NCBI RefSeq assembly: GCF_004681185.1
Contig: NZ_SRIF01000002.1
Location: 372,001-436,000, forward strand
DNA: 64,000 nt
Source: Haloarcula amylovorans
GTDB taxonomy: Archaea > Halobacteriota > Halobacteria > Halobacteriales > Haloarculaceae
Direction of reading: 5' to 3'
Notes under the pieces: model-generated
Databases searched by the model: none
Seen by the model: only the letters and a program-made list of their open reading frames with translations
What the model was told of the DNA's origin: nothing
Position numbers and translations under genes: made by a program
In this document: in pieces, positions 1 to 64,000 of the stretch
Layout: each line of letters opens with the position of its first letter
Position numbering within the stretch: the first letter of the stretch is position 1

Positions 1-2
1 AC

Positions 3-860
3 GCGCTCGTGAGTTTCCTCTATCCGGACGCGCCCAGAAATCAGGCGGCCCGAAACGACGAGGGGTGGAGCCTGACGCCGCTCGAACGGGCCGGGTTCGC
101 CATCGCGGCGTCGGTCGCCATCGTCCCGATAATCGCGCTCGTGCTCAACTTCACGCCGTACGGCGTCCGCGGCCCACCGGTGCTCGGCGGCACGATCGTC
201 GTGACGGCGGTCCTGTCCCTGGCGGCGTTCGTGCGCCGGGCCCGGCTCCCGGCCGAACGTCGGTTTCGAGTCAGCGGTAGCTTCGTCGGCGGCCTCCAGA
301 CGTACTTCACGACCAGCCGCCGCGGTGCGCGCCAGCACTCGCCTTTCGAGGTCAAGAGTGACAGCCATCGCGTCCTGAATCTCGTCTTGGTCGCCACTAT
401 CTTCCTGTTGCTCTCTAGCGTCGCCTACGCTGCCGTCGGGCCGACGCTCCCGTCCCACGACCAGGACGCTACGGAGTTCTACCTGCTAGACGAGAACGGC
501 GAGTACTTACTCGGCGTCGAAGAGTCGCTCGACGGCGGCTCCGTCCCGGCGAACATCGTCATCGCCAATCAGGAGAAAGAGGATGCACAGTACACGGTGG
601 TCGTCAAACGTCAACAGGTCTCGGTCGGCGACAATCGGACGCAGGTCCAACAGGAGCGCGTCACCGACCGGGTCCAGACCAGCGTCGCCGCTGGCGAGAC
701 CAAGCAGATAGAGAAGACGTTCGAGGGTGGCGGCGAGAACGTGCGCGTGCAAGTGCTGCTCTTCCGCGGTGACGCACCCGAAAACCCGACGGCCGGGGAC
801 GCCTACCGCGAGGCGCACTTCTGGCCCGCGGGCAATCCCACGGAGTCGGGGGAGAACTGA
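3..860 (+). CDS. DUF1616 membrane protein, N-terminus cut by window edge
   Basis: The reading frame is open to the first base of the window (Ala-Leu precede the GTG at 9), so this is probably the C-terminal part of a longer protein. Two hydrophobic segments are visible at about residues 28-75, including a Leu-Asn-Phe-Thr-Pro-Tyr-Gly motif typical of DUF1616, and a third TM helix lies at about 122-143. After it comes a roughly 140-residue extracytoplasmic domain rich in Glu, Gln and Val with a beta-sandwich look. DUF1616 proteins are common beside archaeal polysaccharide and glycosylation genes, but their biochemical role is not known to me. The stop overlaps the next ATG by one base (TGATG), which indicates translational coupling. 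The family call is fairly sure; the function is open. Confidence 0.8.
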   Translation, partial: ALVSFLYPDAPRNQAARNDEGWSLTPLERAGFAIAASVAIVPIIALVLNFTPYGVRGPPVLGGTIVVTAVLSLAAFVRRARLPAERRFRVSGSFVGGLQTYFTTSRRGARQHSPFEVKSDSHRVLNLVLVATIFLLLSSVAYAAVGPTLPSHDQDATEFYLLDENGEYLLGVEESLDGGSVPANIVIANQEKEDAQYTVVVKRQQVSVGDNRTQVQQERVTDRVQTSVAAGETKQIEKTFEGGGENVRVQVLLFRGDAPENPTAGDAYREAHFWPAGNPTESGEN

Positions 861-1435
861 TGTTCCCCTGGGGGCATCTCGCCTTCGGCTACGTGCTGTA
901 CTCGCTGACCCGTCGCGCGCTCGGCATGAACGCTATCGGGGGCCGTGAGGTAATCGTCCTCGCGCTTGCGACGCAACTGCCCGACCTCGTCGACAAACCC
1001 CTATCGTGGTCGCTAGCGGTGTTTCCGAGCGGATACGCCATCGCACACTCCGTCTTCCTCGCCGTGCCGCTGGGACTGGCAGCACTCGCTGTCGGCGCGA
1101 AGTACGACCGAATCCGTCTCGGGCTGGCGGTGTTGGTCGGGTGGTGGTCTCACCTCGTGGGCGACGTCATGCTCGCTGTCCTGACCGGCGGGGCGTACAC
1201 CGTCACGCGTGTGCTCTGGCCCGTCGTCGTCCTCCCGGGGTCACACTCGGACCTCTCGTTCGTCGAGAAGTTCGTCTACTACGTCGGCGAGTTCCTCGAA
1301 CTGCTTCAGTCGTCAGCGGGGCCGTACGTCTTTGCAATTTACTTTGGACCGCTTCTGCTGGCGGCAATTCTGTGGCTGGCTGACGGCGCACCGGTGGTCC
1401 GCGAACTCTGGGACTGGGCCGTCGACCCACAGTAA
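860..1435 (+). CDS. YdjM/DUF457-type membrane-bound metal-dependent hydrolase
   Basis: This is a 191-residue integral membrane protein with four to five hydrophobic segments. Polar residues characteristic of the YdjM/DUF457 family are spaced along it: His6 in the N-terminal Pro-Trp-Gly-His, the Gln-Leu-Pro-Asp-Leu-Val-Asp segment near 39-46, an Ala-His-Ser motif near 61, and Ser-His-Leu-Val-Gly-Asp near 96-101. The family is named as metal-dependent hydrolases, mostly by resemblance to other His/Asp-rich membrane hydrolases, and substrates are rarely known. The start overlaps the stop of the DUF1616 gene, so the two are probably cotranscribed. Its place at the edge of a polysaccharide region suggests a role in membrane or surface carbohydrate metabolism, which is inference. 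Confidence 0.8.
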   Translation: MFPWGHLAFGYVLYSLTRRALGMNAIGGREVIVLALATQLPDLVDKPLSWSLAVFPSGYAIAHSVFLAVPLGLAALAVGAKYDRIRLGLAVLVGWWSHLVGDVMLAVLTGGAYTVTRVLWPVVVLPGSHSDLSFVEKFVYYVGEFLELLQSSAGPYVFAIYFGPLLLAAILWLADGAPVVRELWDWAVDPQ

Positions 1436-1513
1436 CCTACTCGGCACGTGAGCGGTAACGAGATCAGCGATTGCGAAGAAAACAGTCGTCTACGCGGTTG
1501 ATACGGCGTTCAT

Positions 1514-2890
1514 CTACAGCGACGTCGTCTCGGAGATGCGCCACTCGCCTTCGCGCCAGACTGCGGGGCCTTCGACGCCACCGCCGATGTGGTACCCCGT
1601 GTCGCCTTCGTGATCGCCGTTGACGTCTCGAAGGTCGCTCGGCATGATCATCCCGTGCGTGCGGGCACGGACGTTGCCGTGTCCGACCGGGTCGGTGGCG
1701 AACAGGCCCCGGCCGGCATCGAGCGTGTAGTGAGAGGAGGCGTGGAAGTCCGGGTCGACGCAGTCGAACGTGGCGATGACGCCCTCGCCGTAGTTGCGGG
1801 CGGTGCAGTTGTGGATCGAGAGTCGGTCGGTCTCGTGGACGTTGATAGCGCGGAGGACGTTGTCGTGGCTGTGGGAGGTCGATCGCGAGGTGATGCCGTT
1901 GAAGTAGCAGTTGTGGATGTTGAGTCCGTCCGAGTTCTTCGCGTACACTTCGATCGGATAGCTCTTCGCGCGGCCGTTCCCCTCGATGTACGACCCTTCG
2001 ATGTGGCTCGCCTTCCCGTAGCGGGCCTCGACGCCGTAGCTGTGGTTGAGTTGCGCAGTGCTGCCGACGATCTCGTTGATGTACCCTCGAAGTCGGAAGC
2101 CGACGCCCGCGTTCGCGGAGGCCTTACAACTGTGGAACGTCGTGCCGTGGGACATCGCGTTCGTCTCCATTCGGAAGCCATCGCCGCCACAGGACCACGT
2201 CTGGCAGTTGTTGAACAGCGTGCCGAACGTCCCCTTCTCGCGGCCGCTGTCGGGGTCTGTGTACCCCTCGATACAGACGCCGTGAGAGCCAGTGCGGTAG
2301 AACACGAGGTTCTCGAAGGAGGCGAACGGGGCCGCGCGGACGCGCAGACCGACGTCGCCGCCGATGATCTTCAGGTTCTGGACCACAGGGTTGTTCCGGT
2401 AGTCGTTCATCCCACGCCCGAGTACCTCGATGACGTTCTGGTTCGAGTGGCTCGCGTCGATAACGGACCCGGAGGGGTGACCGCCGGTCAGCATGACTTC
2501 TTTCTCCTCGTAGTCCAACACGACCGGGAACGGTTCGCCGGCTTCTTCGGCGTCGTACGAGCAGTGGACGGAGATGGTATCGCCCGCGGAAGCGGCGTCC
2601 CAGGCCTGCGTTATCGTGTCGTAGCCGCCGTCACCGACAACTAGCGTGCCGCCGAGGTTGAGCGCCTCGCCGCCAATCTCGAACGCTTCCGACAGTTCCT
2701 CGTCGTCCTCTGCCGCCGCTGCGTTGCCCGACATCGCGGCGACGCCGAGGCCCGCCGCTCCGACGGTGAGCGCTTGCATGAAGGTCCGGCGGTTGCTGTC
2801 GATTTCTTGGTCTGCTGCTTCGGTCTGCTGGTCCGCTGCTTCGGTCTGCTGGTCCACGTCTTCGGTCTGTAATGATTCTTGCTCACTCAT
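1514..2890 (-). CDS. Tat-exported right-handed beta-helix protein
   Basis: The 458-residue product begins with an acidic Gln-rich leader containing a repeated Asp-Gln-Gln-Thr-Glu-Ala-Ala unit. A Tat signal follows (Arg-Arg-Thr-Phe-Met near 34-38, then a hydrophobic core ending in Ala-Ala-Ala-Ala). The mature part has many Asn/Gly/His-rich turns spaced like parallel beta-helix coils, for example Asn-Leu-Lys-Ile-Ile-Gly and His-Asn-Cys-Tyr-Phe-Asn. That fold is used by pectate-lyase-like polysaccharide lyases, epimerases and surface proteins. No catalytic set can be assigned. It resembles in layout the second beta-helix protein at 7865-9427, and both sit beside glycosyltransferases, so a role in exopolysaccharide modification or cell-surface structure is plausible. 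The AT-rich stretch just upstream (2895-2950) probably holds its promoter. Confidence 0.82.
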   Translation of the reverse strand: MSEQESLQTEDVDQQTEAADQQTEAADQEIDSNRRTFMQALTVGAAGLGVAAMSGNAAAAEDDEELSEAFEIGGEALNLGGTLVVGDGGYDTITQAWDAASAGDTISVHCSYDAEEAGEPFPVVLDYEEKEVMLTGGHPSGSVIDASHSNQNVIEVLGRGMNDYRNNPVVQNLKIIGGDVGLRVRAAPFASFENLVFYRTGSHGVCIEGYTDPDSGREKGTFGTLFNNCQTWSCGGDGFRMETNAMSHGTTFHSCKASANAGVGFRLRGYINEIVGSTAQLNHSYGVEARYGKASHIEGSYIEGNGRAKSYPIEVYAKNSDGLNIHNCYFNGITSRSTSHSHDNVLRAINVHETDRLSIHNCTARNYGEGVIATFDCVDPDFHASSHYTLDAGRGLFATDPVGHGNVRARTHGMIMPSDLRDVNGDHEGDTGYHIGGGVEGPAVWREGEWRISETTSL

Positions 2891-3148
2891 TCTCTGTCAA
2901 CACCTATCTAAAATACTGTTTTACTTATTAATTTAATCTTACAAATAAGTAAGTGGACGCACTTACCTGCCTGTAAGTGGTCTCTCAGACGCTCTTGGTG
3001 GGTTTCAGCGCAAGCGGTAGTTCGACGACACTTGGACGGTTAGTAACGCAGGTATCAGTGGAGAAACCTGTCTTATCGGCGCCGCTCCGGGCGTTTACGG
3101 GCACGATAATAATCACCTTGTGGTGTCTGGACTCTGGTACTGAGAAAC

Positions 3149-4024
3149 GTGAGCCCGAGCACCCCATCGGACGACCGCGTTGCCCAAGCAGTGACGCTCA
3201 TCTCGAAGAAGTGGCACCCGGTCATCATCCAATCGCTGCTCGACGACGGACCGCTTCGATTCAACGAGCTACAGGAACGTCTCGACGGGATTTCGGGCAA
3301 GGTGCTGACAGACAGCCTCGAAGACCTCCAGGGGAACGACCTCATCGAGCGACACGTCGTCAGCGAGTCGCCGAAACGCGTCGAGTACGACCTCACTCGC
3401 GCGGGCCGGGAGCTGCAGGCGGTCATGGAGACGCTTGCCGACTGGGGGAAACGTAACCTCGGCGAGTCGACGCGGCCCACCGTTCTGGTCGTCGACGACG
3501 ACCCGCGCCTCGCGCGGATGCACGCCGGCTGGCTCGCCGAAGAGTACGACGTCGAGACGGCGTTCAACGGCAAAGACGCCATCACCGCGCTCTCGGACGA
3601 GATCGACGTCGTCCTCCTCGACCGCCGGATGCCCGGTCTCTCGGGCGACGACCTCTTAGAGAAGATACGCGAGGCGGACCTCGATGCGGGTGTGGTGTTG
3701 CTCACGGCCGTCGAACCGGACGTAGACGTCGCGGATATGGAGTTCGACGCCTATCTACTGAAACCCGGCGAGGCGGACGAAGTCAGGGATGTCGTCGCAG
3801 ACGTCCTCGAACGGGCCACCGCCGACGACGACATCACCGAACACTACTCGCTGTTGGCCCGACGAGCGCTGCTCGACGCGCGGTTGACCGCCGCCGAACG
3901 GGAATCGAGCGACGAGTACCAGCGCCTCCTCGAACGGCTCGAAGCCGTCGAGGCGGACCTCGGCGACGACGGTTCGAGCGAAGCGGACGAGACGATGGCT
4001 ATCACGGAACGACTTAACCTATGA
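3149..4024 (+). CDS. HxlR winged-helix / receiver / HalX fusion regulator
   Basis: Three modules can be seen in 291 residues. Residues 8-104 are an HxlR-type winged helix (Lys-Lys-Trp-His-Pro-Val-Ile-Ile, then Leu-Arg-Phe-Asn-Glu-Leu). Residues 110-222 are a receiver domain with acidic pocket Asp116-118, phosphoacceptor Asp158 in Leu-Leu-Asp-Arg-Arg, and Lys205. Residues 225-275 match HalX, a helical domain found after haloarchaeal receivers (Arg-Arg-Ala-Leu-Leu-Asp-Ala-Arg). DNA binding controlled by phosphorylation is the likely mode of action. It heads a tight three-gene set whose next two members are a response regulator and a hybrid kinase, and its stop overlaps the next ATG. The ATAATAAT at 3105-3112 is about 40 bases upstream and is the best TATA candidate. 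Confidence 0.88.
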   Translation: MSPSTPSDDRVAQAVTLISKKWHPVIIQSLLDDGPLRFNELQERLDGISGKVLTDSLEDLQGNDLIERHVVSESPKRVEYDLTRAGRELQAVMETLADWGKRNLGESTRPTVLVVDDDPRLARMHAGWLAEEYDVETAFNGKDAITALSDEIDVVLLDRRMPGLSGDDLLEKIREADLDAGVVLLTAVEPDVDVADMEFDAYLLKPGEADEVRDVVADVLERATADDDITEHYSLLARRALLDARLTAAERESSDEYQRLLERLEAVEADLGDDGSSEADETMAITERLNL

Positions 4025-4476
4025 CTGCTACTGCAACTGATTCGTGCTCACCGCGGGTGTTACTCGTCGAGGACAACCCGGCGGACGCCCGCCTGGCGAA
4101 AGAAGCGTTCTCGGAGATTGGCGCACGCGTCTCGCTGACCGTCGTCCACAACGGGAGCGACGCGCTGGCGACCCTGCGAGGCGAGGAAGACGACGATATC
4201 GTCCCGCATCTCGTCCTGCTCGACATCAACCTCCCGGGTCGAAACGGGGGCGACATCCTGCAGGAGATAAAGTCCGACGACTCGCTTCGCCGCATTCCCG
4301 TCGTCATCCTGACGACGTCCGACGAGTCGAAAGACGTCGAACGGATGTACGACAACCACGCGAACGCCTACGTCACGAAGCCGGACTCGGTCTCGGAGTA
4401 CATCACTGTCATCGACCACCTCCAGTCGTTCTGGCTCTCGACGGCGACGCTACCACGCAAGCGACGGGTGCAATGA
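4021..4476 (+). CDS. Single-domain response regulator (Rcp1-like)
   Basis: This is a 151-residue stand-alone receiver with Glu-Asp-Asn near 17-19, phosphoacceptor Asp68 in Leu-Leu-Asp-Ile-Asn-Leu-Pro-Gly, Thr-Thr-Ser after the fourth strand, and the Val-Thr-Lys-Pro switch lysine. It has no output domain. The Ile-Asn-Leu-Pro-Gly sequence after the phosphoacceptor is typical of Rcp1/CheY-like proteins that relay phosphate between kinases. It overlaps the HxlR-REC-HalX gene upstream by four bases and the hybrid kinase downstream by four bases (ATGA), so the three are translated together. It probably shuttles phosphate between the kinase and the DNA-binding regulator, which is inference from order only. 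Confidence 0.9.
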   Translation: MTATATDSCSPRVLLVEDNPADARLAKEAFSEIGARVSLTVVHNGSDALATLRGEEDDDIVPHLVLLDINLPGRNGGDILQEIKSDDSLRRIPVVILTTSDESKDVERMYDNHANAYVTKPDSVSEYITVIDHLQSFWLSTATLPRKRRVQ

Positions 4477-5582
4477 CCGAAACCGTAGACGTCCTCCTCG
4501 TCGAGGACAACGACGCCGACGCCCGCTACGTCGAGGAGCTGTTCCGCGAACCGATTCCCGTCCAAGCGGAGCGGTTCCCGGGTCTCTCGGACGCCGGTAA
4601 CGAGGTGCAAATTCACCGCGAGACCTCGCTCGCGGGAACCACGCAGATGCTCGAATCCAGCGGCGAGATGCTCGACGTCGTTCTCCTCGACCTCCACATC
4701 GAGGACAGCGGCGGTATGGAGACGTTGGAGGGGACACTGGCGGCGTCTCACAGCGTTCCGGTCGTCGTCCTGACCGGCGTCGACGACACCAGTGTCGGCG
4801 CGGCAGCCATCCGGGCCGGCGCACAGGACTACCTCGTCAAAGACGAGGTGACTCGGGACTTACTCGAACGCACCATCCGCTATGCGATCCAGCGCCACGA
4901 AACGGGCCAGGCGTTGCGCGAGCGAACCGAGCAGCTCGCCATCATGAACCAGCTGACCCGCCACGACGTGCGAAACGACATCAGCCTCGTCGTCGCTCGC
5001 GCCCGGCAACTCCGGAAGGAAGTCGACGAACGCTACGCGGACACACTGACCGAGATCATCACCGCGAGCAACCACGTCCTGCAACTCACCCGGACCATCG
5101 GTGACGCCGTCGAGGCGGCCGACGACGACCCGGACGACTCCCGTCTCGGTGCCGTCTCCCTCGCCCGTATCCTCGAAGACGAAATAGAGAAGGCGCTCGA
5201 TCTCTACGAACCGGCCGAGATCGAGATCAGCGGCGACTACGAGGACGTCGAGGTGTGGGGCGATAGCCTGCTGGGGTCCGTGTTCGGCAACATCATCAGC
5301 AACGCCATCATCTACAACGACGAGCAGACGCCACAGGTAGACGTCACCGTCACCGTCGAGGGAGAGACTGTCACAGTCGACTTCGCCGACAACGGTCCCG
5401 GTATCTCGCCCAGACAGCGCCGCGAACTGTTCTCCAGTGAGTCTTCGGACTTAGACGGCAGCGGCCTCGGTATTGGCCTATTCCTCGTGCGCCGACTGGT
5501 GGACCGCTACGACGGTGAGATCGATATCTCGGACAATCAGCCGAAGGGATCTGTCTTCTCGGTCGAACTCCAGCGAGCGTAA
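4473..5582 (+). CDS. Hybrid sensor histidine kinase (receiver-HisKA-HATPase)
   Basis: The start chosen is the ATG at 4473, which overlaps the previous stop as ATGA. The open frame extends further upstream only as a shadow of the regulator. The 369-residue soluble protein has a receiver domain at 5-125 (Glu11-Asp12, Asp73 in Leu-Leu-Asp-Leu, Lys123), a short linker helix, a HisKA-like dimerisation helix with His164 in Thr-Arg-His-Asp-Val-Arg-Asn-Asp, and an HATPase domain (Asn-Ala-Ile, Asp-Asn-Gly-Pro-Gly-Ile, Gly-Leu-Gly-Ile-Gly-Leu). No transmembrane segment or PAS domain is seen, so input probably comes through the receiver. This receiver-first layout is common in haloarchaea. It is the third gene of the 3149-5582 cassette. 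Confidence 0.88.
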   Translation: MTETVDVLLVEDNDADARYVEELFREPIPVQAERFPGLSDAGNEVQIHRETSLAGTTQMLESSGEMLDVVLLDLHIEDSGGMETLEGTLAASHSVPVVVLTGVDDTSVGAAAIRAGAQDYLVKDEVTRDLLERTIRYAIQRHETGQALRERTEQLAIMNQLTRHDVRNDISLVVARARQLRKEVDERYADTLTEIITASNHVLQLTRTIGDAVEAADDDPDDSRLGAVSLARILEDEIEKALDLYEPAEIEISGDYEDVEVWGDSLLGSVFGNIISNAIIYNDEQTPQVDVTVTVEGETVTVDFADNGPGISPRQRRELFSSESSDLDGSGLGIGLFLVRRLVDRYDGEIDISDNQPKGSVFSVELQRA

Positions 5583-5613
5583 CTGTTCGCAGAAAAGCGT
5601 CGACCCAGGCTCT

Positions 5614-6525
5614 CTATCGCCCGTCGATGGCCGCTCGGTAGATCGATTCGAGGTCTTTGCCCATCTGGTCCAGTCCGACGACGTTGGAGCGACCGGAACT
5701 GGGTTCGCCGGTGGCGAGTACGTCCGAGAGCGCGTCCGCGAGTTCGGTTTCTCCGTCGCGGACGTAGCTGTTCGCCACGCCGTCTAAGACGCTCGACACG
5801 AAACCCACGTCCGTCGAGACCACCGGAACGTTGCAGGCGGCTGCCTCCTTGACCACCATCGGACCGCTTTCGCGTTTCGAGGTGACGAGCATCGCGTCGC
5901 TCGCGTTCATGTAGTAGGGGACCTCCTCGTAGGGGATACCGGACATCGTCCGCAGGGTCACGTCGTCGAGTCGGGAGACGACACGTTCTGCGAGTGGATG
6001 GTTCTTGACGTCGCGCTCGGGCGGGTATGGGAAGAGGACGGTCGTCTCGTCTTGCGGCCAGCCAAGGCGCTCGCGTGCGCGCCCCTGGTCGATGGGCCGG
6101 AACTGCTCGGTGTCGACACCCCATGGGAGTATCTGGTGGCTGGTGTCGAGATACGCGCTCATCGTCGTCGAGGGCAGGATTACCTCGTCGCTCAGGCGGG
6201 CCGAGAGCCGACTGAGCCGCGGGACGAAGCTCTCCTCGTCCATGAGGTCAGAGCCCCACAACGTGAGAACGACCGGTCGTTTGGGTTGGGCCAGCGCGAA
6301 CGGCCCCATCAGCCCGTAGTGGGCGTGAATCACGTCGTAGCCCGAAAGCGAGTGGTCCAGCACGTCCGGGTAATACCGAAGGTAGTCGGTCACCGAACGG
6401 GACTGGTCGGCGTCGTGGGTCCCGGGGACGGTGACGGTCGTACACTCGACGCCCCGTCGTTCCAGCGCCTCCACCTGCTTGTCGAAGAACGACCGCGGGG
6501 TGTTGACTAGCTGGAGGACTCTCAT
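5614..6525 (-). CDS. Family 4 glycosyltransferase (short form)
   Basis: The start is taken at 6525 (Met-Arg-Val-Leu-Gln-Leu-Val-Asn), which overlaps the DUF354 stop as ATGA. The further upstream open frame is out of character. At 303 residues it is short for a GT4 but has both Rossmann halves: an N-terminal part with His-Ala-His-Tyr-Gly and Thr-Leu-Trp-Gly-Ser-Asp, and a C-terminal nucleotide-sugar site with Lys-Arg-Glu-Ser-Gly-Pro-Met-Val-Val-Lys-Glu-Ala, the variant of the GT4 Glu-x7-Glu motif. It probably transfers a sugar from a nucleotide donor to a growing lipid-linked glycan at the cytoplasmic membrane. Donor and acceptor cannot be read from sequence. Confidence 0.85.
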   Translation of the reverse strand: MRVLQLVNTPRSFFDKQVEALERRGVECTTVTVPGTHDADQSRSVTDYLRYYPDVLDHSLSGYDVIHAHYGLMGPFALAQPKRPVVLTLWGSDLMDEESFVPRLSRLSARLSDEVILPSTTMSAYLDTSHQILPWGVDTEQFRPIDQGRARERLGWPQDETTVLFPYPPERDVKNHPLAERVVSRLDDVTLRTMSGIPYEEVPYYMNASDAMLVTSKRESGPMVVKEAAACNVPVVSTDVGFVSSVLDGVANSYVRDGETELADALSDVLATGEPSSGRSNVVGLDQMGKDLESIYRAAIDGR

Positions 6526-7604
6526 GTGTCGACGACGGCCTTCGTGCGCGTGGTCTGATCGGAGCCGAGGGTCTCGTCGTTCATCGCCAGCCCGAGCATC
6601 CGCAAGATGACGCCCGTTGCGTCCTGCTTGTCGTCGAGGAGCCGCTCGCGGCGGGCCTCCCAGCGGTCCGACTCGGCGTCTTCGAGGATGGCGACGGCGC
6701 GTTCGAGGGCGGCGTCCTGTTCGTGGTCCTCGTTGAAGTTCCAGAGCAGGTCGTACTCCGCTTCGAGTTCGTCGGTGTAGCCCATCGTCAGCGAGTTCAT
6801 GTACACCGCAGGCGTCCCGAGGACAGCACACTCAGAGGCCATTGTCGCCCCTTCGCCGATGAACAGGTCGGCGTGAGCGAGCAGCTGGTGAATCGCTTCG
6901 GGCGGGACGAGGGTCCGACAGCGTTCGAGGTCGTCGGGCAACGGCACTTCGGAGGTGATGAGGACCGTCGCGCCCGTCGCTTCGAGCTGATCGACGGCGT
7001 CGTGGATATCTTGGAGGCCCGACGCGCCCACGTCATGCGAGGAGTCCCATGCGCTGAGGCGGACGACGACGAACTTGTCGTCGGGGTCGACGCGCAGGTC
7101 TTCGAACGCCGACGTATCGGGTTCGAAGCGGTCGGGGTGAAGGTAGGCGAGTTCGTGATACGAGGGGTACGTGACCTGATTGTCGCCCGCGTTTTCCGTG
7201 TAGCAGGTGGGTGTCACCACGTAGTCGGCGACCGGGTGGGTTATCTTGTTGATGAGCGTCGCGTGTTCGGTGTCGGTGAAGACGACGCTCTCCGCGCCGA
7301 CGACCGCGGCGGTGTGAGCGGCCGTGACGCCACCGACGCCCGCGATGACATCCGGATCGACGTCGAGCGCGTAGCGAATCGACCGCAGTTCGTAGGCGGT
7401 CTGGACGACGGCGAGCTGCGCCAGCGATCCGGACTCGTTTGCCAGGACGGTGTGGTCGATGTCGTAGCTGTCGAGTAAGTCGACGGCGACTTCGTTGTCG
7501 CGCGCGACGACGTGGACTTCGCGCCCTTCGTCTTCTAACGCCCAGATGGCGTGTTTGAAGAAGTGAACGTGCGCCGGATGCTGGATGGTGAACATGACGG
7601 TCAT
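6522..7604 (-). CDS. DUF354 protein, UDP-GlcNAc 2-epimerase-like fold
   Basis: I choose the ATG at 7604 (Met-Thr-Val-Met-Phe-Thr-Ile-Gln-His-Pro), because DUF354 proteins start with the first beta strand and a His-Pro-Ala-His-Val-His-Phe-Phe motif; 17 weaker residues lie upstream. The 360-residue product has the two-domain GT-B-like layout of the family, with Gly-Val-Gly-Gly near 90 and Gly-Glu-Gly-Ala-Thr-Met-Ala-Ser-Glu-Cys-Ala in the C-terminal half. Family members resemble UDP-GlcNAc 2-epimerases and sit in archaeal surface-polysaccharide loci; the reaction of this one is unproven. It is the first gene of a two-gene unit with the GT4 at 5614. A TTATTAT box at 7671-7677 could be its promoter with a leader of about 40 bases. 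Confidence 0.85.
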   Translation of the reverse strand: MTVMFTIQHPAHVHFFKHAIWALEDEGREVHVVARDNEVAVDLLDSYDIDHTVLANESGSLAQLAVVQTAYELRSIRYALDVDPDVIAGVGGVTAAHTAAVVGAESVVFTDTEHATLINKITHPVADYVVTPTCYTENAGDNQVTYPSYHELAYLHPDRFEPDTSAFEDLRVDPDDKFVVVRLSAWDSSHDVGASGLQDIHDAVDQLEATGATVLITSEVPLPDDLERCRTLVPPEAIHQLLAHADLFIGEGATMASECAVLGTPAVYMNSLTMGYTDELEAEYDLLWNFNEDHEQDAALERAVAILEDAESDRWEARRERLLDDKQDATGVILRMLGLAMNDETLGSDQTTRTKAVVDT

Positions 7605-7864
7605 ACGTACCGTGTCCCCCTGTCTGTCGTCTCGTGACTCTCCATACAGGAACAAGCCCGTCAGCTACCGTTATTATGGAGATGATAGCCGCCGTCGCGT
7701 TCGAAACGTGACTGTGTCTCTCTATCCCACCGGACGGGGGACGCTCGTTCGATGGCGGGGCGGTGAGCGTTTATGCGGTGGCAAAACGGGCAAGCGCGGT
7801 GATACGTACACCGCTACCGGAAGAAGTGCCCCAAGAGAGGAGACTAGAAGAGAAGGTTCAGCCG

Positions 7865-9427
7865 TTAGTTATCGGGGTAGCTGTTGTCGTGGACGAAGTA
7901 GTCGTCGTTGCCGCTCGGGTTGGTGATCCCGTTGTAGAGGACGCAGTCGTAGATACTCACGTCTTCGGCTTCGTACATCTTGATGGCCTCTTGACCGTTG
8001 TACGCCTCGGCTGTGAGTCCAAGGATGGCCGTATCCTCTGCGTTGTTGATGATCGGGTGGTGTGTCGAACGGTACTCACCGTAGGCGATGATACAGCTGT
8101 CGCCCTCGATGGTGATACAGCGACGGTAGTCGTCACCCGGCTGATCGACCGTGAGGTCGTAGAATCGCGATTCGTCGCGCTCACAGCGGATGGCGTGACT
8201 GCCGCCGTATCCGCCGCTAGCGTCGCCGGTGATCGTGACGTCCTCGACGAGGACCGGTACGTCGTCGTCGTTCGAGGCCTTGATGTCGATTGCGGCCCCA
8301 CCGGAGCGCATCTCGATTTCGGAGTCGAAGATGGTCACCTCGCCCGCCGCCTCGGAGATGGAGATGGCGTCCTCTATGTCGTCGTCGTCGTCGACCATGA
8401 TCGAGGCGCCCTGGATCGTGGTGTTGGTCGCCCCGTTGGTCACTCGAATCGCGTCGCCGGTGACCGATTCCATCCGGACATCGGTGTCGTAAATCCAGAA
8501 GTCGTCGCCCACGTCGAGACGGATGCCGCGCTGGTTGCCGTCCTCGGGGCGCGTCTCGTCGACGATGACCTCGGCGTGTTTGATGTAGCCGAGCGGCCCT
8601 TCGATGCGGATGTTGGCGACGTTGCTGTTCCGGTATGTCCCGCCGTAAACGACGATTTCGCCGTCCTCGCCCGAACTGTACAGGCCGTTGTCGGGGAACC
8701 CACCAAGTTCGCAGTGTTTGAACCAGATGCGGCCCTGGTGGGCCGGGCTGACGATGATGCCTGACGGCCCGCCGCCGTTGACCGCCGCCGGGTAGTGATC
8801 GGTCGACGTGTTGACCGAGTATTTCCCACCTTCGGCCGCGCTACAGTCCTTGACGACGGCGACCGCATCGGAGTCGACGACGTCGAACTGGTACGGCCCC
8901 CACGTGCCAGTGTCGTGTTGTCCCCTGACGTGGACGTTTCTGACGTAGAGGTCGTTACACTGCATCTGGAGCGCTCGGAGTCCCGTGTTCGGCTCCGTGA
9001 AGTCGAAGTCGAAGCCCTGGACGCGCGCCCAATCACCGGGGTTGTACGACGCCCCGAGTTTGAACAGGCGAGCCGGCCCGTCGAACTCGTCGGCCTGTGC
9101 GGGCCTGATCGTCGCGTCGTCGCCGAACATGGCGAACGATTCGAAGCCCGTATGCCGGAGTTGCTCGTCCATCAGGTACTCGCCCGGCGGGAAGTAAAGC
9201 GCTATCTCGTCTTCCCCGTGGACGAGTTCTTCTAGAACGTCTGTAATGGATTCACTGCCGTCGTTCGCTGCACCAGCATCGACCACGTTGATCGGGTCGT
9301 ACTGCTCGTGATAAGCTGAGGCAGTCCCGCTCGTCGCTGCCGCTCCCACCGTGGCACCGACCCCTGCGAGGAACGTCCGTCGACCAATACTGCTGTTACC
9401 GCCGCGGCCTCCCTTCGGATTATTCAT
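7865..9427 (-). CDS. Tat-exported right-handed beta-helix protein
   Basis: This 520-residue secreted protein has a Tat signal (Gly-Arg-Arg-Thr-Phe-Leu near 15-20, then an Ala/Gly/Thr-rich core ending near Ala-Ser-Ala). The body begins with a pectate-lyase-like entry segment (Asp-Ala-Gly-Ala-Ala-Asn-Asp-Gly followed by Tyr-Phe-Pro-Pro-Gly-Glu-Tyr). Many short beta-strand coils follow with Asn, Gly and Asp turns. The entry motif is typical of phage-tailspike and polygalacturonase-like beta-helices acting on polysaccharides. A low-complexity Asp run (Met-Val-Asp-Asp-Asp-Asp-Asp) lies mid-protein. It shares signal and fold class with the gene at 1514-2890 but is not a close copy. A polysaccharide-processing or structural surface role is inferred from fold and neighbours. 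Confidence 0.83.
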   Translation of the reverse strand: MNNPKGGRGGNSSIGRRTFLAGVGATVGAAATSGTASAYHEQYDPINVVDAGAANDGSESITDVLEELVHGEDEIALYFPPGEYLMDEQLRHTGFESFAMFGDDATIRPAQADEFDGPARLFKLGASYNPGDWARVQGFDFDFTEPNTGLRALQMQCNDLYVRNVHVRGQHDTGTWGPYQFDVVDSDAVAVVKDCSAAEGGKYSVNTSTDHYPAAVNGGGPSGIIVSPAHQGRIWFKHCELGGFPDNGLYSSGEDGEIVVYGGTYRNSNVANIRIEGPLGYIKHAEVIVDETRPEDGNQRGIRLDVGDDFWIYDTDVRMESVTGDAIRVTNGATNTTIQGASIMVDDDDDIEDAISISEAAGEVTIFDSEIEMRSGGAAIDIKASNDDDVPVLVEDVTITGDASGGYGGSHAIRCERDESRFYDLTVDQPGDDYRRCITIEGDSCIIAYGEYRSTHHPIINNAEDTAILGLTAEAYNGQEAIKMYEAEDVSIYDCVLYNGITNPSGNDDYFVHDNSYPDN

Positions 9428-9730
9428 CCTACCCTCTACGGAAATCCGGCTATTGTTAAATGCTCCGACTTTCCTTCGGTTAATTAATCAAGAAATATTC
9501 GTCTGTTCTATTTTTACGTACCAGATGAAAGTATCTCTTTCAAATACACTTGATACATACGTTGGAAAATACACTACATTCCGTGCCTAGTCCCGAGAGG
9601 GAGAACTGGGCGCGCAGTCACGTGTTATGCAGCATCGAATGTCTGTCTAAGCGGGAGTTCGAACGAACGGCGATTGAGCGCTCCCGTGCCAATTATTATC
9701 ATGCATCTGTTGAGAATACACATACAGGGG
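9428..9730. other. Intergenic region with orphan TATA-like box
   Basis: No credible gene lies here. The first 140 bases next to the beta-helix gene are unusually AT-rich (TTAATTAATCAAGAAATATT near 9480) and probably contain that gene's promoter. A perfect AATTATTATC lies at 9691-9700, nearly 270 bases from the beta-helix start on the minus strand. It is either the promoter of a long-leader transcript or non-functional. Confidence 0.5.
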
Positions 9731-10552
9731 TCACCCTATCTCTCTCGCGGGCGATCCGGCGACAGTCGTTTCGCGCGCGACATCGTCGAGCACCGCTGCG
9801 TTCATCGCCAACTCGGCATCGTCTCCGACGGTCACGTCGGTCGCGACCGAGACGTGTGGGTGGACTGTGACCCGGTCACCCACGACGGCACCGCCCGCGA
9901 ACCCACAGCCGAACGCGACGGTGGTGTCCTCGCCGATATGGACGTGGTGTGCGATGTGGACTTGCCCGCTGACTTTCGCCCCTTCGTGAAGGACGGTCTC
10001 TTCGAAGACGGCTCGGTTGATGGTACAGTTCTCGCCGATCTCGACGCCGTCCTCGATGCGAACGGTTCCCTGATGGGGGAGGCGATGGAGCGTTTCCTCG
10101 TCGTCGCGGACGAACCCGAACCCGGGACCGCCGATACGGGTCCCGGTCCGGATCGTACAGCCGTCGCCGATGGTGACACAGTCCGCGATGTACGCGTGCG
10201 GACCGACAGTGCAGTTCTCGCCGATGGTCGCACCGTCCTCGACGACGGCGGTCGGGTGGACCCCGGTCGCTGCGCCGCTGCCGAAGAACGCCTCGACGGC
10301 CTCGGCGAAGGCCAGCTTCGGGTTCTCGGCGTGGATGAGGGTCTTCCCGGCCGCGCCAGTGACTGACGGTGGGCAGATTACTGCCCCCGCCGCCGAGTCC
10401 GCGAGGGGCGCGGCCTCGTCGTAGACCGAGAACGCGAGGTCGGTCTTTCCCGCGCGATCCAACGAGTCGACGCCGGTGACCTCCGTAGTCGACCCCGCGT
10501 GTTCGAGGTCGAGTTCCGCAGCGATCTCCGTCGTCGAGTGAGCCGTCGTCAT
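9731..10552 (-). CDS. LpxD-like UDP-sugar N-acyltransferase
   Basis: The start is taken at 10552 (Met-Thr-Thr-Ala-His-Ser-Thr-Thr-Glu-Ile), where homology to the LpxD N-terminal domain begins. Residues 6-90 match the uridine-binding domain (Thr-Glu-Val-Thr-Gly-Val-Asp-Ser-Leu, Asp-Leu-Ala-Phe-Ser, Ala-Gly-Ala-Val-Ile-Cys-Pro, Asn-Pro-Lys-Leu-Ala-Phe). Residues 98-270 form a left-handed beta-helix of hexapeptide repeats. It contains Gly-Pro-Gly-Phe-Gly-Phe (142-147) and His-Ile-Ala-His-His-Val, whose His202 corresponds to the catalytic His of LpxD. In bacteria LpxD acylates UDP-glucosamine in lipid A synthesis. Archaea lack lipid A, so here it probably acylates or acetylates an amino-sugar nucleotide for surface glycan. 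It lacks the C-terminal helices of the roughly 340-residue bacterial enzyme. Confidence 0.85.
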   Translation of the reverse strand: MTTAHSTTEIAAELDLEHAGSTTEVTGVDSLDRAGKTDLAFSVYDEAAPLADSAAGAVICPPSVTGAAGKTLIHAENPKLAFAEAVEAFFGSGAATGVHPTAVVEDGATIGENCTVGPHAYIADCVTIGDGCTIRTGTRIGGPGFGFVRDDEETLHRLPHQGTVRIEDGVEIGENCTINRAVFEETVLHEGAKVSGQVHIAHHVHIGEDTTVAFGCGFAGGAVVGDRVTVHPHVSVATDVTVGDDAELAMNAAVLDDVARETTVAGSPAREIG

Positions 10553-10755
10553 CTTCGGTGGTAAATCGTCACCCGGCCTCCTTACTATGGGTTCGGTAAG
10601 TCCCGGCTCGGCGTTCGTTAAACGAGCGCGAAACCACGGCACAAACGCGACTATTAGCGGCCAAAACAGCGTTCTCGGCGAAACAGTCGTCCACATTGGT
10701 GGTATCGGCACCAGGCCGGATCCGAATGCGGTCTCCCGCTGTGCTTACTCGATAC

Positions 10756-10763
10756 ATAATAAC
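10756..10763 (+). promoter_or_regulatory. TATA-like box upstream of GT2 gene
   Basis: ATAATAAC lies about 90 bases before the ATG at 10849. It is the same AT-rich element that recurs before many genes here. If it is used, the GT2 mRNA has a leader of around 60 bases. Confidence 0.35.
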
Positions 10764-10848
10764 GGCCCTCTGTCTCCAGAGAACAGACGAGATGGACGTG
10801 ACGAAATCCCGGACAGAGAGACGCTCGATACGACGCCCGACATAAGCC

Positions 10849-11853
10849 ATGTACCAAGGAAAGACAATCGCCGCCGTCGTTCCGGCGTACAACGAGGAGG
10901 GCCTCATCGGCGAGGTCATCGACACGCTGCCGGAGTACGTCGATCAGACCTACATCGTCGACGACGGTTCGTCCGACGGGACGTGGGCGGAGATTCAAGA
11001 ACACGTGGAACAGGCAAACGACCACGCAGTCGATTCCCCGTCGATGACCGACGGCGGCGTCGCGGCGGACCGCCGCGTCGTCCCGATTCAACACGAGGAG
11101 AACACCGGCGTCGGCGGTGCCATCAAGACCGGCTATAAACGCGCGCTCGACAACGAGATGGATGTGACCGTCGTCATCTCCGGCGACGGGCAGACCGAAC
11201 CCGACATCGTCCAGCGCATCCTCGAACCTGTCGCGGACGGGAGGGCCGACTACTCGAAGGGGAATCGACTGCTCGATCGGGACCGTAGCGACATGCCCGC
11301 CTTCCGGCAACTGGGCAACTTCATGCTGTCGTTCCTCTCGAAGGTGGCCAGCGGCTACTGGAGCGTGATGGACCCCCAGAACGGGTCGACAGCTATCTCC
11401 CTAGAGGCGCTCGAACAGTTGGACCTCGACGAACTGTACGACGGCTATGGGTTCGTCAACGACCTACTGGTTCGCCTCAACGCGAACAATATGCGGATCG
11501 CGGACGTGGCCCGGCGCGCAGTGTACAAAGACGAGACGAGCCACATCTCGTATACGTCGTTCATCCCGCAGCTGTCCTTCCTCCTGCTCAAGGGGTTCCT
11601 CTGGCGGCTCCGCTCGAAGTACCTCGTCAAGGACTTCCACCCGCTCGCGTTCCTCTACTACCTGGGCGCGTTCGCCGTCGGCACCGGCGGTCTCTTGCTT
11701 CTGGGCCGAGCGAGTGACACGGGCGAGGGCGCGGGCGTCGGCGAGTCGCTCGTCCTCGGCGTGTTGGGGATCCTGTGCCTGGTCATGGCGATGATCTTCG
11801 ACCGCGAGGAGAACCGAAACCTGCAGATTCGGGAGGACGGCCGTGACGCCTGA
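10849..11853 (+). CDS. Family 2 glycosyltransferase, dolichol-phosphate-sugar synthase type
   Basis: The 334-residue protein opens with the GT2 nucleotide-binding strand (Val-Val-Pro-Ala-Tyr-Asn-Glu-Glu), continues with Val-Asp-Asp-Gly-Ser-Ser-Asp-Gly-Thr and Asn-Thr-Gly-Val-Gly-Gly-Ala, and has a metal-binding Ser-Gly-Asp-Gly-Gln near 111-115. Two TM helices close the protein (about 265-285 and 300-320), as in membrane-anchored dolichol-phosphate-glucose or -mannose synthases. A 25-residue acidic insertion sits between the second and third strands. It likely loads a sugar onto dolichyl phosphate for surface glycan or N-glycan assembly. The next gene starts inside its 3' end (11-base overlap), which links it to the deacetylase-like protein. 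Confidence 0.88.
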   Translation: MYQGKTIAAVVPAYNEEGLIGEVIDTLPEYVDQTYIVDDGSSDGTWAEIQEHVEQANDHAVDSPSMTDGGVAADRRVVPIQHEENTGVGGAIKTGYKRALDNEMDVTVVISGDGQTEPDIVQRILEPVADGRADYSKGNRLLDRDRSDMPAFRQLGNFMLSFLSKVASGYWSVMDPQNGSTAISLEALEQLDLDELYDGYGFVNDLLVRLNANNMRIADVARRAVYKDETSHISYTSFIPQLSFLLLKGFLWRLRSKYLVKDFHPLAFLYYLGAFAVGTGGLLLLGRASDTGEGAGVGESLVLGVLGILCLVMAMIFDREENRNLQIREDGRDA

Positions 11854-12604
11854 TCTGACCGACGGCGGTGAACGCTCACCGGATGCCCGATCCGACGAGA
11901 TGAACTTCTCTTTCGAGTGGTACGAGGCGTTCGTCCGCGATGTCGACGCTGCCGGCTACGAGTTTGGCCGGTACGGCGACCCGGTCGAACCCGGGACGGC
12001 GTTGTTGCGCCACGACGTGGACCTCTCGCCGGAGCGCGCCCTGCGGATGGCGAAGATCGAGGACGAACAGGACGTCCACAGCACGTACTTCTTCCTCGTC
12101 TCCTCGCCGGTGTACAACGTCCTCAACGAGGACACCCGCGAGGTGCTGGCAGCGATTCAGGACCTCGGCCACGACGTGGGGCTGCACTTCAGTACCCACC
12201 AGTACTGGTCGCCCGAGGACGTGCCCGAGACGGACGACCCCATCGCCGAGCGGGTCGCACAGGAGTGGGACATCCTCTCGACGGTCGCCGACCCAATCGA
12301 GACGGTGTCCTTCCACATCCCGCCCGACCGGGTCCTCCGCCACGAGTTCGACGGCTTCCCCAGTACGTACGAACCCCGGTTCTTCTCGGAGATTGGCTAC
12401 TGCGGCGATTCGAGCCAGCGTTGGCGTTCGGACCCGCCCGAAGTCGACCAGTTCGACAGTAAGATGCAGATACTCACTCACCCCGGCCTCTGGGGCGAAG
12501 ACGACGACTCCTTCGAGGCGCGGGTCCGCGAGGGCGTCGCCGAGATGCGCGAACGAACCAGCGACTACGCCGAGGGCCGATACGTCCTCCAGAAGTTCGG
12601 GTGA
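11843..12604 (+). CDS. Polysaccharide-deacetylase-like protein
   Basis: The GTG at 11843 overlaps the GT2 stop and gives 253 residues; an ATG at 11900 (Met-Asn-Phe-Ser-Phe) is an alternative. The core begins with Leu-Leu-Arg-His-Asp-Val-Asp-Leu-Ser-Pro-Glu-Arg-Ala, a variant of the first carbohydrate-esterase-4 motif. Ser-Thr-Tyr-Phe-Phe and His-Asp-Val-Gly-Leu-His-Phe-Ser-Thr-His supply the second motif with metal-binding His residues. No signal peptide or TM helix is present, so it acts in the cytoplasm, perhaps on lipid- or nucleotide-linked sugars. Such Arg-His-Asp-Val-Asp proteins often accompany glycosyltransferases in surface loci. The family call is good and the substrate is unknown. 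Confidence 0.8.
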   Translation: MTPDLTDGGERSPDARSDEMNFSFEWYEAFVRDVDAAGYEFGRYGDPVEPGTALLRHDVDLSPERALRMAKIEDEQDVHSTYFFLVSSPVYNVLNEDTREVLAAIQDLGHDVGLHFSTHQYWSPEDVPETDDPIAERVAQEWDILSTVADPIETVSFHIPPDRVLRHEFDGFPSTYEPRFFSEIGYCGDSSQRWRSDPPEVDQFDSKMQILTHPGLWGEDDDSFEARVREGVAEMRERTSDYAEGRYVLQKFG

Positions 12605-12788
12605 GCACGATTTCGTTCCCAGTTTCGTTCTACAGCGACCGTTCTGGTGCTATCATGTCCATAGACGGCGTTTAGGTGGCCGATTATAATGGGACTGCCC
12701 GATGTGGACGGGAATACGAACCAGCCGTCCGCGACCGACGGCGCTCTCACCGCATGACACGATACCGCATACCGACTCCGTAGCTACA

Positions 12789-14753
12789 ATGAGCCCCAAC
12801 ACGACAGACTCTAGATGGTTCGACTTCAGGCTAGACGTCGCCGCCGCAGTCATCGGCCTGATACTCGGCCTGTTGATGGTACCGCTTCGCTTCCTCGCTT
12901 CGCAGGTGTATATCGAGACGATCCCCATCGTCCTCGCACTCGCGTGCCTGCTGTATCTGATTAGCGTCCGCGTCTCGAACACGGCTGACTTCCCGACCCT
13001 GACCCCCACTTTGACGCGATTACTCCCGTCGGTCGCGTTCCTCGGGATGGCCGCGATGGTCGTCGTTGCCGTCCATCAGTCGCGCTCGCTACTGTTTCAT
13101 TATCTTGCTGTCTGGACCGGGATGGTCGTCCTCGCGCAGGTGGTATTCGCCGACGAACGTGACTACCACGTCAGCCTCCTCCTGGCACAGGTCCTCGTTT
13201 TCGGCTTGGTCGTCCGCCTCGCGGGCGCGTTCACCGCACCCGGTTACGTCGGCATCGATATCTGGACCCACGCCGGCAACTGGTCGCCTGCTATCAAGGA
13301 GGCGAACTCTCTGGCTCCGATAAACACGAAGAAGTACTACGCGTCGCCGCTATATCACCTCCTCGTCGCCGTGGGGAGCCAACTGCTCGGGGTCACGATT
13401 CGCCAGTCGCTGATTCTCACTGTCGGGATTCCCATCGCGCTGTCGACAATTCTCGTCTACGCGACGGCGAACGTCTTAGTCGAACAGCGATGGGCAGTCT
13501 TCGCTGCCGCCATCTACACACTGAGCGGCAACGTCATCGAGTGGGGCATCCACCTGATTCCGACGGGACTGGGACTGGTGTTCTACATCGCCATCATCTA
13601 CGCGCTGACCCGAATCATGTCAACGTCGTATAACATCCGGGATTTCCTGCTGGTCGTCGTCTTCAGCGTCGCCGTCATCCTCACGCACCAGATTTCCTCG
13701 TTCATCATGCTGATATTCGTCGGCGCGGGGCTGGTCGCGAAGGTGCTGCTCTCGACTGGGTTGCTTCGCCCAGTGCGGACGGCGGGGCTCGGCGAGCAGG
13801 TCCGCGATACGACTAACCTCACGGGGCTGCTCGTCTTCGACCTCGGCCTGATAACGTTCATGTGGTCGCTGACGCCGTACCGGGGGTCGTCGTTCCTCGA
13901 AACCATGCTCAGTTTCTTCGCCAACACGCTACAGGAGTCGGCGGGCTTTCTCAACCTCGCGGGCGGGTCCGGCGGGAGCGCCAACAGCGCCGCGATCACC
14001 GCGGGACCGACGGTGATGGAGAAGTTCATCGGCTATCTCGACGCCATGGGCTTGCTGCTGTTGCTGTTGATAACCATCGCCGGGAGCCTCTACGTCCTGC
14101 ACCGTCGGCGCACCTCGCAGGTGACGGTCGCCAGCATCATCGCCATCGTCGTGATGCTCGTGTTCATCTTCGGGTTCCCGCTGTTCGGTATCCGAACTTT
14201 CGTCCCCGGCCGCTGGCTTGCCTTTGTCACCGTCCCGATGGCCATCGTCGGCGCGATCGGCGTGGCGTACCTTGCCAGTGAGTCCCCGAAGGGAGTCGCG
14301 GTCGCCCTCCTATTGGTGTTCACGCTCGTCTATCCGCCGGTCACGATGCTCTCGAGCCAGGGGACCCTCGACGATCCCGCCTTCGACGGTGTCCAGACCC
14401 GCTACAGCTACACCGAGAACGAACTCGATGCCGTCCGGACCATCGCCAACACCACTAATACGTCACAGGAGTCGTCCGCCCCGAACGATCGACTCACGAC
14501 CGACCACCCCTACGGGACGGTGTTCGAACGGGCCTGGGAGGTGAACGCGGAGCCGGTGGTCATCGACAACGGCTCGACGACGAACGAGACCGTCGTCTAC
14601 CGCGAGTACGCCCAGTCCGGTGCCGAGTACTATCAGAACGGGCAGGGCAAGCCGTTCCAGCCCAAGGTGCAACAAGAGGATCTCTGTCGCGGCTACAGCG
14701 TCGTCTACGACAACGGCGACGTGGCGGTCTGTGAGCGCTCTGTGAGTTCGTAG
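12789..14753 (+). CDS. Large multi-spanning membrane protein, GT-C-like
   Basis: The start is put at 12789 (Met-Ser-Pro-Asn-Thr-Thr), giving 654 residues; the 29 residues in frame upstream look non-coding. About 12-14 TM helices fill the first 560 residues, followed by a roughly 95-residue hydrophilic C-terminal domain. The first long extracytoplasmic loop carries Gly-Ile-Asp-Ile-Trp-Thr-His, which recalls the acidic Asp-x-Asp-like motif of the first loop in GT-C transferases using lipid-phosphate sugars. This suggests it takes the dolichol-phosphate sugar made by the GT2 at 10849 and transfers it outside the membrane. No family name can be assigned with certainty. It lies between the GT2/deacetylase pair and a GT4. 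Confidence 0.72.
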   Translation: MSPNTTDSRWFDFRLDVAAAVIGLILGLLMVPLRFLASQVYIETIPIVLALACLLYLISVRVSNTADFPTLTPTLTRLLPSVAFLGMAAMVVVAVHQSRSLLFHYLAVWTGMVVLAQVVFADERDYHVSLLLAQVLVFGLVVRLAGAFTAPGYVGIDIWTHAGNWSPAIKEANSLAPINTKKYYASPLYHLLVAVGSQLLGVTIRQSLILTVGIPIALSTILVYATANVLVEQRWAVFAAAIYTLSGNVIEWGIHLIPTGLGLVFYIAIIYALTRIMSTSYNIRDFLLVVVFSVAVILTHQISSFIMLIFVGAGLVAKVLLSTGLLRPVRTAGLGEQVRDTTNLTGLLVFDLGLITFMWSLTPYRGSSFLETMLSFFANTLQESAGFLNLAGGSGGSANSAAITAGPTVMEKFIGYLDAMGLLLLLLITIAGSLYVLHRRRTSQVTVASIIAIVVMLVFIFGFPLFGIRTFVPGRWLAFVTVPMAIVGAIGVAYLASESPKGVAVALLLVFTLVYPPVTMLSSQGTLDDPAFDGVQTRYSYTENELDAVRTIANTTNTSQESSAPNDRLTTDHPYGTVFERAWEVNAEPVVIDNGSTTNETVVYREYAQSGAEYYQNGQGKPFQPKVQQEDLCRGYSVVYDNGDVAVCERSVSS

Positions 14754-15017
14754 CGACATCGGCTATCGCCGAGGGTCGCGCCAGCCGCCACGACCGTGCT
14801 TTTCGCTTCGATCGGCGTCTGCACGCGACGATTCAGACTCGTTCTCGCGTCTGGTCTTCTCACCCGACTGCACAGCAGCGGGACCGTCGGTTCGGCCCAC
14901 TCGACTGCCCGGCGACCGGACTGTTGCTGCCCGTCGCCGAGCGGTCGCGCCGTCGAGACGCGAGATGACGTGCAGATAGCGCTGCAAAAACTCTCACAAA
15001 GAACGGTCGCCGCTCTC

Positions 15018-16319
15018 TCAGTGACTCGCGGTGGCCGGGGTCCGCGACTCGGCGACCTCTTCGTAGAGGTCGAGGAAGGCGTTCTCGACGGTGTTGGGTG
15101 CGAAGCGTTCGAGTTGTTCGGGAATCGCCGCTCGGTGGTGTTCGTAGTTAGCGACGAGGCTATCGAACCCCTCTGCCAGCGCGTTCGGGTTATCGGCTTC
15201 GAAGCGGACGCCCGCGTCGCCGACGATGTAGTCCGTGCTGCCGACGTCGGAGGCCAGTACCGGGGTGTAGGTCCCGAGCGCTTCCAGTAAGACGCGGCCG
15301 AACGGTTCGTCGAGTAGACCGGGATAGACGAACGCGTCGGCGTCCGCATAGAGCGGCGGAACATCGTCGTGGTCGACGTATCCCAGCCAGTCGATGGCGT
15401 GGTCGACGCCCAGTTGCCGTGCCAGTTTGTGCAGTCCTTCCTCGTAGCCGCCCGACCCGGCAACCCGGAGCGTGAGGTCCTCGTGGTTCGAGAGCAGGCG
15501 TGGCATCGCTCGCACGAGGCTCTCCTGTCCCTTGTTCTCTTGGAGTCGGCCGACGTGCAGGAGGGTAATCCCGTCGCTGTCGTCTAACGGCTGGTCCCAC
15601 TCGGGGTGGTAGAACTCGTCGTCGTAGAAGTGCGGGACGACAGTGATGCGCTCTCGGTCGACGCCCATGTTCGCGTAGTCGTCCTTGATGTGTGGCGACA
15701 GCGCCTGGAAGGCGTCGACGTCGTGGATGGCCGTCATCGCGTCGCCGACGTAGTTGACCTTTCCGAGCGAGGAGTACACCGACCGGAGGCTGTTCTCGAC
15801 GCCCTTCCGCCGGTCGATATCGGCGTGGGCGATGCAGTTGATGCATTTCGCGGTGCCGTGGCCGGTACACTTCTCGCCGTCGTAGTAGCGGAAATCGCCC
15901 TTCGGACAGGCCGGCAGGTAGGAGTTGAGCGTCGACAGCGTCGGCACGTCGAGGTCGGCGAGAATCGGGATGAACCCCGGCGAATAGGTGTGAACCATGT
16001 CATGGGAGGCCAACGCGCCCATCTCCTCGCGCATCGCGTCGAGTTTCGTCAGCAAGGGATGGGGCAGCTTCGCGAGGCCGTCGTGCAGGACGTACTCGAC
16101 TCGGTCGCGGGCAGGCAGTCGCTCGGGGTTGGCCTCGGCCTGACTAGCGACGTAGACGGTCAGGTCGTGGTGGTGTGACAACTTCTGGATGAGCAACTCC
16201 GAGGTCCGCGTTGCGCCGACGGCCCCCGTACCGGGACACTCAGCGGGGATAAAGCCGACGTCGAGCGTCGGTCGATCCGGCTGGTCGTCGGAGCCGTCCG
16301 TGACGGCGGTTTCGGTCAT
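15018..16319 (-). CDS. Family 4 glycosyltransferase with four-cysteine loop
   Basis: The start is chosen at 16319 (Met-Thr-Glu-Thr-Ala-Val), 30 bases from a TATA-like box, rather than the longer frame. The 433-residue GT-B protein has the N-terminal glycine-rich loop (Pro-Gly-Thr-Gly-Ala-Val-Gly), a linker with His-Val-Gly-Arg-Leu-Gln-Glu-Asn-Lys-Gly, and a donor site Glu-Pro-Phe-Gly-Arg-Val-Leu-Leu-Glu-Ala matching the GT4 Glu-x7-Glu motif. Cys138, Cys151, Cys159 and Cys162 cluster in the N-terminal domain and could bind a metal or form a structural knuckle. It is unlinked on its strand and diverges from the AlkP-family gene at 16508. Confidence 0.87.
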   Translation of the reverse strand: MTETAVTDGSDDQPDRPTLDVGFIPAECPGTGAVGATRTSELLIQKLSHHHDLTVYVASQAEANPERLPARDRVEYVLHDGLAKLPHPLLTKLDAMREEMGALASHDMVHTYSPGFIPILADLDVPTLSTLNSYLPACPKGDFRYYDGEKCTGHGTAKCINCIAHADIDRRKGVENSLRSVYSSLGKVNYVGDAMTAIHDVDAFQALSPHIKDDYANMGVDRERITVVPHFYDDEFYHPEWDQPLDDSDGITLLHVGRLQENKGQESLVRAMPRLLSNHEDLTLRVAGSGGYEEGLHKLARQLGVDHAIDWLGYVDHDDVPPLYADADAFVYPGLLDEPFGRVLLEALGTYTPVLASDVGSTDYIVGDAGVRFEADNPNALAEGFDSLVANYEHHRAAIPEQLERFAPNTVENAFLDLYEEVAESRTPATASH

Positions 16320-16345
16320 TACTGGGTGTTCGACGTCCGGAGTCG

Positions 16346-16352
16346 TTATTAT
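16346..16352 (-). promoter_or_regulatory. TATA box of the GT4 gene at 16319
   Basis: TTATTAT (ATAATAA on the coding strand) is centred 30 bases before the start codon. That spacing is expected for a leaderless haloarchaeal transcript. Confidence 0.55.
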
Positions 16353-16440
16353 CTGTCTAGTAATGCCGACAGACACATAGAACGGCTTCGGTCGCCGTAT
16401 CTGTCCGAGACATTTGATATCGAAATTCCATTAAGAGCGA

Positions 16441-16500
16441 TATAATAAGGCCCTTCGGACACTACGAGTCAGACACGAATGCCATCACGAGCTGTGGAGG
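16441..16500 (+). promoter_or_regulatory. TATA-like box and Shine-Dalgarno of the AlkP-family gene
   Basis: TATAATA at 16441-16447 lies about 63 bases before the ATG at 16508. A GGAGG at 16496-16500 sits seven bases before that ATG. A leadered transcript with a real Shine-Dalgarno site is less usual in haloarchaea than a leaderless one, and it supports the chosen start. Confidence 0.5.
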
Positions 16501-16507
16501 ATCGCAG

Positions 16508-18145
16508 ATGACAGAACACAGTGACCTCGACGTCCTGCTCATCGGCATCGACTCGGGCTGTCTTCCGGTCTTCGACCGACTCAACGACGAGGGACGTATC
16601 CCGAATCTGGCATCGATCTACGAAGACGGTGTCGCCGGGCCGCTGGAATCGCAGATTCCCCCGTGGACGCCGAGCGCGTGGCCCTCCCTGTATACCGGCG
16701 TTAACCCCGGCAAGCACGGTGCCTACAGCTTCGTCAGCTTCGACGGCTACGACTGGGAAGTGGTCAGCCGTGACCACGTCCGTGAACATAGCATCTGGGA
16801 ACTTCTAGACGATCGCGGCAAATCGAGCGTCGTCCTGAACGTGCCCGTCACCGCGCCACCCGCCGAGATCGACGGGGCCATCGTCCCCGGCTTCATCGGG
16901 CCGGAGGACCCGCCGTGTCACCCTGAGGGCGTCATCGACGACATCAAAGAGGCGCTCGGCGAGTACCGTGTCTACCCCGAGTACACGCGCGGCGAGACCA
17001 CGCTCTCGGACGCCGAGAAGCTCGACGAGTACCACGAACTCGTTCGACTACGTCGGAAGGCGTTTAGCTACCTCGTCGACGAGTACGAACCTGATTTCGG
17101 ATTCGTCCAGTTCCAGAAGACCGACACGGTGTTCCACGAGTTCCTCGGCGACGAGGACGCCGTCAACGAGGTATACGAGACGACCGACGAGGAAGTCGGG
17201 AAACTCCTCGACGACCACGACCCCGAGACGGTCATCATCGCTAGCGACCACGGGATGGGCCCCTACGAGAAAGAGGAGTTCCGCGTCAACGAGTACCTCC
17301 GCGACGAGGGGTACGTCGAGACGGTCAAAGGCGGAAAGGGGATGCCCTCCTGGAACCCCATCCGACAGGGCCTGCGCGAGGGCGAAAACGAGTCCTCGTG
17401 GGAACCGAACATGATCGAGCGCATCGCCGCGACGGCCGCGAAGTTTGGGCTGACGGCCAATCGCGTCGGTGCCGGCTTGCGACACGTCGGGCTCGAAGAG
17501 ATCGCCAAGCAGTACGCACCCAACGGCGTCGTCCGCACCGCCAACGAGCAGGTGGACTTCCGGTCCTCCGTCGCGTACATGCGTGCCCGGACGGAACTGG
17601 GCGTCCGTCTCAACGTCGAGGGCCGCGAACCGGAAGGCGTCGTCCCCGAGGCCGACTACGAGTCAGTGCGCCAGGAGATAATCGAGTCGCTCCGGGACGC
17701 TACTGCACCGGACGGCGGCCCCGTCTTCGAAACCGTCGCGCCTCGCGAAGACTACTTCGAGGGACCGTACGACGAGGGTGCTGTCGACATCGTGACGGTG
17801 CCCCGTGACTTCGACCACTTCCTCTCGGCGCAGCTGCTCGGCGACCACTTCGGCGAACCGGCCGAACCGTGGAACCACAAACTCGAAGGAATCGTCGCCG
17901 CCAAGGGCGAGGGAATCGACGAGTCGGTGTCGCTCGCCGACGCCCACCTCTTCGACATCGCGCCGACCGTTCTCGGCGCGCTGGGTGTCCCCTACAGTGA
18001 CCGGATGGACGGGACGCCCCTACCCATCGTCGACGACCCCGGTTCGACCACCTACGCCGCCTACGAAGAGCGGTCACCGGCCGCCGCCACGGCTGACGAC
18101 TCGACCGTCGAGGGTCGCCTCTCGGACCTGGGCTACCTCGACTGA
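16508..18145 (+). CDS. Alkaline-phosphatase-superfamily phosphodiesterase/nucleotide pyrophosphatase
   Basis: The 545-residue soluble protein carries the type I phosphodiesterase pattern. It has an N-terminal metal strand Leu-Ile-Gly-Ile-Asp-Ser-Gly, a nucleophile segment Pro-Pro-Trp-Thr-Pro-Ser-Ala-Trp-Pro-Ser-Leu-Tyr-Thr-Gly (Thr or Ser nucleophile), His-Gly-Ala, and a distal metal site Ala-Ser-Asp-His-Gly-Met-Gly. No signal peptide is seen. Relatives hydrolyse or transfer phosphate esters and act on nucleotide sugars or lipid-linked intermediates. In this setting a role in trimming or decorating glycan precursors is plausible. The neighbouring GT4 is divergent, so the gene is probably transcribed alone. 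Confidence 0.85.
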   Translation: MTEHSDLDVLLIGIDSGCLPVFDRLNDEGRIPNLASIYEDGVAGPLESQIPPWTPSAWPSLYTGVNPGKHGAYSFVSFDGYDWEVVSRDHVREHSIWELLDDRGKSSVVLNVPVTAPPAEIDGAIVPGFIGPEDPPCHPEGVIDDIKEALGEYRVYPEYTRGETTLSDAEKLDEYHELVRLRRKAFSYLVDEYEPDFGFVQFQKTDTVFHEFLGDEDAVNEVYETTDEEVGKLLDDHDPETVIIASDHGMGPYEKEEFRVNEYLRDEGYVETVKGGKGMPSWNPIRQGLREGENESSWEPNMIERIAATAAKFGLTANRVGAGLRHVGLEEIAKQYAPNGVVRTANEQVDFRSSVAYMRARTELGVRLNVEGREPEGVVPEADYESVRQEIIESLRDATAPDGGPVFETVAPREDYFEGPYDEGAVDIVTVPRDFDHFLSAQLLGDHFGEPAEPWNHKLEGIVAAKGEGIDESVSLADAHLFDIAPTVLGALGVPYSDRMDGTPLPIVDDPGSTTYAAYEERSPAAATADDSTVEGRLSDLGYLD

Positions 18146-18153
18146 CGCGGCAC

Positions 18154-18637
18154 TCAGACGGTTCTCGATGCCGTGAGAACGCTACGTGTTCTGCTGCTCT
18201 TTATTTGGCCCGTCTCGACGTAGTAGTGAAAGGCGACCTGTAACGCGACCAGCCCCAGTGCCGCGAACGCTGTTCTGGGGACCGCGTGACGAACGGTGGC
18301 CGAGATCGGTGGTACGACGTAGTAGAACGGACCGAAGACGAGGGCGATCGACCCGATACCCGGGAGGGTACGAACGAGCAGCGAGGACTCCACCGACGAT
18401 TAATCGAGGTCGAAAAGGAGCCGTCACCGCGAGGAACACGAACGCCAGGAGCAACACGGTAATGACGAGAAGTTCTCTCGACCGATCGAACAGGGAACGA
18501 GCCTCCCTGTCCTCGTACACCTCCTCGAAGGCGAGCGTTAGCCATCGTGTCGTGATAGATGTCAGGGGGACAGAGATCAGTCTCCTGATGGAACGGCTAC
18601 TCACAACCGTACTGTCGACACCCAGCAGTCCGACCAA
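18154..18637 (-). pseudogene. Frameshifted small membrane-protein gene
   Basis: Read on the minus strand, one frame from 18637 gives a sensible N-terminal half with a TM helix (Leu-Leu-Val-Ile-Thr-Val-Leu-Leu-Leu near 56-75). Past about 18395 it turns into an Arg-rich, unlikely sequence. A second minus frame picks up at 18393 and encodes two further TM helices (Gly-Ile-Gly-Ser-Ile-Ala-Leu-Val-Phe and Phe-Ala-Ala-Leu-Gly-Leu-Val-Ala-Leu) before a stop at 18154. The simplest reading is one three-helix membrane protein broken by a frameshift near 18393-18415. It follows a PadR regulator on the same strand, a common regulator/target pairing. A sequencing error or two separate short genes are alternatives. 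Confidence 0.5.
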
Positions 18638-18665
18638 TTGTCGGCGGTATCGATTGCCGGGGAGA

Positions 18666-18995
18666 TTACTCTGCGGTTTGCTTTATCGCGATGTCGTCGA
18701 GCTCGGCGACGAGGTCCTCGGGGAGACACGACAGTTCCCACTTGAGTCGGGACTTCAGCTCGCGCTTGCCACGATTTCGCAGTTTGTACTCGTTCGAGCG
18801 GTCGTCTTTCTTCCCCTTCTCGATGAGGCGAGCTTCGACCAGCGTGTCGAGGTTCGGATAGAGGCGACCGTGACGAATGTTCTGATCGTAGTGTTCCTGC
18901 AGCTCGTCTTTGATCTCCAGTCCGTGTGGCTTGTTCAGCTTCGCTATCACGTACAGGATATCCCTCTGAAATCCTGTCAGGTCGTGCATTGACAT
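18666..18995 (-). CDS. PadR-family transcriptional regulator
   Basis: This 109-residue winged-helix protein has the PadR layout: Leu-Thr-Gly-Phe-Gln-Arg-Asp-Ile-Leu, then Gly-Leu-Glu-Ile-Lys-Asp-Glu-Leu, a recognition helix ending Gly-Arg-Leu-Tyr-Pro-Asn-Leu-Asp-Thr-Leu, and a basic wing (Asp-Arg-Ser-Asn-Glu-Tyr-Lys-Leu). The Tyr-Pro-Asn-Leu element is the PadR hallmark. PadR proteins are usually repressors of an adjacent membrane or efflux gene, and the broken membrane gene at 18154-18637 fits that place. CTATATA at 19022-19028, 30 bases before the start, is a good TATA box. An ATG six bases downstream (Met-His-Asp) is an alternative start. Confidence 0.88.
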   Translation of the reverse strand: MSMHDLTGFQRDILYVIAKLNKPHGLEIKDELQEHYDQNIRHGRLYPNLDTLVEARLIEKGKKDDRSNEYKLRNRGKRELKSRLKWELSCLPEDLVAELDDIAIKQTAE

Positions 18996-19021
18996 CTCGT
19001 CTGTTTCGTCGTTCCCGACGG

Positions 19022-19028
19022 CTATATA
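19022..19028 (-). promoter_or_regulatory. TATA box of the PadR gene
   Basis: CTATATA on the plus strand (TATATAG on the coding strand) is centred 30 bases before the PadR start codon, which suits a leaderless transcript. Confidence 0.5.
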
Positions 19029-19242
19029 CCCCGTTTACCGTTCGATTTTTTTGATATTGATTAAGAACGGATAGCGTTGTCAAGGCGTTGGTGGGATAGA
19101 ATGTAACGATTAGCGATTCGTCCGATTTGTCCGACAGATACCGAGTGAACGCCCGTTGCTCACGAACTGTTGAACAGGGGCCAGCAATTGTTCTGTTGCG
19201 GGCTTAAGCGGATGGTAAGGCGGCAACAGTGCCGATCTTCGG

Positions 19243-20829
19243 CTATTCCGGGATGGAAACGTCGGCCGTGCCCACGTCCGCACTCTCTATCTCGCCATCC
19301 TTTCGGACGAGCGTGAAGTGGATGGTCGTCCCCTCGCCAGGCGTGCTGTTGAGCCAGATCCGTCCCCCGTGGCTCTGGACGATTTTCCGACAGAGTGCCA
19401 GCCCGATGCCCGTCGAGTCGTCCCTGCCGGTCGTATAGAAGAGGTCGAACGCCTGGTCCTGCTTGTTCGGGTCGATCCCCATGCCGTTGTCCGTGACGGT
19501 TATCTCACACTGGTCCGGTTCGAGGGAGACACCGATCTCGATACGCGGGGGGTCGTCGCCGGCGTATTTGATGGCGTTGCTGATGAGGTTCTGAAACAGT
19601 TGTTCGAGTCGGTGTTCGTTGCCCTGGACGACGGGCAACTCCGCGACGGTCAACTCGGCGTCCGCCTCTTCGAGTCTGACCTCGAGGTCGGTCCGCACGT
19701 CGTCGAGCACGTCGTTCAAATCCACGAGCGTCAGCTCGTCGTTGTCGCGGCCGACCCGGGAGTACTTGAGCAGGTCGTTGATGAACCGACGCATCCGCTG
19801 GGCTCCCTCGACGGCGTAGCCGATGAAATCCTGCGCGTCCTCGTCGAGTTCGTCGCCGTACCGCCGTTCGAGCAGCCCGAGGTAGTTAGACACCATCCGG
19901 AGCGGCTCGCGCAGGTCGTGTGAGGCGACGTACGCGAACTGTTCGAGTTCGGCGTTCGAACGCTTGAGTTCGGTGACGGCAGTGTCCAGTTCGGACTGCC
20001 GACGCTCCAGTTCGTCCTGGTGTTGTTTGAGCTTGGTGACGTCCTTGAATATCAACACCAGTGCCGACTCGTCGGAGATGTCCAGGGGTTTCCCGTTGAC
20101 GAGGAGCCAGTGTCTAGGTTTGTCGGCGTGGTCCGGATCGGGGTCGTAACCCACCACCGACGGGCCGGTCGAGAGTATCTGCTGGAAGTGAAACTCCATC
20201 GAGGAGACCGGTTGGCCCGATTCGTCGTAGATGCGGCCCGACAACTGATCGGTGACGCGGGCGCACCCTGTCTCGGAACTGAACTGTAAGATCTCCTCAG
20301 CGTGTCGGTTGACGCGTGTGATTCGCCCGTCGACGACGATGGCAATCCCCACTGGACTCGTCTCGACGACCTGCTGTGAGAGGTTCGACCAGCGGTCGAT
20401 CGACGTCCACTCGTCGACCGCCCGCAGCCCGTCGTCCCACCGCTCTTCGGTCGCGTCTTCGAGTGCACCGCTGTCCGCGAGCGCGGCCCGAACCGTCTCC
20501 TGCCGAAGCGCCACCGGGTCTGCGTCCGTGAGTCGCTCGTCGTACCTGCCGCCCTCGGGGTCCAGCTCGGCGTCCCCGTGTTGGAACAGAAGCACTGGCA
20601 GGTCACTTCGACTCTCCTCGACCGTGGCGAGAAACGAGGCGACGTCGAGTTCCGGGAGTCGCGTATCGACGACCAGACAGTCGACGACATCCGTTCCGAG
20701 TCGGTCAAGTGCGGCGTCGGTCGACTCGGTGACGGTGCCGACGACCGCGATGTCGTCGATCGTCGGGAGAAACGAGCCCAACGCTTCGACCGCCGGCCCG
20801 AGATAGAGAACTCCCACCTGTCCAGTCAT
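19243..20829 (-). CDS. PAS-domain sensor histidine kinase with receiver-like N-terminus
   Basis: The 528-residue protein has no TM helix. Residues 1-115 resemble a receiver (Val-Val-Asp55-Thr-Arg-Leu-Pro-Glu), but the usual acidic pocket and lysine are not clear, so it may be a degenerate REC. Residues 147-270 form a PAS domain (Pro-Val-Gly-Ile-Ala-Ile-Val-Val-Asp-Gly, Val-Asn-Arg-His-Ala-Glu-Glu-Ile). A coiled segment follows (268-295), then HisKA with His304 in Ala-Ser-His-Asp-Leu-Arg-Glu-Pro, and an HATPase domain with Asn-Leu-Ile-Ser-Asn-Ala, Asp-Asn-Gly-Met-Gly-Ile and Gly-Ile-Gly-Leu-Ala. It probably senses a cytoplasmic redox or light-linked signal through PAS. No partner regulator is adjacent. 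Confidence 0.9.
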   Translation of the reverse strand: MTGQVGVLYLGPAVEALGSFLPTIDDIAVVGTVTESTDAALDRLGTDVVDCLVVDTRLPELDVASFLATVEESRSDLPVLLFQHGDAELDPEGGRYDERLTDADPVALRQETVRAALADSGALEDATEERWDDGLRAVDEWTSIDRWSNLSQQVVETSPVGIAIVVDGRITRVNRHAEEILQFSSETGCARVTDQLSGRIYDESGQPVSSMEFHFQQILSTGPSVVGYDPDPDHADKPRHWLLVNGKPLDISDESALVLIFKDVTKLKQHQDELERRQSELDTAVTELKRSNAELEQFAYVASHDLREPLRMVSNYLGLLERRYGDELDEDAQDFIGYAVEGAQRMRRFINDLLKYSRVGRDNDELTLVDLNDVLDDVRTDLEVRLEEADAELTVAELPVVQGNEHRLEQLFQNLISNAIKYAGDDPPRIEIGVSLEPDQCEITVTDNGMGIDPNKQDQAFDLFYTTGRDDSTGIGLALCRKIVQSHGGRIWLNSTPGEGTTIHFTLVRKDGEIESADVGTADVSIPE

Positions 20830-21069
20830 CGTTTACCGAACGGGACCTGTCAGGTCCGAAATCTCCGGGATGTTCGCCGCGTTCGACCCTGCGCTTTGTC
20901 CGGAATCAGCCATGGCTGGTAAAGGAAACGAAGGCGCGAGTAAAATGGTTTTGTACGGTTAGACGACCAGTCTCACTCTACTTACCTCGGGGTAAACGGG
21001 GGTACCAACCAGTCGGTTCGCTGAGCTATATGTGGCGTTGTGGCCTTCGAACGAACAGAGGGAGCAAAG

Positions 21070-21120
21070 ATGACTGAAACCCCATCCACCGCCGAGATTT
21101 CCGAGGTGAATCGTCGATGA
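21070..21120 (+). CDS. 16-residue leader-like ORF
   Basis: ATG at 21070 follows a GGGAG at 21059-21063 and encodes 16 residues (begins Met-Thr-Glu-Thr-Pro-Ser). Its TGA overlaps the ATG of the next small ORF (ATGA at 21117-21120). It has no recognisable domain. The double overlap through three ORFs is the main reason to list it. It could be a translated leader or a chance ORF. Confidence 0.3.
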   Translation: MTETPSTAEISEVNRR

Positions 21121-21287
21121 AACTACCGATCGATCAGCGCGTCGCCGTCGCCCGCGAACTACTCTGTGGCTGGTCAGAGAACGAATACGATGGACTGTCC
21201 GCCGAGTGCAAGGTAAATCTCCAGGAGGCAATCGATTTCCTGCAATACTACGAGCAGGCACGTGACGAAGATGAGGTAAAAAAATGA
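21117..21287 (+). CDS. 56-residue small protein
   Basis: The ORF runs from the ATG at 21117 to the TGA at 21285-21287. It encodes an acidic, probably helical protein with a Leu-Leu-Cys-Gly-Trp-Ser-Glu-Asn segment, then Asn-Leu-Gln-Glu-Ala-Ile-Asp-Phe-Leu-Gln-Tyr-Tyr and a charged tail. I do not recognise the family. The start overlaps the previous 16-residue ORF and the stop overlaps the next gene (ATGA at 21284-21287), which strongly suggests translational coupling and so a real gene. No signal or TM segment is present. Confidence 0.55.
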   Translation: MKLPIDQRVAVARELLCGWSENEYDGLSAECKVNLQEAIDFLQYYEQARDEDEVKK

Positions 21288-21502
21288 GCCACGGCCAATC
21301 TTTCGACGAGGAAAACGTCGATGCGGACGATTGGCCGGACTTCGAACTGGCCCCCACGTACAACCCAAAGTTCCTCCCCGCGTCGGTCACCGTCGAAACC
21401 GACGAAGTGGTGCTCTACGACCCCGAGGACTGTGACGGCGGCAGCGATCGATGGATCTCCGCCGACCGCGATTCGCACGTCTCTCTCTCGGACTCCCAAT
21501 AG
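21284..21502 (+). CDS. 72-residue acidic protein, DUF7331-like
   Basis: This small acidic protein ends with a Glu-Val-Val-Leu-Tyr-Asp-Pro-Glu-Asp...Arg-Trp-Ile-Ser-Ala-Asp segment. It resembles the Val-Val-Leu-Tyr-Asp...Trp-Ile-x-Ser/Ala-Asp pattern I associate with short haloarchaeal DUF7331 proteins; that match is from memory and tentative. Its ATG overlaps the previous stop as ATGA. It closes a three-ORF micro-operon with a possible TATA box (CTATATG) near 21026-21032. Function unknown. Confidence 0.6.
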   Translation: MSHGQSFDEENVDADDWPDFELAPTYNPKFLPASVTVETDEVVLYDPEDCDGGSDRWISADRDSHVSLSDSQ

Positions 21503-22101
21503 CCGGATTCTCACCGCTGTAACGCCCCGCGACGCCTCGTACGGGCTGTCTCGTTGCGCCGTTCGACGGCCGTCCGCCTGCACCGCTCCTCAGTTCCCAC
21601 GAGTGTCGACGCCGACCAGCGCCGTACCGCCCGAATACGGGCTTTAACAACCCGATAATAATGTGTGTACGGCTCGCTTCTTCGGATGGAGTGGGCTCGG
21701 CTCATGGAGCCTATATTCGTGGCGTGACTGCCACAGCGGACCGGTCGCGGCCTCGACGCCGCGTCGGTTCGTTCCGAAATCCAACCCCACCCCACCACCC
21801 CCAACCCCACCCCCACCTTACTGTGACAGCAGTCCCTAACTGACTGCCACGAATCGCGGCTCACTCCGACTGGCTGTCTTCCTGTAGCTCACACTCTCTC
21901 ATTTGTCAGAGTGAGCCCCGCCCGACGACCACTATCGTTCAGGCATCCGACCCTTCGAGGCGTTCGATCATTTCGGTGCATATCGTGGACTCCGAAGTCC
22001 TCTTTTCGCGTGATTTCGCCCTTCTAACTGTCCGCATATCGCCCAACTATATCGAAACAACCGATACAAATATGTCGCTGCCGGGTTCCAAATAGCCGCT
22101 A
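21503..22101. other. 599-base intergenic region with C-rich tract
   Basis: No plausible gene fills this gap. A GATAATAAT lies at about 21655-21663 without a convincing gene after it. A nearly pure A/C tract occupies 21781-21817. The 60 bases before the KaiC-like gene are AT-richer (ACTATATCG near 22045, ACAAATATG near 22066) and probably hold its promoter. Confidence 0.5.
21781..21817 (-). repeat. G-run tract, quadruplex-forming potential
   Basis: The minus strand has five runs of four or five G separated by one to four bases in 37 bases. The plus strand has the matching C runs. The pattern meets the usual G-quadruplex/i-motif rule. It lies in a non-coding gap about 285 bases before the KaiC-like gene. 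Confidence 0.6.
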
Positions 22102-23571
22102 ATGAGCAGCCAAACGCCGGAGCGGATTTCGACGGGAATCTCGGGACTCGACGAGGTGCTCCACGGCGGTTTAATAGCGAACCGTAGCTATCTGGTCCGC
22201 GGTGAACCGGGGACGGGGAAGACGATTCTCGGGACTCACTTTCTCAAAGCGGGAGCCGACCAGGGCGAGACGGTGCTGTACGTCAACTTAGAGGAGACGA
22301 CCGAGGACATAAAGACGAACGCCGCGACGCTCGGCATCGACCTCGACGACGTGGAGTTCCTCGATCTGAGTCCGGACTCGGAGATGTTCGCTCGCAACCA
22401 ATCCTACGACATCTTCGCGCCCAGCGAGGTCGAGCAGTCCTCGCTGACTGACGCCGTGACCGAACGCGTCGAGGACGTAGAACCAGACAGGGTGTTCATC
22501 GACCCCATCACGCGACTCCGATACCTCACGCCCGACGACCATCAGTTCCGCCAGCAGGTCATCTCCTTCATGCAGTATCTCCGCGAGGCCGGTGCGACCG
22601 TCGTCTTCACCTCCCAGAACACGAAGTCGATCCCCGACGACGACCTCCAGTTCATGAGCGACGGGACGATAAAGATCGAACTCGGCGAGTTCGGACGCAC
22701 TGTCGTCGTCCCCAAGTTCCGCGGGTCCCAGATCCGGGGTGGAACACACGCGATGCGGATCCGCGACGATGACGTTTCGGTGTTTCCGGAACTCCAACCG
22801 AGCAGTTACGACCGGGAGTTCGTCGCCGAGTCCATCCCCTCCGGCGTTCCGGAGATGGACGAGCTGCTCCACGGCGGCATCGAACGCGGCACTATCACCG
22901 TCATCAGCGGCCCGACTGGCGTCGGCAAGACCACGACGGGAACCCAGTTCATGAAGGAAGCCGCCGGCCGGGGCGAACGCTCGGTCGTCTACATGTTCGA
23001 GGAGACGAAGGGGACGTTTCTCCAGCGGAGCGAGTCTATCAACATGCCGGTCCGTGAGATGCTCGAACAGGACTCGCTGAACGTCCACGAGATCGAGGCG
23101 CTCAACTTCTCGCCCGAGGAGTTCGCCCACCTGGTCCGCGAGGACGTCGAAGAGCACGACACCCGCATCGTGATGATCGACGGGATCGACGGATACAGAC
23201 TCTCTCTGCGGGGCGAGGAGACTAACCTCGTTCGTAAACTCCACACGCTCTGTCGTTACCTCAAGAACATGGGTGTCACCGTCATCCTCGTCGAGGAGAC
23301 GGAAGCAGTGACCGGCCGGTTCACCGCCACCGAAGCGGGTATCAGCTATCTCGCGGACAACATCATCTTCCTCCAGCACCTCGAACTTGAGGGGCGGATG
23401 CGAAAGGCCATCGGCGTCCTGAAAAAGCGGACCAGCGACTTCGAGCGCACCCTCCGAGAGTTCCGTATCACCGAGAACGGCATCGAGGTCGGCGAATCAC
23501 TCACCGACCTCCGGGGTATCCTCAGCGACACACCGACGACCCGTGTGCCAGCCGAGGAGCGAGAGGACTGA
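22102..23571 (+). CDS. KaiC-like protein with two RecA-type ATPase domains
   Basis: The 489-residue protein holds two KaiC domains. The first (about 5-235) has Walker A Gly-Glu-Pro-Gly-Thr-Gly-Lys-Thr at 34-41, the Glu-Glu pair in Asn-Leu-Glu-Glu-Thr near 62-66 and Walker B Val-Phe-Ile-Asp near 131-134. The second (about 242-470) has Gly-Pro-Thr-Gly-Val-Gly-Lys-Thr at 270-277 and Phe-Glu-Glu-Thr. Each begins with the Gly-Ile/Val-x-x-Leu/Met-Asp-Glu-Leu/Val-Leu-His-Gly-Gly signature. Archaeal KaiC homologues take part in signalling and may autophosphorylate; a clock role is not implied without KaiA and KaiB. Haloarchaeal homologues are often followed by receiver and kinase genes, and here those are wrecked. 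Confidence 0.92.
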   Translation: MSSQTPERISTGISGLDEVLHGGLIANRSYLVRGEPGTGKTILGTHFLKAGADQGETVLYVNLEETTEDIKTNAATLGIDLDDVEFLDLSPDSEMFARNQSYDIFAPSEVEQSSLTDAVTERVEDVEPDRVFIDPITRLRYLTPDDHQFRQQVISFMQYLREAGATVVFTSQNTKSIPDDDLQFMSDGTIKIELGEFGRTVVVPKFRGSQIRGGTHAMRIRDDDVSVFPELQPSSYDREFVAESIPSGVPEMDELLHGGIERGTITVISGPTGVGKTTTGTQFMKEAAGRGERSVVYMFEETKGTFLQRSESINMPVREMLEQDSLNVHEIEALNFSPEEFAHLVREDVEEHDTRIVMIDGIDGYRLSLRGEETNLVRKLHTLCRYLKNMGVTVILVEETEAVTGRFTATEAGISYLADNIIFLQHLELEGRMRKAIGVLKKRTSDFERTLREFRITENGIEVGESLTDLRGILSDTPTTRVPAEERED

Positions 23572-23815
23572 TGGGTGTTGCGTTGGTCTTGGCCCTCCGA
23601 AGAAGCGACGAAACCTCGACATCGACGGGTTCACTCGCGACATCTGGGAGCGCTCGGAGCGTCTTCATGACGCGGGAATTCCGGTGTTGGTCCTGACGAT
23701 GTCGGCCCCTTCGGACATCCGTGAAGAAGCCATGCAACACGGCGCACAGCGTATCCTCGAAAAACCGATCGAGAAGGCGACGCTCCGGGCGACGGTCCAG
23801 ACCCTCGCGAACTAG
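23571..23815 (+). pseudogene. Decayed receiver-like gene after KaiC
   Basis: ATG at 23571 overlaps the KaiC stop by one base and encodes Met-Gly-Val-Ala-Leu-Val-Leu-Ala-Leu. After about 23597 the sense passes to another frame, with Pro-Lys-Lys-Arg-Arg-Asn-Leu-Asp running directly into Ile-Asp-Gly-Phe-Thr-Arg-Asp-Ile-Trp. The second part has the end of a receiver fold: Pro-Val-Leu-Val-Leu-Thr-Met near 23683-23703, then Leu-Glu-Lys-Pro, the switch lysine. In relatives the start and the Ile-Asp-Gly-Phe region are, as I recall, separated by tens of residues, so an internal deletion plus a frameshift is the best reading. It was probably a response regulator working with KaiC. Loss of function is inferred. 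Confidence 0.6.
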
Positions 23816-23898
23816 GCCCGCGGCAGTCGAACGCGGAAGACGCTCCCCGTCGAGTCGTTATCGACGATGTCGACCGAGCCGCCGTAGCGGTCGACCTT
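23812..23898 (-). pseudogene. C-terminal fragment of a histidine kinase
   Basis: On the minus strand these bases encode Val-Asp-Arg-Tyr-Gly-Gly-Ser-Val-Asp-Ile then Gly-Ser-Val-Phe-Arg-Val-Arg-Leu-Pro and a stop. This is the last strand-turn-strand of an HATPase domain, very like the end of the intact kinase at 4473-5582. Upstream on that strand the frame has no kinase sequence, so only about 28 codons survive. The stop overlaps that of the convergent receiver pseudogene. The fragment is a clear footprint of a deletion. Confidence 0.7.
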
Positions 23899-24063
23899 TG
23901 GGGGAGGTGGATCTGTGACTTCGGTCGGCCATACAGGGGAAGGGCCCGAAGCGACAAACGTCCGGTGTCGTGGGTCGGTATACAACGGACGAGAAAATCA
24001 TCGTGCGCTCGGTCGAGCAGGTATTTCGTCGCCGCTCGCGTTTCCGTCGTCTCTGCGCCGGAC

Positions 24064-24705
24064 TTACAGCAGCGACCCGTCGTCAGTTCCGCTCTCGGTA
24101 GATGTCTGGTTCGGCTCGTTCGGTCCGTCAGTTTCCGTCTGGGTTTGGGTTTGGGTCTGGGTTTCCGTTTGCGTCTGCGTCTGAGTTTGCGTCTGGGTTT
24201 CCGTTTGTGTCTGCGTCTGAGTTTGCGTTTCCGTTTGCGTCTGCGTTTGGGTCTGCGTCTGCGTTTCCGTTTCAGTGGCCGTCTGGTTCTGTTCGTTCGG
24301 CTGGTTCAAGCTGTCGTTATCCGAGTCGTCGTTGTCCGGCTCGTTCGGCTGGTTCACGTCGCCGTCATCCGAATCGTCGTTTGAGTCATTCGCTTCGGTC
24401 GTGGACTGTTCGGACGTCTCGGTCGGCCCCGAGAGCAACGGTTCGTCGGTCCCCGTCGTCGGCTCCTGGGTGTCCGTCTCGGGGGCTTGCGTCGCCGTCG
24501 CTGGGTCGGTCGGCTCCGCCGAATCGGTCGACGCTGCCGGGGTTGCAGTCGACGGCGCTTGCGTGGCCGTCGGATCGGCAGGCTGTGTGGCCCCGTCGTC
24601 CGGCGTCCCGCCGATATCGGCATTTATCGACCCGACACCGACTGTCAGCACCAACCCACCGACGAACAGCAGGAACCCGAAGCCGAACAGGACTTTCTGG
24701 ATCAT
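24064..24705 (-). CDS. Membrane-anchored Thr/Gln/Glu repeat protein
   Basis: The 213-residue product has one N-terminal hydrophobic helix (about 3-25: Val-Leu-Phe-Gly-Phe-Gly-Phe-Leu-Leu-Phe-Val-Gly-Gly) that is a signal anchor. The remainder is low complexity. Residues 35-95 are Pro/Ala/Thr-rich, 95-135 have Asn/Asp/Pro units (Leu/Val-Asn-Gln-Pro-Asn-Glu), and 140-195 alternate Thr with Gln or Glu. The Thr density makes the outer part a candidate O-glycosylated stalk, as in haloarchaeal surface proteins. The coding DNA is correspondingly repetitive and prone to slippage. No catalytic domain is present. The frame has a good start and membrane anchor, so I take it as real. Confidence 0.65.
   Translation of the reverse strand: MIQKVLFGFGFLLFVGGLVLTVGVGSINADIGGTPDDGATQPADPTATQAPSTATPAASTDSAEPTDPATATQAPETDTQEPTTGTDEPLLSGPTETSEQSTTEANDSNDDSDDGDVNQPNEPDNDDSDNDSLNQPNEQNQTATETETQTQTQTQTQTETQTQTQTQTETQTQTQTQTQTETQTQTQTQTETDGPNEPNQTSTESGTDDGSLL
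24125..24275. repeat. Six-base coding microsatellite (Thr-Gln/Thr-Glu)
   Basis: About 25 successive six-base units of the form GTYTSS on the plus strand encode Thr-Gln and Thr-Glu on the minus strand. The third positions vary (GTCTGC, GTTTGC, GTTTCC, GTTTGG), so the tract is old or selected at protein level rather than a fresh expansion. Boundaries are approximate. Confidence 0.7.
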
Positions 24706-24975
24706 GTCACCGCCCCCTCGTCACGCGGCACTCTCGGTATGCGCTGGCGATGGTGACGGCGTGGTGAATCGACCTGCAGCGATCTCATAGATTCTGCTAT
24801 GTCTTCGTCGGTAATTATTATCGAGCCGCTAAGTCGGCGAAGCCGGGAGAACGGAATCGGTACAGTGTGTTTTCGGCGGTTTTCCGATTTGCGTCCGCTC
24901 GCCGGGGGCCACCACGAGCGGGCTTGTGCGATGCGTAACTAAGGGGGTCGACGTCAAAGGGTACGTAACTGCTAC

Positions 24976-26352
24976 ATGTCTCGCCCGTCGATCGCACGGT
25001 GGACGAACGATGACGCCCCGGCGAGTCGTCGAGAGTGGTCGTTGACCGTCGCCGGCGACACAACGTTCACCGATGCGACACAGCCGACCGTCGGCGAGGA
25101 CCTCCGGGCCGTCCTCGCCGACGCTGACCTCTCCGTAACGAACCTCGAAGCGCCGATCGCTGGCCGCGGATCGCCGATCTCGAAGTCCGGCCCGGTCAAC
25201 GAAGCCGTCGCCGAGACGCCCGAATTCGTCCGCGAGATGGGTTTCGACGCCGTCACGCTCGCCAACAACCACCTGATGGATATGGGCCCTGACGGGCTCG
25301 AACACACCGTCGAGCGATGCCAGGCGGAAGGGCTCGAAACCTGTGGCGTCGGCGAATCGCCGACCGACGCGCTCGACCCGCTTCGAACCGATGTCGCGGG
25401 GCAGTCGGTCGCGCTCGTCAACGTCTGCGAGCGCGAGTTCGGGGCCGCCGACCGTGGCGGTCCGGGGACGGCGTGGGTCGGCCACGACGACGCGACCAGA
25501 GTGGTCAGAGCGGCCGAGGAGACGGCAGATGTCGTCGTCGTAATCGCTCACGGTGGCATCGAGTACTTGCCGTTCCCGCCGCTGGGACACCAGCGCCGTC
25601 TCCGTTCGTTCGCCCGTACAGGTGCCGACCTCGTCGTCGGTCACCACCCGCACGTCCCACAGGGCTGGGAACGCTACGAGGGAACCCCGATCTGCTACAG
25701 CCTGGGGAACTTCCGGTACGACATCCCCGGCCGGACGAAAACCGAGTGGGGGCTGCTCGTCGACGCGACGTTCGCGGGCGAGACCCTCGCCTCCGTGGAC
25801 CTGCGACCGGTCGAGCGCCGCGACGACGCCGTGGCGTTCATGGGCGAGCGATGGGCAGTCGATGACCACCGTCCCTACTTCGAGCGCGTCTCGGAGATTA
25901 CGGCCGATAGAGACGCCCTGCAGGCGCATTGGCAGGAGCTTTCGGTCCGGATCTTCGAGCAGCGCTACGGGCGATGGCTGCGTATCGGCACCGGGAGCGA
26001 CCTCCTCTCGCTCATCCGCCACCCGCTTCAGTATCTGTACGGAGAGCGCCTCTGGAGCGGTGACGATCGCGAGCGAGAGCTGTTGACACTGTTGAACCTG
26101 GTCCGCAACGAGTCCCATCGCGACCTCATCGAGACGGCCATGAGCGCCAAGACCGACGATCGGCCGGACCTCCGAACTCCCGAGGTCCGTGAGACGGTTC
26201 GAGAGCTGTTAGCACAGACCGAGGACAAAACGGTATACGACCGTCCCTCGCCAGCGGCACAACTTTTCAGTGCCGCCTCCACGCGACTGCGTGAGTCAGT
26301 CACGCGAACCGGCAAACGGCTCCATCCGCGCTCCGTCTCCGACCGCCTGTGA
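24976..26352 (+). CDS. CapA-family protein (poly-gamma-glutamate/capsule synthesis type)
   Basis: The protein has 458 residues. Its first 290 follow the CapA metallophosphatase-like fold: Val-Ala-Gly-Asp-Thr at the start, Val-Thr-Asn-Leu-Glu-Ala-Pro-Ile, Leu-Ala-Asn-Asn-His-Leu-Met-Asp-Met-Gly, Ala-His-Gly-Gly-Ile-Glu-Tyr, and His-His-Pro-His-Val-Pro-Gln-Gly followed by Tyr-Ser-Leu-Gly-Asn-Phe. The C-terminal 160 residues are helical and specific to this type. No signal peptide is seen. CapA homologues are needed for anchoring or synthesising poly-gamma-glutamate in bacteria, but the fold is also common in archaeal surface loci where the polymer is unknown. Capsule or glycan-related phosphatase activity is the cautious reading. 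Confidence 0.87.
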   Translation: MSRPSIARWTNDDAPASRREWSLTVAGDTTFTDATQPTVGEDLRAVLADADLSVTNLEAPIAGRGSPISKSGPVNEAVAETPEFVREMGFDAVTLANNHLMDMGPDGLEHTVERCQAEGLETCGVGESPTDALDPLRTDVAGQSVALVNVCEREFGAADRGGPGTAWVGHDDATRVVRAAEETADVVVVIAHGGIEYLPFPPLGHQRRLRSFARTGADLVVGHHPHVPQGWERYEGTPICYSLGNFRYDIPGRTKTEWGLLVDATFAGETLASVDLRPVERRDDAVAFMGERWAVDDHRPYFERVSEITADRDALQAHWQELSVRIFEQRYGRWLRIGTGSDLLSLIRHPLQYLYGERLWSGDDRERELLTLLNLVRNESHRDLIETAMSAKTDDRPDLRTPEVRETVRELLAQTEDKTVYDRPSPAAQLFSAASTRLRESVTRTGKRLHPRSVSDRL

Positions 26353-26397
26353 ATGGATGACAGACCATAACAGGTCTCTAAGCGCTCGATTAGCGGC

Positions 26398-26407
26398 CTC
26401 ATATATA
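26398..26407 (+). promoter_or_regulatory. TATA box of the propeller-LamG lipoprotein gene
   Basis: CTCATATATAGGG is centred about 33 bases before the ATG at 26437, which is consistent with a leaderless or near-leaderless transcript. Confidence 0.5.
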
Positions 26408-26436
26408 GGGGGAGATGGGGAGACTACTAGAACGAA

Positions 26437-28224
26437 ATGAGTGATGACTCCACTGAGCGGTCACAGACCGTGACACGGCGACGCATGCTCGCAGCGCTCT
26501 CGTCTGTGGGCGCTGCCGGTATCGCCGGCTGTGACGGGCTCAGTTCCTCGCCGGAGACACCCGAGAACGGTACTGCCCCCGCAACCGATTCGGCCGCCAC
26601 CGGCACCGAGACGGGCACCGACGCCCAGAGCAAAGCAGTATACAGCGGTGAGACGATTCCGCCCACCTCCTACGACGACCTCGCGAGCCAAGCGCCGACC
26701 ACGGCCGCGCCCGCGGGCGAGGTAACGAACCCAGTCCTGACAGCCGACGACGTCACCGACTTCGGTCGTGCCGACTACGTCGCGGACCCCTACATGTTCC
26801 GCGAGGAGGGGAACTGGCACCTCTTCTTCGAAGTGGTCAACAAGAACCGCTCGCCCGACGCGGCTATCGGCCACGCCAGTAGTAAGGACGGCTTGGACTG
26901 GCAGTACACCGGAATCGTCTTAGAGAAGAGCAACCACACGTCCTATCCGTTCATCTGGAAGTGGCAGGGCGAGTACTACATGCTTCCGCCGACGGGCAAG
27001 TCCGTCGAACTCTGGCACGCGAAGGACTTCCCGACGGGGTGGGAGCGGAAAGGGACCCTCATCGAGAAGGAGTACTTCACGCACGACCCGGTAATATTCC
27101 GCTACAACGACCGCTGGTGGCTGTTCACCTCCCGCGAGAACAAGGACGTGATGGCGTTCCATTCGAAGGAACTCACCGCCTCGACGGACGCCTGGACGCC
27201 CCACGCCGCCAACCCGGTCGTCGAGGACCGACAGTGGGCTGCCCGACAGGGCGGTCGCCCGGTCGTCATCAACGATACTCCCCACCTGTTCTTACAGGAC
27301 GTCGAGTACGAGTACGGTGACAAGATCCGCGCGTTCACGGTGAACGAACTGACCACAGACGCCTACAGTGACAAAGAGGCCGCTCACTCCCCGGTCGTCA
27401 CTGGCTTCGGGAGCGGGTGGAACGCCATCAAGATGCACCACTACGACCCGTGGGCACTCGGTAACGACAACGGCTGGCGCTGTGCAGTCGACGGCGCGTT
27501 CGACGACTCCGGCGACGGCGTCGAGTGGAGCATCGGCATCTTCGACGCGCCGAACCTCCCGAAGCCAAACAAGCAGTCGATCCCCTACGACCCGAAGAAG
27601 ACGAGCGGCTACTTCCGCCTCGACGGGAAATCGACCGTGGCCGTCGACGACTCCGGTAATCAGAACCACGGGATGGTCCGCGGCGCGAAGCCGACCGACG
27701 TGGGGAACTGCAAGGGCCGGCGCTTCGAGAAAGAACGCGACCGCGTCGTCTTCCCGACGCAGTTCGACGGCCTCGACTCGGACGCGTTCACGCTGTTCTT
27801 CCGCGGCAAACTTCGCTCGACAAAGGAACCGCAGGCGCTGTTCGACTACACTTCCCGGCACATCAAGCGCCGACTCGCAGTTCGGTTCGACCCCGGGGCG
27901 AACGGCTGGAAGTTCGATTTCACCGGGACCGACGGGCAGACCCGGCCGGGCGTCGAAGCCTCCGTTTCGACCGACAAGCCGTTCCAGCTCGCGGTGGCCT
28001 ACAAGCAAGGCGACGGCTATCGCATCTTCCAAGACGGGAAAGAACTCACGCAGGCCCGCGACGTGGGTGGCATGTTCCACGAGGTCTGTCTCCCCGTGTT
28101 GGGATCGACGCTCCCCGGACAGTACCCCTGGAAGGGTGATATCTCGCACTTCGGCGTCTTCGACGAGGCGCTCACCGAGAAGGACCTCTCTTCGTTCACC
28201 TCGTCAGTCTGTTCCTCGCAGTAA
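26437..28224 (+). CDS. Tat lipoprotein with GH43-like propeller and LamG-like domain
   Basis: The 595-residue protein has a Tat lipobox (Arg-Arg-Arg-Met-Leu near 14-18, then Ile-Ala-Gly-Cys), so it is exported folded and lipid-anchored. A Thr/Glu-rich linker leads to a five-bladed propeller-like region (about 95-390). Repeated blade motifs include Ala-Asp-Pro-Tyr-Met-Phe-Arg-Glu-Glu-Gly-Asn-Trp-His-Leu-Phe-Phe-Glu and His-Asp-Pro-Val-Ile-Phe-Arg-Tyr-Asn. This resembles GH43/GH32-like enzymes and glucosamine inositolphosphorylceramide transferase domains. Residues 400-585 look like a concanavalin/LamG lectin (Val-Ala-Val-Asp-Asp-Ser-Gly-Asn-Gln-Asn-His-Gly). It probably binds and hydrolyses or remodels surface polysaccharide outside the cell. 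Substrate unknown. Confidence 0.83.
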   Translation: MSDDSTERSQTVTRRRMLAALSSVGAAGIAGCDGLSSSPETPENGTAPATDSAATGTETGTDAQSKAVYSGETIPPTSYDDLASQAPTTAAPAGEVTNPVLTADDVTDFGRADYVADPYMFREEGNWHLFFEVVNKNRSPDAAIGHASSKDGLDWQYTGIVLEKSNHTSYPFIWKWQGEYYMLPPTGKSVELWHAKDFPTGWERKGTLIEKEYFTHDPVIFRYNDRWWLFTSRENKDVMAFHSKELTASTDAWTPHAANPVVEDRQWAARQGGRPVVINDTPHLFLQDVEYEYGDKIRAFTVNELTTDAYSDKEAAHSPVVTGFGSGWNAIKMHHYDPWALGNDNGWRCAVDGAFDDSGDGVEWSIGIFDAPNLPKPNKQSIPYDPKKTSGYFRLDGKSTVAVDDSGNQNHGMVRGAKPTDVGNCKGRRFEKERDRVVFPTQFDGLDSDAFTLFFRGKLRSTKEPQALFDYTSRHIKRRLAVRFDPGANGWKFDFTGTDGQTRPGVEASVSTDKPFQLAVAYKQGDGYRIFQDGKELTQARDVGGMFHEVCLPVLGSTLPGQYPWKGDISHFGVFDEALTEKDLSSFTSSVCSSQ

Positions 28225-28436
28225 GCCGTTCGTCGTACCACCGGAATCGATTGCCGAAACCTACGTCACGTCTCGATCCGATTCGCGGTCAGAAACCGCA
28301 CGAAAAAACCTAGTACCACCTATTTTCCGAGATAGCGCTATCTGAGGACGCCCCCACGGATTACCGAATTAGTCAGCGAAAAACGTGGCGTCGCCGTAGC
28401 GTCGACAGATATGAGTACTCGGTATCTGGGGGCGAA

Positions 28437-29366
28437 GTGGTCGTGAGCACGCAAAATACAGGCGTCGACGCCAGGCAGTTCATCGCCAATCTCCGAGCGT
28501 TTCGCTACCGGGAGCTGATGATGGTCTCTGCGACGCTGGCCGTCGTCGCCGGGTCGGTCGTTTTCTTCCCGGGCGTCGAGAACGTCACCCAGGGACTCCA
28601 GTCGAACGTCTCGGGGACGTTGCTCGCCCTGTTCGTCGTCGTCGCCGTCGGCGCTGGCGCGGTCAAGGGGATGATCGGCTTTGGATACTCGCTCATCACG
28701 ACGCCCATCTTCGCATCCGTCATCGACCCGACGCTCGCGGTGGTCGTCCTCGCGATCCCACCGTGGATGATAAACATGTTTCAGGTCGGCGAGACCGACA
28801 CCGGACTCGAATTCGTTCGCCGGGAGTGGGCGCTGTTGTCGCTCGCCGTCGTCGGGGCTGTCGTCGGCGTCACCTTCCTCGCGGAGTTCAGTACCGGCCC
28901 GATCGTCCCGTTCCTCATCGGTCTCGTTATCTTCGGCTACGTCCTCTTTCAGGTCTTTCAGAACTTCGTGACTATCGAGGGTGCCCACCACCCGGTTGCA
29001 CTCAGTGTCACCGGGTTCCTCGAAGGGTTCCTGCTCGCCGTTGCCAACCTCGGACCGCTCTTGCCCGCGTACTTCCACACCTTCGAGCGCGACGTCGACC
29101 GCTACATCGGCGGGTTGTCGATGGTGCTCGCGACGATCTTCACCGTCCGAATCCTGCAGATGGTCTTTTTCACCGACCTCATGACGACCTATCGACTCTG
29201 GCTGGGTTCGGTCATCGCCGTCGTCACCGTCGTCGGGCTGCTTCTGGGGACGTACTTGCGACGGCTGGAGTTCGACGAGGAGACGTTCAACTGGTTCGTC
29301 GTCGCCCTCCTCTTCGTCATCACGCTCAACATCTTCCGGAACACGATTCCGGCCCTGTTCTTCTGA
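28437..29366 (+). CDS. TauE/SafE-family membrane permease
   Basis: The start is GTG at 28437; a second GTG at 28443 is equally possible. About eight TM helices are visible. The first family repeat is Ala-Gly-Ala-Val-Lys-Gly-Met-Ile-Gly-Phe-Gly-Tyr, the typical TauE/SafE Lys-Gly-x-x-Gly-x-Gly motif, and the second is Thr-Gly-Phe-Leu-Glu-Gly-Phe-Leu. The family exports or imports sulfite, sulfoacetate, taurine-derived and other small organic anions. A 60-residue N-terminal extension with one extra helix precedes the core. In a polysaccharide region the anion could relate to sulfated sugars, but nothing in the sequence fixes the substrate. Confidence 0.85.
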   Translation: MVVSTQNTGVDARQFIANLRAFRYRELMMVSATLAVVAGSVVFFPGVENVTQGLQSNVSGTLLALFVVVAVGAGAVKGMIGFGYSLITTPIFASVIDPTLAVVVLAIPPWMINMFQVGETDTGLEFVRREWALLSLAVVGAVVGVTFLAEFSTGPIVPFLIGLVIFGYVLFQVFQNFVTIEGAHHPVALSVTGFLEGFLLAVANLGPLLPAYFHTFERDVDRYIGGLSMVLATIFTVRILQMVFFTDLMTTYRLWLGSVIAVVTVVGLLLGTYLRRLEFDEETFNWFVVALLFVITLNIFRNTIPALFF

Positions 29367-29472
29367 GCGCTTGGGGACGGTCGCCGTTCGAGCGGTGACA
29401 GACTGGCTCCAGACGACCGCGCATCGAGACCGGTGAAAAAATTCGGCGAGGGTTACACGGTCTGTCTCGTCG

Positions 29473-31035
29473 TTATCGCGCGCTCAGATACGCCTGCAGC
29501 GCGGCCAGTCCCGAGCGGTTCTCCTCGGCGTAGGGCTCGATGTACTGGCCGAACCGGCTGACCGGTTCCGGCAGCGAGTCGAGCAAGTCGACGACCTCCG
29601 AGAGGTGCATCGCGCCGGTCAGAACCGTCGCCATGCCGAAGACGAGCAGCCCGACGGGCGGGACGACCGCCAGCGCTAGATACGTGTTCTGGATGAGGAG
29701 CGAGAGCCCGACGATGGGCGCGGCCCCGATGAGCGTCGTCGCCAGCACCCGAGCGCCGCGGAAGTCACCGAACGGTTCGTACCCCAGTGCGCGAGCGCCG
29801 AAGACGTGGGCAAGCGGGAGCGCGGCGTAGCCGGTAGTCGTGGCGACGGCTGCCCCGTACATCCCGTACATCGGGATGAGCACCATGTTCAGGACGAAGT
29901 TCAGCCCCGCAGCGATCCCGGTCACGAGTATCAGTATCCGCATCTCGCCTTTGGCGTAGCTGATGGCGAAGACGGGTCGGCCGACGGCGTAGAACAGCGT
30001 CCCCGGGATCAACAGCAGGAGCGGTTCGACGGCCGCCTGTCCTTCATCACCGAGATACAGCGGGACGAAATCGTACGCGAGCGCTGCGAGTCCGATAGAC
30101 AGCAACAGGGATAGGAGCGTCGTGTAGCGGACGACGCGGTGTGAGATCGCGTTGATCTTCTCGATGCGGTCGTTGGCCCAGTAGTCCGAGACGGCCTGGA
30201 CCATCACGCTCTGGACCGACCGCGGCAGTATCCACAGGAGTTGGACGATGACGAGCGCTCCCTTGTAGACGCCGACGGTGCTGCTATCGGCGAGGAAGTA
30301 CTCGAGCATCAGGACGTCCACGTGGATGAGCGACTGCATGAGGAAGTGATAGACGATGGAGTTGTGGTTAAAACTCGCCAGCTCCCACTTCGGGAAGTCG
30401 GAGGGGAGCGGTTCGAGGACGTGTTTTATTGAGAGTTCGCGGGCCACCGCGACGCTTGCGATGACGATGACGCTCCCGCTAGCGAGTATCTCTCCCATGA
30501 GGACGCCCTCGACGCCGTAGCCAAACCACGCGAACGCGATGGCAAACACGCCGAAGAGCACCTTGTGAGCCACCCGAATCGGCTCGGAGAGATGTTCGAG
30601 CTTCAGCCCCATGAGTGCTCGGCGGACGTACGAGCGGAACTGTGCAACGACGGCGAGCACCGCGAGCAGGTAGAAGTACCCGGTGTACTCCGGGCCGAGC
30701 GCGCTGGCGACGAGCCCGCTCCTGGCCGCGAGGACGAGCGCACCGGCGGCGACGGCAGCCAGCATCGTGGCGAGCCGGAAGAAGTACGAGAAGACGTGTT
30801 CTTCCCAGTGTGGGTCCTCACGGGTCTCTGAGAGGAACTTTCTGGACCCGCCGTTGATACCGGCACTGACCAGTATCATCAGCAGGCCGAAGACGGCCAT
30901 CACCGTCCCCCACTCCCCGTAGGTCCCCGCGCCGAGCAGACGGAACAGCAGCGGCGTGATGAAGATGGAAACGAAGATGATCGCGAGGCGCGAACCGGCT
31001 ACCGAGAGGAATGCGGTGAATGTGTTTCGCTCCAC
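29473..31035 (-). CDS. Polysaccharide flippase, Wzx/MOP superfamily
   Basis: This 520-residue membrane protein has about 14 hydrophobic segments, the number usual for Wzx-type flippases. The first begins Phe-Leu-Ser-Val-Ala-Gly-Ser-Arg-Leu-Ala-Ile-Ile, like other polysaccharide-export MOP proteins, and cytoplasmic loops are rich in Lys/Arg (Lys-Phe-Leu-Ser-Glu-Thr-Arg-Glu-Asp). It would move lipid-linked glycan from the inner to the outer face of the membrane. It completes the machinery made by the glycosyltransferases to the left and lies just downstream of the sugar-nucleotide gene on the same strand (48-base gap), so the two are probably one operon. Confidence 0.9.
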   Translation of the reverse strand: MERNTFTAFLSVAGSRLAIIFVSIFITPLLFRLLGAGTYGEWGTVMAVFGLLMILVSAGINGGSRKFLSETREDPHWEEHVFSYFFRLATMLAAVAAGALVLAARSGLVASALGPEYTGYFYLLAVLAVVAQFRSYVRRALMGLKLEHLSEPIRVAHKVLFGVFAIAFAWFGYGVEGVLMGEILASGSVIVIASVAVARELSIKHVLEPLPSDFPKWELASFNHNSIVYHFLMQSLIHVDVLMLEYFLADSSTVGVYKGALVIVQLLWILPRSVQSVMVQAVSDYWANDRIEKINAISHRVVRYTTLLSLLLSIGLAALAYDFVPLYLGDEGQAAVEPLLLLIPGTLFYAVGRPVFAISYAKGEMRILILVTGIAAGLNFVLNMVLIPMYGMYGAAVATTTGYAALPLAHVFGARALGYEPFGDFRGARVLATTLIGAAPIVGLSLLIQNTYLALAVVPPVGLLVFGMATVLTGAMHLSEVVDLLDSLPEPVSRFGQYIEPYAEENRSGLAALQAYLSAR

Positions 31036-31083
31036 CGTTAGCCCTCCGGGTGTGTCGTGTTCGGTCTCGATACCGTGGCTATC

Positions 31084-32265
31084 TCAGCGGTCACAGCGAA
31101 CCCGTTCCTTCGGTTCGATTATCGTTCCGGTCGAGAGCTTCACGCCCGCGTCGAGCGTCGTGTCCGCGCCGGTCTGGACGCCGTCGCCGAGGACGACGCC
31201 GAAGGCCGCTCGACCGGTCGAGACCCGGTCGCCTTTCACCGTGAGTTCGACCGGGTCGTCATCGTCGCTGCCGTTCCGGACGGCTGTTTCGGCACCTAGC
31301 TGGCAGTCAGTCCCGAAGACGCTGTCGCGGACAGTCGAGTCGCGGCCGACGGTCGTCCCGGCCATGAGAACGCTGTTTTCGATCACCGCGTCGCCGCCGA
31401 TTTCGGTGTCACGTCCCAGTAGTGTCGGCCCGCGAACGGTCGCTGCCGGGCCGACGGTAGCACTCGATTCGACGACGACCGGGCCCGTCACCGTCGCGTC
31501 CCGAGCGACGGTCGCGCCCGGCTCGACGACCACGTCGCCCTCGATGGTCGCATCCGCGTGGACGTCGCCGTCGAGACTGCGACGCCGCCGACCGACGTGT
31601 CGCTCGTTGGCTTCCAGCAGTTCCCACGGACGGCCGACGTCCAGCCAGTCGTCGATGACGACGGGCGTGACGTCGTGCTCGTCGATGACGTGGTTGAGCG
31701 CGTCGGTGAGCTCGCGCTCGCCCCGTTCGCTCTCGGTCACGTTGAGCGCCTCGCGGGCGGCGGCGGGGAAAACGTACGCCCCGGCGTTGACGAGGTCACT
31801 CGGCGGCTGGGTGGGCTTCTCTATGAGACTGCTGACCGTCCCGTCGTCGGTCATCACGACGCCGTAATTCGACGGCGTTTCGACACGCGTGCAGGCGATC
31901 GACGGCGCGCTCTCGAAAAGGCGTGCGAGCGCGTCGGGTTCGTAGACGTTGTCGCCGTTGAGTACGGCGAACGGACCGTCGAGGTGTTCCCGTGCGGCCA
32001 CGACGGCGTCGGCCGTGCCCTGTTGCTCTCGCTGTCGTGCGTAGCGGATCGGCGCGCCGTCGACGCGGTCACCGAGGTGAGATTTCACCTGCGCTCCCTC
32101 GTAGCCCACGACGACGATTACCTCGTCAGCGCCGGCCGAGACGGCAGTCCGAGCGACATGCTCGACCAGCGGTTTCCCGCCGACGGTGAGCATCGGCTTG
32201 GGCCGCTGTGCTGTCAGCGGCCGCATCCGCGTCCCTTCTCCGGCGGCCAATATGACGACTTGCAT
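31084..32265 (-). CDS. Bifunctional sugar-1-phosphate nucleotidylyltransferase/acetyltransferase-like protein
   Basis: Residues 1-225 form the nucleotidylyltransferase domain, with Leu-Ala-Ala-Gly-Glu-Gly-Thr-Arg-Met-Arg-Pro-Leu-Thr near the N-terminus, Lys-Pro-Met-Leu, Gln-Gly-Thr-Ala-Asp-Ala, Asn-Gly-Asp-Asn, Glu-Lys-Pro and Asn-Ala-Gly-Ala-Tyr-Val. Residues 235-390 are left-handed beta-helix hexapeptides (Ala-Thr-Ile-Glu-Gly-Asp-Val-Val-Val-Glu-Pro). This matches archaeal GlmU/AglF-like enzymes that make UDP-GlcNAc or dTDP/UDP-glucose. Whether the C-terminal part acetylates or only oligomerises the enzyme cannot be told. A TTATTAT box at 32299-32305 is centred 37 bases before the start. 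It supplies activated sugar for the cluster. Confidence 0.88.
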   Translation of the reverse strand: MQVVILAAGEGTRMRPLTAQRPKPMLTVGGKPLVEHVARTAVSAGADEVIVVVGYEGAQVKSHLGDRVDGAPIRYARQREQQGTADAVVAAREHLDGPFAVLNGDNVYEPDALARLFESAPSIACTRVETPSNYGVVMTDDGTVSSLIEKPTQPPSDLVNAGAYVFPAAAREALNVTESERGERELTDALNHVIDEHDVTPVVIDDWLDVGRPWELLEANERHVGRRRRSLDGDVHADATIEGDVVVEPGATVARDATVTGPVVVESSATVGPAATVRGPTLLGRDTEIGGDAVIENSVLMAGTTVGRDSTVRDSVFGTDCQLGAETAVRNGSDDDDPVELTVKGDRVSTGRAAFGVVLGDGVQTGADTTLDAGVKLSTGTIIEPKERVRCDR

Positions 32266-32298
32266 TGCTCTTGTCGCGTCCTTCTTTCCCTGACCGTG

Positions 32299-32305
32299 TT
32301 ATTAT
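32299..32305 (-). promoter_or_regulatory. TATA box of the nucleotidylyltransferase-flippase unit
   Basis: TTATTAT on the plus strand (ATAATAA on the coding strand) is centred 37 bases before the start codon at 32265. Confidence 0.45.
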
Positions 32306-32427
32306 ACGCGAGCTAAGTGAACGCCGGCCGAAACCGGGGCGTACGAACCTGGAGCGAGCCGGAACCACCAGACGGCGCGATTCCCCGCTTAGCGCCTGCA
32401 TAACTAACCAGTCAGGTACGTTACAGA

Positions 32428-33255
32428 ATGTCAACAGACGATGAACTGCAGTGCTCCCCACGCAGGCGGGTGACAATGGACCGAGACCAGCTCCTCTCGG
32501 TGGCCGTCGCCGCGCTCTGTATGGCCACGCTGGGCGTCGCGGGGACGACCCTGGACAGCACGGTATCGAGCACGCCGTCGGACGTCCTCGACATGGACTT
32601 CGACTCACAGCCGGTCGGACAGAAGTCGGCCGAGACCATCGACGACGACATCGAAGCGAACAAACAGCGGGTCGAACAGCAAGAGCGTTCGAATGCCCGA
32701 GAACAGCGCCAACAGCCGGCCGGTAGCGGCGCTTCGAGCGGGGACGGCGGATCCTCGGGTGGCGCGGCGAGCCGGTTCGAAGCGACGTCGACCGACTCGA
32801 CGCCCTCGCTCGTAGAACAGTTGCTCGAACTGTTGAAGGTCATCTTACCGTACGCGCTCGCGGCGTTCGCCGCCGGGACTATCCTCGCGCTCGCCTATCG
32901 CTACCGCACCCGGATCGCGGCGCTCGCGCTCGCGTTCGTCCCCGACGGTGGCGACGGCCGCACCGGGGAGTCCGACACGGTCGCCGGGCCGTGGGACGAC
33001 GGGCAGTTCGGCGACGACGTCCACCGCGCCTGGTACGCGATGGTCACGTACCTCGATATCGACCGACCGTGGGCGAAGACGGCCGACGAGTGTCGCAGGC
33101 AGGCGGTCGAGGCCGGACTCGACCCCGAGGCCGTCGGGCGGCTCACAGAGACGTTCCGCGAGGTGCGCTACGCCGAGTCAGGACCGACGCCGGACCACGA
33201 ACGGCGGGCGCGCGAGTCCCTCGCCCGTCTCGACCTTGGAAGGGAGTCGGCGTGA
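32428..33255 (+). CDS. DUF4129 membrane protein
   Basis: The 275-residue protein has an N-terminal helix (about 22-40), an extracytoplasmic Gln/Glu- and Ser/Gly-rich linker (70-125), and a second TM helix (about 138-170). Residues 185-265 form the cytoplasmic DUF4129 domain, with His-Arg-Ala-Trp-Tyr-Ala-Met-Val-Thr-Tyr-Leu and Trp-Ala-Lys-Thr-Ala-Asp-Glu. DUF4129 commonly appears with DUF58 and MoxR proteins and, in many organisms, with transglutaminase-like proteins; the molecular role is unclear. Its stop overlaps the next GTG as GTGA, starting a four-gene run of such overlaps. Confidence 0.85.
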   Translation: MSTDDELQCSPRRRVTMDRDQLLSVAVAALCMATLGVAGTTLDSTVSSTPSDVLDMDFDSQPVGQKSAETIDDDIEANKQRVEQQERSNAREQRQQPAGSGASSGDGGSSGGAASRFEATSTDSTPSLVEQLLELLKVILPYALAAFAAGTILALAYRYRTRIAALALAFVPDGGDGRTGESDTVAGPWDDGQFGDDVHRAWYAMVTYLDIDRPWAKTADECRRQAVEAGLDPEAVGRLTETFREVRYAESGPTPDHERRARESLARLDLGRESA

Positions 33256-33845
33256 ACGTCGCCCGCAGCGCCCTCGCGGCGGCCGGTTCGGTCGTCCTCG
33301 CTGCCGCTTGCCTCCTCGTCCTCGACCCCGGACTCGTCGCCGCCGTGCCGACCGACGCCGCCGTCGCGGCGCTGGGCAACGACTACCTCTTCGTCGCGGC
33401 GTTCGGCATCGCCGCGCTCGTGTTAGTCGCGGCGGTACTGGGCGGCCGGGCGGTCTCGAACGTAGAACAGGCGACGCCGCCCCGACCCGAGACCGTCGAG
33501 CGTGCGCCCCGCTTCGGGAGCGACTTCGACGAGACGATTGACGGCGAGGTCGGCCTACGCGCTCGGCTGTTCTCTGACCGCCGTGAGACAGTCCGCGAGC
33601 GCCTCCGCGAGAACGCGATTCGTGCCGAACTCGCCGCCGAGAGCTGTCGCCGGACGGAGGCCCGACGCCGAATTGCGGCAGGCGACTGGATCGACGACCC
33701 CGACGCGGCGGCCTTCCTCGGGGCCTCAGTCTCGCCGCCGGTTCGCTCTCGGCTCCGGGCGGCGGCCGACGGCGAGACGTGGTTCCAGCGCGGCGCGCGC
33801 CGAACCGCCGAAGCGGTCGTGGCCAAGGCGGAGGCAGCGAGATGA
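33252..33845 (+). CDS. DUF7269-type membrane protein
   Basis: The GTG at 33252 overlaps the DUF4129 stop, and the longer frame upstream is a shadow. The 197-residue product has two N-terminal TM helices (about 5-25 and 38-60). A soluble Arg/Glu/Ala-rich helical part follows, with Arg-Arg-Glu-Thr-Val-Arg-Glu-Arg-Leu-Arg and Trp-Phe-Gln-Arg-Gly-Ala-Arg-Arg-Thr-Ala-Glu-Ala near the end. That tail and the gene order match what is annotated as DUF7269 in other haloarchaea, from memory. It lies between DUF4129 and DUF58 and presumably forms a membrane complex with them. No catalytic motif is seen. Confidence 0.78.
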   Translation: MNVARSALAAAGSVVLAAACLLVLDPGLVAAVPTDAAVAALGNDYLFVAAFGIAALVLVAAVLGGRAVSNVEQATPPRPETVERAPRFGSDFDETIDGEVGLRARLFSDRRETVRERLRENAIRAELAAESCRRTEARRRIAAGDWIDDPDAAAFLGASVSPPVRSRLRAAADGETWFQRGARRTAEAVVAKAEAAR

Positions 33846-35113
33846 CTACTGTTCGGACGACTACCCGATGGCGCGGCGTCGTCAGCGTCGCGTTGCTCGC
33901 CGGCGCGGCTGGCGTCCTCCTCAAGCGACCCTCGCTCCTCCTGCTCTCGGCCGTCGGGGTCGCTCTCACGGTGTACCCGCGACTGACGCGCCCGCCGACC
34001 GTCTCGCTGGATATCGAACGGGCCACTGACGCGGACGAGCCCGCCGACGGCGACCCGGTTGCGGTCACAGTGACGGTCCACAACACCGGCGAATCGACGC
34101 TTACCGACTGTCGCATCGTCGACGGCGTTCCGCCGATGCTGTCGGTCGTCGAGGGAACGCCGCGGCACACGGCGGTCCTGCGGCCCGGGGCCTCGACGAC
34201 GTTCTCCTACACTGTCCGCGCGACCCGCGGCGTCCACCGTTTCGAGGCGGCGTCGGTCATCGCCCGCGATATCGCGGGGGCGAACGAGGTCGAGACCACC
34301 GTCGGCACCGACACGAGCCTCGCCTGCGAGTCGTCGGTACCGGCGGTTCCGCTCCGACGACAGACCGGCCAGCGGGTCGGCAACCTCGTCACCGACGAGG
34401 GCGGTAGCGGCATCGAATTCCACCGCACCCGCGACTACCGCGAGGGCGACCCGCTGAGCCGCGTCGACTGGCGGCGCTTCGCCCGGACCGGCGAACTGGC
34501 GACCGCCGAGTACCGCGAGGAGCGTGCGACCTCGGTGGTCCTCTGTCTCGACGGCCGCGAGGCCGCCTACCGAACTCGCGCACCCGGAGAGCCCCACGCA
34601 GTCTCTCACTGTCTGGGCGCGATCGAACAGACCTTCGGCGCGCTGGTGGAGACTGCCAACCAGGTCGGTCTCGCCGGGTTCGGCACCGACTTCTGCTGGC
34701 TTCCGCCGGGAGCGGGGACCGAGCAGACCGCCCGCGGGCGGAACCTGCTCGCGTCTCACCCGACGCTGTCGGTCCACCGTCCGGGCGAGCCGACGACGGC
34801 CGAGACGCTGTTCGAACAGGTGGCCGAACTCCGGAAGCGACTGCGCGGCGACACGCAGGTCGTGTTGTTCTCGCCGTTGCCCGACGACGCCATCGCCGAG
34901 GCGTGCCTCCGACTGGAGGCTAACGGCCACGCGGTAACGGTGATCTCGCCGGACGTGACCAACGACGAAAGCACCGGCGGCCGCCTCGCGGAGTTCGAGC
35001 GGTCGAGGCGGTTGGACTCCTTACGCGAGAGCGGCGTCCGAACCGTCGAGTGGACGCCCGACCAGCCCTACGGCGCGGCGCTCGTCCGAGCACAGGGGCG
35101 GTGGTCGGCGTGA
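33842..35113 (+). CDS. DUF58 protein
   Basis: The ATG at 33842 overlaps the previous stop (ATGA) and gives 423 residues. Two closely spaced TM helices (about 10-45) are followed by a beta-sandwich-like region with Val-Thr-Val-Thr-Val-His-Asn-Thr-Gly. The DUF58 signature follows, Phe-His-Arg-Thr-Arg-Asp-Tyr-Arg-Glu-Gly-Asp-Pro-Leu-Ser-Arg-Val-Asp-Trp-Arg. The C-terminal part resembles a von Willebrand A-like fold (Val-Val-Leu-Cys-Leu-Asp-Gly-Arg-Glu, a variant of the MIDAS start). DUF58 proteins work with MoxR ATPases, and the MoxR gene faces this operon at 35741-36733. Confidence 0.9.
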   Translation: MTTVRTTTRWRGVVSVALLAGAAGVLLKRPSLLLLSAVGVALTVYPRLTRPPTVSLDIERATDADEPADGDPVAVTVTVHNTGESTLTDCRIVDGVPPMLSVVEGTPRHTAVLRPGASTTFSYTVRATRGVHRFEAASVIARDIAGANEVETTVGTDTSLACESSVPAVPLRRQTGQRVGNLVTDEGGSGIEFHRTRDYREGDPLSRVDWRRFARTGELATAEYREERATSVVLCLDGREAAYRTRAPGEPHAVSHCLGAIEQTFGALVETANQVGLAGFGTDFCWLPPGAGTEQTARGRNLLASHPTLSVHRPGEPTTAETLFEQVAELRKRLRGDTQVVLFSPLPDDAIAEACLRLEANGHAVTVISPDVTNDESTGGRLAEFERSRRLDSLRESGVRTVEWTPDQPYGAALVRAQGRWSA

Positions 35114-35790
35114 CGACACACCGCCCTACCCACTTGAGCGCGGTGCTGTCGGTGCTCGTCGGCGCGGCCGCGCTCGCGCTGGTCGGGACGACGCCGGCCC
35201 AGCGGCTCACGCTCGGCGTGGTGTTGGTCGCTCTCGTCCCGCTGGCGCTCGGTCTCGAACTGCGTCGGCGCGGCCACGTTCCGGCGGCGCTCGCGCTCGC
35301 CTCGCTGGGGACGGCCGGTGTCGCCGGGGCGCTGGCGCTCGGCAGTGCGCGAATCGCGTCGTTCAGCAACAGTGTCGAACTGTATCCCGGACTGGTCGGG
35401 CTGTTCGTCCTCGTCCTCGCGCTCAGCCCGGTCTGGGAGGGGCGCGAGCGGCCGCTCATCTCGCTCGGAACGGGGCTGCTGTTGGTCTCGGTGGTCGCCA
35501 GCGCCGCGGTGTACGGGACCGGCACGACTGGGCTGCTCGTCGCAGGCGTCGGGACGGTACTCGCGTGGGACCTCGCGGAACAGGCCGTGAACCTCGGCGA
35601 ACAGGTCGGTCGCGAAGCGAAAACGAGGGGGGTCGAACTGACGCACGCGGGCGGGACAGCGGCCGTCGGTGGTGGTGCCATCGCCGCCGTGCAGGTTATC
35701 GTTCACGCCGACGTGACTGGGCTCTCGCTTCCCGTGCTCGCTAGTCTGCTCGGTTCGGGGCTGTTGCTGACGCTGGCGCTGTATAATTGA
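35110..35790 (+). CDS. DUF7519-type membrane protein
   Basis: The GTG at 35110 overlaps the DUF58 stop (GTGA). The 226-residue product is very hydrophobic, with about six TM helices and a short polar segment (Glu-Gln-Ala-Val-Asn-Leu-Gly-Glu-Gln-Val-Gly-Arg-Glu-Ala-Lys) near 155-175. That segment is the most distinctive part of the haloarchaeal proteins I know as DUF7519. It ends the DUF4129-DUF7269-DUF58-DUF7519 operon. Its last 50 bases overlap the 3' end of the convergent MoxR gene. Function unknown; probably the membrane core of the DUF58/MoxR system. Confidence 0.78.
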   Translation: MTTHRPTHLSAVLSVLVGAAALALVGTTPAQRLTLGVVLVALVPLALGLELRRRGHVPAALALASLGTAGVAGALALGSARIASFSNSVELYPGLVGLFVLVLALSPVWEGRERPLISLGTGLLLVSVVASAAVYGTGTTGLLVAGVGTVLAWDLAEQAVNLGEQVGREAKTRGVELTHAGGTAAVGGGAIAAVQVIVHADVTGLSLPVLASLLGSGLLLTLALYN

Positions 35791-36733
35791 CCGTCGGCAC
35801 CTGCGTCTCCTCGGTGATATCCGCGACTACGTCTGCCTTCTCGACGCTGTCGACCCGGGCGTCGGCCGTCAACACGAGCCGGTGGGCCAGCACCGGTGCC
35901 GCGACGAACTTCACGTCCTCCGGCGTGACGTACTCCCGGCCGTCGCCGACCGCGACGGCACGGGCGGCCTCGAACAGCCGTTGGGTGCCCCGCGGTGAGA
36001 CGCCGCCGTCGACTCGGTCGTCGGTCCGCGTCGCCCGGGTGAGCGTGGCGATGTAGCGGCGCACGTCGTCCTCGACGTGGACTGCTTCGGGGGCCGTCCT
36101 AAGTCGCCGCACGTCGTCACCGTCACAGACGGGCTCGACGGAAGGGGCCTGCTTCGTCCGGGAGGCCCGCCGGTCGATGAGTTCGAGTTCGCCTTCCATC
36201 CCGGGGAAGCCCAGACTCGTCTTCACGACGAAGCGGTCTTTCTGAGCCTCCGGCAGCGGGAACGTCCCTTCCTGTTCGACGGGATTCTGTGTGGCGATGA
36301 CGAAAAACGGCTCCGGAAGCAGATGGGTCTCGCCGTCGACAGTCACTTGCCCCTCCTCCATCGCTTCGAGCAGCGCCGCTTGGGTCTTCGGCGACGCGCG
36401 ATTGATCTCGTCGGCCAGCACGACGTTAGCGAAGACCGGTCCCGGCTGGAACTCGAAGTCGCCGTCGGCCTCTTTGTAGACGTGGGTGCCGGTCACGTCG
36501 GAGGGAAGGAGGTCGGGCGTGAACTGAATTCGAGAGTACGACAGCCCGAGCGCCGTCGCGAAACATCGCGCGGTCAGGGTCTTTCCGGTCCCCGGCGCGT
36601 CCTCTAAGAGGACGTGGCCACCGGCCTGAAACCCTGCGAGAATCGTCCGTAACACCTCGTCGTCGACGATGACTGCACGGCTCACTTCCTCCAGCAGCGT
36701 TGTACACTGCGCTCGAACCGCAGTTGGGTCCAT
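35741..36733 (-). CDS. MoxR-type AAA+ ATPase
   Basis: The 330-residue protein has Walker A Ala-Pro-Gly-Thr-Gly-Lys-Thr near 43-49, the MoxR segment Phe-Thr-Pro-Asp-Leu-Leu-Pro-Ser-Asp-Val-Thr-Gly, and Walker B Val-Leu-Ala-Asp-Glu-Ile-Asn-Arg-Ala. It also has sensor 1 Ala-Thr-Gln-Asn-Pro-Val-Glu-Gln-Glu-Gly-Thr-Phe-Pro-Leu-Pro-Glu-Ala, and a C-terminal lid with Ser-Pro-Arg-Gly-Thr-Gln. MoxR ATPases act as chaperones with VWA-like partners such as DUF58 proteins. It is convergent with the DUF58 operon rather than inside it. TTATTAT at 36759-36765 is centred 29 bases before the start and suits a leaderless transcript. Confidence 0.92.
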   Translation of the reverse strand: MDPTAVRAQCTTLLEEVSRAVIVDDEVLRTILAGFQAGGHVLLEDAPGTGKTLTARCFATALGLSYSRIQFTPDLLPSDVTGTHVYKEADGDFEFQPGPVFANVVLADEINRASPKTQAALLEAMEEGQVTVDGETHLLPEPFFVIATQNPVEQEGTFPLPEAQKDRFVVKTSLGFPGMEGELELIDRRASRTKQAPSVEPVCDGDDVRRLRTAPEAVHVEDDVRRYIATLTRATRTDDRVDGGVSPRGTQRLFEAARAVAVGDGREYVTPEDVKFVAAPVLAHRLVLTADARVDSVEKADVVADITEETQVPTVNYTAPASATAPNRAD

Positions 36734-36758
36734 ATTCCCGGATTACGGTCGAGAAGCC

Positions 36759-36765
36759 TTATTAT
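36759..36765 (-). promoter_or_regulatory. TATA box of the MoxR gene
   Basis: TTATTAT on the plus strand is centred 29 bases before the MoxR start codon, the leaderless spacing. Confidence 0.55.
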
Positions 36766-36859
36766 CGCCAACCTAAGCGGTTTATTCGTCGCTCGACGAG
36801 CGATCGAGACTCCGTTTAACGGTGTCGTAATTATGCACCTAGAGTGAGAACCAACACAC

Positions 36860-37195
36860 ATGCGCGATGCGAATCGGACTAACCGATCGAACCGCGAGTA
36901 CGGGGGTGACAACCACATCGAAGGGGACGAAATTCATGGGCAGGCGTCGTCGCTTTCCGCTCGTTCGACGCGGTTTCGCCACGCGGCGAGCGAACATCCG
37001 GTCGAACTCGCCGTTCGCCTCGTCGCCGGTGTCACCGGCCTCCTCCTGATAACGATCGCCATCGAGCGCGTCACACAACCCGCGCTGGCTTACGACCTCC
37101 TAGTACTGGTACAGTCACCGACGGGGCAGTGGCTTACCGTCATGGTGTTCGCGCTCGTTCTCCTCTCCTGTGCCGTCCGAAGCGGGATGCCCTGA
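36860..37195 (+). CDS. Small membrane protein with two TM helices
   Basis: The 111-residue frame has a polar, Asn/Arg/Glu-rich first 45 residues, then two hydrophobic helices (about 54-68 and 90-106) around a short loop. The Val-Glu-Leu-Ala-Val-Arg-Leu-Val-Ala-Gly-Val-Thr-Gly-Leu-Leu stretch is convincing as membrane-embedded, the N-terminal part less so. The true start could be further in. I do not recognise a family. It is divergent from MoxR, with an AT-rich segment (GTAATTATGC near 36828) as possible promoter. Confidence 0.45.
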   Translation: MRDANRTNRSNREYGGDNHIEGDEIHGQASSLSARSTRFRHAASEHPVELAVRLVAGVTGLLLITIAIERVTQPALAYDLLVLVQSPTGQWLTVMVFALVLLSCAVRSGMP

Positions 37196-37439
37196 ATCGA
37201 CGGACTCACACGCCGCCCAGCCCGCCGCTCCCACCCTTTCTCCGGCCGTGATGCCGATTATTGAATAATATCTGATACTGTATGTGGGTCACTCTCCCAC
37301 AACGATTTCACGATCTATGCCCGCTTCGTCCTGCGGTTTCACCGAATCCACAAAATGGCGCGAAACGAGCTTATGTCCGGTCTAATAGCACTTTAGCAAC
37401 TTCAATGTAAAGGGACGACAGAAACAAGGGAGAAGCGAG

Positions 37440-38768
37440 ATGAAACGCAACTCCAACCGCCGCGCGTTCCTCACGACAACCGCAGCGGGTGCCGCTGCGT
37501 TCGCAGGATGCGGTGCCCTCGGAGATTCCGGCCAATCAGACACGCAGACGCCCGAAAGCGACGGGACGGCAACTCCAGCTCAGACGCAGACGGAGAACGG
37601 GACCGGGACGCCCGAGGAGACGGGGACGCCCGAGGAGACGGGGACGCCCTCCCAACAGCGCGACTACACGGACCGCGGGAAGGTCCTCGACGACTTCGAG
37701 AATCTCGAGTACTGGGGGACGATTCAAGGCGACGTTTCCGCGGAGACCGAAGACGTCTTCCGCGGCAGCCAGTCCGTCCGCATCCAGAACCCCTCCGGGG
37801 GCGGCGCGGGGATGTACAAGGCCTACCCGGACGGCCTCGACCTCACGAAGAACAACCTCTCGATTGCGGTGAAGATGGAAAAACCCAGCCCGGGCAAGCT
37901 CGCGATGGAAGTCATCGCGCCCGCCCGAAGCGACCACCTCGTCTGCCGGCGCTACATCCCAGACGCCATGGACGGCTGGATGCGCGTCGACCTTGGCTAC
38001 ACCGGCCTTCGGGGCGACCCCATACTGAAGAGCGTCCAAGAGCTCCGCATCGTCGTCCTCTCGGACGGTGAACCCATCAACTTCGTCGTCGACGACCTGC
38101 GCAAGCACAAGAAGTCGACCGACAAGGGCCGCGTCATGCTCTCCTTTAGCGACACGCATGCCTCTCAGTACGACGTGGCGTTTCAGGAACTCAAGAAGCG
38201 CGACATACCCGCGATGGTCGCTGCGGTCCCCGACCGGATCAACAGCAGTGGCGCACTCAGCACCGGCGAACTCCGCGAAATGCAGGGCGCTGGCTGGGAC
38301 GTGGTCTCCTCGCCGCACATCGGGACGCCCTTGCCGGAACTCTCCGAAGACGAACAGCGCCGTACCATCAAGCAGGCAAAGGAGTACCTCCGTCTGAAAG
38401 GGTTCCGAAAGGGGATGCGGTTCATGTCCATCCCGTACGGAAGCTTCAACGAGACGACGCTCGACCTCGTCGACGAGTTCCACGAGTACGGCTTCGCCTA
38501 CGGCGCGGGACCGAACGCTCTCCCGCCAGTGGGCACTTCGGCCGTCTCCACAGTCAACGGAGGCGACCTTAACGGCGCGGCCCGGATGATAAATCTCGCG
38601 GCGAAGTACAACCAACTCACCGTCGTCAACTTCGCCAACATCGGCAAAGAGCAGGACGTCGACAAGGAACACCTCAACCACCTGCTGGATATTATCGAGG
38701 ACTGGAAGAGCCAGGGCAAACTCGAAGTCGCCACGCCTTCGGACATCCTCAAGCTACAGCAGTCCTGA
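37440..38768 (+). CDS. Tat lipoprotein with degenerate polysaccharide-deacetylase domain
   Basis: The 442-residue protein has a Tat-like lipobox (Asn-Arg-Arg-Ala-Phe-Leu at 6-11, Ala-Gly-Cys near 22-24). A linker repeats Gly-Thr-Pro-Glu-Glu-Thr. A beta-sandwich-like, probably carbohydrate-binding region follows (about 80-220: Val-Leu-Asp-Asp-Phe-Glu-Asn-Leu-Glu-Tyr-Trp, Val-Val-Asp-Asp-Leu-Arg). Residues 230-440 resemble a CE4/NodB deacetylase (Val-Met-Leu-Ser-Phe-Ser-Asp-Thr-His-Ala-Ser, Ser-Ser-Pro-His-Ile-Gly). The canonical Thr-Phe-Asp-Asp-Gly has become Ser-Phe-Ser-Asp-Thr and only one His of the His-x3-His pair is evident, so catalysis is doubtful. It is probably a surface polysaccharide-binding or modifying protein. 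Confidence 0.8.
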   Translation: MKRNSNRRAFLTTTAAGAAAFAGCGALGDSGQSDTQTPESDGTATPAQTQTENGTGTPEETGTPEETGTPSQQRDYTDRGKVLDDFENLEYWGTIQGDVSAETEDVFRGSQSVRIQNPSGGGAGMYKAYPDGLDLTKNNLSIAVKMEKPSPGKLAMEVIAPARSDHLVCRRYIPDAMDGWMRVDLGYTGLRGDPILKSVQELRIVVLSDGEPINFVVDDLRKHKKSTDKGRVMLSFSDTHASQYDVAFQELKKRDIPAMVAAVPDRINSSGALSTGELREMQGAGWDVVSSPHIGTPLPELSEDEQRRTIKQAKEYLRLKGFRKGMRFMSIPYGSFNETTLDLVDEFHEYGFAYGAGPNALPPVGTSAVSTVNGGDLNGAARMINLAAKYNQLTVVNFANIGKEQDVDKEHLNHLLDIIEDWKSQGKLEVATPSDILKLQQS

Positions 38769-38910
38769 GCGGCCGATCGAAGTCGCTGTGCCCTGCTGCT
38801 ATCGGGCGACGCTGCCGCCGCTGTGTCCGTTTTGCCGTTTAGAACTCTGCAGTACCGATGTCTCTCGGGTAGTGGTCTCGTCTCGACCCGTCGGGACTCG
38901 AACCGCTGAT

Positions 38911-39204
38911 TCAGTCCTGTTTCAGTGACTCTGCGGGTCGAGCGGGTCGGACGACGACGAGTTCCCCGCCCTGAATGGTGATTTCGTAGTCGTCTAATCG
39001 GAAGAACAGTTGGGCGTCCTCTCGCCGCGTCTGGTCGTTCGCCGGCCGGAATAGCCGATCGAGTGCGTCGGGGTCGACGACGTCGTAGACCCGACTCGCC
39101 ACCTGCGCCGGTTCGATGTCCTCGGCGTCGGCGATGGCTCTGGCGACGGATTCAGAGAGAGGCTGATCCGCGGAAAGGGAGCGCCTTTCCACGTTCTCGT
39201 GCAT
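38911..39204 (-). CDS. HalOD1 output-domain protein
   Basis: The start is placed at 39204 (Met-His-Glu-Asn-Val-Glu), because the extra 72 upstream residues have no coding character. The 97-residue product is a single HalOD1 domain: Ser-Val-Ala-Arg-Ala-Ile-Ala, then Asp-Pro-Asp-Ala-Leu-Asp-Arg-Leu-Phe-Arg-Pro, then a two-strand end (Tyr-Glu-Ile-Thr-Ile-Gln-Gly-Gly-Glu-Leu-Val-Val). HalOD1 is a haloarchaeal domain of signalling proteins whose ligand is unknown. A paralogue lies just upstream at 39377-39712, and a third is at 49227-49538. Confidence 0.85.
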   Translation of the reverse strand: MHENVERRSLSADQPLSESVARAIADAEDIEPAQVASRVYDVVDPDALDRLFRPANDQTRREDAQLFFRLDDYEITIQGGELVVVRPARPAESLKQD

Positions 39205-39376
39205 ACGTACCCTATACACTTCCACCCATGAAACAGTTTGGCATATATTCTTCTCACCTGGCGCACTCAGGTCGATATATGTATCGGGGGGACACCGACC
39301 CCACGCCGACCACAAGCCCGGAAACAGCCCCGCCTCGTCGTCGACCGTTGGCTCAGACTGGTTCGTAATCGAGGTG

Positions 39377-39712
39377 TTACGTGTTGTATACTCGGACCGT
39401 CCCGTCGCCGGTAATCTCAACGAGACAGTTCACAAGTTCGAAGATGAGTCGGCCCTCTCGGCCCGATTCGTCGGGTCGCGGTCGGAAGATCCGGTCGAGT
39501 GCGTCCGGGTCGACGTGGTCGTTCACGCGAGGGACGATGTCGGCCGGTGAGACGCCGACCGCCTTCGAAACGGCGTCGACGACCGTCACCGTCAGTTCGC
39601 TGTGTGGGTCGTCGAAGTCGTGTTCGACGACCATGTCCGGTGTCGCGGCTGTGGAAACAGCACTGATCGGTCGATCGGTCGGTCTCAATTCGTTCTCTTC
39701 GTGACCCTTCAC
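39377..39712 (-). CDS. HalOD1 output-domain protein
   Basis: This 111-residue protein carries the HalOD1 pattern in its second half: Val-Val-Asp-Ala-Val-Ser-Lys-Ala-Val-Gly-Val, Asp-Pro-Asp-Ala-Leu-Asp-Arg-Ile-Phe-Arg-Pro, and Val-Glu-Ile-Thr-Gly-Asp-Gly-Thr-Val-Arg-Val. The first 30 residues are a variable acidic arm. It lies between the asparagine-synthase-like gene (205-base gap) and the HalOD1 gene at 38911 (172-base gap), all on the minus strand. The tandem pair looks like an old duplication, since both keep the Asp-Pro-Asp-Ala-Leu-Asp-Arg core while the rest has diverged. Function unknown beyond regulation. Confidence 0.85.
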   Translation of the reverse strand: MKGHEENELRPTDRPISAVSTAATPDMVVEHDFDDPHSELTVTVVDAVSKAVGVSPADIVPRVNDHVDPDALDRIFRPRPDESGREGRLIFELVNCLVEITGDGTVRVYNT

Positions 39713-39917
39713 ATCTTCTCACCTTGTTCTGCTGGGCTCGTTCGAGCGCGACTGGCGTCCGATGCCCCAGTTTCGACTCCGACTTTGAAAGATACGGTAT
39801 TAAAATCTGTCTCTGTATCAGTTGATGACCTGGCGTCAGACGACCGCGTCCGGTCTTTTCCGGCCGGATTCGTGCTCCCGTCAAATCCCGTTCCCCGGTG
39901 TCCTGTGTCTTTCAGGT

Positions 39918-41663
39918 TCACGTCGCGCTTTCGCTGGAGGACCGCGAAGCGCTTCGTCCGGGAACCGTCCACGTGCGTTCCTCCGTCGTCGAGAGACGAG
40001 GGAGGTCCGCGTTTTCGAGGATTCGGTCGCGCCAGATAGCGTAGGTGAGGACGTTCCAGGACTGTCGGCCACTGCCTTCGATGATGGATTCGCGCTCGTC
40101 GCTGGGGACGAACGACGGCGGCGCGTACGTCTCGAACGCCGACGAGAGCGGCCCCGATCTCAGGTACCGCTGGTACGGCAGCACGCCAGCGCCCTTCGGT
40201 TGTTCGATGGGATACGCCGGTAGCCGCTCGCGTAACAGCTGCTTGAGGTGGTGTTTCGCCGAGACGTCGTAGAGGTGTCTGGGGCCGGAGACGAAGCGCC
40301 GCTCGGCGGGGACCGACAGCGATGTCTCGATCATACTCTGGGTCTCGAAGGGGTTGGTCAGCGTGTTCCCGTAGGCCATCGCCAGCTGTCGCCAGCGCGC
40401 GCCGACCCGGTGGCCGAAGACGAGGTTCATGTGTCGGCATTCGGTCTGCCGAGCGAACCGACTGTGGGACGGGTCGAGCGGCACCCGTTCGGTCACGTAC
40501 TCCGTCTGGGCGGCGAGACGTTCGTCGACGAGCGAGGGATCGAACAGCCGCTTCGCGTAGTCGGGGTTCGAGTACGTCGCGTACTGGTGTGCGTACGAGT
40601 CCGCGTCGTCGACCGGGCGGTCGAACTGAGCGTCGAGTTCGTCCATCCACTCGACGAACCCGCCGACCGGTCCGGGCCCGTACCGAGCGAGACTACGGGA
40701 GATAGGCGTGTTCAGCAGCGGACTGGCCCAGTCGGCGTAGCGCGGGCCCTTGATGGGTGTGTTGCCGAAGATGGAGTCCGCGCCGACGGCCATCACGTAG
40801 CGCCGTCCGGAGTACTGCCGGAGCGCTTCGTTCACCATCAGCACCTGTAGCGGGCACGAGGGCGACCCGGTCGCGTCGATGCTGTCCTCTAAGTGTTCGA
40901 GGACGGCCGCTTCGGGAATCATCTCCTGTTCGAACGGCGCGTCGAAATGGTCGGCCCCCTCGCGCGCGTATTCGACCTCGTAGGCGTACTCTTCGGAGCC
41001 CACGCCGGCGTTCAGCATCGTCGAGTCCTCGAAGAACGTCTGGGTGAGCGTCGAGTCCACGCCCCCGGAATAGAGGTTGATAGAGTCGCCGTCGAACCCG
41101 TCGGTCGCCATCAAGTCGTCGTACGTCGATTCGATGGCCGCGGGGGCTCGTGACGGCGGCGTCTCCGTCTGCGTCGAGAGCGTCCCGACGCGCTCGCTAG
41201 TCGTCTCGCCACTGTCGAGGTGCCAGGTGCGCCACTCGCCCTGTTCGACGCCGTCGACCTCTTCGACGAACCCCGTCGCGCCGACGGGCGCGCGAAACAG
41301 CAGGTGATCGATTATCACTTCGTCGCTGACGGTCCGCGCTTCGACCGGGACTTCGGCCAGCGCGTTGCGGAAGTGGTCGGCGAGGACGAACTCGCCGTTC
41401 GTCTCCGTCCAGTAGAGTCGGTGGCCGCCGGTGACCGACCGGTAGGCGTGGACTGTCCGCCCCGAATCGTTCTCTACGTTGACCGCGATGGCATCCTCGG
41501 TGACCGACGGCAGGTCTCGCTTGACCTCGGCGATCGACGTGGCGTCTCGAAGAACTTTCTCGATACTCGACACGTCGATGCCGGCGACGACCCACGTTCC
41601 GGTGTCCGTCTCCAGTGTTCTGGCCGCCGGGTCGGCCACGAGCAGGCGAAACGATCCGGTCAT
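39918..41663 (-). CDS. Asparagine-synthase-like protein without glutaminase cysteine
   Basis: The 581-residue protein has an N-terminal half that resembles the Ntn domain of asparagine synthases (Tyr-Arg-Ser-Val-Thr-Gly-Gly-His-Arg-Leu-Tyr-Trp). It starts Met-Thr-Gly rather than Met-Cys, so the glutaminase nucleophile is absent. The synthetase half has the PP-loop Ser-Gly-Gly-Val-Asp-Ser at 199-204 and later Gly-Ala-Asp-Ser-Ile-Phe-Gly. It probably adenylates a carboxylate and uses an amine or ammonia other than glutamine. Relatives in polysaccharide clusters amidate sugar acids. It is placed at the right end of the surface region. TTATTAT at 41691-41697 is centred 31 bases before the start. 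Confidence 0.82.
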   Translation of the reverse strand: MTGSFRLLVADPAARTLETDTGTWVVAGIDVSSIEKVLRDATSIAEVKRDLPSVTEDAIAVNVENDSGRTVHAYRSVTGGHRLYWTETNGEFVLADHFRNALAEVPVEARTVSDEVIIDHLLFRAPVGATGFVEEVDGVEQGEWRTWHLDSGETTSERVGTLSTQTETPPSRAPAAIESTYDDLMATDGFDGDSINLYSGGVDSTLTQTFFEDSTMLNAGVGSEEYAYEVEYAREGADHFDAPFEQEMIPEAAVLEHLEDSIDATGSPSCPLQVLMVNEALRQYSGRRYVMAVGADSIFGNTPIKGPRYADWASPLLNTPISRSLARYGPGPVGGFVEWMDELDAQFDRPVDDADSYAHQYATYSNPDYAKRLFDPSLVDERLAAQTEYVTERVPLDPSHSRFARQTECRHMNLVFGHRVGARWRQLAMAYGNTLTNPFETQSMIETSLSVPAERRFVSGPRHLYDVSAKHHLKQLLRERLPAYPIEQPKGAGVLPYQRYLRSGPLSSAFETYAPPSFVPSDERESIIEGSGRQSWNVLTYAIWRDRILENADLPRLSTTEERTWTVPGRSASRSSSESAT

Positions 41664-41690
41664 TGCACAAGAGTTGTGCGGGTATCCCCA

Positions 41691-41697
41691 TTATTAT
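41691..41697 (-). promoter_or_regulatory. TATA box of the asparagine-synthase-like gene
   Basis: TTATTAT on the plus strand is centred 31 bases before the start codon at 41663, in line with a leaderless transcript. Confidence 0.55.
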
Positions 41698-41931
41698 GCC
41701 GTTGCTATTCGGCGAATTCTCCAGCACATTGGCCTCTCGAAGCGAATCCGCGGCATTCGTGGGATCACGACGGGGGCGGTCTCTACGCCGATTTCCGTGA
41801 TCACCGAGAAGGCAGTACGAACAGCCGTCTTTCGCGTCCGATCTGTGACTGCGGGATACGCCGTGGTGCAGATTCTATATCGCGGATAGTAGTTTAACGA
41901 GGTTAGTTCAGTGTCGTAGTCGAGATACGAG

Positions 41932-42315
41932 ATGACGGCGAGAACGCTCCGCTCACGTCGATATGCGGCGATAGCTGCTGCCGGTATCGAGTAGCAGTCT
42001 CGACCGATCTCGAACGATGATGGATGGTGTCACGTTTTGCGTCGTAGCGTCCACGTTTCGCTCGTCGCGCGTCCTCACGCGTGTTTCGCTACGTCGGTGC
42101 CGTCCCTTCGGCGTCCTGCTCACGCCTTCAGCGGCGCTCGCCCGCCCGTCGTCACAGTAGCACGCCGCCAGTACACTCGAAACGATGCGTTGTCGGGAAC
42201 CGTCGCGGTGACGACGCTGACGGTCTCGCTCTCGGCGGCCACGGCTGCCGGCGAGACGATAGCTGTCGGTCCATTCGCAGGCTCGGAGCCATCTCGGTCC
42301 CACGAAAATCGTTGA
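41932..42315 (+). pseudogene. Possible remnant of a secreted-protein gene
   Basis: ATG at 41932 encodes 20 residues that look like the start of an export signal (Arg-Ser-Arg-Arg-Tyr-Ala-Ala-Ile-Ala-Ala-Ala-Gly) and then hits TAG at 41992. About 190 bases later a plus-strand frame reads Ser-Gly-Thr-Val-Ala-Val...Ala-Gly-Glu-Thr-Ile-Ala-Val-Gly-Pro-Phe-Ala-Gly, a pattern often seen at the C-terminal beta-sandwich end of haloarchaeal secreted proteins. The middle has no consistent frame. It may be a decayed gene filling this 743-base gap (41664-42406), where I see no intact gene. The evidence is thin. Confidence 0.3.
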
Positions 42316-42406
42316 GTCGCAGGTTGAACGACGAGTGCGGCCGTCTCCCGCCGCTCGGGCCGAATCAGCGCTCTACCGGTGATAAATCAACATACGCGAT
42401 ATAGAA

Positions 42407-44143
42407 TCAGCGTAGTCGCGTCCGCAGCGTCTCGGCAGTCTGCTTGCCGATGCCGTCGACGGCGGTCAGTTCGTCCGCCGAGGCCTCGCGGACACCGTCG
42501 ACGCTGCCGAAGCGACGCAACAGACGCTTTCGCGTCGCCGGGCCGACGCCGGGAACCTCGTCGAGTGCCGTCGAAATCTCGTCGCGGAGGGTCTGGTGGT
42601 ACTGGACGGCAAAGCGGTGGGCCTCGTCGCGAACTCGCTGGAGGAGGTGGAGGTGCGAGGCGTCGTCCGCCCAGTCGTATACCCTCTCGGACGTGATGAC
42701 CAACTCCTCGTCTTTCGCCAGCGCGACCACGGGCACGTTCCAGCCAGTTTCGGCCAGCGCGTCCTGGGCGGCCCCCAACTGACCCTCGCCACCGTCGATG
42801 AGCAACAGGTCCGGGTCGGGGCGGTCGTCGCGTCCCTCGACGGCGCGCAGCGCTCGCCAGCGAATCAGCTCGCGCATGTTCGCGTAGTCGTCGTTGCGCT
42901 CGGTGAGTTTCTTCCGCCGGTAGCCTGACTTATCCGGCGACCCGTCGACGGCGAGGACGTTCGACCCGACGACGCTGCGGCCCTGGGCGTGGCTCACGTC
43001 GAACCCTTCGATGCGGTTCGGGCGGTCGATGCCCAGCGCGTCGGCCAGCGCCCCGACTTCGTCGCTGACGCCACCGCGTTGTCGGGCGTTCTTCAGCGCG
43101 AGATCCACGAGCGTCGCCTCGCGCCCCGCGCCGGGGACCCGCAGCGTGACGCCCTCGCGTTCGAGCCACGCCTCGATGTCGGGGTCGGCGGGGTCTTCGG
43201 CGCAGAGAATCTCGTCGGGGAACTCCCGTTCGGCGTAGTACTGCGCGATGAAGGCCCGATAGACACCTTCCGCTCCTTCGCCCTCGGGTGCGTCGAGCGT
43301 GTGTCGTTCGCGCTCGACGAGTTTCCCGCCCTCGGCGTGCAGTCGTGCGACGACGGCCCTATTTCCTTCGACGGCAGCTCCGAGAACGTCCGTGCTGGCC
43401 GCGCCTCTGGCGTCACTGACGGCCGTATCGCCCTCGCCGTGGAGCGCCTCGACCGCGTCGAGTTTGTCCCGGAGGTTCGCCGCGCGCTCGAACTCTTGGT
43501 CCTCGGCAGCGGCGTCCATTCCCCGCCGGAGTGGATCGGCGAGCACGCCGATTTCACCCTCGAAAAATCGCTCGACGCTCGTCACGTCGGCCGCGTAGTC
43601 CGCCTCGCTGATCTCGCCGGTGCAGGGTGCGGTGCAGATACCCATCTCGTAGTCCAGACAGGGCCGGTCGCGGTTGCTGTACTTGTGGTCCGAACAGCCG
43701 CGCAGGCCGTAGGTCTCCCGAAGGGCTTTGACGACCGTCTCGACCCGGCCCTTGTCGGTGAACGGTCCGTACACCGTCGCGCCGTCTTCGGGGTCACGCG
43801 TCACCTCGATTCGTGGGACGGCGTGGTCGGTCAACTGGACGAGCGGGTAGGACTTGTCGTCTTTCAGGCGGACGTTGTACGGCGGCCGGTGGCGCTTGAT
43901 GAGGTTGGCTTCGAGCAAGAGCGCCTGCGTCTCCGTATCGGTGACCGCGAAGTCGATGCGGTCGGCCCGCCCGACCATCTTGCGGATACGCTGGCTTCGA
44001 GGGTCGCCGTAGGAACGAACGCGGTCCCGCAAATCGACGGCCTTGCCGACGTACAGCACTCGGCCCTCGCCGTCCTCGAACTGGTAGATGCCCGGTTCTC
44101 GGGGGAGGTCGCCGGCCCGCGTTCGAACGCCGTCTGTGTCCAT
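42407..44143 (-). CDS. uvrC: Excinuclease ABC subunit C
   Basis: The 578-residue product has the UvrC layout. A GIY-YIG nuclease domain comes first (Gly-Ile-Tyr-Gln-Phe near 18-22, Val-Leu-Tyr-Val-Gly-Lys-Ala), then a Cys segment (Cys-Leu-Asp-Tyr-Glu-Met-Gly-Ile-Cys-x3-Cys), and a UVR-like region near 210-235. The RNase-H-like endonuclease half follows, with Gly-Phe-Asp-Val-Ser-His and [10 protein letters not shown], and then a C-terminal helix-hairpin-helix pair (Val-Pro-Gly-Val-Gly-Pro, Val-Asp-Gly-Ile-Gly-Lys). It makes both incisions in UvrABC nucleotide-excision repair, a bacterial-type system that haloarchaea carry. uvrA and uvrB are not in the window. Length is within the usual range. 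Confidence 0.96.
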
Positions 44144-44196
44144 CGCGGTGTGGTTGGGGCTCGGCGGAGTTGAACGTCACGCTGGCGAGTCGAGCG

Positions 44197-44832
44197 TCAC
44201 GCCAGCGGGTCGTCCATGGGCGGCGTCGCTTGTCCCGCTTCGGGCGGGGCGTCGCCGGGCAAGAGTGCCGCACGGAGGCGGTCTATCGCACCGTCGTCGG
44301 CAGGCGGGGGCAGCTCCACGTCGTCGTCGCCGGCCACCTCGACGACGAGCAGTCGCTCGCGGCTCCACGCGTAGACGCCGAGCGCGACGGCCGCGAATGC
44401 CAGCGCCAGCCCGCCGAACAGCAGCATGAGGTCGTCGAGTCGTGCCATGAGAGAGAGCATCGTCTGAAGCAAGCCCAGCATCCCACCCAGACCGGGAGCC
44501 GTGGCCGCACCCCCGCTGTCCAGCGAGACGCCGCTGGCTAAACTGTCGAGGCTGACCAGTTGGCCCGCGACGACGAGTGCGATCCCGGCGACGAACGCCT
44601 TCAGGCCGTGTTCGAGAAATCGGCTCTCGCCGCTGGTCCGCCGGTCGACCCCGTCGACGTTGGGACGGTCGACCTGTCGGAAATTGGGTCCCTCGCGTTC
44701 TGGCGTGAACACGAGGACGCGGTGGCTCGTCACGACAACGCCGCTACCGTCGAGAGAGACCTGTTCCTCGACGCTCTCGCCGTCATACAGCAGGCCTCCG
44801 GCCCGCGCGCCCCAGTCCATACCCCTACTCAT
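44197..44832 (-). CDS. Membrane protein with PH-like N-terminal domain
   Basis: The first 70 residues look like a small bacterial PH-type fold (Gly-Glu-Ser-Val-Glu-Glu-Gln-Val, Val-Val-Val-Thr-Ser-His-Arg-Val-Leu-Val-Phe). Two or three TM helices follow (about 75-95 and 118-158) and then an acidic, Pro-rich tail. It is 211 residues, or 207 if translation starts at the internal Met5. The Thr-Ser-His-Arg-Val-Leu-Val-Phe strand is the clearest family mark. It lies downstream of and divergent from a zinc-ribbon membrane protein, and 53 bases before uvrC on the same strand as read from the right. Function unknown. Confidence 0.75.
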   Translation of the reverse strand: MSRGMDWGARAGGLLYDGESVEEQVSLDGSGVVVTSHRVLVFTPEREGPNFRQVDRPNVDGVDRRTSGESRFLEHGLKAFVAGIALVVAGQLVSLDSLASGVSLDSGGAATAPGLGGMLGLLQTMLSLMARLDDLMLLFGGLALAFAAVALGVYAWSRERLLVVEVAGDDDVELPPPADDGAIDRLRAALLPGDAPPEAGQATPPMDDPLA

Positions 44833-44894
44833 GCGAAGCAGGTGATTTCAATGTTTGCCCCCAAACGGCTATCTCGATACGATACCGAGTTACC

Positions 44895-45410
44895 ATGATG
44901 AGAGCCGATCCGCGCTGTCCCCACTGCTCGGAGAAGGTCAGCGCCACCGCGACCTGGTGTATGCACTGCGGGCAGGACTTCGCGGCACCTACCGACGCCA
45001 GCAGCGGGCAGCTCGCGGGTGGCGATGCATCGGTGGCCGACCTCGAAGCGGCGCTAGAGGCCGGAGAGTTCGACGGAATAACTCGGATTCTCCAGCGTCG
45101 GGCGGACGGCCCGCGCGTCGTCGGCGTCGCACTCGGGTTCGTCGCGCTGGTAACGCTGCCCATCGTCGCCCCTGCGGGGCTGACGTGGGCTTACCTCGCG
45201 GCCGCCGTCAGTATCGGGGCGTACGCGGCCCGACAGCCGAGCGTGGACGACGCGATTCGTGACGGCGGTACTGCGCTCGCCGTCATGCCGGTTTTGCTGT
45301 GGCTGGTCGCCGCTATTGTCGGAGGATTCACGGGCGTCAGCGCGCTCGATCTGGTCGGCCCGACGCTGTACGCGGGTGTGGTTCTGTTCGCCGTGCGACG
45401 GCTCACGTAG
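44895..45410 (+). CDS. Zinc-ribbon membrane protein
   Basis: The 171-residue protein starts with a zinc ribbon (Cys-Pro-His-Cys and Cys-Met-His-Cys, 14 residues apart). An acidic linker leads to about four TM helices between residues 75 and 165. Such zinc-ribbon plus membrane proteins are frequent and poorly characterised in haloarchaea. It is divergently placed from the PH-like membrane protein at 44197-44832, with 62 bases between the starts, so the two could share control. No known function. Confidence 0.78.
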   Translation: MMRADPRCPHCSEKVSATATWCMHCGQDFAAPTDASSGQLAGGDASVADLEAALEAGEFDGITRILQRRADGPRVVGVALGFVALVTLPIVAPAGLTWAYLAAAVSIGAYAARQPSVDDAIRDGGTALAVMPVLLWLVAAIVGGFTGVSALDLVGPTLYAGVVLFAVRRLT

Positions 45411-45511
45411 GGACACCGGTCGCCGCGTCGGGAGCCATCGCCGGCCAGACGCGACGGTATCAAAACTACCATGCCCTCGGGCTACGAGTCCGAGTACAAC
45501 AGGTGTCTCCC

Positions 45512-46624
45512 GTGACCGAAAAACGCGAATACAAAGACGACTACCCCGAGAAGACGCTGTACATCCCCGGTCCGACAGAGGTCCGCGAAGACGTCATCGA
45601 CGAGATGGCCCAGCCGATGTTCGGCCACCGGATGGACCGGATGACCGACCTCTATACGACCATCGTCGAGGACACCAAGGAGTTCCTCGGTACGAACAAC
45701 GACGTCATCATCCTGACGGCCTCCGGGACCGAGTTCTGGGAGGCCTCGACGCTCAACCTCGTCGACGAGAACATCCTCGTCCCGACCTGTGGGAGCTTCA
45801 GCGAGCGCCACGCGAACGTCGCCGAACGGCTCGGAAAGGACGTCGACCGACTGGAATACGAGTGGGGACAGGCCATCAAACCTGAGGACATCCGCGAGGA
45901 ACTCGAAGAGAGCGATAAACACTACGACGTGGTCGCGACCGTCATGAACGAGTCCTCGACCGGCGTCCGCAATCCCATCGAGGAGATCGGCGACGTCGTC
46001 GCGGAGTATCCGGACACCTACTTCGTGGTCGACGCCGTCTCCGCCCTCGGCGGCGACTACGTCGACATCGACGAACACGGCATCGACGTCATCTTCGCTT
46101 CAACGCAGAAGGCCTTCGCGATGCCGCCCGGCCTCGCGGTCTGTGTCGTCAGCGACGACGCCTACGACCGCGAAGTGGACACGGACTCCGCGTCGTGGTA
46201 CGGCGGGTTCCAGCGCTGTCTGGACTACTACGACCGGAAGGGCCAGACCCACTCGACGCCGGCCATCCCGGTCATGCTGGCCTACCGCAAGCAGATGAAG
46301 CACATGCTCGAAGAGACCCACGAGGGCCGCGACCAGCGCCACGAGGAGATGACCGAGTACGTCCACGAGTGGGCCCGCGAGCACTTCGACCTCTTCGCTG
46401 AAGAGGGGTATCGCTCTCAGACGGTCTCCTGTATCGAGAACACGCAGGACATCGACGTTGCCGCGACGATAGAACAGGTCTCCGAGGAGTACGACATGGT
46501 CTTCTCGAACGGGTACGGCTCACAACTCGGTGAAAAGACGTTCCGCATCGGTCACATGGGCGAACACGATGTCGAGAGCATCAAGGAACTCACCGACGCC
46601 ATCGAAGACGTCGCCGACCTCTGA
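45512..46624 (+). CDS. Class V PLP-dependent aminotransferase (serine/alanine-glyoxylate type)
   Basis: The GTG at 45512 is preferred (Val-Thr-Glu-Lys-Arg-Glu-Tyr); another GTG nine bases upstream is possible and the longer frame is a shadow. The 370-residue protein shows the family start Tyr-Ile-Pro-Gly-Pro-Thr-Glu-Val, then Thr-Ala-Ser-Gly-Thr-Glu, Glu-Ser-Ser-Thr-Gly-Val, Val-Asp-Ala-Val-Ser-Ala-Leu-Gly-Gly, and PLP lysine in Ser-Thr-Gln-Lys-Ala-Phe. Members interconvert serine, alanine, glyoxylate and hydroxypyruvate; some archaeal ones act in serine or phosphoserine metabolism. It is probably monocistronic. The reaction class is firm and the substrate is not. Confidence 0.92.
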   Translation: MTEKREYKDDYPEKTLYIPGPTEVREDVIDEMAQPMFGHRMDRMTDLYTTIVEDTKEFLGTNNDVIILTASGTEFWEASTLNLVDENILVPTCGSFSERHANVAERLGKDVDRLEYEWGQAIKPEDIREELEESDKHYDVVATVMNESSTGVRNPIEEIGDVVAEYPDTYFVVDAVSALGGDYVDIDEHGIDVIFASTQKAFAMPPGLAVCVVSDDAYDREVDTDSASWYGGFQRCLDYYDRKGQTHSTPAIPVMLAYRKQMKHMLEETHEGRDQRHEEMTEYVHEWAREHFDLFAEEGYRSQTVSCIENTQDIDVAATIEQVSEEYDMVFSNGYGSQLGEKTFRIGHMGEHDVESIKELTDAIEDVADL

Positions 46625-46760
46625 CAGCAACGCCATCGCCACTGAATCTTCTGTCACTTCCTTCTCTCCGGCTGTACCGACCATCCATACCGACCGTGCA
46701 AGCCGGTCACAGGGCGCGCACCGTCGTTGTAGTTATCAGAATGTAAATCTCGGGGAGTAG

Positions 46761-46767
46761 ATATAAG
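46761..46767 (+). promoter_or_regulatory. TATA box of the transducer-opsin operon
   Basis: ATATAAG is centred 28 bases before the ATG at 46792. It is the only such element nearby and implies that the transducer and the opsin-like gene are made from one leaderless mRNA. Confidence 0.55.
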
Positions 46768-46791
46768 TCCGATTTCCGGACTCTCTTCGCT

Positions 46792-48414
46792 ATGGAGACG
46801 ACACGCGGATTCGAATCGATAGCTGGCCATTACAGCAGGCGCATTGGCGCGGCGCTCGCGGTAACGTTGGTCGGGACGCTCGCTTTCGGGGCGCTCTTCG
46901 CCGTCCACGCGGCGGACACGGGGGCAGGGTTGTCAGCGATCGCCGGCACGCTGTTCGTCGTCGTGCTCAACCTCGGCTTGCTCGGTATCGTCCTTGGGGG
47001 CAACGCGGCCGTTGCGCTCCGACGACTGACCGGTGCCGCGGAAGCCATCGAGGACGGCGACCTCGAAGCCAGCCCCGACGTGGACAGAGCCGACGAGTTC
47101 GGTCGCCTCGCCGCGGCGTTCGACAACATGAGCAACTCGCTCGGGACGGCACTCGACGAGTCCGAGACGGCACGGAGAGAGGCCGAGGACGCTCGCGAAG
47201 ACGCAGAGGAATCCCAACGAGACGCAGAAGCGGCCCGTCGCGAAGCAGAAGCGTTCAACGAGACGCTCATCGAACACGCGACGGACATCGGCGATGCGAT
47301 GGACGCGGCCGCCGACGGCGACTTCACGCGCCGACTGGAGACCGACGCGGACGTCGACGCTATCGAGCGAATCGCGGTTGCCTACGAGGAGATGGCTGGC
47401 GACCTCTCGACGACGGTCGACGAGATTCGGGGGTTCGCCACCGTCGTCGAGGACGCGAGCGGGTCCGTCGCCGACGACGCGGCCGACGTCGAACGACTCA
47501 ACGAGTCGCTGGCGAGCGATATCCGCGAGTTGGCACGCGATATCGAAGGACAGGCGAACCAACTCCAGACTGCCGTCGCGGAGACGAACGACCTCTCGGC
47601 GACGATCGAGGAGGTCGCCTCGACGACGGACGAGGTCGCCCGACAGGCCGGACGGGCCTCGGACGTCGGCACGACCGGCGCGGAACGCGTCACCGACGCC
47701 ATCGAGTCCATCGAGGGCGTCGAGACCGCTATCGCCGACTTGGACGCGCTCGTCGCGGAACTGAACGACCGGATGCGGGACGTGGAGTCGACGACCGGCA
47801 TCATCGACGACATCGCCGAACAGACCAACATCCTCGCGCTCAACGCGAACATCGAGGCCTCGCACGCCAGCGAGGGCGGCGAGGGGTTCGCCGTCGTCGC
47901 CGACGAGGTCAAGAGCCTCGCCGAAGAGACCCAGACCGCCATCGACGAAATCGAGGGCATCGTCGCCGGCGCTCGGTCGGACGTCGACGAAGTAACCCAG
48001 GAGATGGACGACACCAGAGCGCGCATCGACGACAGCGTCGAGACGGTCACCGACGCGGGCGACACGCTGGCACAGCTCACCGACACCGTCGACGACGTCG
48101 ACGAGGCGATGGGCGAGATCGCTCGGGCGACCGACGACGGTGCGGCCGCCACCGAAGAAGTGGCCGCGACCATCGACACTGTCGGTGACGCCGCCGCCGA
48201 CGTGGCCGAGCGCTCGCACACACTGGCCGACACCGCCGAGGAGACCGCGGAGACGATGAGCGACGTGCGCGGTCGGGCCGACGACCTCTCTGCCCGCACC
48301 GCGGAACTCATCGACCGCTTGTCGGCCTTCGAGACGCGCGACCAGCACCACGGCGCGACTGCCGACCCGACACCGACCGCTGGGCGACAGACGATGGGTG
48401 GTGACGATGATTAG
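46792..48414 (+). CDS. HtrII-like methyl-accepting transducer
   Basis: The 540-residue protein has two TM helices (about 18-40 and 48-70) with only a few residues outside the membrane, as in sensory-rhodopsin transducers and unlike ligand-binding chemoreceptors. TM2 ends Val-Leu-Asn60-Leu-Gly-Leu, which lines up with the Asn74 region of Natronomonas HtrII. A HAMP domain follows (about 70-122), then a coiled coil (120-160), a second HAMP-like segment (160-215) and the signalling helices. The hairpin tip is at 340-382 ([14 protein letters not shown]). It should form a dimer that controls CheA/CheW. Its stop overlaps the opsin-like gene by 8 bases. Confidence 0.93.
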
Positions 48415-49129
48415 CAACGCGGGGATCTACGGCGTCGCCGCGGCCGCCTCGGCCGTGGCGTTCCTCGTCTTTCTGGGCTGGCTCAGCCGCGTTCCAGCGT
48501 CTCGCCGGCGGTACTGCTACCCGGTGGTCGCCGTCGTCGGCTTCTCGGCCGCGATGAGCGCGCTGACTTCGATGGGCGTCGCGCCCGTCGCCGGGACCCA
48601 ACTCACCGTCCCGAACATCCTCGATGACTTCGTTGCGTACACGGTGTTGTGGACCGTCGCGGTGGCGCTGGCCAACGAATCTCGACGGATGCTCGCCGTC
48701 GCCGCCGTCGTTCCGGCGGTCCAAGTCCTCGCGTTCAACGTCGCAGCTATCGTCGGCGGCGTCGTCGGTCTCGTCGGTCTCACCGTCGTCGTCCTCGGAC
48801 ACGGTCTGATAGCGTACCTGCTTCTCGGGCCAATATGGCGTCGTGCGGTCGCCGTCCCCGACAGACAGCGACTCCTCCACTGGAAGTCCCGGAACCTCCT
48901 GTTGTTCCTCATCGGGATGCTCATCGTCTACGCGCTGCTCTCGGTCGCGGCGGTGTTTGACTCGTTCGTCGTCACCGTCCTCAGAGTGTACATCGGCCTG
49001 CTCATCAGGGTCGGCTTCGCCGGATTCCTCTTTGCCAACGTCGGCGCTATCGCGGTCGACCGAACTGAGCTAGCAGGACCCGCTCCGCTGTCGGCCTCGG
49101 ACGAGGCCAGTACGAGCGGGGGCGACTGA
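48407..49129 (+). CDS. Sensory-rhodopsin-II-like seven-helix protein lacking retinal lysine
   Basis: The start is the ATG at 48407, inside the transducer's end; two GTGs upstream (48398, 48401) are alternatives. The 240-residue protein has seven TM helices and aligns throughout with Natronomonas SRII: Arg-Arg-Tyr in the A-B loop, Tyr-Leu-Leu-Leu-Gly-Pro at the end of helix E, Arg-Asn-Leu in helix F, and Val-Tyr195-Ile-Gly-Leu-Leu-Ile-Arg201-Val-Gly-Phe in helix G. Arg201 (AGG, 49007-49009) occupies the Schiff-base lysine position. Asp73 matches counterion Asp75, but Arg72 is Asn70, Asp201 is Gly197, Trp171/Tyr174/Pro175 are Ile169/Leu172/Ile173 and Thr204 is Ile200. It cannot hold retinal covalently. 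It probably acts through the overlapping transducer. Confidence 0.85.
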
Positions 49130-49226
49130 AACTACCGCGAACGCGATTTGGCAATAGCATTTTCAGATATTGAAATAGCTGGCTAACCCTTATACTCCAA
49201 CGAGATAACCGACTTAGTATACGAAC

Positions 49227-49538
49227 ATGAGCCGAGCTTTCACCAAGGGTGACGGAGAGGGTGTACGTAGTGGGCCCGTCAGCGAGCAGTTCGACTGGGC
49301 GGAGACCGCACCGAGTATGGCGGTCGTAGAGGTAATCGCTGCCGCGGCCGGCACGGAACCGACGGTTGGAACGCCGATCTACGAATCGGTCGAAGCGGGG
49401 GCTATCGACGCCCTGTTCAGGGCCGGAAACGACTCTTCGGACCGACAGTTTTCGTTCACCCACGAAGGTATCGCCGTGACGGTCAAGGGCGACGGCACCG
49501 TGCTGGCGCGGCCCACGCTCGAAACGGCGTCCCGGTGA
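49227..49538 (+). CDS. HalOD1 output-domain protein
   Basis: The 103-residue protein has the HalOD1 layout in a divergent form: Met-Ala-Val-Val-Glu-Val-Ile-Ala-Ala-Ala-Ala-Gly-Thr, Tyr-Glu-Ser-Val-Glu-Ala-Gly-Ala-Ile-Asp-Ala-Leu-Phe, and Ile-Ala-Val-Thr-Val-Lys-Gly-Asp-Gly-Thr-Val. Here Asp-Pro-Asp-Ala-Leu-Asp-Arg is replaced by Glu-Ala-Gly-Ala-Ile-Asp-Ala. It is transcribed in the same direction as the transducer-opsin pair, 97 bases away. An AT-rich CCTTATAC at 49187-49194, about 36 bases before the start, suggests its own promoter. Role unknown. Confidence 0.8.
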   Translation: MSRAFTKGDGEGVRSGPVSEQFDWAETAPSMAVVEVIAAAAGTEPTVGTPIYESVEAGAIDALFRAGNDSSDRQFSFTHEGIAVTVKGDGTVLARPTLETASR

Positions 49539-49591
49539 ACGGTCGCCGAAACGGCGTCGTCACGCCAGAGACGCACAGCGGACAGTATTAG

Positions 49592-51712
<2,121 letters not shown>

Positions 51713-51750
51713 CGAGGCCAACCGCGAAGTCGTCGTCCTGTTCGGACCCG

Positions 51751-52776
51751 TTACAGGTCTGCGAGGTTGAACGTGTAGTAGCTGATGGTCGCGGCGATGC
51801 CGACCCACACCAGCATGAACACGACGACGAAGGGGTCGGAGTAAACGAACGGTATCGGGTTGCTGCCGGCCTGACAGGTGACGAACGTCCCGAAGACTCC
51901 TTCCTGAGCCTGCGGGGAACCGTTGAGGACGCTCGAACAGATCGTGCGACTCGCCTGCTCGCCCTGACTGAACATCTGATACCGGGCCGCCCGTGCGGCG
52001 TTCTCGCCCTCGCCGAGAATCGAACTGATGAGCGTCTGGTAGGCCTGATTCGGGTTCAACAGCTTCAACAGGAGGACGGCGTGCCAGCGAATAGCCCCGG
52101 TGACGCCCAGTTCGTTCGTCAGTATCTTCCCGACGCCGTTAGCGCCGGCGTTCCAGAGGAACGTGAAGTAGAAGTAGACGATGAAGTTCGCCGCACCGGA
52201 CCAGAGGCTCTTCGAGAAGGCCCCGGAGATGGAGACGGTGATGGCGACGAACACCAGCGCGAACACCAGCGTGAAGAAGCTGAACACCGCGAACAGCCCC
52301 GGCTTGAACGTCAGCCGCGAGAACGCCAGGAAGACGGCGGTGAGTCCCAGCGAGATGGCCAGCGGTACGCCGAGTACCGCACAGCGGCCCAGCACCTTTC
52401 CGATGATGACATCTTTCCGGGAGTGGGGTAACGACAGCAGGAGCTTCAGTGACCCCGACGTGCGCTCTTTCGAGATGGCGGCGAACCCGACGAAGATGGC
52501 GACGATGGGCAACAGGAACGTCACCATCCGCGTGTATATCTGCGAGAGCAGGAGTTGCATCCCCAGTTCCTGTGCGCCTTGGCTCACGCCGACGTCGAAG
52601 TACAGCGCGAGCGCGACGGGCGAGATGAACGCGACGGTGAAGATGAGCCCGAGCAACCACAGCCCTTTCGAGCGGATGGCGTCCTTGAACTCCTTCTTCG
52701 AGACGGTGTACCACTCGAAGGTGTTTCGAAGGGTGCGGTCGACATCCGCGAGCGGACCGGCGTCGGCAGTACTCAT
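51751..52776 (-). CDS. ABC-2 type transporter permease
   Basis: The 341-residue membrane protein has six TM helices, with the first after a roughly 35-residue cytoplasmic arm (Ser-Lys-Lys-Glu-Phe-Lys-Asp-Ala-Ile-Arg-Ser-Lys-Gly-Leu-Trp). A loop contains Ser-Lys-Glu-Arg-Thr-Ser-Gly-Ser-Leu-Lys-Leu-Leu-Leu-Ser-Leu-Pro, the usual ABC-2 element that contacts the ATPase. A large extracytoplasmic region between helices 5 and 6 (about 225-315) contains two Cys. Its ATG overlaps the stop of the ATPase gene (ATGA), so the two form one exporter. The substrate is unknown; similar haloarchaeal pairs are annotated for drugs, lipids or copper. Confidence 0.9.
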   Translation of the reverse strand: MSTADAGPLADVDRTLRNTFEWYTVSKKEFKDAIRSKGLWLLGLIFTVAFISPVALALYFDVGVSQGAQELGMQLLLSQIYTRMVTFLLPIVAIFVGFAAISKERTSGSLKLLLSLPHSRKDVIIGKVLGRCAVLGVPLAISLGLTAVFLAFSRLTFKPGLFAVFSFFTLVFALVFVAITVSISGAFSKSLWSGAANFIVYFYFTFLWNAGANGVGKILTNELGVTGAIRWHAVLLLKLLNPNQAYQTLISSILGEGENAARAARYQMFSQGEQASRTICSSVLNGSPQAQEGVFGTFVTCQAGSNPIPFVYSDPFVVVFMLVWVGIAATISYYTFNLADL

Positions 52777-53708
52777 GCCTGCACCTCCTGTTCTCGCTCA
52801 CGCTGGTCGGTGTAGGCGGTGAAGAGGTCTTCGAGCGAGGCCTCCTGCGTCTCGAAGTCTTCGACGGTGACACCCGATTCCTCGAACGCGTTGAGGACGG
52901 TCATCTTCGCGTCCCCTTGGCAGTTGACGATGGCGCGGTCGCCTTCTCGCGTGACGCCCGAGACCTCCGGGAGCGAGCGGACCTGGTCGATGGCGCCCTC
53001 CAGTCCGTCGGCGTCGGCGACGGTGACGATGAGTTTCATGTCGCCCTGTGCTGCGGACCGGAGGCCCTCGACGCTGTCTTTGGCGATGAGTCGCCCATCC
53101 TGAAGGATGCCGACGGTGTCACACACCGACTCGACCTGGCTGAGGATGTGCGACGAGAAGAAGACCGTCGCGCCGCGTTCGCTCTCCTCGCGGACCAGAT
53201 CGCGCATCTTGCGGGCACCATTTGGGTCGAGTCCGGTCGTCGGCTCGTCGAGGATGAGCAGGTCCGGCTGGTCGACCAGCGCCATCGCCAGTACGAGTCG
53301 CTGTTTCATCCCCTTGGAGTAGCCGCCGGCCCGGCGGTCTATCGCGTCGGCGACGCCGACGCGTTCGAGCAGTTCCACCGGGTCGTCGTCGGCGTCTTTC
53401 GACTCGATGACGAACTCCATGTGCTCGCGGCCGGTCAGTCGTTCGTAAACATCGTATCCCTCCGGCAGAACGCCGATGCGCTCCCGGATGGCCTTCGAAT
53501 CCTCCTGTGCGTCCATTCCGAGCACTTTCGCGGACCCCGTCGTCGGCCGGACGAAGTCCAGCAGAACGTTGATTGTGGTCGATTTCCCCGCACCGTTTGG
53601 GCCGAGGAACCCGAACACTTCCCCCTCCTCGACCGTCAGGTCCACACCTTGCAGGGCGACGACGTCCCCGAACTCCTTGCGGACGTCGTTCAGTTCGATA
53701 GCGGTCAT
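52773..53708 (-). CDS. ABC transporter ATP-binding protein
   Basis: The start is taken at 53708 (Met-Thr-Ala-Ile-Glu-Leu-Asn-Asp), where the domain begins; the long upstream frame is non-coding. The 311-residue ATPase has Walker A Gly-Pro-Asn-Gly-Ala-Gly-Lys-Ser-Thr, Q-loop, signature Tyr-Ser-Lys-Gly-Met-Lys-Gln-Arg, Walker B Leu-Leu-Ile-Leu-Asp-Glu-Pro and the switch His in Ser-Ser-His-Ile-Leu-Ser. An 85-residue C-terminal domain of the type attached to ABC-2 exporters follows. It energises the permease encoded immediately downstream. Confidence 0.94.
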   Translation of the reverse strand: MTAIELNDVRKEFGDVVALQGVDLTVEEGEVFGFLGPNGAGKSTTINVLLDFVRPTTGSAKVLGMDAQEDSKAIRERIGVLPEGYDVYERLTGREHMEFVIESKDADDDPVELLERVGVADAIDRRAGGYSKGMKQRLVLAMALVDQPDLLILDEPTTGLDPNGARKMRDLVREESERGATVFFSSHILSQVESVCDTVGILQDGRLIAKDSVEGLRSAAQGDMKLIVTVADADGLEGAIDQVRSLPEVSGVTREGDRAIVNCQGDAKMTVLNAFEESGVTVEDFETQEASLEDLFTAYTDQREREQEVQA

Positions 53709-53782
53709 ACGCCGGCTTTGCGCCGCCCTCCGGTATAGTCTTTCGTGTTGACCACGCTGAACGAAACCGGCGTGTGTGGCGC

Positions 53783-54055
53783 TCAGACTTCCGAATCCGG
53801 GTCGTGATTGTCGGCCATCCGCTGGGCTTCGGTCGCGTAGCGCTCGCGGTCCGCGTCGTCGACCGGTTCCAACCGCTCCGGTTCGACGTCGATGGCCGCA
53901 GTCACGCGCTTTTTCATCAGGAGGTTCGTCGAGAGTTGCTTCTTGAGGTGGCGCTCGCCCTCGGGCGTGGCGTAGACCAGCGTCACCATCCGCTCGTCGC
54001 CGAAACTGGACCGTTCGACCAGCCAACACCGCACCGTCTTCTCGGAGTCGGTCAT
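53783..54055 (-). CDS. Conserved haloarchaeal small protein
   Basis: The start is taken at 54055 (Met-Thr-Asp-Ser-Glu-Lys-Thr-Val-Arg). The 90-residue protein has a beta-rich first half (Cys-Trp-Leu-Val-Glu-Arg, Met-Val-Thr-Leu-Val-Tyr-Ala-Thr-Pro-Glu-Gly) and a basic middle (Leu-Lys-Lys-Gln-Leu-Ser-Thr-Asn-Leu-Leu-Met-Lys-Lys). An acidic tail ends Ala-Gln-Arg-Met-Ala-Asp-Asn-His-Asp-Pro. I recall closely similar hypothetical proteins in many haloarchaea but no function. It lies 74 bases upstream of the ABC ATPase on the same strand and is divergent from metY. Confidence 0.72.
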   Translation of the reverse strand: MTDSEKTVRCWLVERSSFGDERMVTLVYATPEGERHLKKQLSTNLLMKKRVTAAIDVEPERLEPVDDADRERYATEAQRMADNHDPDSEV

Positions 54056-54171
54056 TGGGCGGTGTTGTGGTGCCGGCGGCTTGTATCCACCGAGACGGAT
54101 AGTATCCGTGTCAGGGGCGGCCACCGCTCTGTGCCCATCGCTCACTCGGGGAGAGTTTTGCCGTAACTCAT

Positions 54172-54180
54172 GGTTATAGA
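54172..54180 (+). promoter_or_regulatory. TATA box of the metY-metX operon
   Basis: GGTTATAGA is centred 31 bases before the ATG at 54207, the leaderless spacing, and supports that start over the upstream ATG at 54180. Confidence 0.55.
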
Positions 54181-54206
54181 TGCGTAGAGATATATGCATA
54201 CTGCAC

Positions 54207-55541
54207 ATGACTGACCACTACGGATTCGGGACGCGCTGTGTCCACGCCGGGCAGGAGGAACCCGACCCGGCGACGGGGGCACGCGCGCCGCCCATCTATC
54301 AGACCTCCTCGTACGTCTTCGAGGACGCGGAGACGGCCGCCGACCGCTACGCGCTGGAGGACGACGGCAACGTCTACTCCCGATTCGACAACCCGACGGT
54401 CCGGACGCTGGAAAAGCGGTTGGCGTCGCTCGAAAACGCCGTCGACGCCGTCGCCACCGGGTCGGGGATGGCCGCGCTCGACGCCGCGACGACGGTACTG
54501 GCCCAGGCCGGTGACAACGTGATCTCGGCGTCGTCTATCTACGGCGGCACACACTCCTATCTCGCCAACACCGCCAGCCGACGCGGCATCGAATCGCGCT
54601 TCGTCGATACCCTAGACCCCGACGCCTACGCCGAGGCCATCGACGACGACACCGCCTACGTCCACTGTGAGACCATCGGAAACCCCTCGCTCGTCGTCCC
54701 GCCGCTCGAAGAGATTGCGGCGGTGGCCCACGACCACGGCGTCCCCCTGTTCGTGGACAACACCTTCGGCACGCCCGCGCTCTGTCGGCCGTTAGACCAC
54801 GGTGCGGACCTCGTCTGGGAGTCCACGACGAAGTGGATTCACGGCTCTGGCACCACTATCGGCGGGGTGCTGGCCGATGGCGGCTCGTTCCCCTGGGCCG
54901 ACTACCCCGAAAAGTATCCCGAGATGGGGGCGGAGAACCCCGCCTTCGGGACGAACTTCGCCGAGCGCTTCGGCGACCGGGCCTTCACGATGGCCGCCCG
55001 CCAGCGCGGCCTCCGGGCACTCGGTGACGGCCAGAAACCCTTCGACGCGTGGGCGACCCTCCAAGGGAGCGAGACCCTTTCGCTTCGGATGGAACGACAC
55101 TGTTCGAACGCGCTGACCGTTGCCGAACATCTCCAAGACCACGACGACGTGGCGTGGGTCACCTACCCCGGTCTCGAATCGCACGAGACTCACGACCTCG
55201 CAAAGCGATATCTCGACGGCGGAGAGTCGAGCGATGCGAGCCGATCCGCGACGGACTCGTCCGTCGGCGGCTTCGGTGGCGTCGTCACGTTCGGTCTCGA
55301 AGGCGGCTACGACGCCAGCCGACAGTTCTGCGAGGAAACGGACTTAGCGCAGTTCCTCGCCAACATCGGCGACGCGAAGACGCTCGTCATCCACCCCGCG
55401 AGCACGACCCACGCCCAGCTCTCGGAAGAAGAACAGCGCGCGAGCGGCGTCAGCCCGGACCTGATCCGAATGAGCGTCGGCATCGAGGATCCGGCGGACG
55501 TGCTCGCGGACATCGACGAGGCCATCGAGCGAGCCACATGA
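54207..55541 (+). CDS. metY: O-acetylhomoserine sulfhydrylase / cystathionine gamma-synthase family
   Basis: The start is ATG 54207 (Met-Thr-Asp-His-Tyr-Gly-Phe-Gly-Thr), giving 444 residues. Family marks are Thr-Arg-Cys-Val-His-Ala-Gly, Ile-Tyr-Gln-Thr-Ser-Ser-Tyr, Tyr-Ser-Arg-Phe-Asp-Asn-Pro-Thr, Thr-Gly-Ser-Gly-Met-Ala-Ala, and PLP lysine in Ser-Thr-Thr-Lys-Trp-Ile-His-Gly. The presence of metX directly after it favours O-acetylhomoserine sulfhydrylase, giving homocysteine from O-acetylhomoserine and sulfide. A Ser/Asp-rich insert (Gly-Glu-Ser-Ser-Asp-Ala-Ser-Arg-Ser) lies near 345-358. The stop overlaps the metX ATG (ATGA). Confidence 0.92.
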
Positions 55542-56782
55542 GCGTCGAATCGGAGACCGTCTCGCTTGGCGAGTTCGAGTTCCAGTGTGGCGAGACCATC
55601 GCCGACCTCGAACTGGCCTACGAGACCTACGGCGATTTCGAGGGCGACAACGCCGTCCTCGTCTGTCACGCCCTGACCGGGAGCGCCCACGTCTCCTCGC
55701 GCGGCCGCTTCGAGGACAGCGGCGACCAGGCCTACGCGTGGTGGGACGACATCGTCGGTCCGGGGAAGGCCATCGACACGAAGGAGTACTTCGTCGTCTG
55801 CGCGAACGTTCCCGGGTCCTGTTACGGTTCGTCGGGCCCGTCGAGTACGAACCCCGAAACCGGCGAGCCGTACGGCCCGGAGTTCCCCCCAGTCACGGTT
55901 GCCGACTGGACGGAGGCCCAGCGCCGCCTACTCGACGAGCTCGGGATCCCCGCGCTGTACGCCGTCGTCGGCGGCAGCGTCGGCGGCATGAACGTCCTGG
56001 AATGGGGCAAGCGCCACCCCGATCACGTCGAGAAGCTGGTGCCGGTCGCCGCCGCCCCGCGACTGGACCCGCAGTGTCTCGCGCTGAACGGCATCGCCCG
56101 CCGGTCCATCACCACTGACGACGACTGGAACGGCGGCCACTACTACGGCGGTTCCGATAGCGACGAGAACGGGGCCTCGTCCGACGGCGGCACCCACCCC
56201 GACGAGGGGCTGGCGCTGGCCCGGCAAATCGGCCACGTCATGTACTTCTCGAAGGCGAGCATGGAGCGTCGCTTCGGTCGCCGCGCCGCCACGCGGGAGG
56301 CCGAGCGCGCGTTCCCCACCGACCCCGCGGGCCGCTTCTTCCCGTATCGGGACGTCGAGTCCTACCTCGATTACAACGCCTCGAAATTCGTCGAGCGCTT
56401 CGACGCCAACAGCTACCTCTACCTGACGCGGGCGATGGACAACTACGACCTCTCCTCGGGGTTCGAATCGGACGCCGACGCGCTGGCAGCCTTCGACGGC
56501 GAGGCGCTGGTGATGTCCTTCACCGGCGACTGGCACTTCACGACCCAGCAGTCTGAAGCGCTGGCCGACGCGCTCAGAGAGACTGATACCGATGTCGCCC
56601 ACCATGTGGTCGATTCGGATTACGGCCACGACGCCTTCCTCGTCGAACCCGACAGCGTCGGTCCGCCGCTGTCCGACTTCTTAGAGGAGGGACTCGACGG
56701 AAACGCTGTTTCCGATACGAAGGCCGTCGAGAGCGAGGCGAGCGACTTCGCGCCCGTCCACAACAGCCTCTTCTCGCGCTAG
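55538..56782 (+). CDS. metX: Homoserine O-acetyltransferase
   Basis: The ATG at 55538 overlaps the metY stop. The 414-residue alpha/beta hydrolase has His-Ala-Leu-Thr-Gly-Ser-Ala-His, Gly-Ser-Cys-Tyr-Gly-Ser-Ser-Gly-Pro, nucleophile Ser in Gly-Gly-Ser-Val-Gly-Gly-Met, and the catalytic Asp and His near the end (Thr-Gly-Asp-Trp, Gly-His-Asp-Ala-Phe). It transfers acetyl from acetyl-CoA to homoserine for the metY enzyme. A 21-residue Gly/Ser/Asp/Glu insertion follows His-Tyr-Tyr-Gly near 200-222. MetX and succinyl-transferring relatives are hard to tell apart by eye, but the metY partner supports acetyl. Confidence 0.94.
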
Positions 56783-56823
56783 GCGCTAGCTTTTATCACA
56801 CCTCCCGCCGTCGGTTCATCTGT

Positions 56824-57129
56824 ATGACCGACATGTTTGTCAACGCCGACGACGACGAACTCTCCTTCGGCAAGACGGTGTTCGACGAGGAGGGGAACGA
56901 ACTCGGCACCATCCGCGGGTTCGACCAGCACGGCTTCTACGTCACCGTCGAAGGTGGCATCGAGTCGATGTCCGACGAGCACCGGACTACGGGCGCTGCC
57001 GGGCAAGCCGAACTGATGTGGCGCTGCTGGGAGTGTGGCGAGATGGGCGAGATTGAGGAGGATATCCCCGACGAGTGTCCCTCCTGTGGGGCGTCCAAAG
57101 AGGAGATTTACTACTGGACCGAGGACTAA
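56824..57129 (+). CDS. Rubredoxin-like zinc/iron protein (DUF7130-like)
   Basis: The 101-residue protein has an N-terminal PRC/barrel-like half (Gly-Lys-Thr-Val-Phe-Asp-Glu-Glu-Gly-Asn-Glu-Leu-Gly-Thr-Ile-Arg-Gly-Phe). The C-terminal part is rubredoxin-like, with Cys-Trp-Glu-Cys-Gly and Cys-Pro-Ser-Cys-Gly 16 residues apart and a final Tyr-Tyr-Trp-Thr-Glu-Asp. I know this combination in haloarchaea as a DUF7130 rubredoxin-like protein; the label is from memory. It probably binds iron or zinc and may act in electron transfer or sulfur chemistry. It is followed immediately by a tandem repeat. Confidence 0.8.
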   Translation: MTDMFVNADDDELSFGKTVFDEEGNELGTIRGFDQHGFYVTVEGGIESMSDEHRTTGAAGQAELMWRCWECGEMGEIEEDIPDECPSCGASKEEIYYWTED

Positions 57130-57252
57130 TCCGCACGCCGATGCGGTTCAGCCGCGAGTAGCGGATTCGTGCGAGTGAGGACTAATTCGCACGCCGACGC
57201 GGTTCAGCCGCGAGTAGCGGATTCGTGCGAGTGAGGACTAATTCGCACGGCA
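57121..57252 (+). repeat. 56-base tandem repeat, two and a fraction copies
   Basis: Units begin at 57121, 57177 and 57233 (GAGGACTAAT), an exact 56-base period. The first two copies differ at two positions and the third breaks off after about 16 bases. Each unit holds TCGCACG near its start and CGTGCGA near its end, so every copy can fold as a hairpin. The first unit includes the stop codon of the rubredoxin-like gene. Confidence 0.85.
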
Positions 57253-57298
57253 AAGCAGTTCATCCGTGGGAAACGGCGTTTTATCGGCGAATAGCACG

Positions 57299-57859
57299 CT
57301 ACTCCACGCGCTCGATGCGGTCGGCCGTCCTCGCGTCGAGCGCGTTTTTCATCGCCTTCACGTCACCGTCCGGGAGCGCGAAGCGAAGCGTCTCCTCGCG
57401 CCACTCGGCGATGGCGACACCCTCGACGTCGCGGACGACGAGATACGATAGTTCGTCGAAGAGCGTGGCGAGCGCGTCGAACGTCTCGGCGGTGAACGGG
57501 ACGGTGCCGGCGGTGTGGTCGGCGTCGACGGTGACGTCGGCGTGGCCCGAAAGCGTCTCTAGTTCGACGCGTCTGGGACCGACGAGGTCCGCTCGACGAC
57601 CGATATCGAGGTAGCAGAACGCCGTGTCGGGGCGGCGCGGCGTCGTATCGAGTACAGTCGCGAGCGCATTCAACCCTGCCTCCTCGTCGCTCACAGGTGG
57701 TCGCACCCGAAACCGCGACTCTCCGTCGGGCCACGTCGGCGTCCCGGTGTCGAGTCCAGCCCGTTCCCACGCGTCGACGATGGCGTCCGTGAGGCGGTCG
57801 GCACCGATGTTTTCGATGGCGTCGGTGACGCGCTCGGCGTCCGATTTCCGCTCGTCCAT
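57299..57859 (-). CDS. Haloarchaeal hypothetical protein, 186 residues
   Basis: The start is placed at 57859 (Met-Asp-Glu-Arg-Lys-Ser-Asp), just after the divergent reductase gene; the longer frame to 58780 is a shadow of that gene. The protein is soluble, acidic, and alternates helices and strands. Recognisable stretches are Asp-Ala-Trp-Glu-Arg-Ala-Gly-Leu near 28-35, Phe-Cys-Tyr-Leu-Asp-Ile-Gly-Arg-Arg near 83-91 and Leu-Val-Val-Arg-Asp-Val-Glu-Gly-Val-Ala-Ile near 150-160. I do not recognise a family. It ends 54 bases from the 56-base tandem repeat. Confidence 0.68.
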   Translation of the reverse strand: MDERKSDAERVTDAIENIGADRLTDAIVDAWERAGLDTGTPTWPDGESRFRVRPPVSDEEAGLNALATVLDTTPRRPDTAFCYLDIGRRADLVGPRRVELETLSGHADVTVDADHTAGTVPFTAETFDALATLFDELSYLVVRDVEGVAIAEWREETLRFALPDGDVKAMKNALDARTADRIERVE

Positions 57860-57982
57860 GGCGGTCGTTCGCGGTGCGGCGTGTTGTGGTTGGTGGTCTC
57901 CGCCGATGTCGGGGGAACATTTCGCATGGAACCGAGCGGCGGCGTTGGAACCCTTTTGTACAGCCCGCGTCTCTCCACGCGC

Positions 57983-58870
57983 ATGCATATCGTCGTTTTC
58001 GGGGCCGGGAGTCTCGGGAGCCTCCTTGGGGGGATGCTCGCCCGCGCACACGAGGTGACGCTCGTCGGACGAGACCCCCACATCACTGCGGTGCGGCGCG
58101 ACGGCCTCGACGTGGTCGGCGTCGAGGCGTTTCACGTCGACCCGGCGGCCGACACCGTGGTTCCCGATGCCGCGGATCTCGCGCTGGTGGCGGTCAAGAG
58201 CGGCGATACTGCCGACGCCGCCCGCGCGCTCGCTGACTGCGAGCTGGCGGCGTGTTGCTCCGTGCAGAACGGGATGGGCAACGAAGCGACGCTCGCGGCC
58301 GAACTCGACTGCCCGGTGCTCTCCGGCACTTGCACCTACGGCGCGCGACTGACGGGGCCGGGCACCGTCGCGTTCACGGGCCGCGGTGAGGTGGTGCTGG
58401 GCGCGCGGATGGGTGGCCCCTCTCCGGTGGCTGACGAAGTAGGTGAGGCGTTTGACGACGCAGGCGTCGAGACGACGGTGGCGACGGACATGCCGACGCG
58501 CCTGTGGGAGAAATTGGCGGTCAACGCCGCCGTCAACGCCGTGACAGCGCTCGCTCGCGTCGAGAACGGCGCGCTCGCCGACGGCCCGGGACGCGAACTC
58601 GCCGCCGACGCCGCTCGCGAGACGGCCCGCGTCGCTCGCGCGCAGGGCATTGACCTCACCGACGAGCGGGCCGTCTCGTCGGCCGAGCAGGTCGTTCGGG
58701 ACACCGCCGCGAACCGCTCTTCGATGTTGCAGGACGTCGAGGACGGTTGTGCGACCGAGATCGACGCCATCAACGGCCACGTCGTCGAACGAGCGGCCGA
58801 GCCAGTGCCGGTCAACGAGACGCTGACACGGTTGGTTTGCCTCTGGGAGCGCGGGCGAGACGATCGATAG
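57983..58870 (+). CDS. Ketopantoate reductase family protein (PanE/ApbA-like)
   Basis: The ATG at 57983 begins the Rossmann fold directly (Met-His-Ile-Val-Val-Phe-Gly-Ala-Gly-Ser-Leu-Gly-Ser-Leu-Leu-Gly). The longer frame is discarded. The 295-residue protein has Val-Lys-Ser near 71-73, Gln-Asn-Gly-Met-Gly-Asn, Trp-Glu-Lys-Leu-Ala-Val-Asn-Ala-Ala-Val-Asn-Ala-Val-Thr-Ala-Leu and Ser-Ser-Met-Leu-Gln-Asp-Val. These are the catalytic-lysine helix and substrate motifs of 2-dehydropantoate 2-reductases, which use NADPH in pantothenate synthesis. The family is also used for other 2-keto acids, so I leave the symbol blank. Confidence 0.88.
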   Translation: MHIVVFGAGSLGSLLGGMLARAHEVTLVGRDPHITAVRRDGLDVVGVEAFHVDPAADTVVPDAADLALVAVKSGDTADAARALADCELAACCSVQNGMGNEATLAAELDCPVLSGTCTYGARLTGPGTVAFTGRGEVVLGARMGGPSPVADEVGEAFDDAGVETTVATDMPTRLWEKLAVNAAVNAVTALARVENGALADGPGRELAADAARETARVARAQGIDLTDERAVSSAEQVVRDTAANRSSMLQDVEDGCATEIDAINGHVVERAAEPVPVNETLTRLVCLWERGRDDR

Positions 58871-59074
58871 CTACCACGACCACTCCGTCTGGTTCGCGAC
58901 TCTGGTGTGAGGATTGGTAACAAGGAACGCTTACCGCGCTTCGACAGCAAACTCGCGGCGAGCGATTCTCGTGCTTACCGCGTTTCTCGCGCCATCGCCG
59001 CTGATCGGTGACGACCCGAACACGGCGTATCGCCGGCCTTCGATCGTTTCTCGCGGGCGAGACGAATAACCCGC

Positions 59075-59950
59075 TTAATCGCCGTCAGCCGGCTGTTCGA
59101 CCTGTTTCTTCGGCATCCCCAGCATCTCTCGGGCCTCCTCAGGCGTCGCGATTTCCCGGTCGAGGCGGTCGAGTATCTCGACGGTGCGGGCCACGAGTTG
59201 CTGATTACTCGTGGCTTTCTCGCCGCGGCGATAGTAGAGGTTATCTTCCATCCCGATGCGGATGTGTCCCCCGAGCAGGACGGCCATCGTCGTCAGCGGC
59301 AACTGGTGCGGCCCGACCGCGAGGACGTTGAACTCGGCGTTCTCCGGCAGGTTGTCGACCATATTCAGCAAGTTCCGCGGCCGCGCGGGCGTAAACGAGC
59401 CGCCGAAGATGAGGTTGACGTACGGCGGCTCCTCGACCAACCCCTCGTCGATGAGCCGTTTGACTTCGGCCAGCTGGCCGGAGTTGAACACCTCCATCTC
59501 CGGTTTGATGCCCTTGGCCTGCATCTCGACGGCGAGGCGCTCGATGTTGTTCCGGGTGTGGTTCGTGATGATGTGTTTGTCGCGTTTGAACGGCCCCATG
59601 TCCAACGACGCCATCTCTGGCGGCGGGTCGGTACGGATGCCCGCGACGCGCTGCTCGTAGGGACTCTGTCCACCAGTCGTGTTCTGGATGATGATGTCGT
59701 CGCAGTGCTCGCGGATGGCGTCGTTCACCGCCTGAAGCCGCGACGCGTCGTTCTCCCCGTGTTCGTTCCGGCCGTGGACGTGCGCGATGGACGCCCCGAG
59801 TTCCTCGCAGGCCGCCACCTGTCGAGCGATTTCCTCGGGCTGTTCGGGCAGGTTGGGGTTGGCGTTCTTCCCGTGAATCGCGCCGGTCGTGGCCACGGTG
59901 AGGATGACCTTCTTCTGCCGGTGGTAGTCGTCGTATGACACTAATGTCAC
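59075..59950 (-). CDS. BKACE-type beta-keto acid cleavage enzyme (DUF849)
   Basis: Translation probably starts with the GTG at 59950; another GTG lies nine bases in. The 291-residue TIM-barrel protein shows the BKACE set: Val-Ala-Thr-Thr-Gly-Ala, Asn-Pro-Asn-Leu-Pro near 32-36, the zinc site Ala-His-Val-His-Gly-Arg near 56-61, and Asn-Thr-Thr-Gly-Gly. Characterised members cleave 3-keto-5-aminohexanoate with acetyl-CoA in lysine fermentation, but the family acts on many beta-keto acids. No lysine-fermentation gene is beside it, so the substrate is open. It seems to be transcribed alone. Confidence 0.9.
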   Translation of the reverse strand: MTLVSYDDYHRQKKVILTVATTGAIHGKNANPNLPEQPEEIARQVAACEELGASIAHVHGRNEHGENDASRLQAVNDAIREHCDDIIIQNTTGGQSPYEQRVAGIRTDPPPEMASLDMGPFKRDKHIITNHTRNNIERLAVEMQAKGIKPEMEVFNSGQLAEVKRLIDEGLVEEPPYVNLIFGGSFTPARPRNLLNMVDNLPENAEFNVLAVGPHQLPLTTMAVLLGGHIRIGMEDNLYYRRGEKATSNQQLVARTVEILDRLDREIATPEEAREMLGMPKKQVEQPADGD

Positions 59951-60066
59951 TCACACCGTTCGCTACTTGGTTACGACACAGCTATCAGCGATTTCGAGCC
60001 GGTAACCCCGTGTTATCGCCAGAACAGCCTCAATAACCAAACAACTGCCCGTCGCCACTCTTCTCG

Positions 60067-60288
60067 ATGGTCTGTCCGCACCTCGACTACCGCGACTCAG
60101 ATGGCGAGCAGGCGTTCGACCACGAACGTCCCTACTGTGAGGTCCAGGCGGCGTTCGTCTCACCGATGGAGGCCGACCTCTGTCGGGACCGCCACCAGTT
60201 CCACCACGAGACCCACTGTGCGGTGTACCAGCGCTATCACGCCGCCGACGAACTGGTCCCCGGGCTGGATTTAGAGAATGGCGACTAG
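60067..60288 (+). CDS. Small Cys/His-rich protein
   Basis: The 73-residue protein has Cys3-Pro-His5, Cys24, Cys39 and Cys51 with several His, a pattern suited to one zinc or iron-sulfur site. No TM helix is seen. The last 11 bases overlap the start of the GNAT gene, so it is probably coupled to it. I believe similar short proteins exist across haloarchaea but know no function. Confidence 0.65.
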   Translation: MVCPHLDYRDSDGEQAFDHERPYCEVQAAFVSPMEADLCRDRHQFHHETHCAVYQRYHAADELVPGLDLENGD

Positions 60289-61393
60289 CCAGACGGCCGT
60301 AGAGCGGTCGACGGCCGACGACGGCTACACTATCCGCTGGTTCGAGCCCGGCGACCGCGAGGGGTTCATGGCGTTGCACGACCGAATCTGGCCGGGGTAC
60401 TCGACGGCGTGGTTCGACTGGAAGTTCGCCGACAATCCCTACCTCACGGAGTCGCCAATCGTGGTCGCCGAACGCGACGGAGAGATCGTCGGCGCGCGGC
60501 CCAACCTCGCCTTCCAGATGCGCGCGGGCGATACGTACCACACCGCCATCCAGTCCTGTGAGACGATGGTCCACGAAGACCACCGCCGACAGGGCCTGTT
60601 CAGCCGGATGAGCGAGCGGCTCTTCGAGGGATACGCCGACGGACCACCGACGTTCACGTTCAACGTCCCGAACCCGATGACGACCGCGGGACTGGCGAAA
60701 CTGGGCTGCGATATCGCCGGCGAGCACACCACGCACTACCGGGTGCAGGACCCGGCAGTGTACGCGGGTGTCGAGAACCGACTCCTCTCGACGCTGAGCA
60801 AGCGGGTCGCCCGTGGTTACCTCGACGCACGGAGCCAACGCGTCGAACGCCCACCGGAGGTGTGTGTCACCCGTCACACCGAGATTCCCGCACGGACCCT
60901 CGCGCGCCTCTACCGCCGCCGACCGCCCGCCGAGATTCACGCCTACCGGGACGAGCAGTTCTTCGAGTACCGCTTCGGTAACCCACAGTGGGAGTACACC
61001 GTCTACACCGCTCGGCTGGGCGGCGACCCGGTTGCTGGCCTCGTCACTGGGACACAGGAGACGGAGTCGGGGACCGTCACCAACGTCGCCGACGTGGTTC
61101 CCCTCGTGAGCGATGTCGAACGCGATCGGGCGCTTCCGGCGTTGCTGGCCCGCGTGCTCGCCGACCACGAGGACTCTGCTGTCGTCGCGGTCCGTGGTGA
61201 TTCGATTCCGCGCGACCTGTTGGCCGACTTCGGTTTTCACAGCGACCAGCGCCTCCCGCTGCGGTTGCTCGCGACGCCGACGACGATGATCGTCTCGCCG
61301 ATTCCCCCGGACGGCGACTGGCGAATCGCGGGGCGGGACCTACGCGAGTTGGACAACTGGCGGCCGACGTTCGTCGAACACAACACCGCCTAG
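60278..61393 (+). CDS. GNAT-family N-acetyltransferase with extended C-terminus
   Basis: The 371-residue protein has a GNAT domain in the first 150 residues. Strand Tyr-Thr-Ile-Arg-Trp-Phe-Glu-Pro-Gly-Asp is followed by Val-Val-Ala-Glu-Arg-Asp-Gly-Glu-Ile-Val-Gly-Ala, and the acetyl-CoA loop is Val-His-Glu-Asp-His-Arg-Arg-Gln-Gly-Leu-Phe-Ser-Arg-Met. The C-terminal half looks like a second, degenerate GNAT fold (Trp-Glu-Tyr-Thr-Val-Tyr-Thr-Ala-Arg-Leu). Such double-GNAT proteins are often found near surface glycan genes and may modify amino sugars; the substrate is not readable here. The start overlaps the small Cys/His protein. Confidence 0.82.
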   Translation: MATSQTAVERSTADDGYTIRWFEPGDREGFMALHDRIWPGYSTAWFDWKFADNPYLTESPIVVAERDGEIVGARPNLAFQMRAGDTYHTAIQSCETMVHEDHRRQGLFSRMSERLFEGYADGPPTFTFNVPNPMTTAGLAKLGCDIAGEHTTHYRVQDPAVYAGVENRLLSTLSKRVARGYLDARSQRVERPPEVCVTRHTEIPARTLARLYRRRPPAEIHAYRDEQFFEYRFGNPQWEYTVYTARLGGDPVAGLVTGTQETESGTVTNVADVVPLVSDVERDRALPALLARVLADHEDSAVVAVRGDSIPRDLLADFGFHSDQRLPLRLLATPTTMIVSPIPPDGDWRIAGRDLRELDNWRPTFVEHNTA

Positions 61394-61453
61394 GAGATAT
61401 CCAATTTTCTGAAAGTACTGGTGATCAGAAGACTGAGAACAGCCAGAAAGCCC

Positions 61454-61538
61454 CCGGACGCTCGATTTCCGGGACTCGCTGCGGTCCTCGGCCTCCGGCC
61501 TGCGGTCCTTGCTTCGTCCGGGCTAATCGAGCGTCCGG
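61454..61538. repeat. Inverted repeat between convergent genes
   Basis: Perfect 14-base arms (CCGGACGCTCGATT at 61454-61467, its complement at 61525-61538) flank 57 bases that contain a direct repeat of GCGGTCCT. The element sits between two convergent genes, so it may act as a bidirectional terminator or be a REP-like dispersed element. Confidence 0.7.
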
Positions 61539-61590
61539 CCCCTTTCAGTCCCACCCTGTGGATGGACAAGCCCAACATGCGGCTCGGCGG

Positions 61591-62616
61591 TCAGTTCCGT
61601 TTGAGGACGTACAGCGCCGCGCCGCCACCAAGCAGTAGCGCGAAGAGATAGCTGGCGACGCGATAGAGGATGGCGACGGCCGTCGCGTCCGTGCGGCCGA
61701 CGGCAGTCAGCGCGACGATGAGGACGACCAGCGCCGTCGAGACTGCCCCAGAACCGCCGGGCGAGGGGGCGATGCCGGCGAGCGTCGAGGCCGGGACGAT
61801 AAACAGGACGAGCAGAACCGTCAGTTCCACACCGATGGACTGTGCGGCCAGGTAGAGCGGGAGCGCGAAGAATATCCAGCCGACGTACGAGAACGAGAGC
61901 GCCTCGACGAGCGCCCGGCGGTCGGTGGCGATGCGCTGGAAGGCCGTCTCCGTCTCGCGGAGGCGCTCGCGTAGGCCCGACAGCGTCACGCGCGGCGTCC
62001 GTTTCGCCACTGGTGCCACGACACGGAGGCCGGTCTTGGTGACTCGCTTTCGGTACCGCCAGCCGACGGCGGCGAGGACGGGGACGCCGACCGAGAGAAC
62101 GACCAGTCCGCCCGCGAGCGGTTCGATGGTGTCGGGGAGCGAACTCTGGTAGAGGAGCGCGGCGAAGCCGATGCCGGCGAACGTGACGAACGGGAAGAGG
62201 TTCAACAGGTCAGCCGTGACGACGCTGGCGAGGCTGTCCTGATAGCTGGCCTCGGTGTCCCGCGAGAGGACGTAGGCGATGAACGGCTCGCCGCCGGCCT
62301 GTCCGAGCGGCGTGACGTAGTTGGCGAACGTCGCGGCGAAGTAGGTGACGACGAGGCTGGAGAAGCGCTCGTCGATGCCGACGACCGAGAGCACTATCTG
62401 CCAGGCCTTTCCCCACGCGACGAGACACAGCATCGTCGAGAGACACGCTAACGCGAGCCACGTCGGCTCTGCCGTTCGCAGTTCGGCCAGGACGCCAGCC
62501 GTCCCGACGAAGTCTACGAGGAGGTAGACGACGAGTCCGGCGACGGCGAACCCGAGCAGTATCTGGGCGGTGGTCTTCCGGTCGGTGAGATCGACCGATT
62601 GGGTGTCGTCGGTCAC
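61591..62616 (-). CDS. AglD/lysylphosphatidylglycerol-synthase-type membrane protein
   Basis: The 341-residue protein has about eight TM helices and the UPF0104 features: Tyr-Phe-Ala-Ala-Thr-Phe-Ala-Asn-Tyr-Val-Thr-Pro-Leu-Gly-Gln-Ala-Gly-Gly-Glu-Pro, then Pro-Ser-Pro-Gly-Gly-Ser-Gly-Ala. The Gly-Gln-Ala-Gly-Gly-Glu-Pro motif is a hallmark. In haloarchaea the same domain forms the C-terminal part of AglD and related glycosylation proteins, and in bacteria it is the flippase part of MprF. Here it stands alone, three bases after the sulfatase-like gene on the same strand, which suggests lipid-linked sugar or lipid transport in surface assembly. Confidence 0.88.
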   Translation of the reverse strand: MTDDTQSVDLTDRKTTAQILLGFAVAGLVVYLLVDFVGTAGVLAELRTAEPTWLALACLSTMLCLVAWGKAWQIVLSVVGIDERFSSLVVTYFAATFANYVTPLGQAGGEPFIAYVLSRDTEASYQDSLASVVTADLLNLFPFVTFAGIGFAALLYQSSLPDTIEPLAGGLVVLSVGVPVLAAVGWRYRKRVTKTGLRVVAPVAKRTPRVTLSGLRERLRETETAFQRIATDRRALVEALSFSYVGWIFFALPLYLAAQSIGVELTVLLVLFIVPASTLAGIAPSPGGSGAVSTALVVLIVALTAVGRTDATAVAILYRVASYLFALLLGGGAALYVLKRN

Positions 62617-62619
62617 TGG

Positions 62620-64000
62620 CTAGTCGATGTAGCCGAGGTCCTGCAGGCGGTCTTTCGTCTCTGTGTCCATTCCGTCTAACACGTCGCCGTCGGCCCCGTC
62701 TGCCTCCTCGGGCCAGTCGGCGTCGACGTCGTCGAGGAACGCCCACAGCGCGTCTTCGAGGTGGGCCGGCTCCGCGTCCGTTCCGACGAGGCTCGTCGTC
62801 TCACCGGGGTCCTCCGCGAGGTCGTAGGCTTCGTCCGGGATGCGCGTACAGTGGATGTACTTCGAGTCGGGGGTGCGGGCCGCGCCCATCCGCGAGTAGA
62901 AGCGAGACTGCTCGTCGAGTTCGATACCGGCGGCCGCTGCTTTCCCCTCTAGTTGGCGCAACTCGACGACCGGTTGGTGGTATTCGACGAAGCCCACGTC
63001 GCCGCGGGGGACGCCGCCGAGTTCGGTGTCGAACTCGCGGTAGTCCGGCGATAGGAGCGAGCGGTGAGACTGCAATGACTCGCCCTGGCCTTCGGCGCTG
63101 GCGGCGTCTAGAATCGTGTGGTAGATATCGACCAGTTCGACCGTCGTCTCGTCGTCGCGGTCGGGTTCGACGTCGGCGTGTTTCACCATGAGCGGGACGT
63201 TCACCAGCGGGTCGTAGATGCCGAACTCGTGGCCGTAGAGGTCGTGTTCGCCGAACAGTTCGCCGTGGTCCGCACAGACGACGACGGTGGTGTCCTCCCA
63301 CTGGCCGGTCTCCTTGAGGTGCGAAAAGAGGCGGTCCAACTGGTCGTCGATGTGAGCCAGCTCCGCGTCGTAGAGGCCCTTGATGTCGGCCCACTCCTCG
63401 TCGTCGATGTCGCGTGCGCCGCAGTTGTACTCCTTGGAATTCTGACAGACTTCGGTGGAGTCGACGCCGGGCGCGAACCGCTCTCTGTACTCTTCGGGCG
63501 GATGGTAGGGGAGGTGGGCGTCCATCAGGTTGATGAACGCGAAGAAATCGTCGCTCTCGTCGACGAAGTCGATGGTCTTGTCGATGACCTGCGGCGTCTT
63601 GGTGTCGCCGCCACCGCCCTCCGCTAAGTGTTCGTGAATCTTGTTGCCGGCCTGGACGAGTCGGTCGGCCACTCCGCGCAGGGTGTCGTTGTCGTTCATC
63701 GTCTTCCAGAGAGTCGCGAGCGGGCCCGAGAGGAGTTCGCTCGGCATAATCTGGAAGAAGTTGTCGTGGTCGTCGAATCCGGCGGTGAGGTTCGTGTAGC
63801 TCGTAATCCAGGCGTTCGAGGAGTAACAGGCGGTGTCGTAGCCCGCCGCCGACAGCGACTCGGCGAGCGTCGTGGACCCTTCGAGATAGGGGTTTTCCTG
63901 CGTGGCTCCGTGTTCGCTGGGGTAGAGACCCGTAAACAGCGAGGCGTGGACGGGCAACGTCCACGGGGCTGGCGCGACGGCCTGTTCGAAGACAGCGGCC
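62620..64000 (-). CDS. Sulfatase/phosphoglycerol-transferase-like enzyme, N-terminus cut
   Basis: The frame is open to the right edge, so the N-terminus is missing; at least 459 codons are present. The nucleophile region is Ala-Pro-Trp-Thr-Leu-Pro-Val-His-Ala-Ser-Leu-Phe-Thr-Gly, the variant common in haloarchaeal sulfatase-like proteins, where Thr rather than the formylglycine Cys/Ser may be the nucleophile. Later come Leu-Met-Asp-Ala-His-Leu-Pro-Tyr, and the distal metal site Cys-Ala-Asp-His-Gly-Glu-Leu-Phe-Gly-Glu-His. Such proteins cleave or transfer sulfate or phosphoglycerol groups on glycans. It is followed by the AglD-like gene with a three-base gap, one transcription unit. Confidence 0.85.
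   Translation of the reverse strand, partial: AAVFEQAVAPAPWTLPVHASLFTGLYPSEHGATQENPYLEGSTTLAESLSAAGYDTACYSSNAWITSYTNLTAGFDDHDNFFQIMPSELLSGPLATLWKTMNDNDTLRGVADRLVQAGNKIHEHLAEGGGGDTKTPQVIDKTIDFVDESDDFFAFINLMDAHLPYHPPEEYRERFAPGVDSTEVCQNSKEYNCGARDIDDEEWADIKGLYDAELAHIDDQLDRLFSHLKETGQWEDTTVVVCADHGELFGEHDLYGHEFGIYDPLVNVPLMVKHADVEPDRDDETTVELVDIYHTILDAASAEGQGESLQSHRSLLSPDYREFDTELGGVPRGDVGFVEYHQPVVELRQLEGKAAAAGIELDEQSRFYSRMGAARTPDSKYIHCTRIPDEAYDLAEDPGETTSLVGTDAEPAHLEDALWAFLDDVDADWPEEADGADGDVLDGMDTETKDRLQDLGYID

Follow-up and report, generated by a model that had tools for sequence, protein, structure and literature searches.

A group A opsin-related protein paired with an HtrII-like transducer in Haloarcula amylovorans: a probable retinal-free receptor subunit

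The window analysed here, a 64,000-nucleotide stretch of Haloarcula amylovorans DNA (contig NZ_SRIF01000002.1, positions 372,001 to 436,000), encodes an opsin-related protein (ORP) resembling sensory rhodopsin II (SRII) together with a transducer (Table 1). This ORP is probably a retinal-free receptor that serves as membrane input subunit in a taxis receptor encoded by two genes and drives its transducer through the SRII-HtrII interface. A sequence-only reading of the locus had already suggested a rhodopsin fold converted to a non-light, or non-covalent-ligand, receptor. A non-retinal receptor is still the best reading, and it matches the hypothesis of Becker et al. 2016 (PMC4915679). The non-light part thus has a published proposal behind it, and the non-covalent ligand is something we continue to infer.

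By its residue pattern and its Haloarcula amylolytica orthologue, the protein is a group A ORP of Becker et al. 2016, who described 48 haloarchaeal ORPs, with arginine in group A and a hydrophobic residue in group B, reported that most group A ORPs adjoin a HAMP/MCP transducer gene, demonstrated ORP transcription and proposed that ORPs sense non-light stimuli (PMC4915679). The class is therefore not new, as both the Lys-to-Arg change and the transducer linkage were published in 2016. No title or abstract reporting an ORP stimulus was found in the later open-access literature. What is added here is modest: conservation of the transducer contact on both sides, a host without a known route to retinal, the co-occurrence of the arginine with an acidic residue, and a further non-lysine clade.

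Table 1. The transducer and ORP genes and their residues discussed in the text (positions in the window)
Feature	Position	Strand	Basis
htr, HtrII-like transducer, 540 aa	46792..48414	+	Pfam HAMP 7.7e-15, MCPsignal 2.7e-35
htr Asn60 = HtrII Asn74, which in SRII-HtrII is hydrogen-bonded to the contact tyrosine	46969..46971	+	Alignment to 2f95_B
orp, group A ORP with seven helices, 240 aa	48407..49129	+	ORF list, SRII alignment, model
orp Asp73-Asp74 = SRII Asp75-Trp76; one or both proposed to pair with Arg201 in the interior	48623..48628	+	Group A counts
orp Tyr78 = SRII Thr80, invariant in group A	48638..48640	+	57/57 sequences
orp Lys160 = SRII Arg162, cytoplasmic end of helix F; the protein's only lysine	48884..48886	+	
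orp Tyr195 = SRII Tyr199, transducer-contact tyrosine	48989..48991	+	Residue counts
orp codon AGG, Arg201 = SRII Lys205 / BR Lys216	49007..49009	+	Alignment

The ORP is predicted to have the SRII fold. It shares 49 of 206 aligned residues with SRII (24%), which was the sole match of a phmmer search against the PDB (E 7.6e-5). A profile of the ORP family matched lysine-bearing SRII relatives with E-values of 1e-14 or better and other lysine opsins with E-values of about 1e-4 to 1e-12. The AlphaFold model, based on 79 sequences, has seven helices (pLDDT 90.2, pTM 0.84), and its top Foldseek matches were SRII and SRII-HtrII structures; the best SRII matches had a Z of about 28 and an rmsd of 1.6-2.0 Å at 21% identity, and over the SRII chains Z was 27-28 and the rmsd 1.6-2.3 Å. 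Homology to SRII is thus secure despite the weak one-sequence searches, because it is supported by the family profile matches and by the predicted fold (Z 28). A Pfam match to Cytochrom_B_C (E 0.0011, below the cut-off) was taken as a chance similarity of hydrophobic helices.

When the protein was aligned to SRII (2ksy), Arg201 fell on Lys205, which bears out the replacement of the Schiff-base lysine claimed from the sequence alone. A 116-sequence alignment places Arg201 there as well. A relocated Schiff base is ruled out, since the only lysine, Lys160, lies where helix F ends on the cytoplasmic side. The other changes first listed (Arg72 to Asn70, Asp201 to Gly197, Trp171 to Ile169, Tyr174 to Leu172, Pro175 to Ile173 and Thr204 to Ile200), along with the retention of SRII Asp75 as Asp73, hold in the same alignment, and it extends the list with W76 to D74, T80 to Y78, G112 to F110 and W178 to A176. 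At the position of Gln106, glutamine is also the commoner residue in group A (33/57). Thr204 and Tyr174 constitute the signal relay of SRII (PMC3274258); both are lost in the ORP, and therefore its trigger must differ from that of SRII.

Two sources supplied the relatives, a contig collection with one genome per species and 392 genomes of the order, and the group A set comprises 57 distinct sequences, the nearest orthologues being Haloarcula loci L001-L003. In a tree of 85 sequences, all non-lysine opsins were split from all lysine-bearing opsins with support of 100/100. Group A formed a clade with the same support (100/100) that extends across many genera, and group B, in which Leu or Phe replaces the lysine, formed a separate one. 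The Haloarcula amylovorans protein thus combines an SRII-like seven-helix fold, the Lys-to-Arg change, a place in a monophyletic non-lysine clade and an adjacent HAMP/MCP gene. Two marks of SRII itself are missing, namely the helix G lysine and a match to PF01036 (Bac_rhodopsin), for which a Pfam search of the protein returned nothing above the cut-off. Six residues are invariant in group A (Y78, K160, R162, N163, L164 and Y195 in the numbering of this ORP), and Tyr78 is also invariant in alignment A3. The one group A sequence without arginine, L111 (G310:C5), is a paralogue of L095 (G310:C3); it has serine at this site and no acid at SRII positions 75, 76 or 201, both charges having been lost together. 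The tree also contains a third non-lysine clade (support 96/84, n=7) made up of L097, L103, L107 (Arg), L112, L113 (His), L114 (Val) and L130 (Thr). Its members keep much of the rhodopsin pocket, with Arg72, Tyr174 and Asp201 in 7/7 and Asp75 in 5/7, and several of the transducers encoded beside them have a different N-terminal region.

Haloarchaeal orthologues with arginine beside an htr gene, a search suggested by the sequence-only reading, proved to be the rule: 56 of the 57 group A sequences have the arginine, and an HtrII-like transducer gene lies directly upstream in 54 of the 57 loci, usually overlapping. The exceptions are L006 (contig end), L074 (short flank) and L094, for which no transducer was present within the 3 kb fetched; L094 and L073 are two divergent group A ORPs of the same genome, G343, in which the retinal synthase Brp/Blh was not detected. 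In the window, the start of orp overlaps the last codons of htr by 8 bases. The flanks of the pair (uvrC, aminotransferase, ligA) are conserved in Haloarcula, and in distant genera only htr and orp stay together. No hint of a ligand was found among the neighbouring genes in Haloarcula or in more distant genera. A gene for a 103-aa protein (49227-49538, + strand) lies directly downstream of orp, as it does in L001, and in L002 and L003 a homologue precedes htr; it is probably a movable neighbour unrelated to the ORP.

As judged from its sequence, the transducer has HtrII-type features, that is, two N-terminal transmembrane helices joined by a very short outer loop, HAMP and MCP signalling domains and an asparagine in TM2, and its complex with the ORP is predicted. 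Residues 23-143 matched the SRII transducer in the PDB (2f95_B, E 1.3e-17); the alignment pairs Asn60 with HtrII Asn74, given a numbering offset for this chain that we take to be three residues. In SRII-HtrII, Tyr199 bonds Asn74, and the contact matters for binding (PMC3274258). The receptor tyrosine is present in 57/57 group A, 14/14 group B and 7/7 third-clade sequences, and the transducer site is Asn in 40 and His in 13 of the 53 aligned group A transducers. HtrII and Asn74 are not mentioned in the main text of Becker et al. 2016 (PMC4915679). Conservation is lower at a second contact of SRII-HtrII, that of Thr189 with Glu43/Ser62, where the receptor residue is mostly Asp and the transducer has Ser in only 14. 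That the first contact is the best-kept feature of the ORP, with Tyr195 invariant and the partner site kept in the transducer, would also be expected of a structural or regulatory subunit that has no sensing of its own and stabilises or biases the transducer, the stimulus entering elsewhere. We consider such a role unlikely. The polar interior residues Arg201, Tyr78 and, in most cases, Asp74 are kept as well, and a pure scaffold would not need them; moreover, with hardly any outer domain on the transducer, the opsin is the obvious input.

Searches of the host genome (G000) retrieved neither a canonical rhodopsin (PF01036) nor a Brp/Blh retinal synthase; 22 of 24 congeners match PF01036, and Brp/Blh is present in the same 22. 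The host does encode an RPE65-type carotenoid oxygenase (L139, G000:C1:110271-111635, E 2.7e-106). A lycopene-cyclase-domain match was judged not to be a full CrtY, as it is a 100-aa single-domain protein. Among the 49 genomes that encode a group A ORP, drawn from the 392 of the order, Brp/Blh was found in 41, so ORP hosts can usually draw on retinal and its absence is no requirement for an ORP. It was not detected in the other eight (G000, G354, G209, G121, G157, G127, G343 and G281), all of which except G000 also lack the RPE65-type oxygenase; in seven genomes the pair thus persists with no sign of either known retinal-forming enzyme. Of the eight, only G354 contains a lysine-bearing rhodopsin gene, which is halorhodopsin-like (L140, G354:C14); this organism would have to obtain retinal from elsewhere, or the draft assembly misses a Brp/Blh gene.

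The oxygenase of the host and the capacity of most group A hosts to make retinal are what one would cite for a light receptor with non-covalently bound retinal or apocarotenoid. This is nevertheless a poor candidate, and we regard it as very improbable. The pocket aromatics W76, W171, Y174 and W178 are replaced in this protein, and G112 has become Phe or Tyr in 55 of 57 group A sequences; the seven genomes that lack both enzymes speak against it too, and two other ORPs formed no visible pigment with retinal (PMC4915679). Decay of a rhodopsin gene might be read from the loss of the lysine and the pocket in a host without canonical rhodopsins, but we reject a pseudogene, which is barely credible given an intact frame under purifying selection (dN/dS ~0.38 against L001), arginine conserved in 56/57 sequences and a clade that spans many genera and is fully separated from lysine opsins. 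A sequencing error, conceivable in that the AGG codon of Arg201 is one base from AAG (Lys), can be dismissed with near certainty, because all near relatives have arginine, CGN codons, two changes away from lysine, are used in 53 of the 56 Arg cases, and the pocket has otherwise been lost too.

Under the preferred reading of a retinal-free receptor, the ORP, a descendant of sensory opsins, would form an SRII-HtrII-like complex with its transducer. A stimulus other than retinal photochemistry would shift helices F and G, and the movement would pass via the Tyr195-Asn60 contact to transducer TM2, HAMP and the signalling domain, and from there to CheA and the archaellum. With less confidence, we suppose that the buried Arg201 would pair with Asp74 or Asp73, as a fixed stand-in for the pair formed by the Schiff base and Asp75, and that this pair would loosen when the acid is protonated or an anionic ligand binds. 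Asp occupies SRII position 76 in 48 of 57 group A sequences, and an acid is present at position 75, 76 or 201 in 55 of the 56 Arg-bearing ones, a co-occurrence that does not count as independent evidence many times over because the sequences are related; the exception, L072, keeps the arginine with no acid at any of the three. The pattern suggests that a buried Arg-carboxylate pair replaces the Schiff base-Asp75 pair. We tentatively propose, as a possibility that may well prove wrong, that group A ORPs are chemoreceptors or pH/anion sensors built on the opsin fold, in which a permanent buried Arg-carboxylate switch stands in for the photochemical Schiff base-Asp switch and the SRII-HtrII output contact is unchanged.

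If this is true, the same transducer interface accepts light or chemical input, a microbial parallel to the diversification of GPCRs. Microbial opsins would then extend beyond light proteins to a seven-helix receptor-transducer interface for chemical or other stimuli, as in GPCRs. Haloarcula amylovorans offers a clean test case, with one ORP-transducer pair and with archaellin and CheA genes present. Since the host has no detectable canonical rhodopsin or known retinal synthase, a phenotype of the pair could not be confused with phototaxis due to other rhodopsins.

Compared with the published group A ORPs, the protein differs in nothing essential. Both have arginine in place of K216, Asp for W76, Leu for Y174, Ala for W178 and a shortened F-G loop, both retain Tyr199 and Asp189, and both show the HAMP/MCP neighbour and the kinship with sensory opsins; the Haloarcula amylovorans protein has Gln106 where the paper reports Met108. 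The tree of Becker et al. includes a sequence labelled Ham (amylolytica), and the close orthologue L002 (68% identity) comes from Haloarcula amylolytica. Group B ORPs are likewise lysine-free and SRII-like, keep Tyr199 and in many cases lie beside a transducer gene; they differ in having Leu or Phe instead of the lysine, in retaining Arg72 and Tyr51 and in having Gly in place of Asp75. With SRII-HtrII of Natronomonas pharaonis the system shares the fold, the gene pair, the Tyr199-Asn74 contact and the HAMP/MCP output, whereas the ORP, at 24% identity, is without the Schiff-base lysine, the retinal pocket and the Thr204-Tyr174 relay of that receptor.
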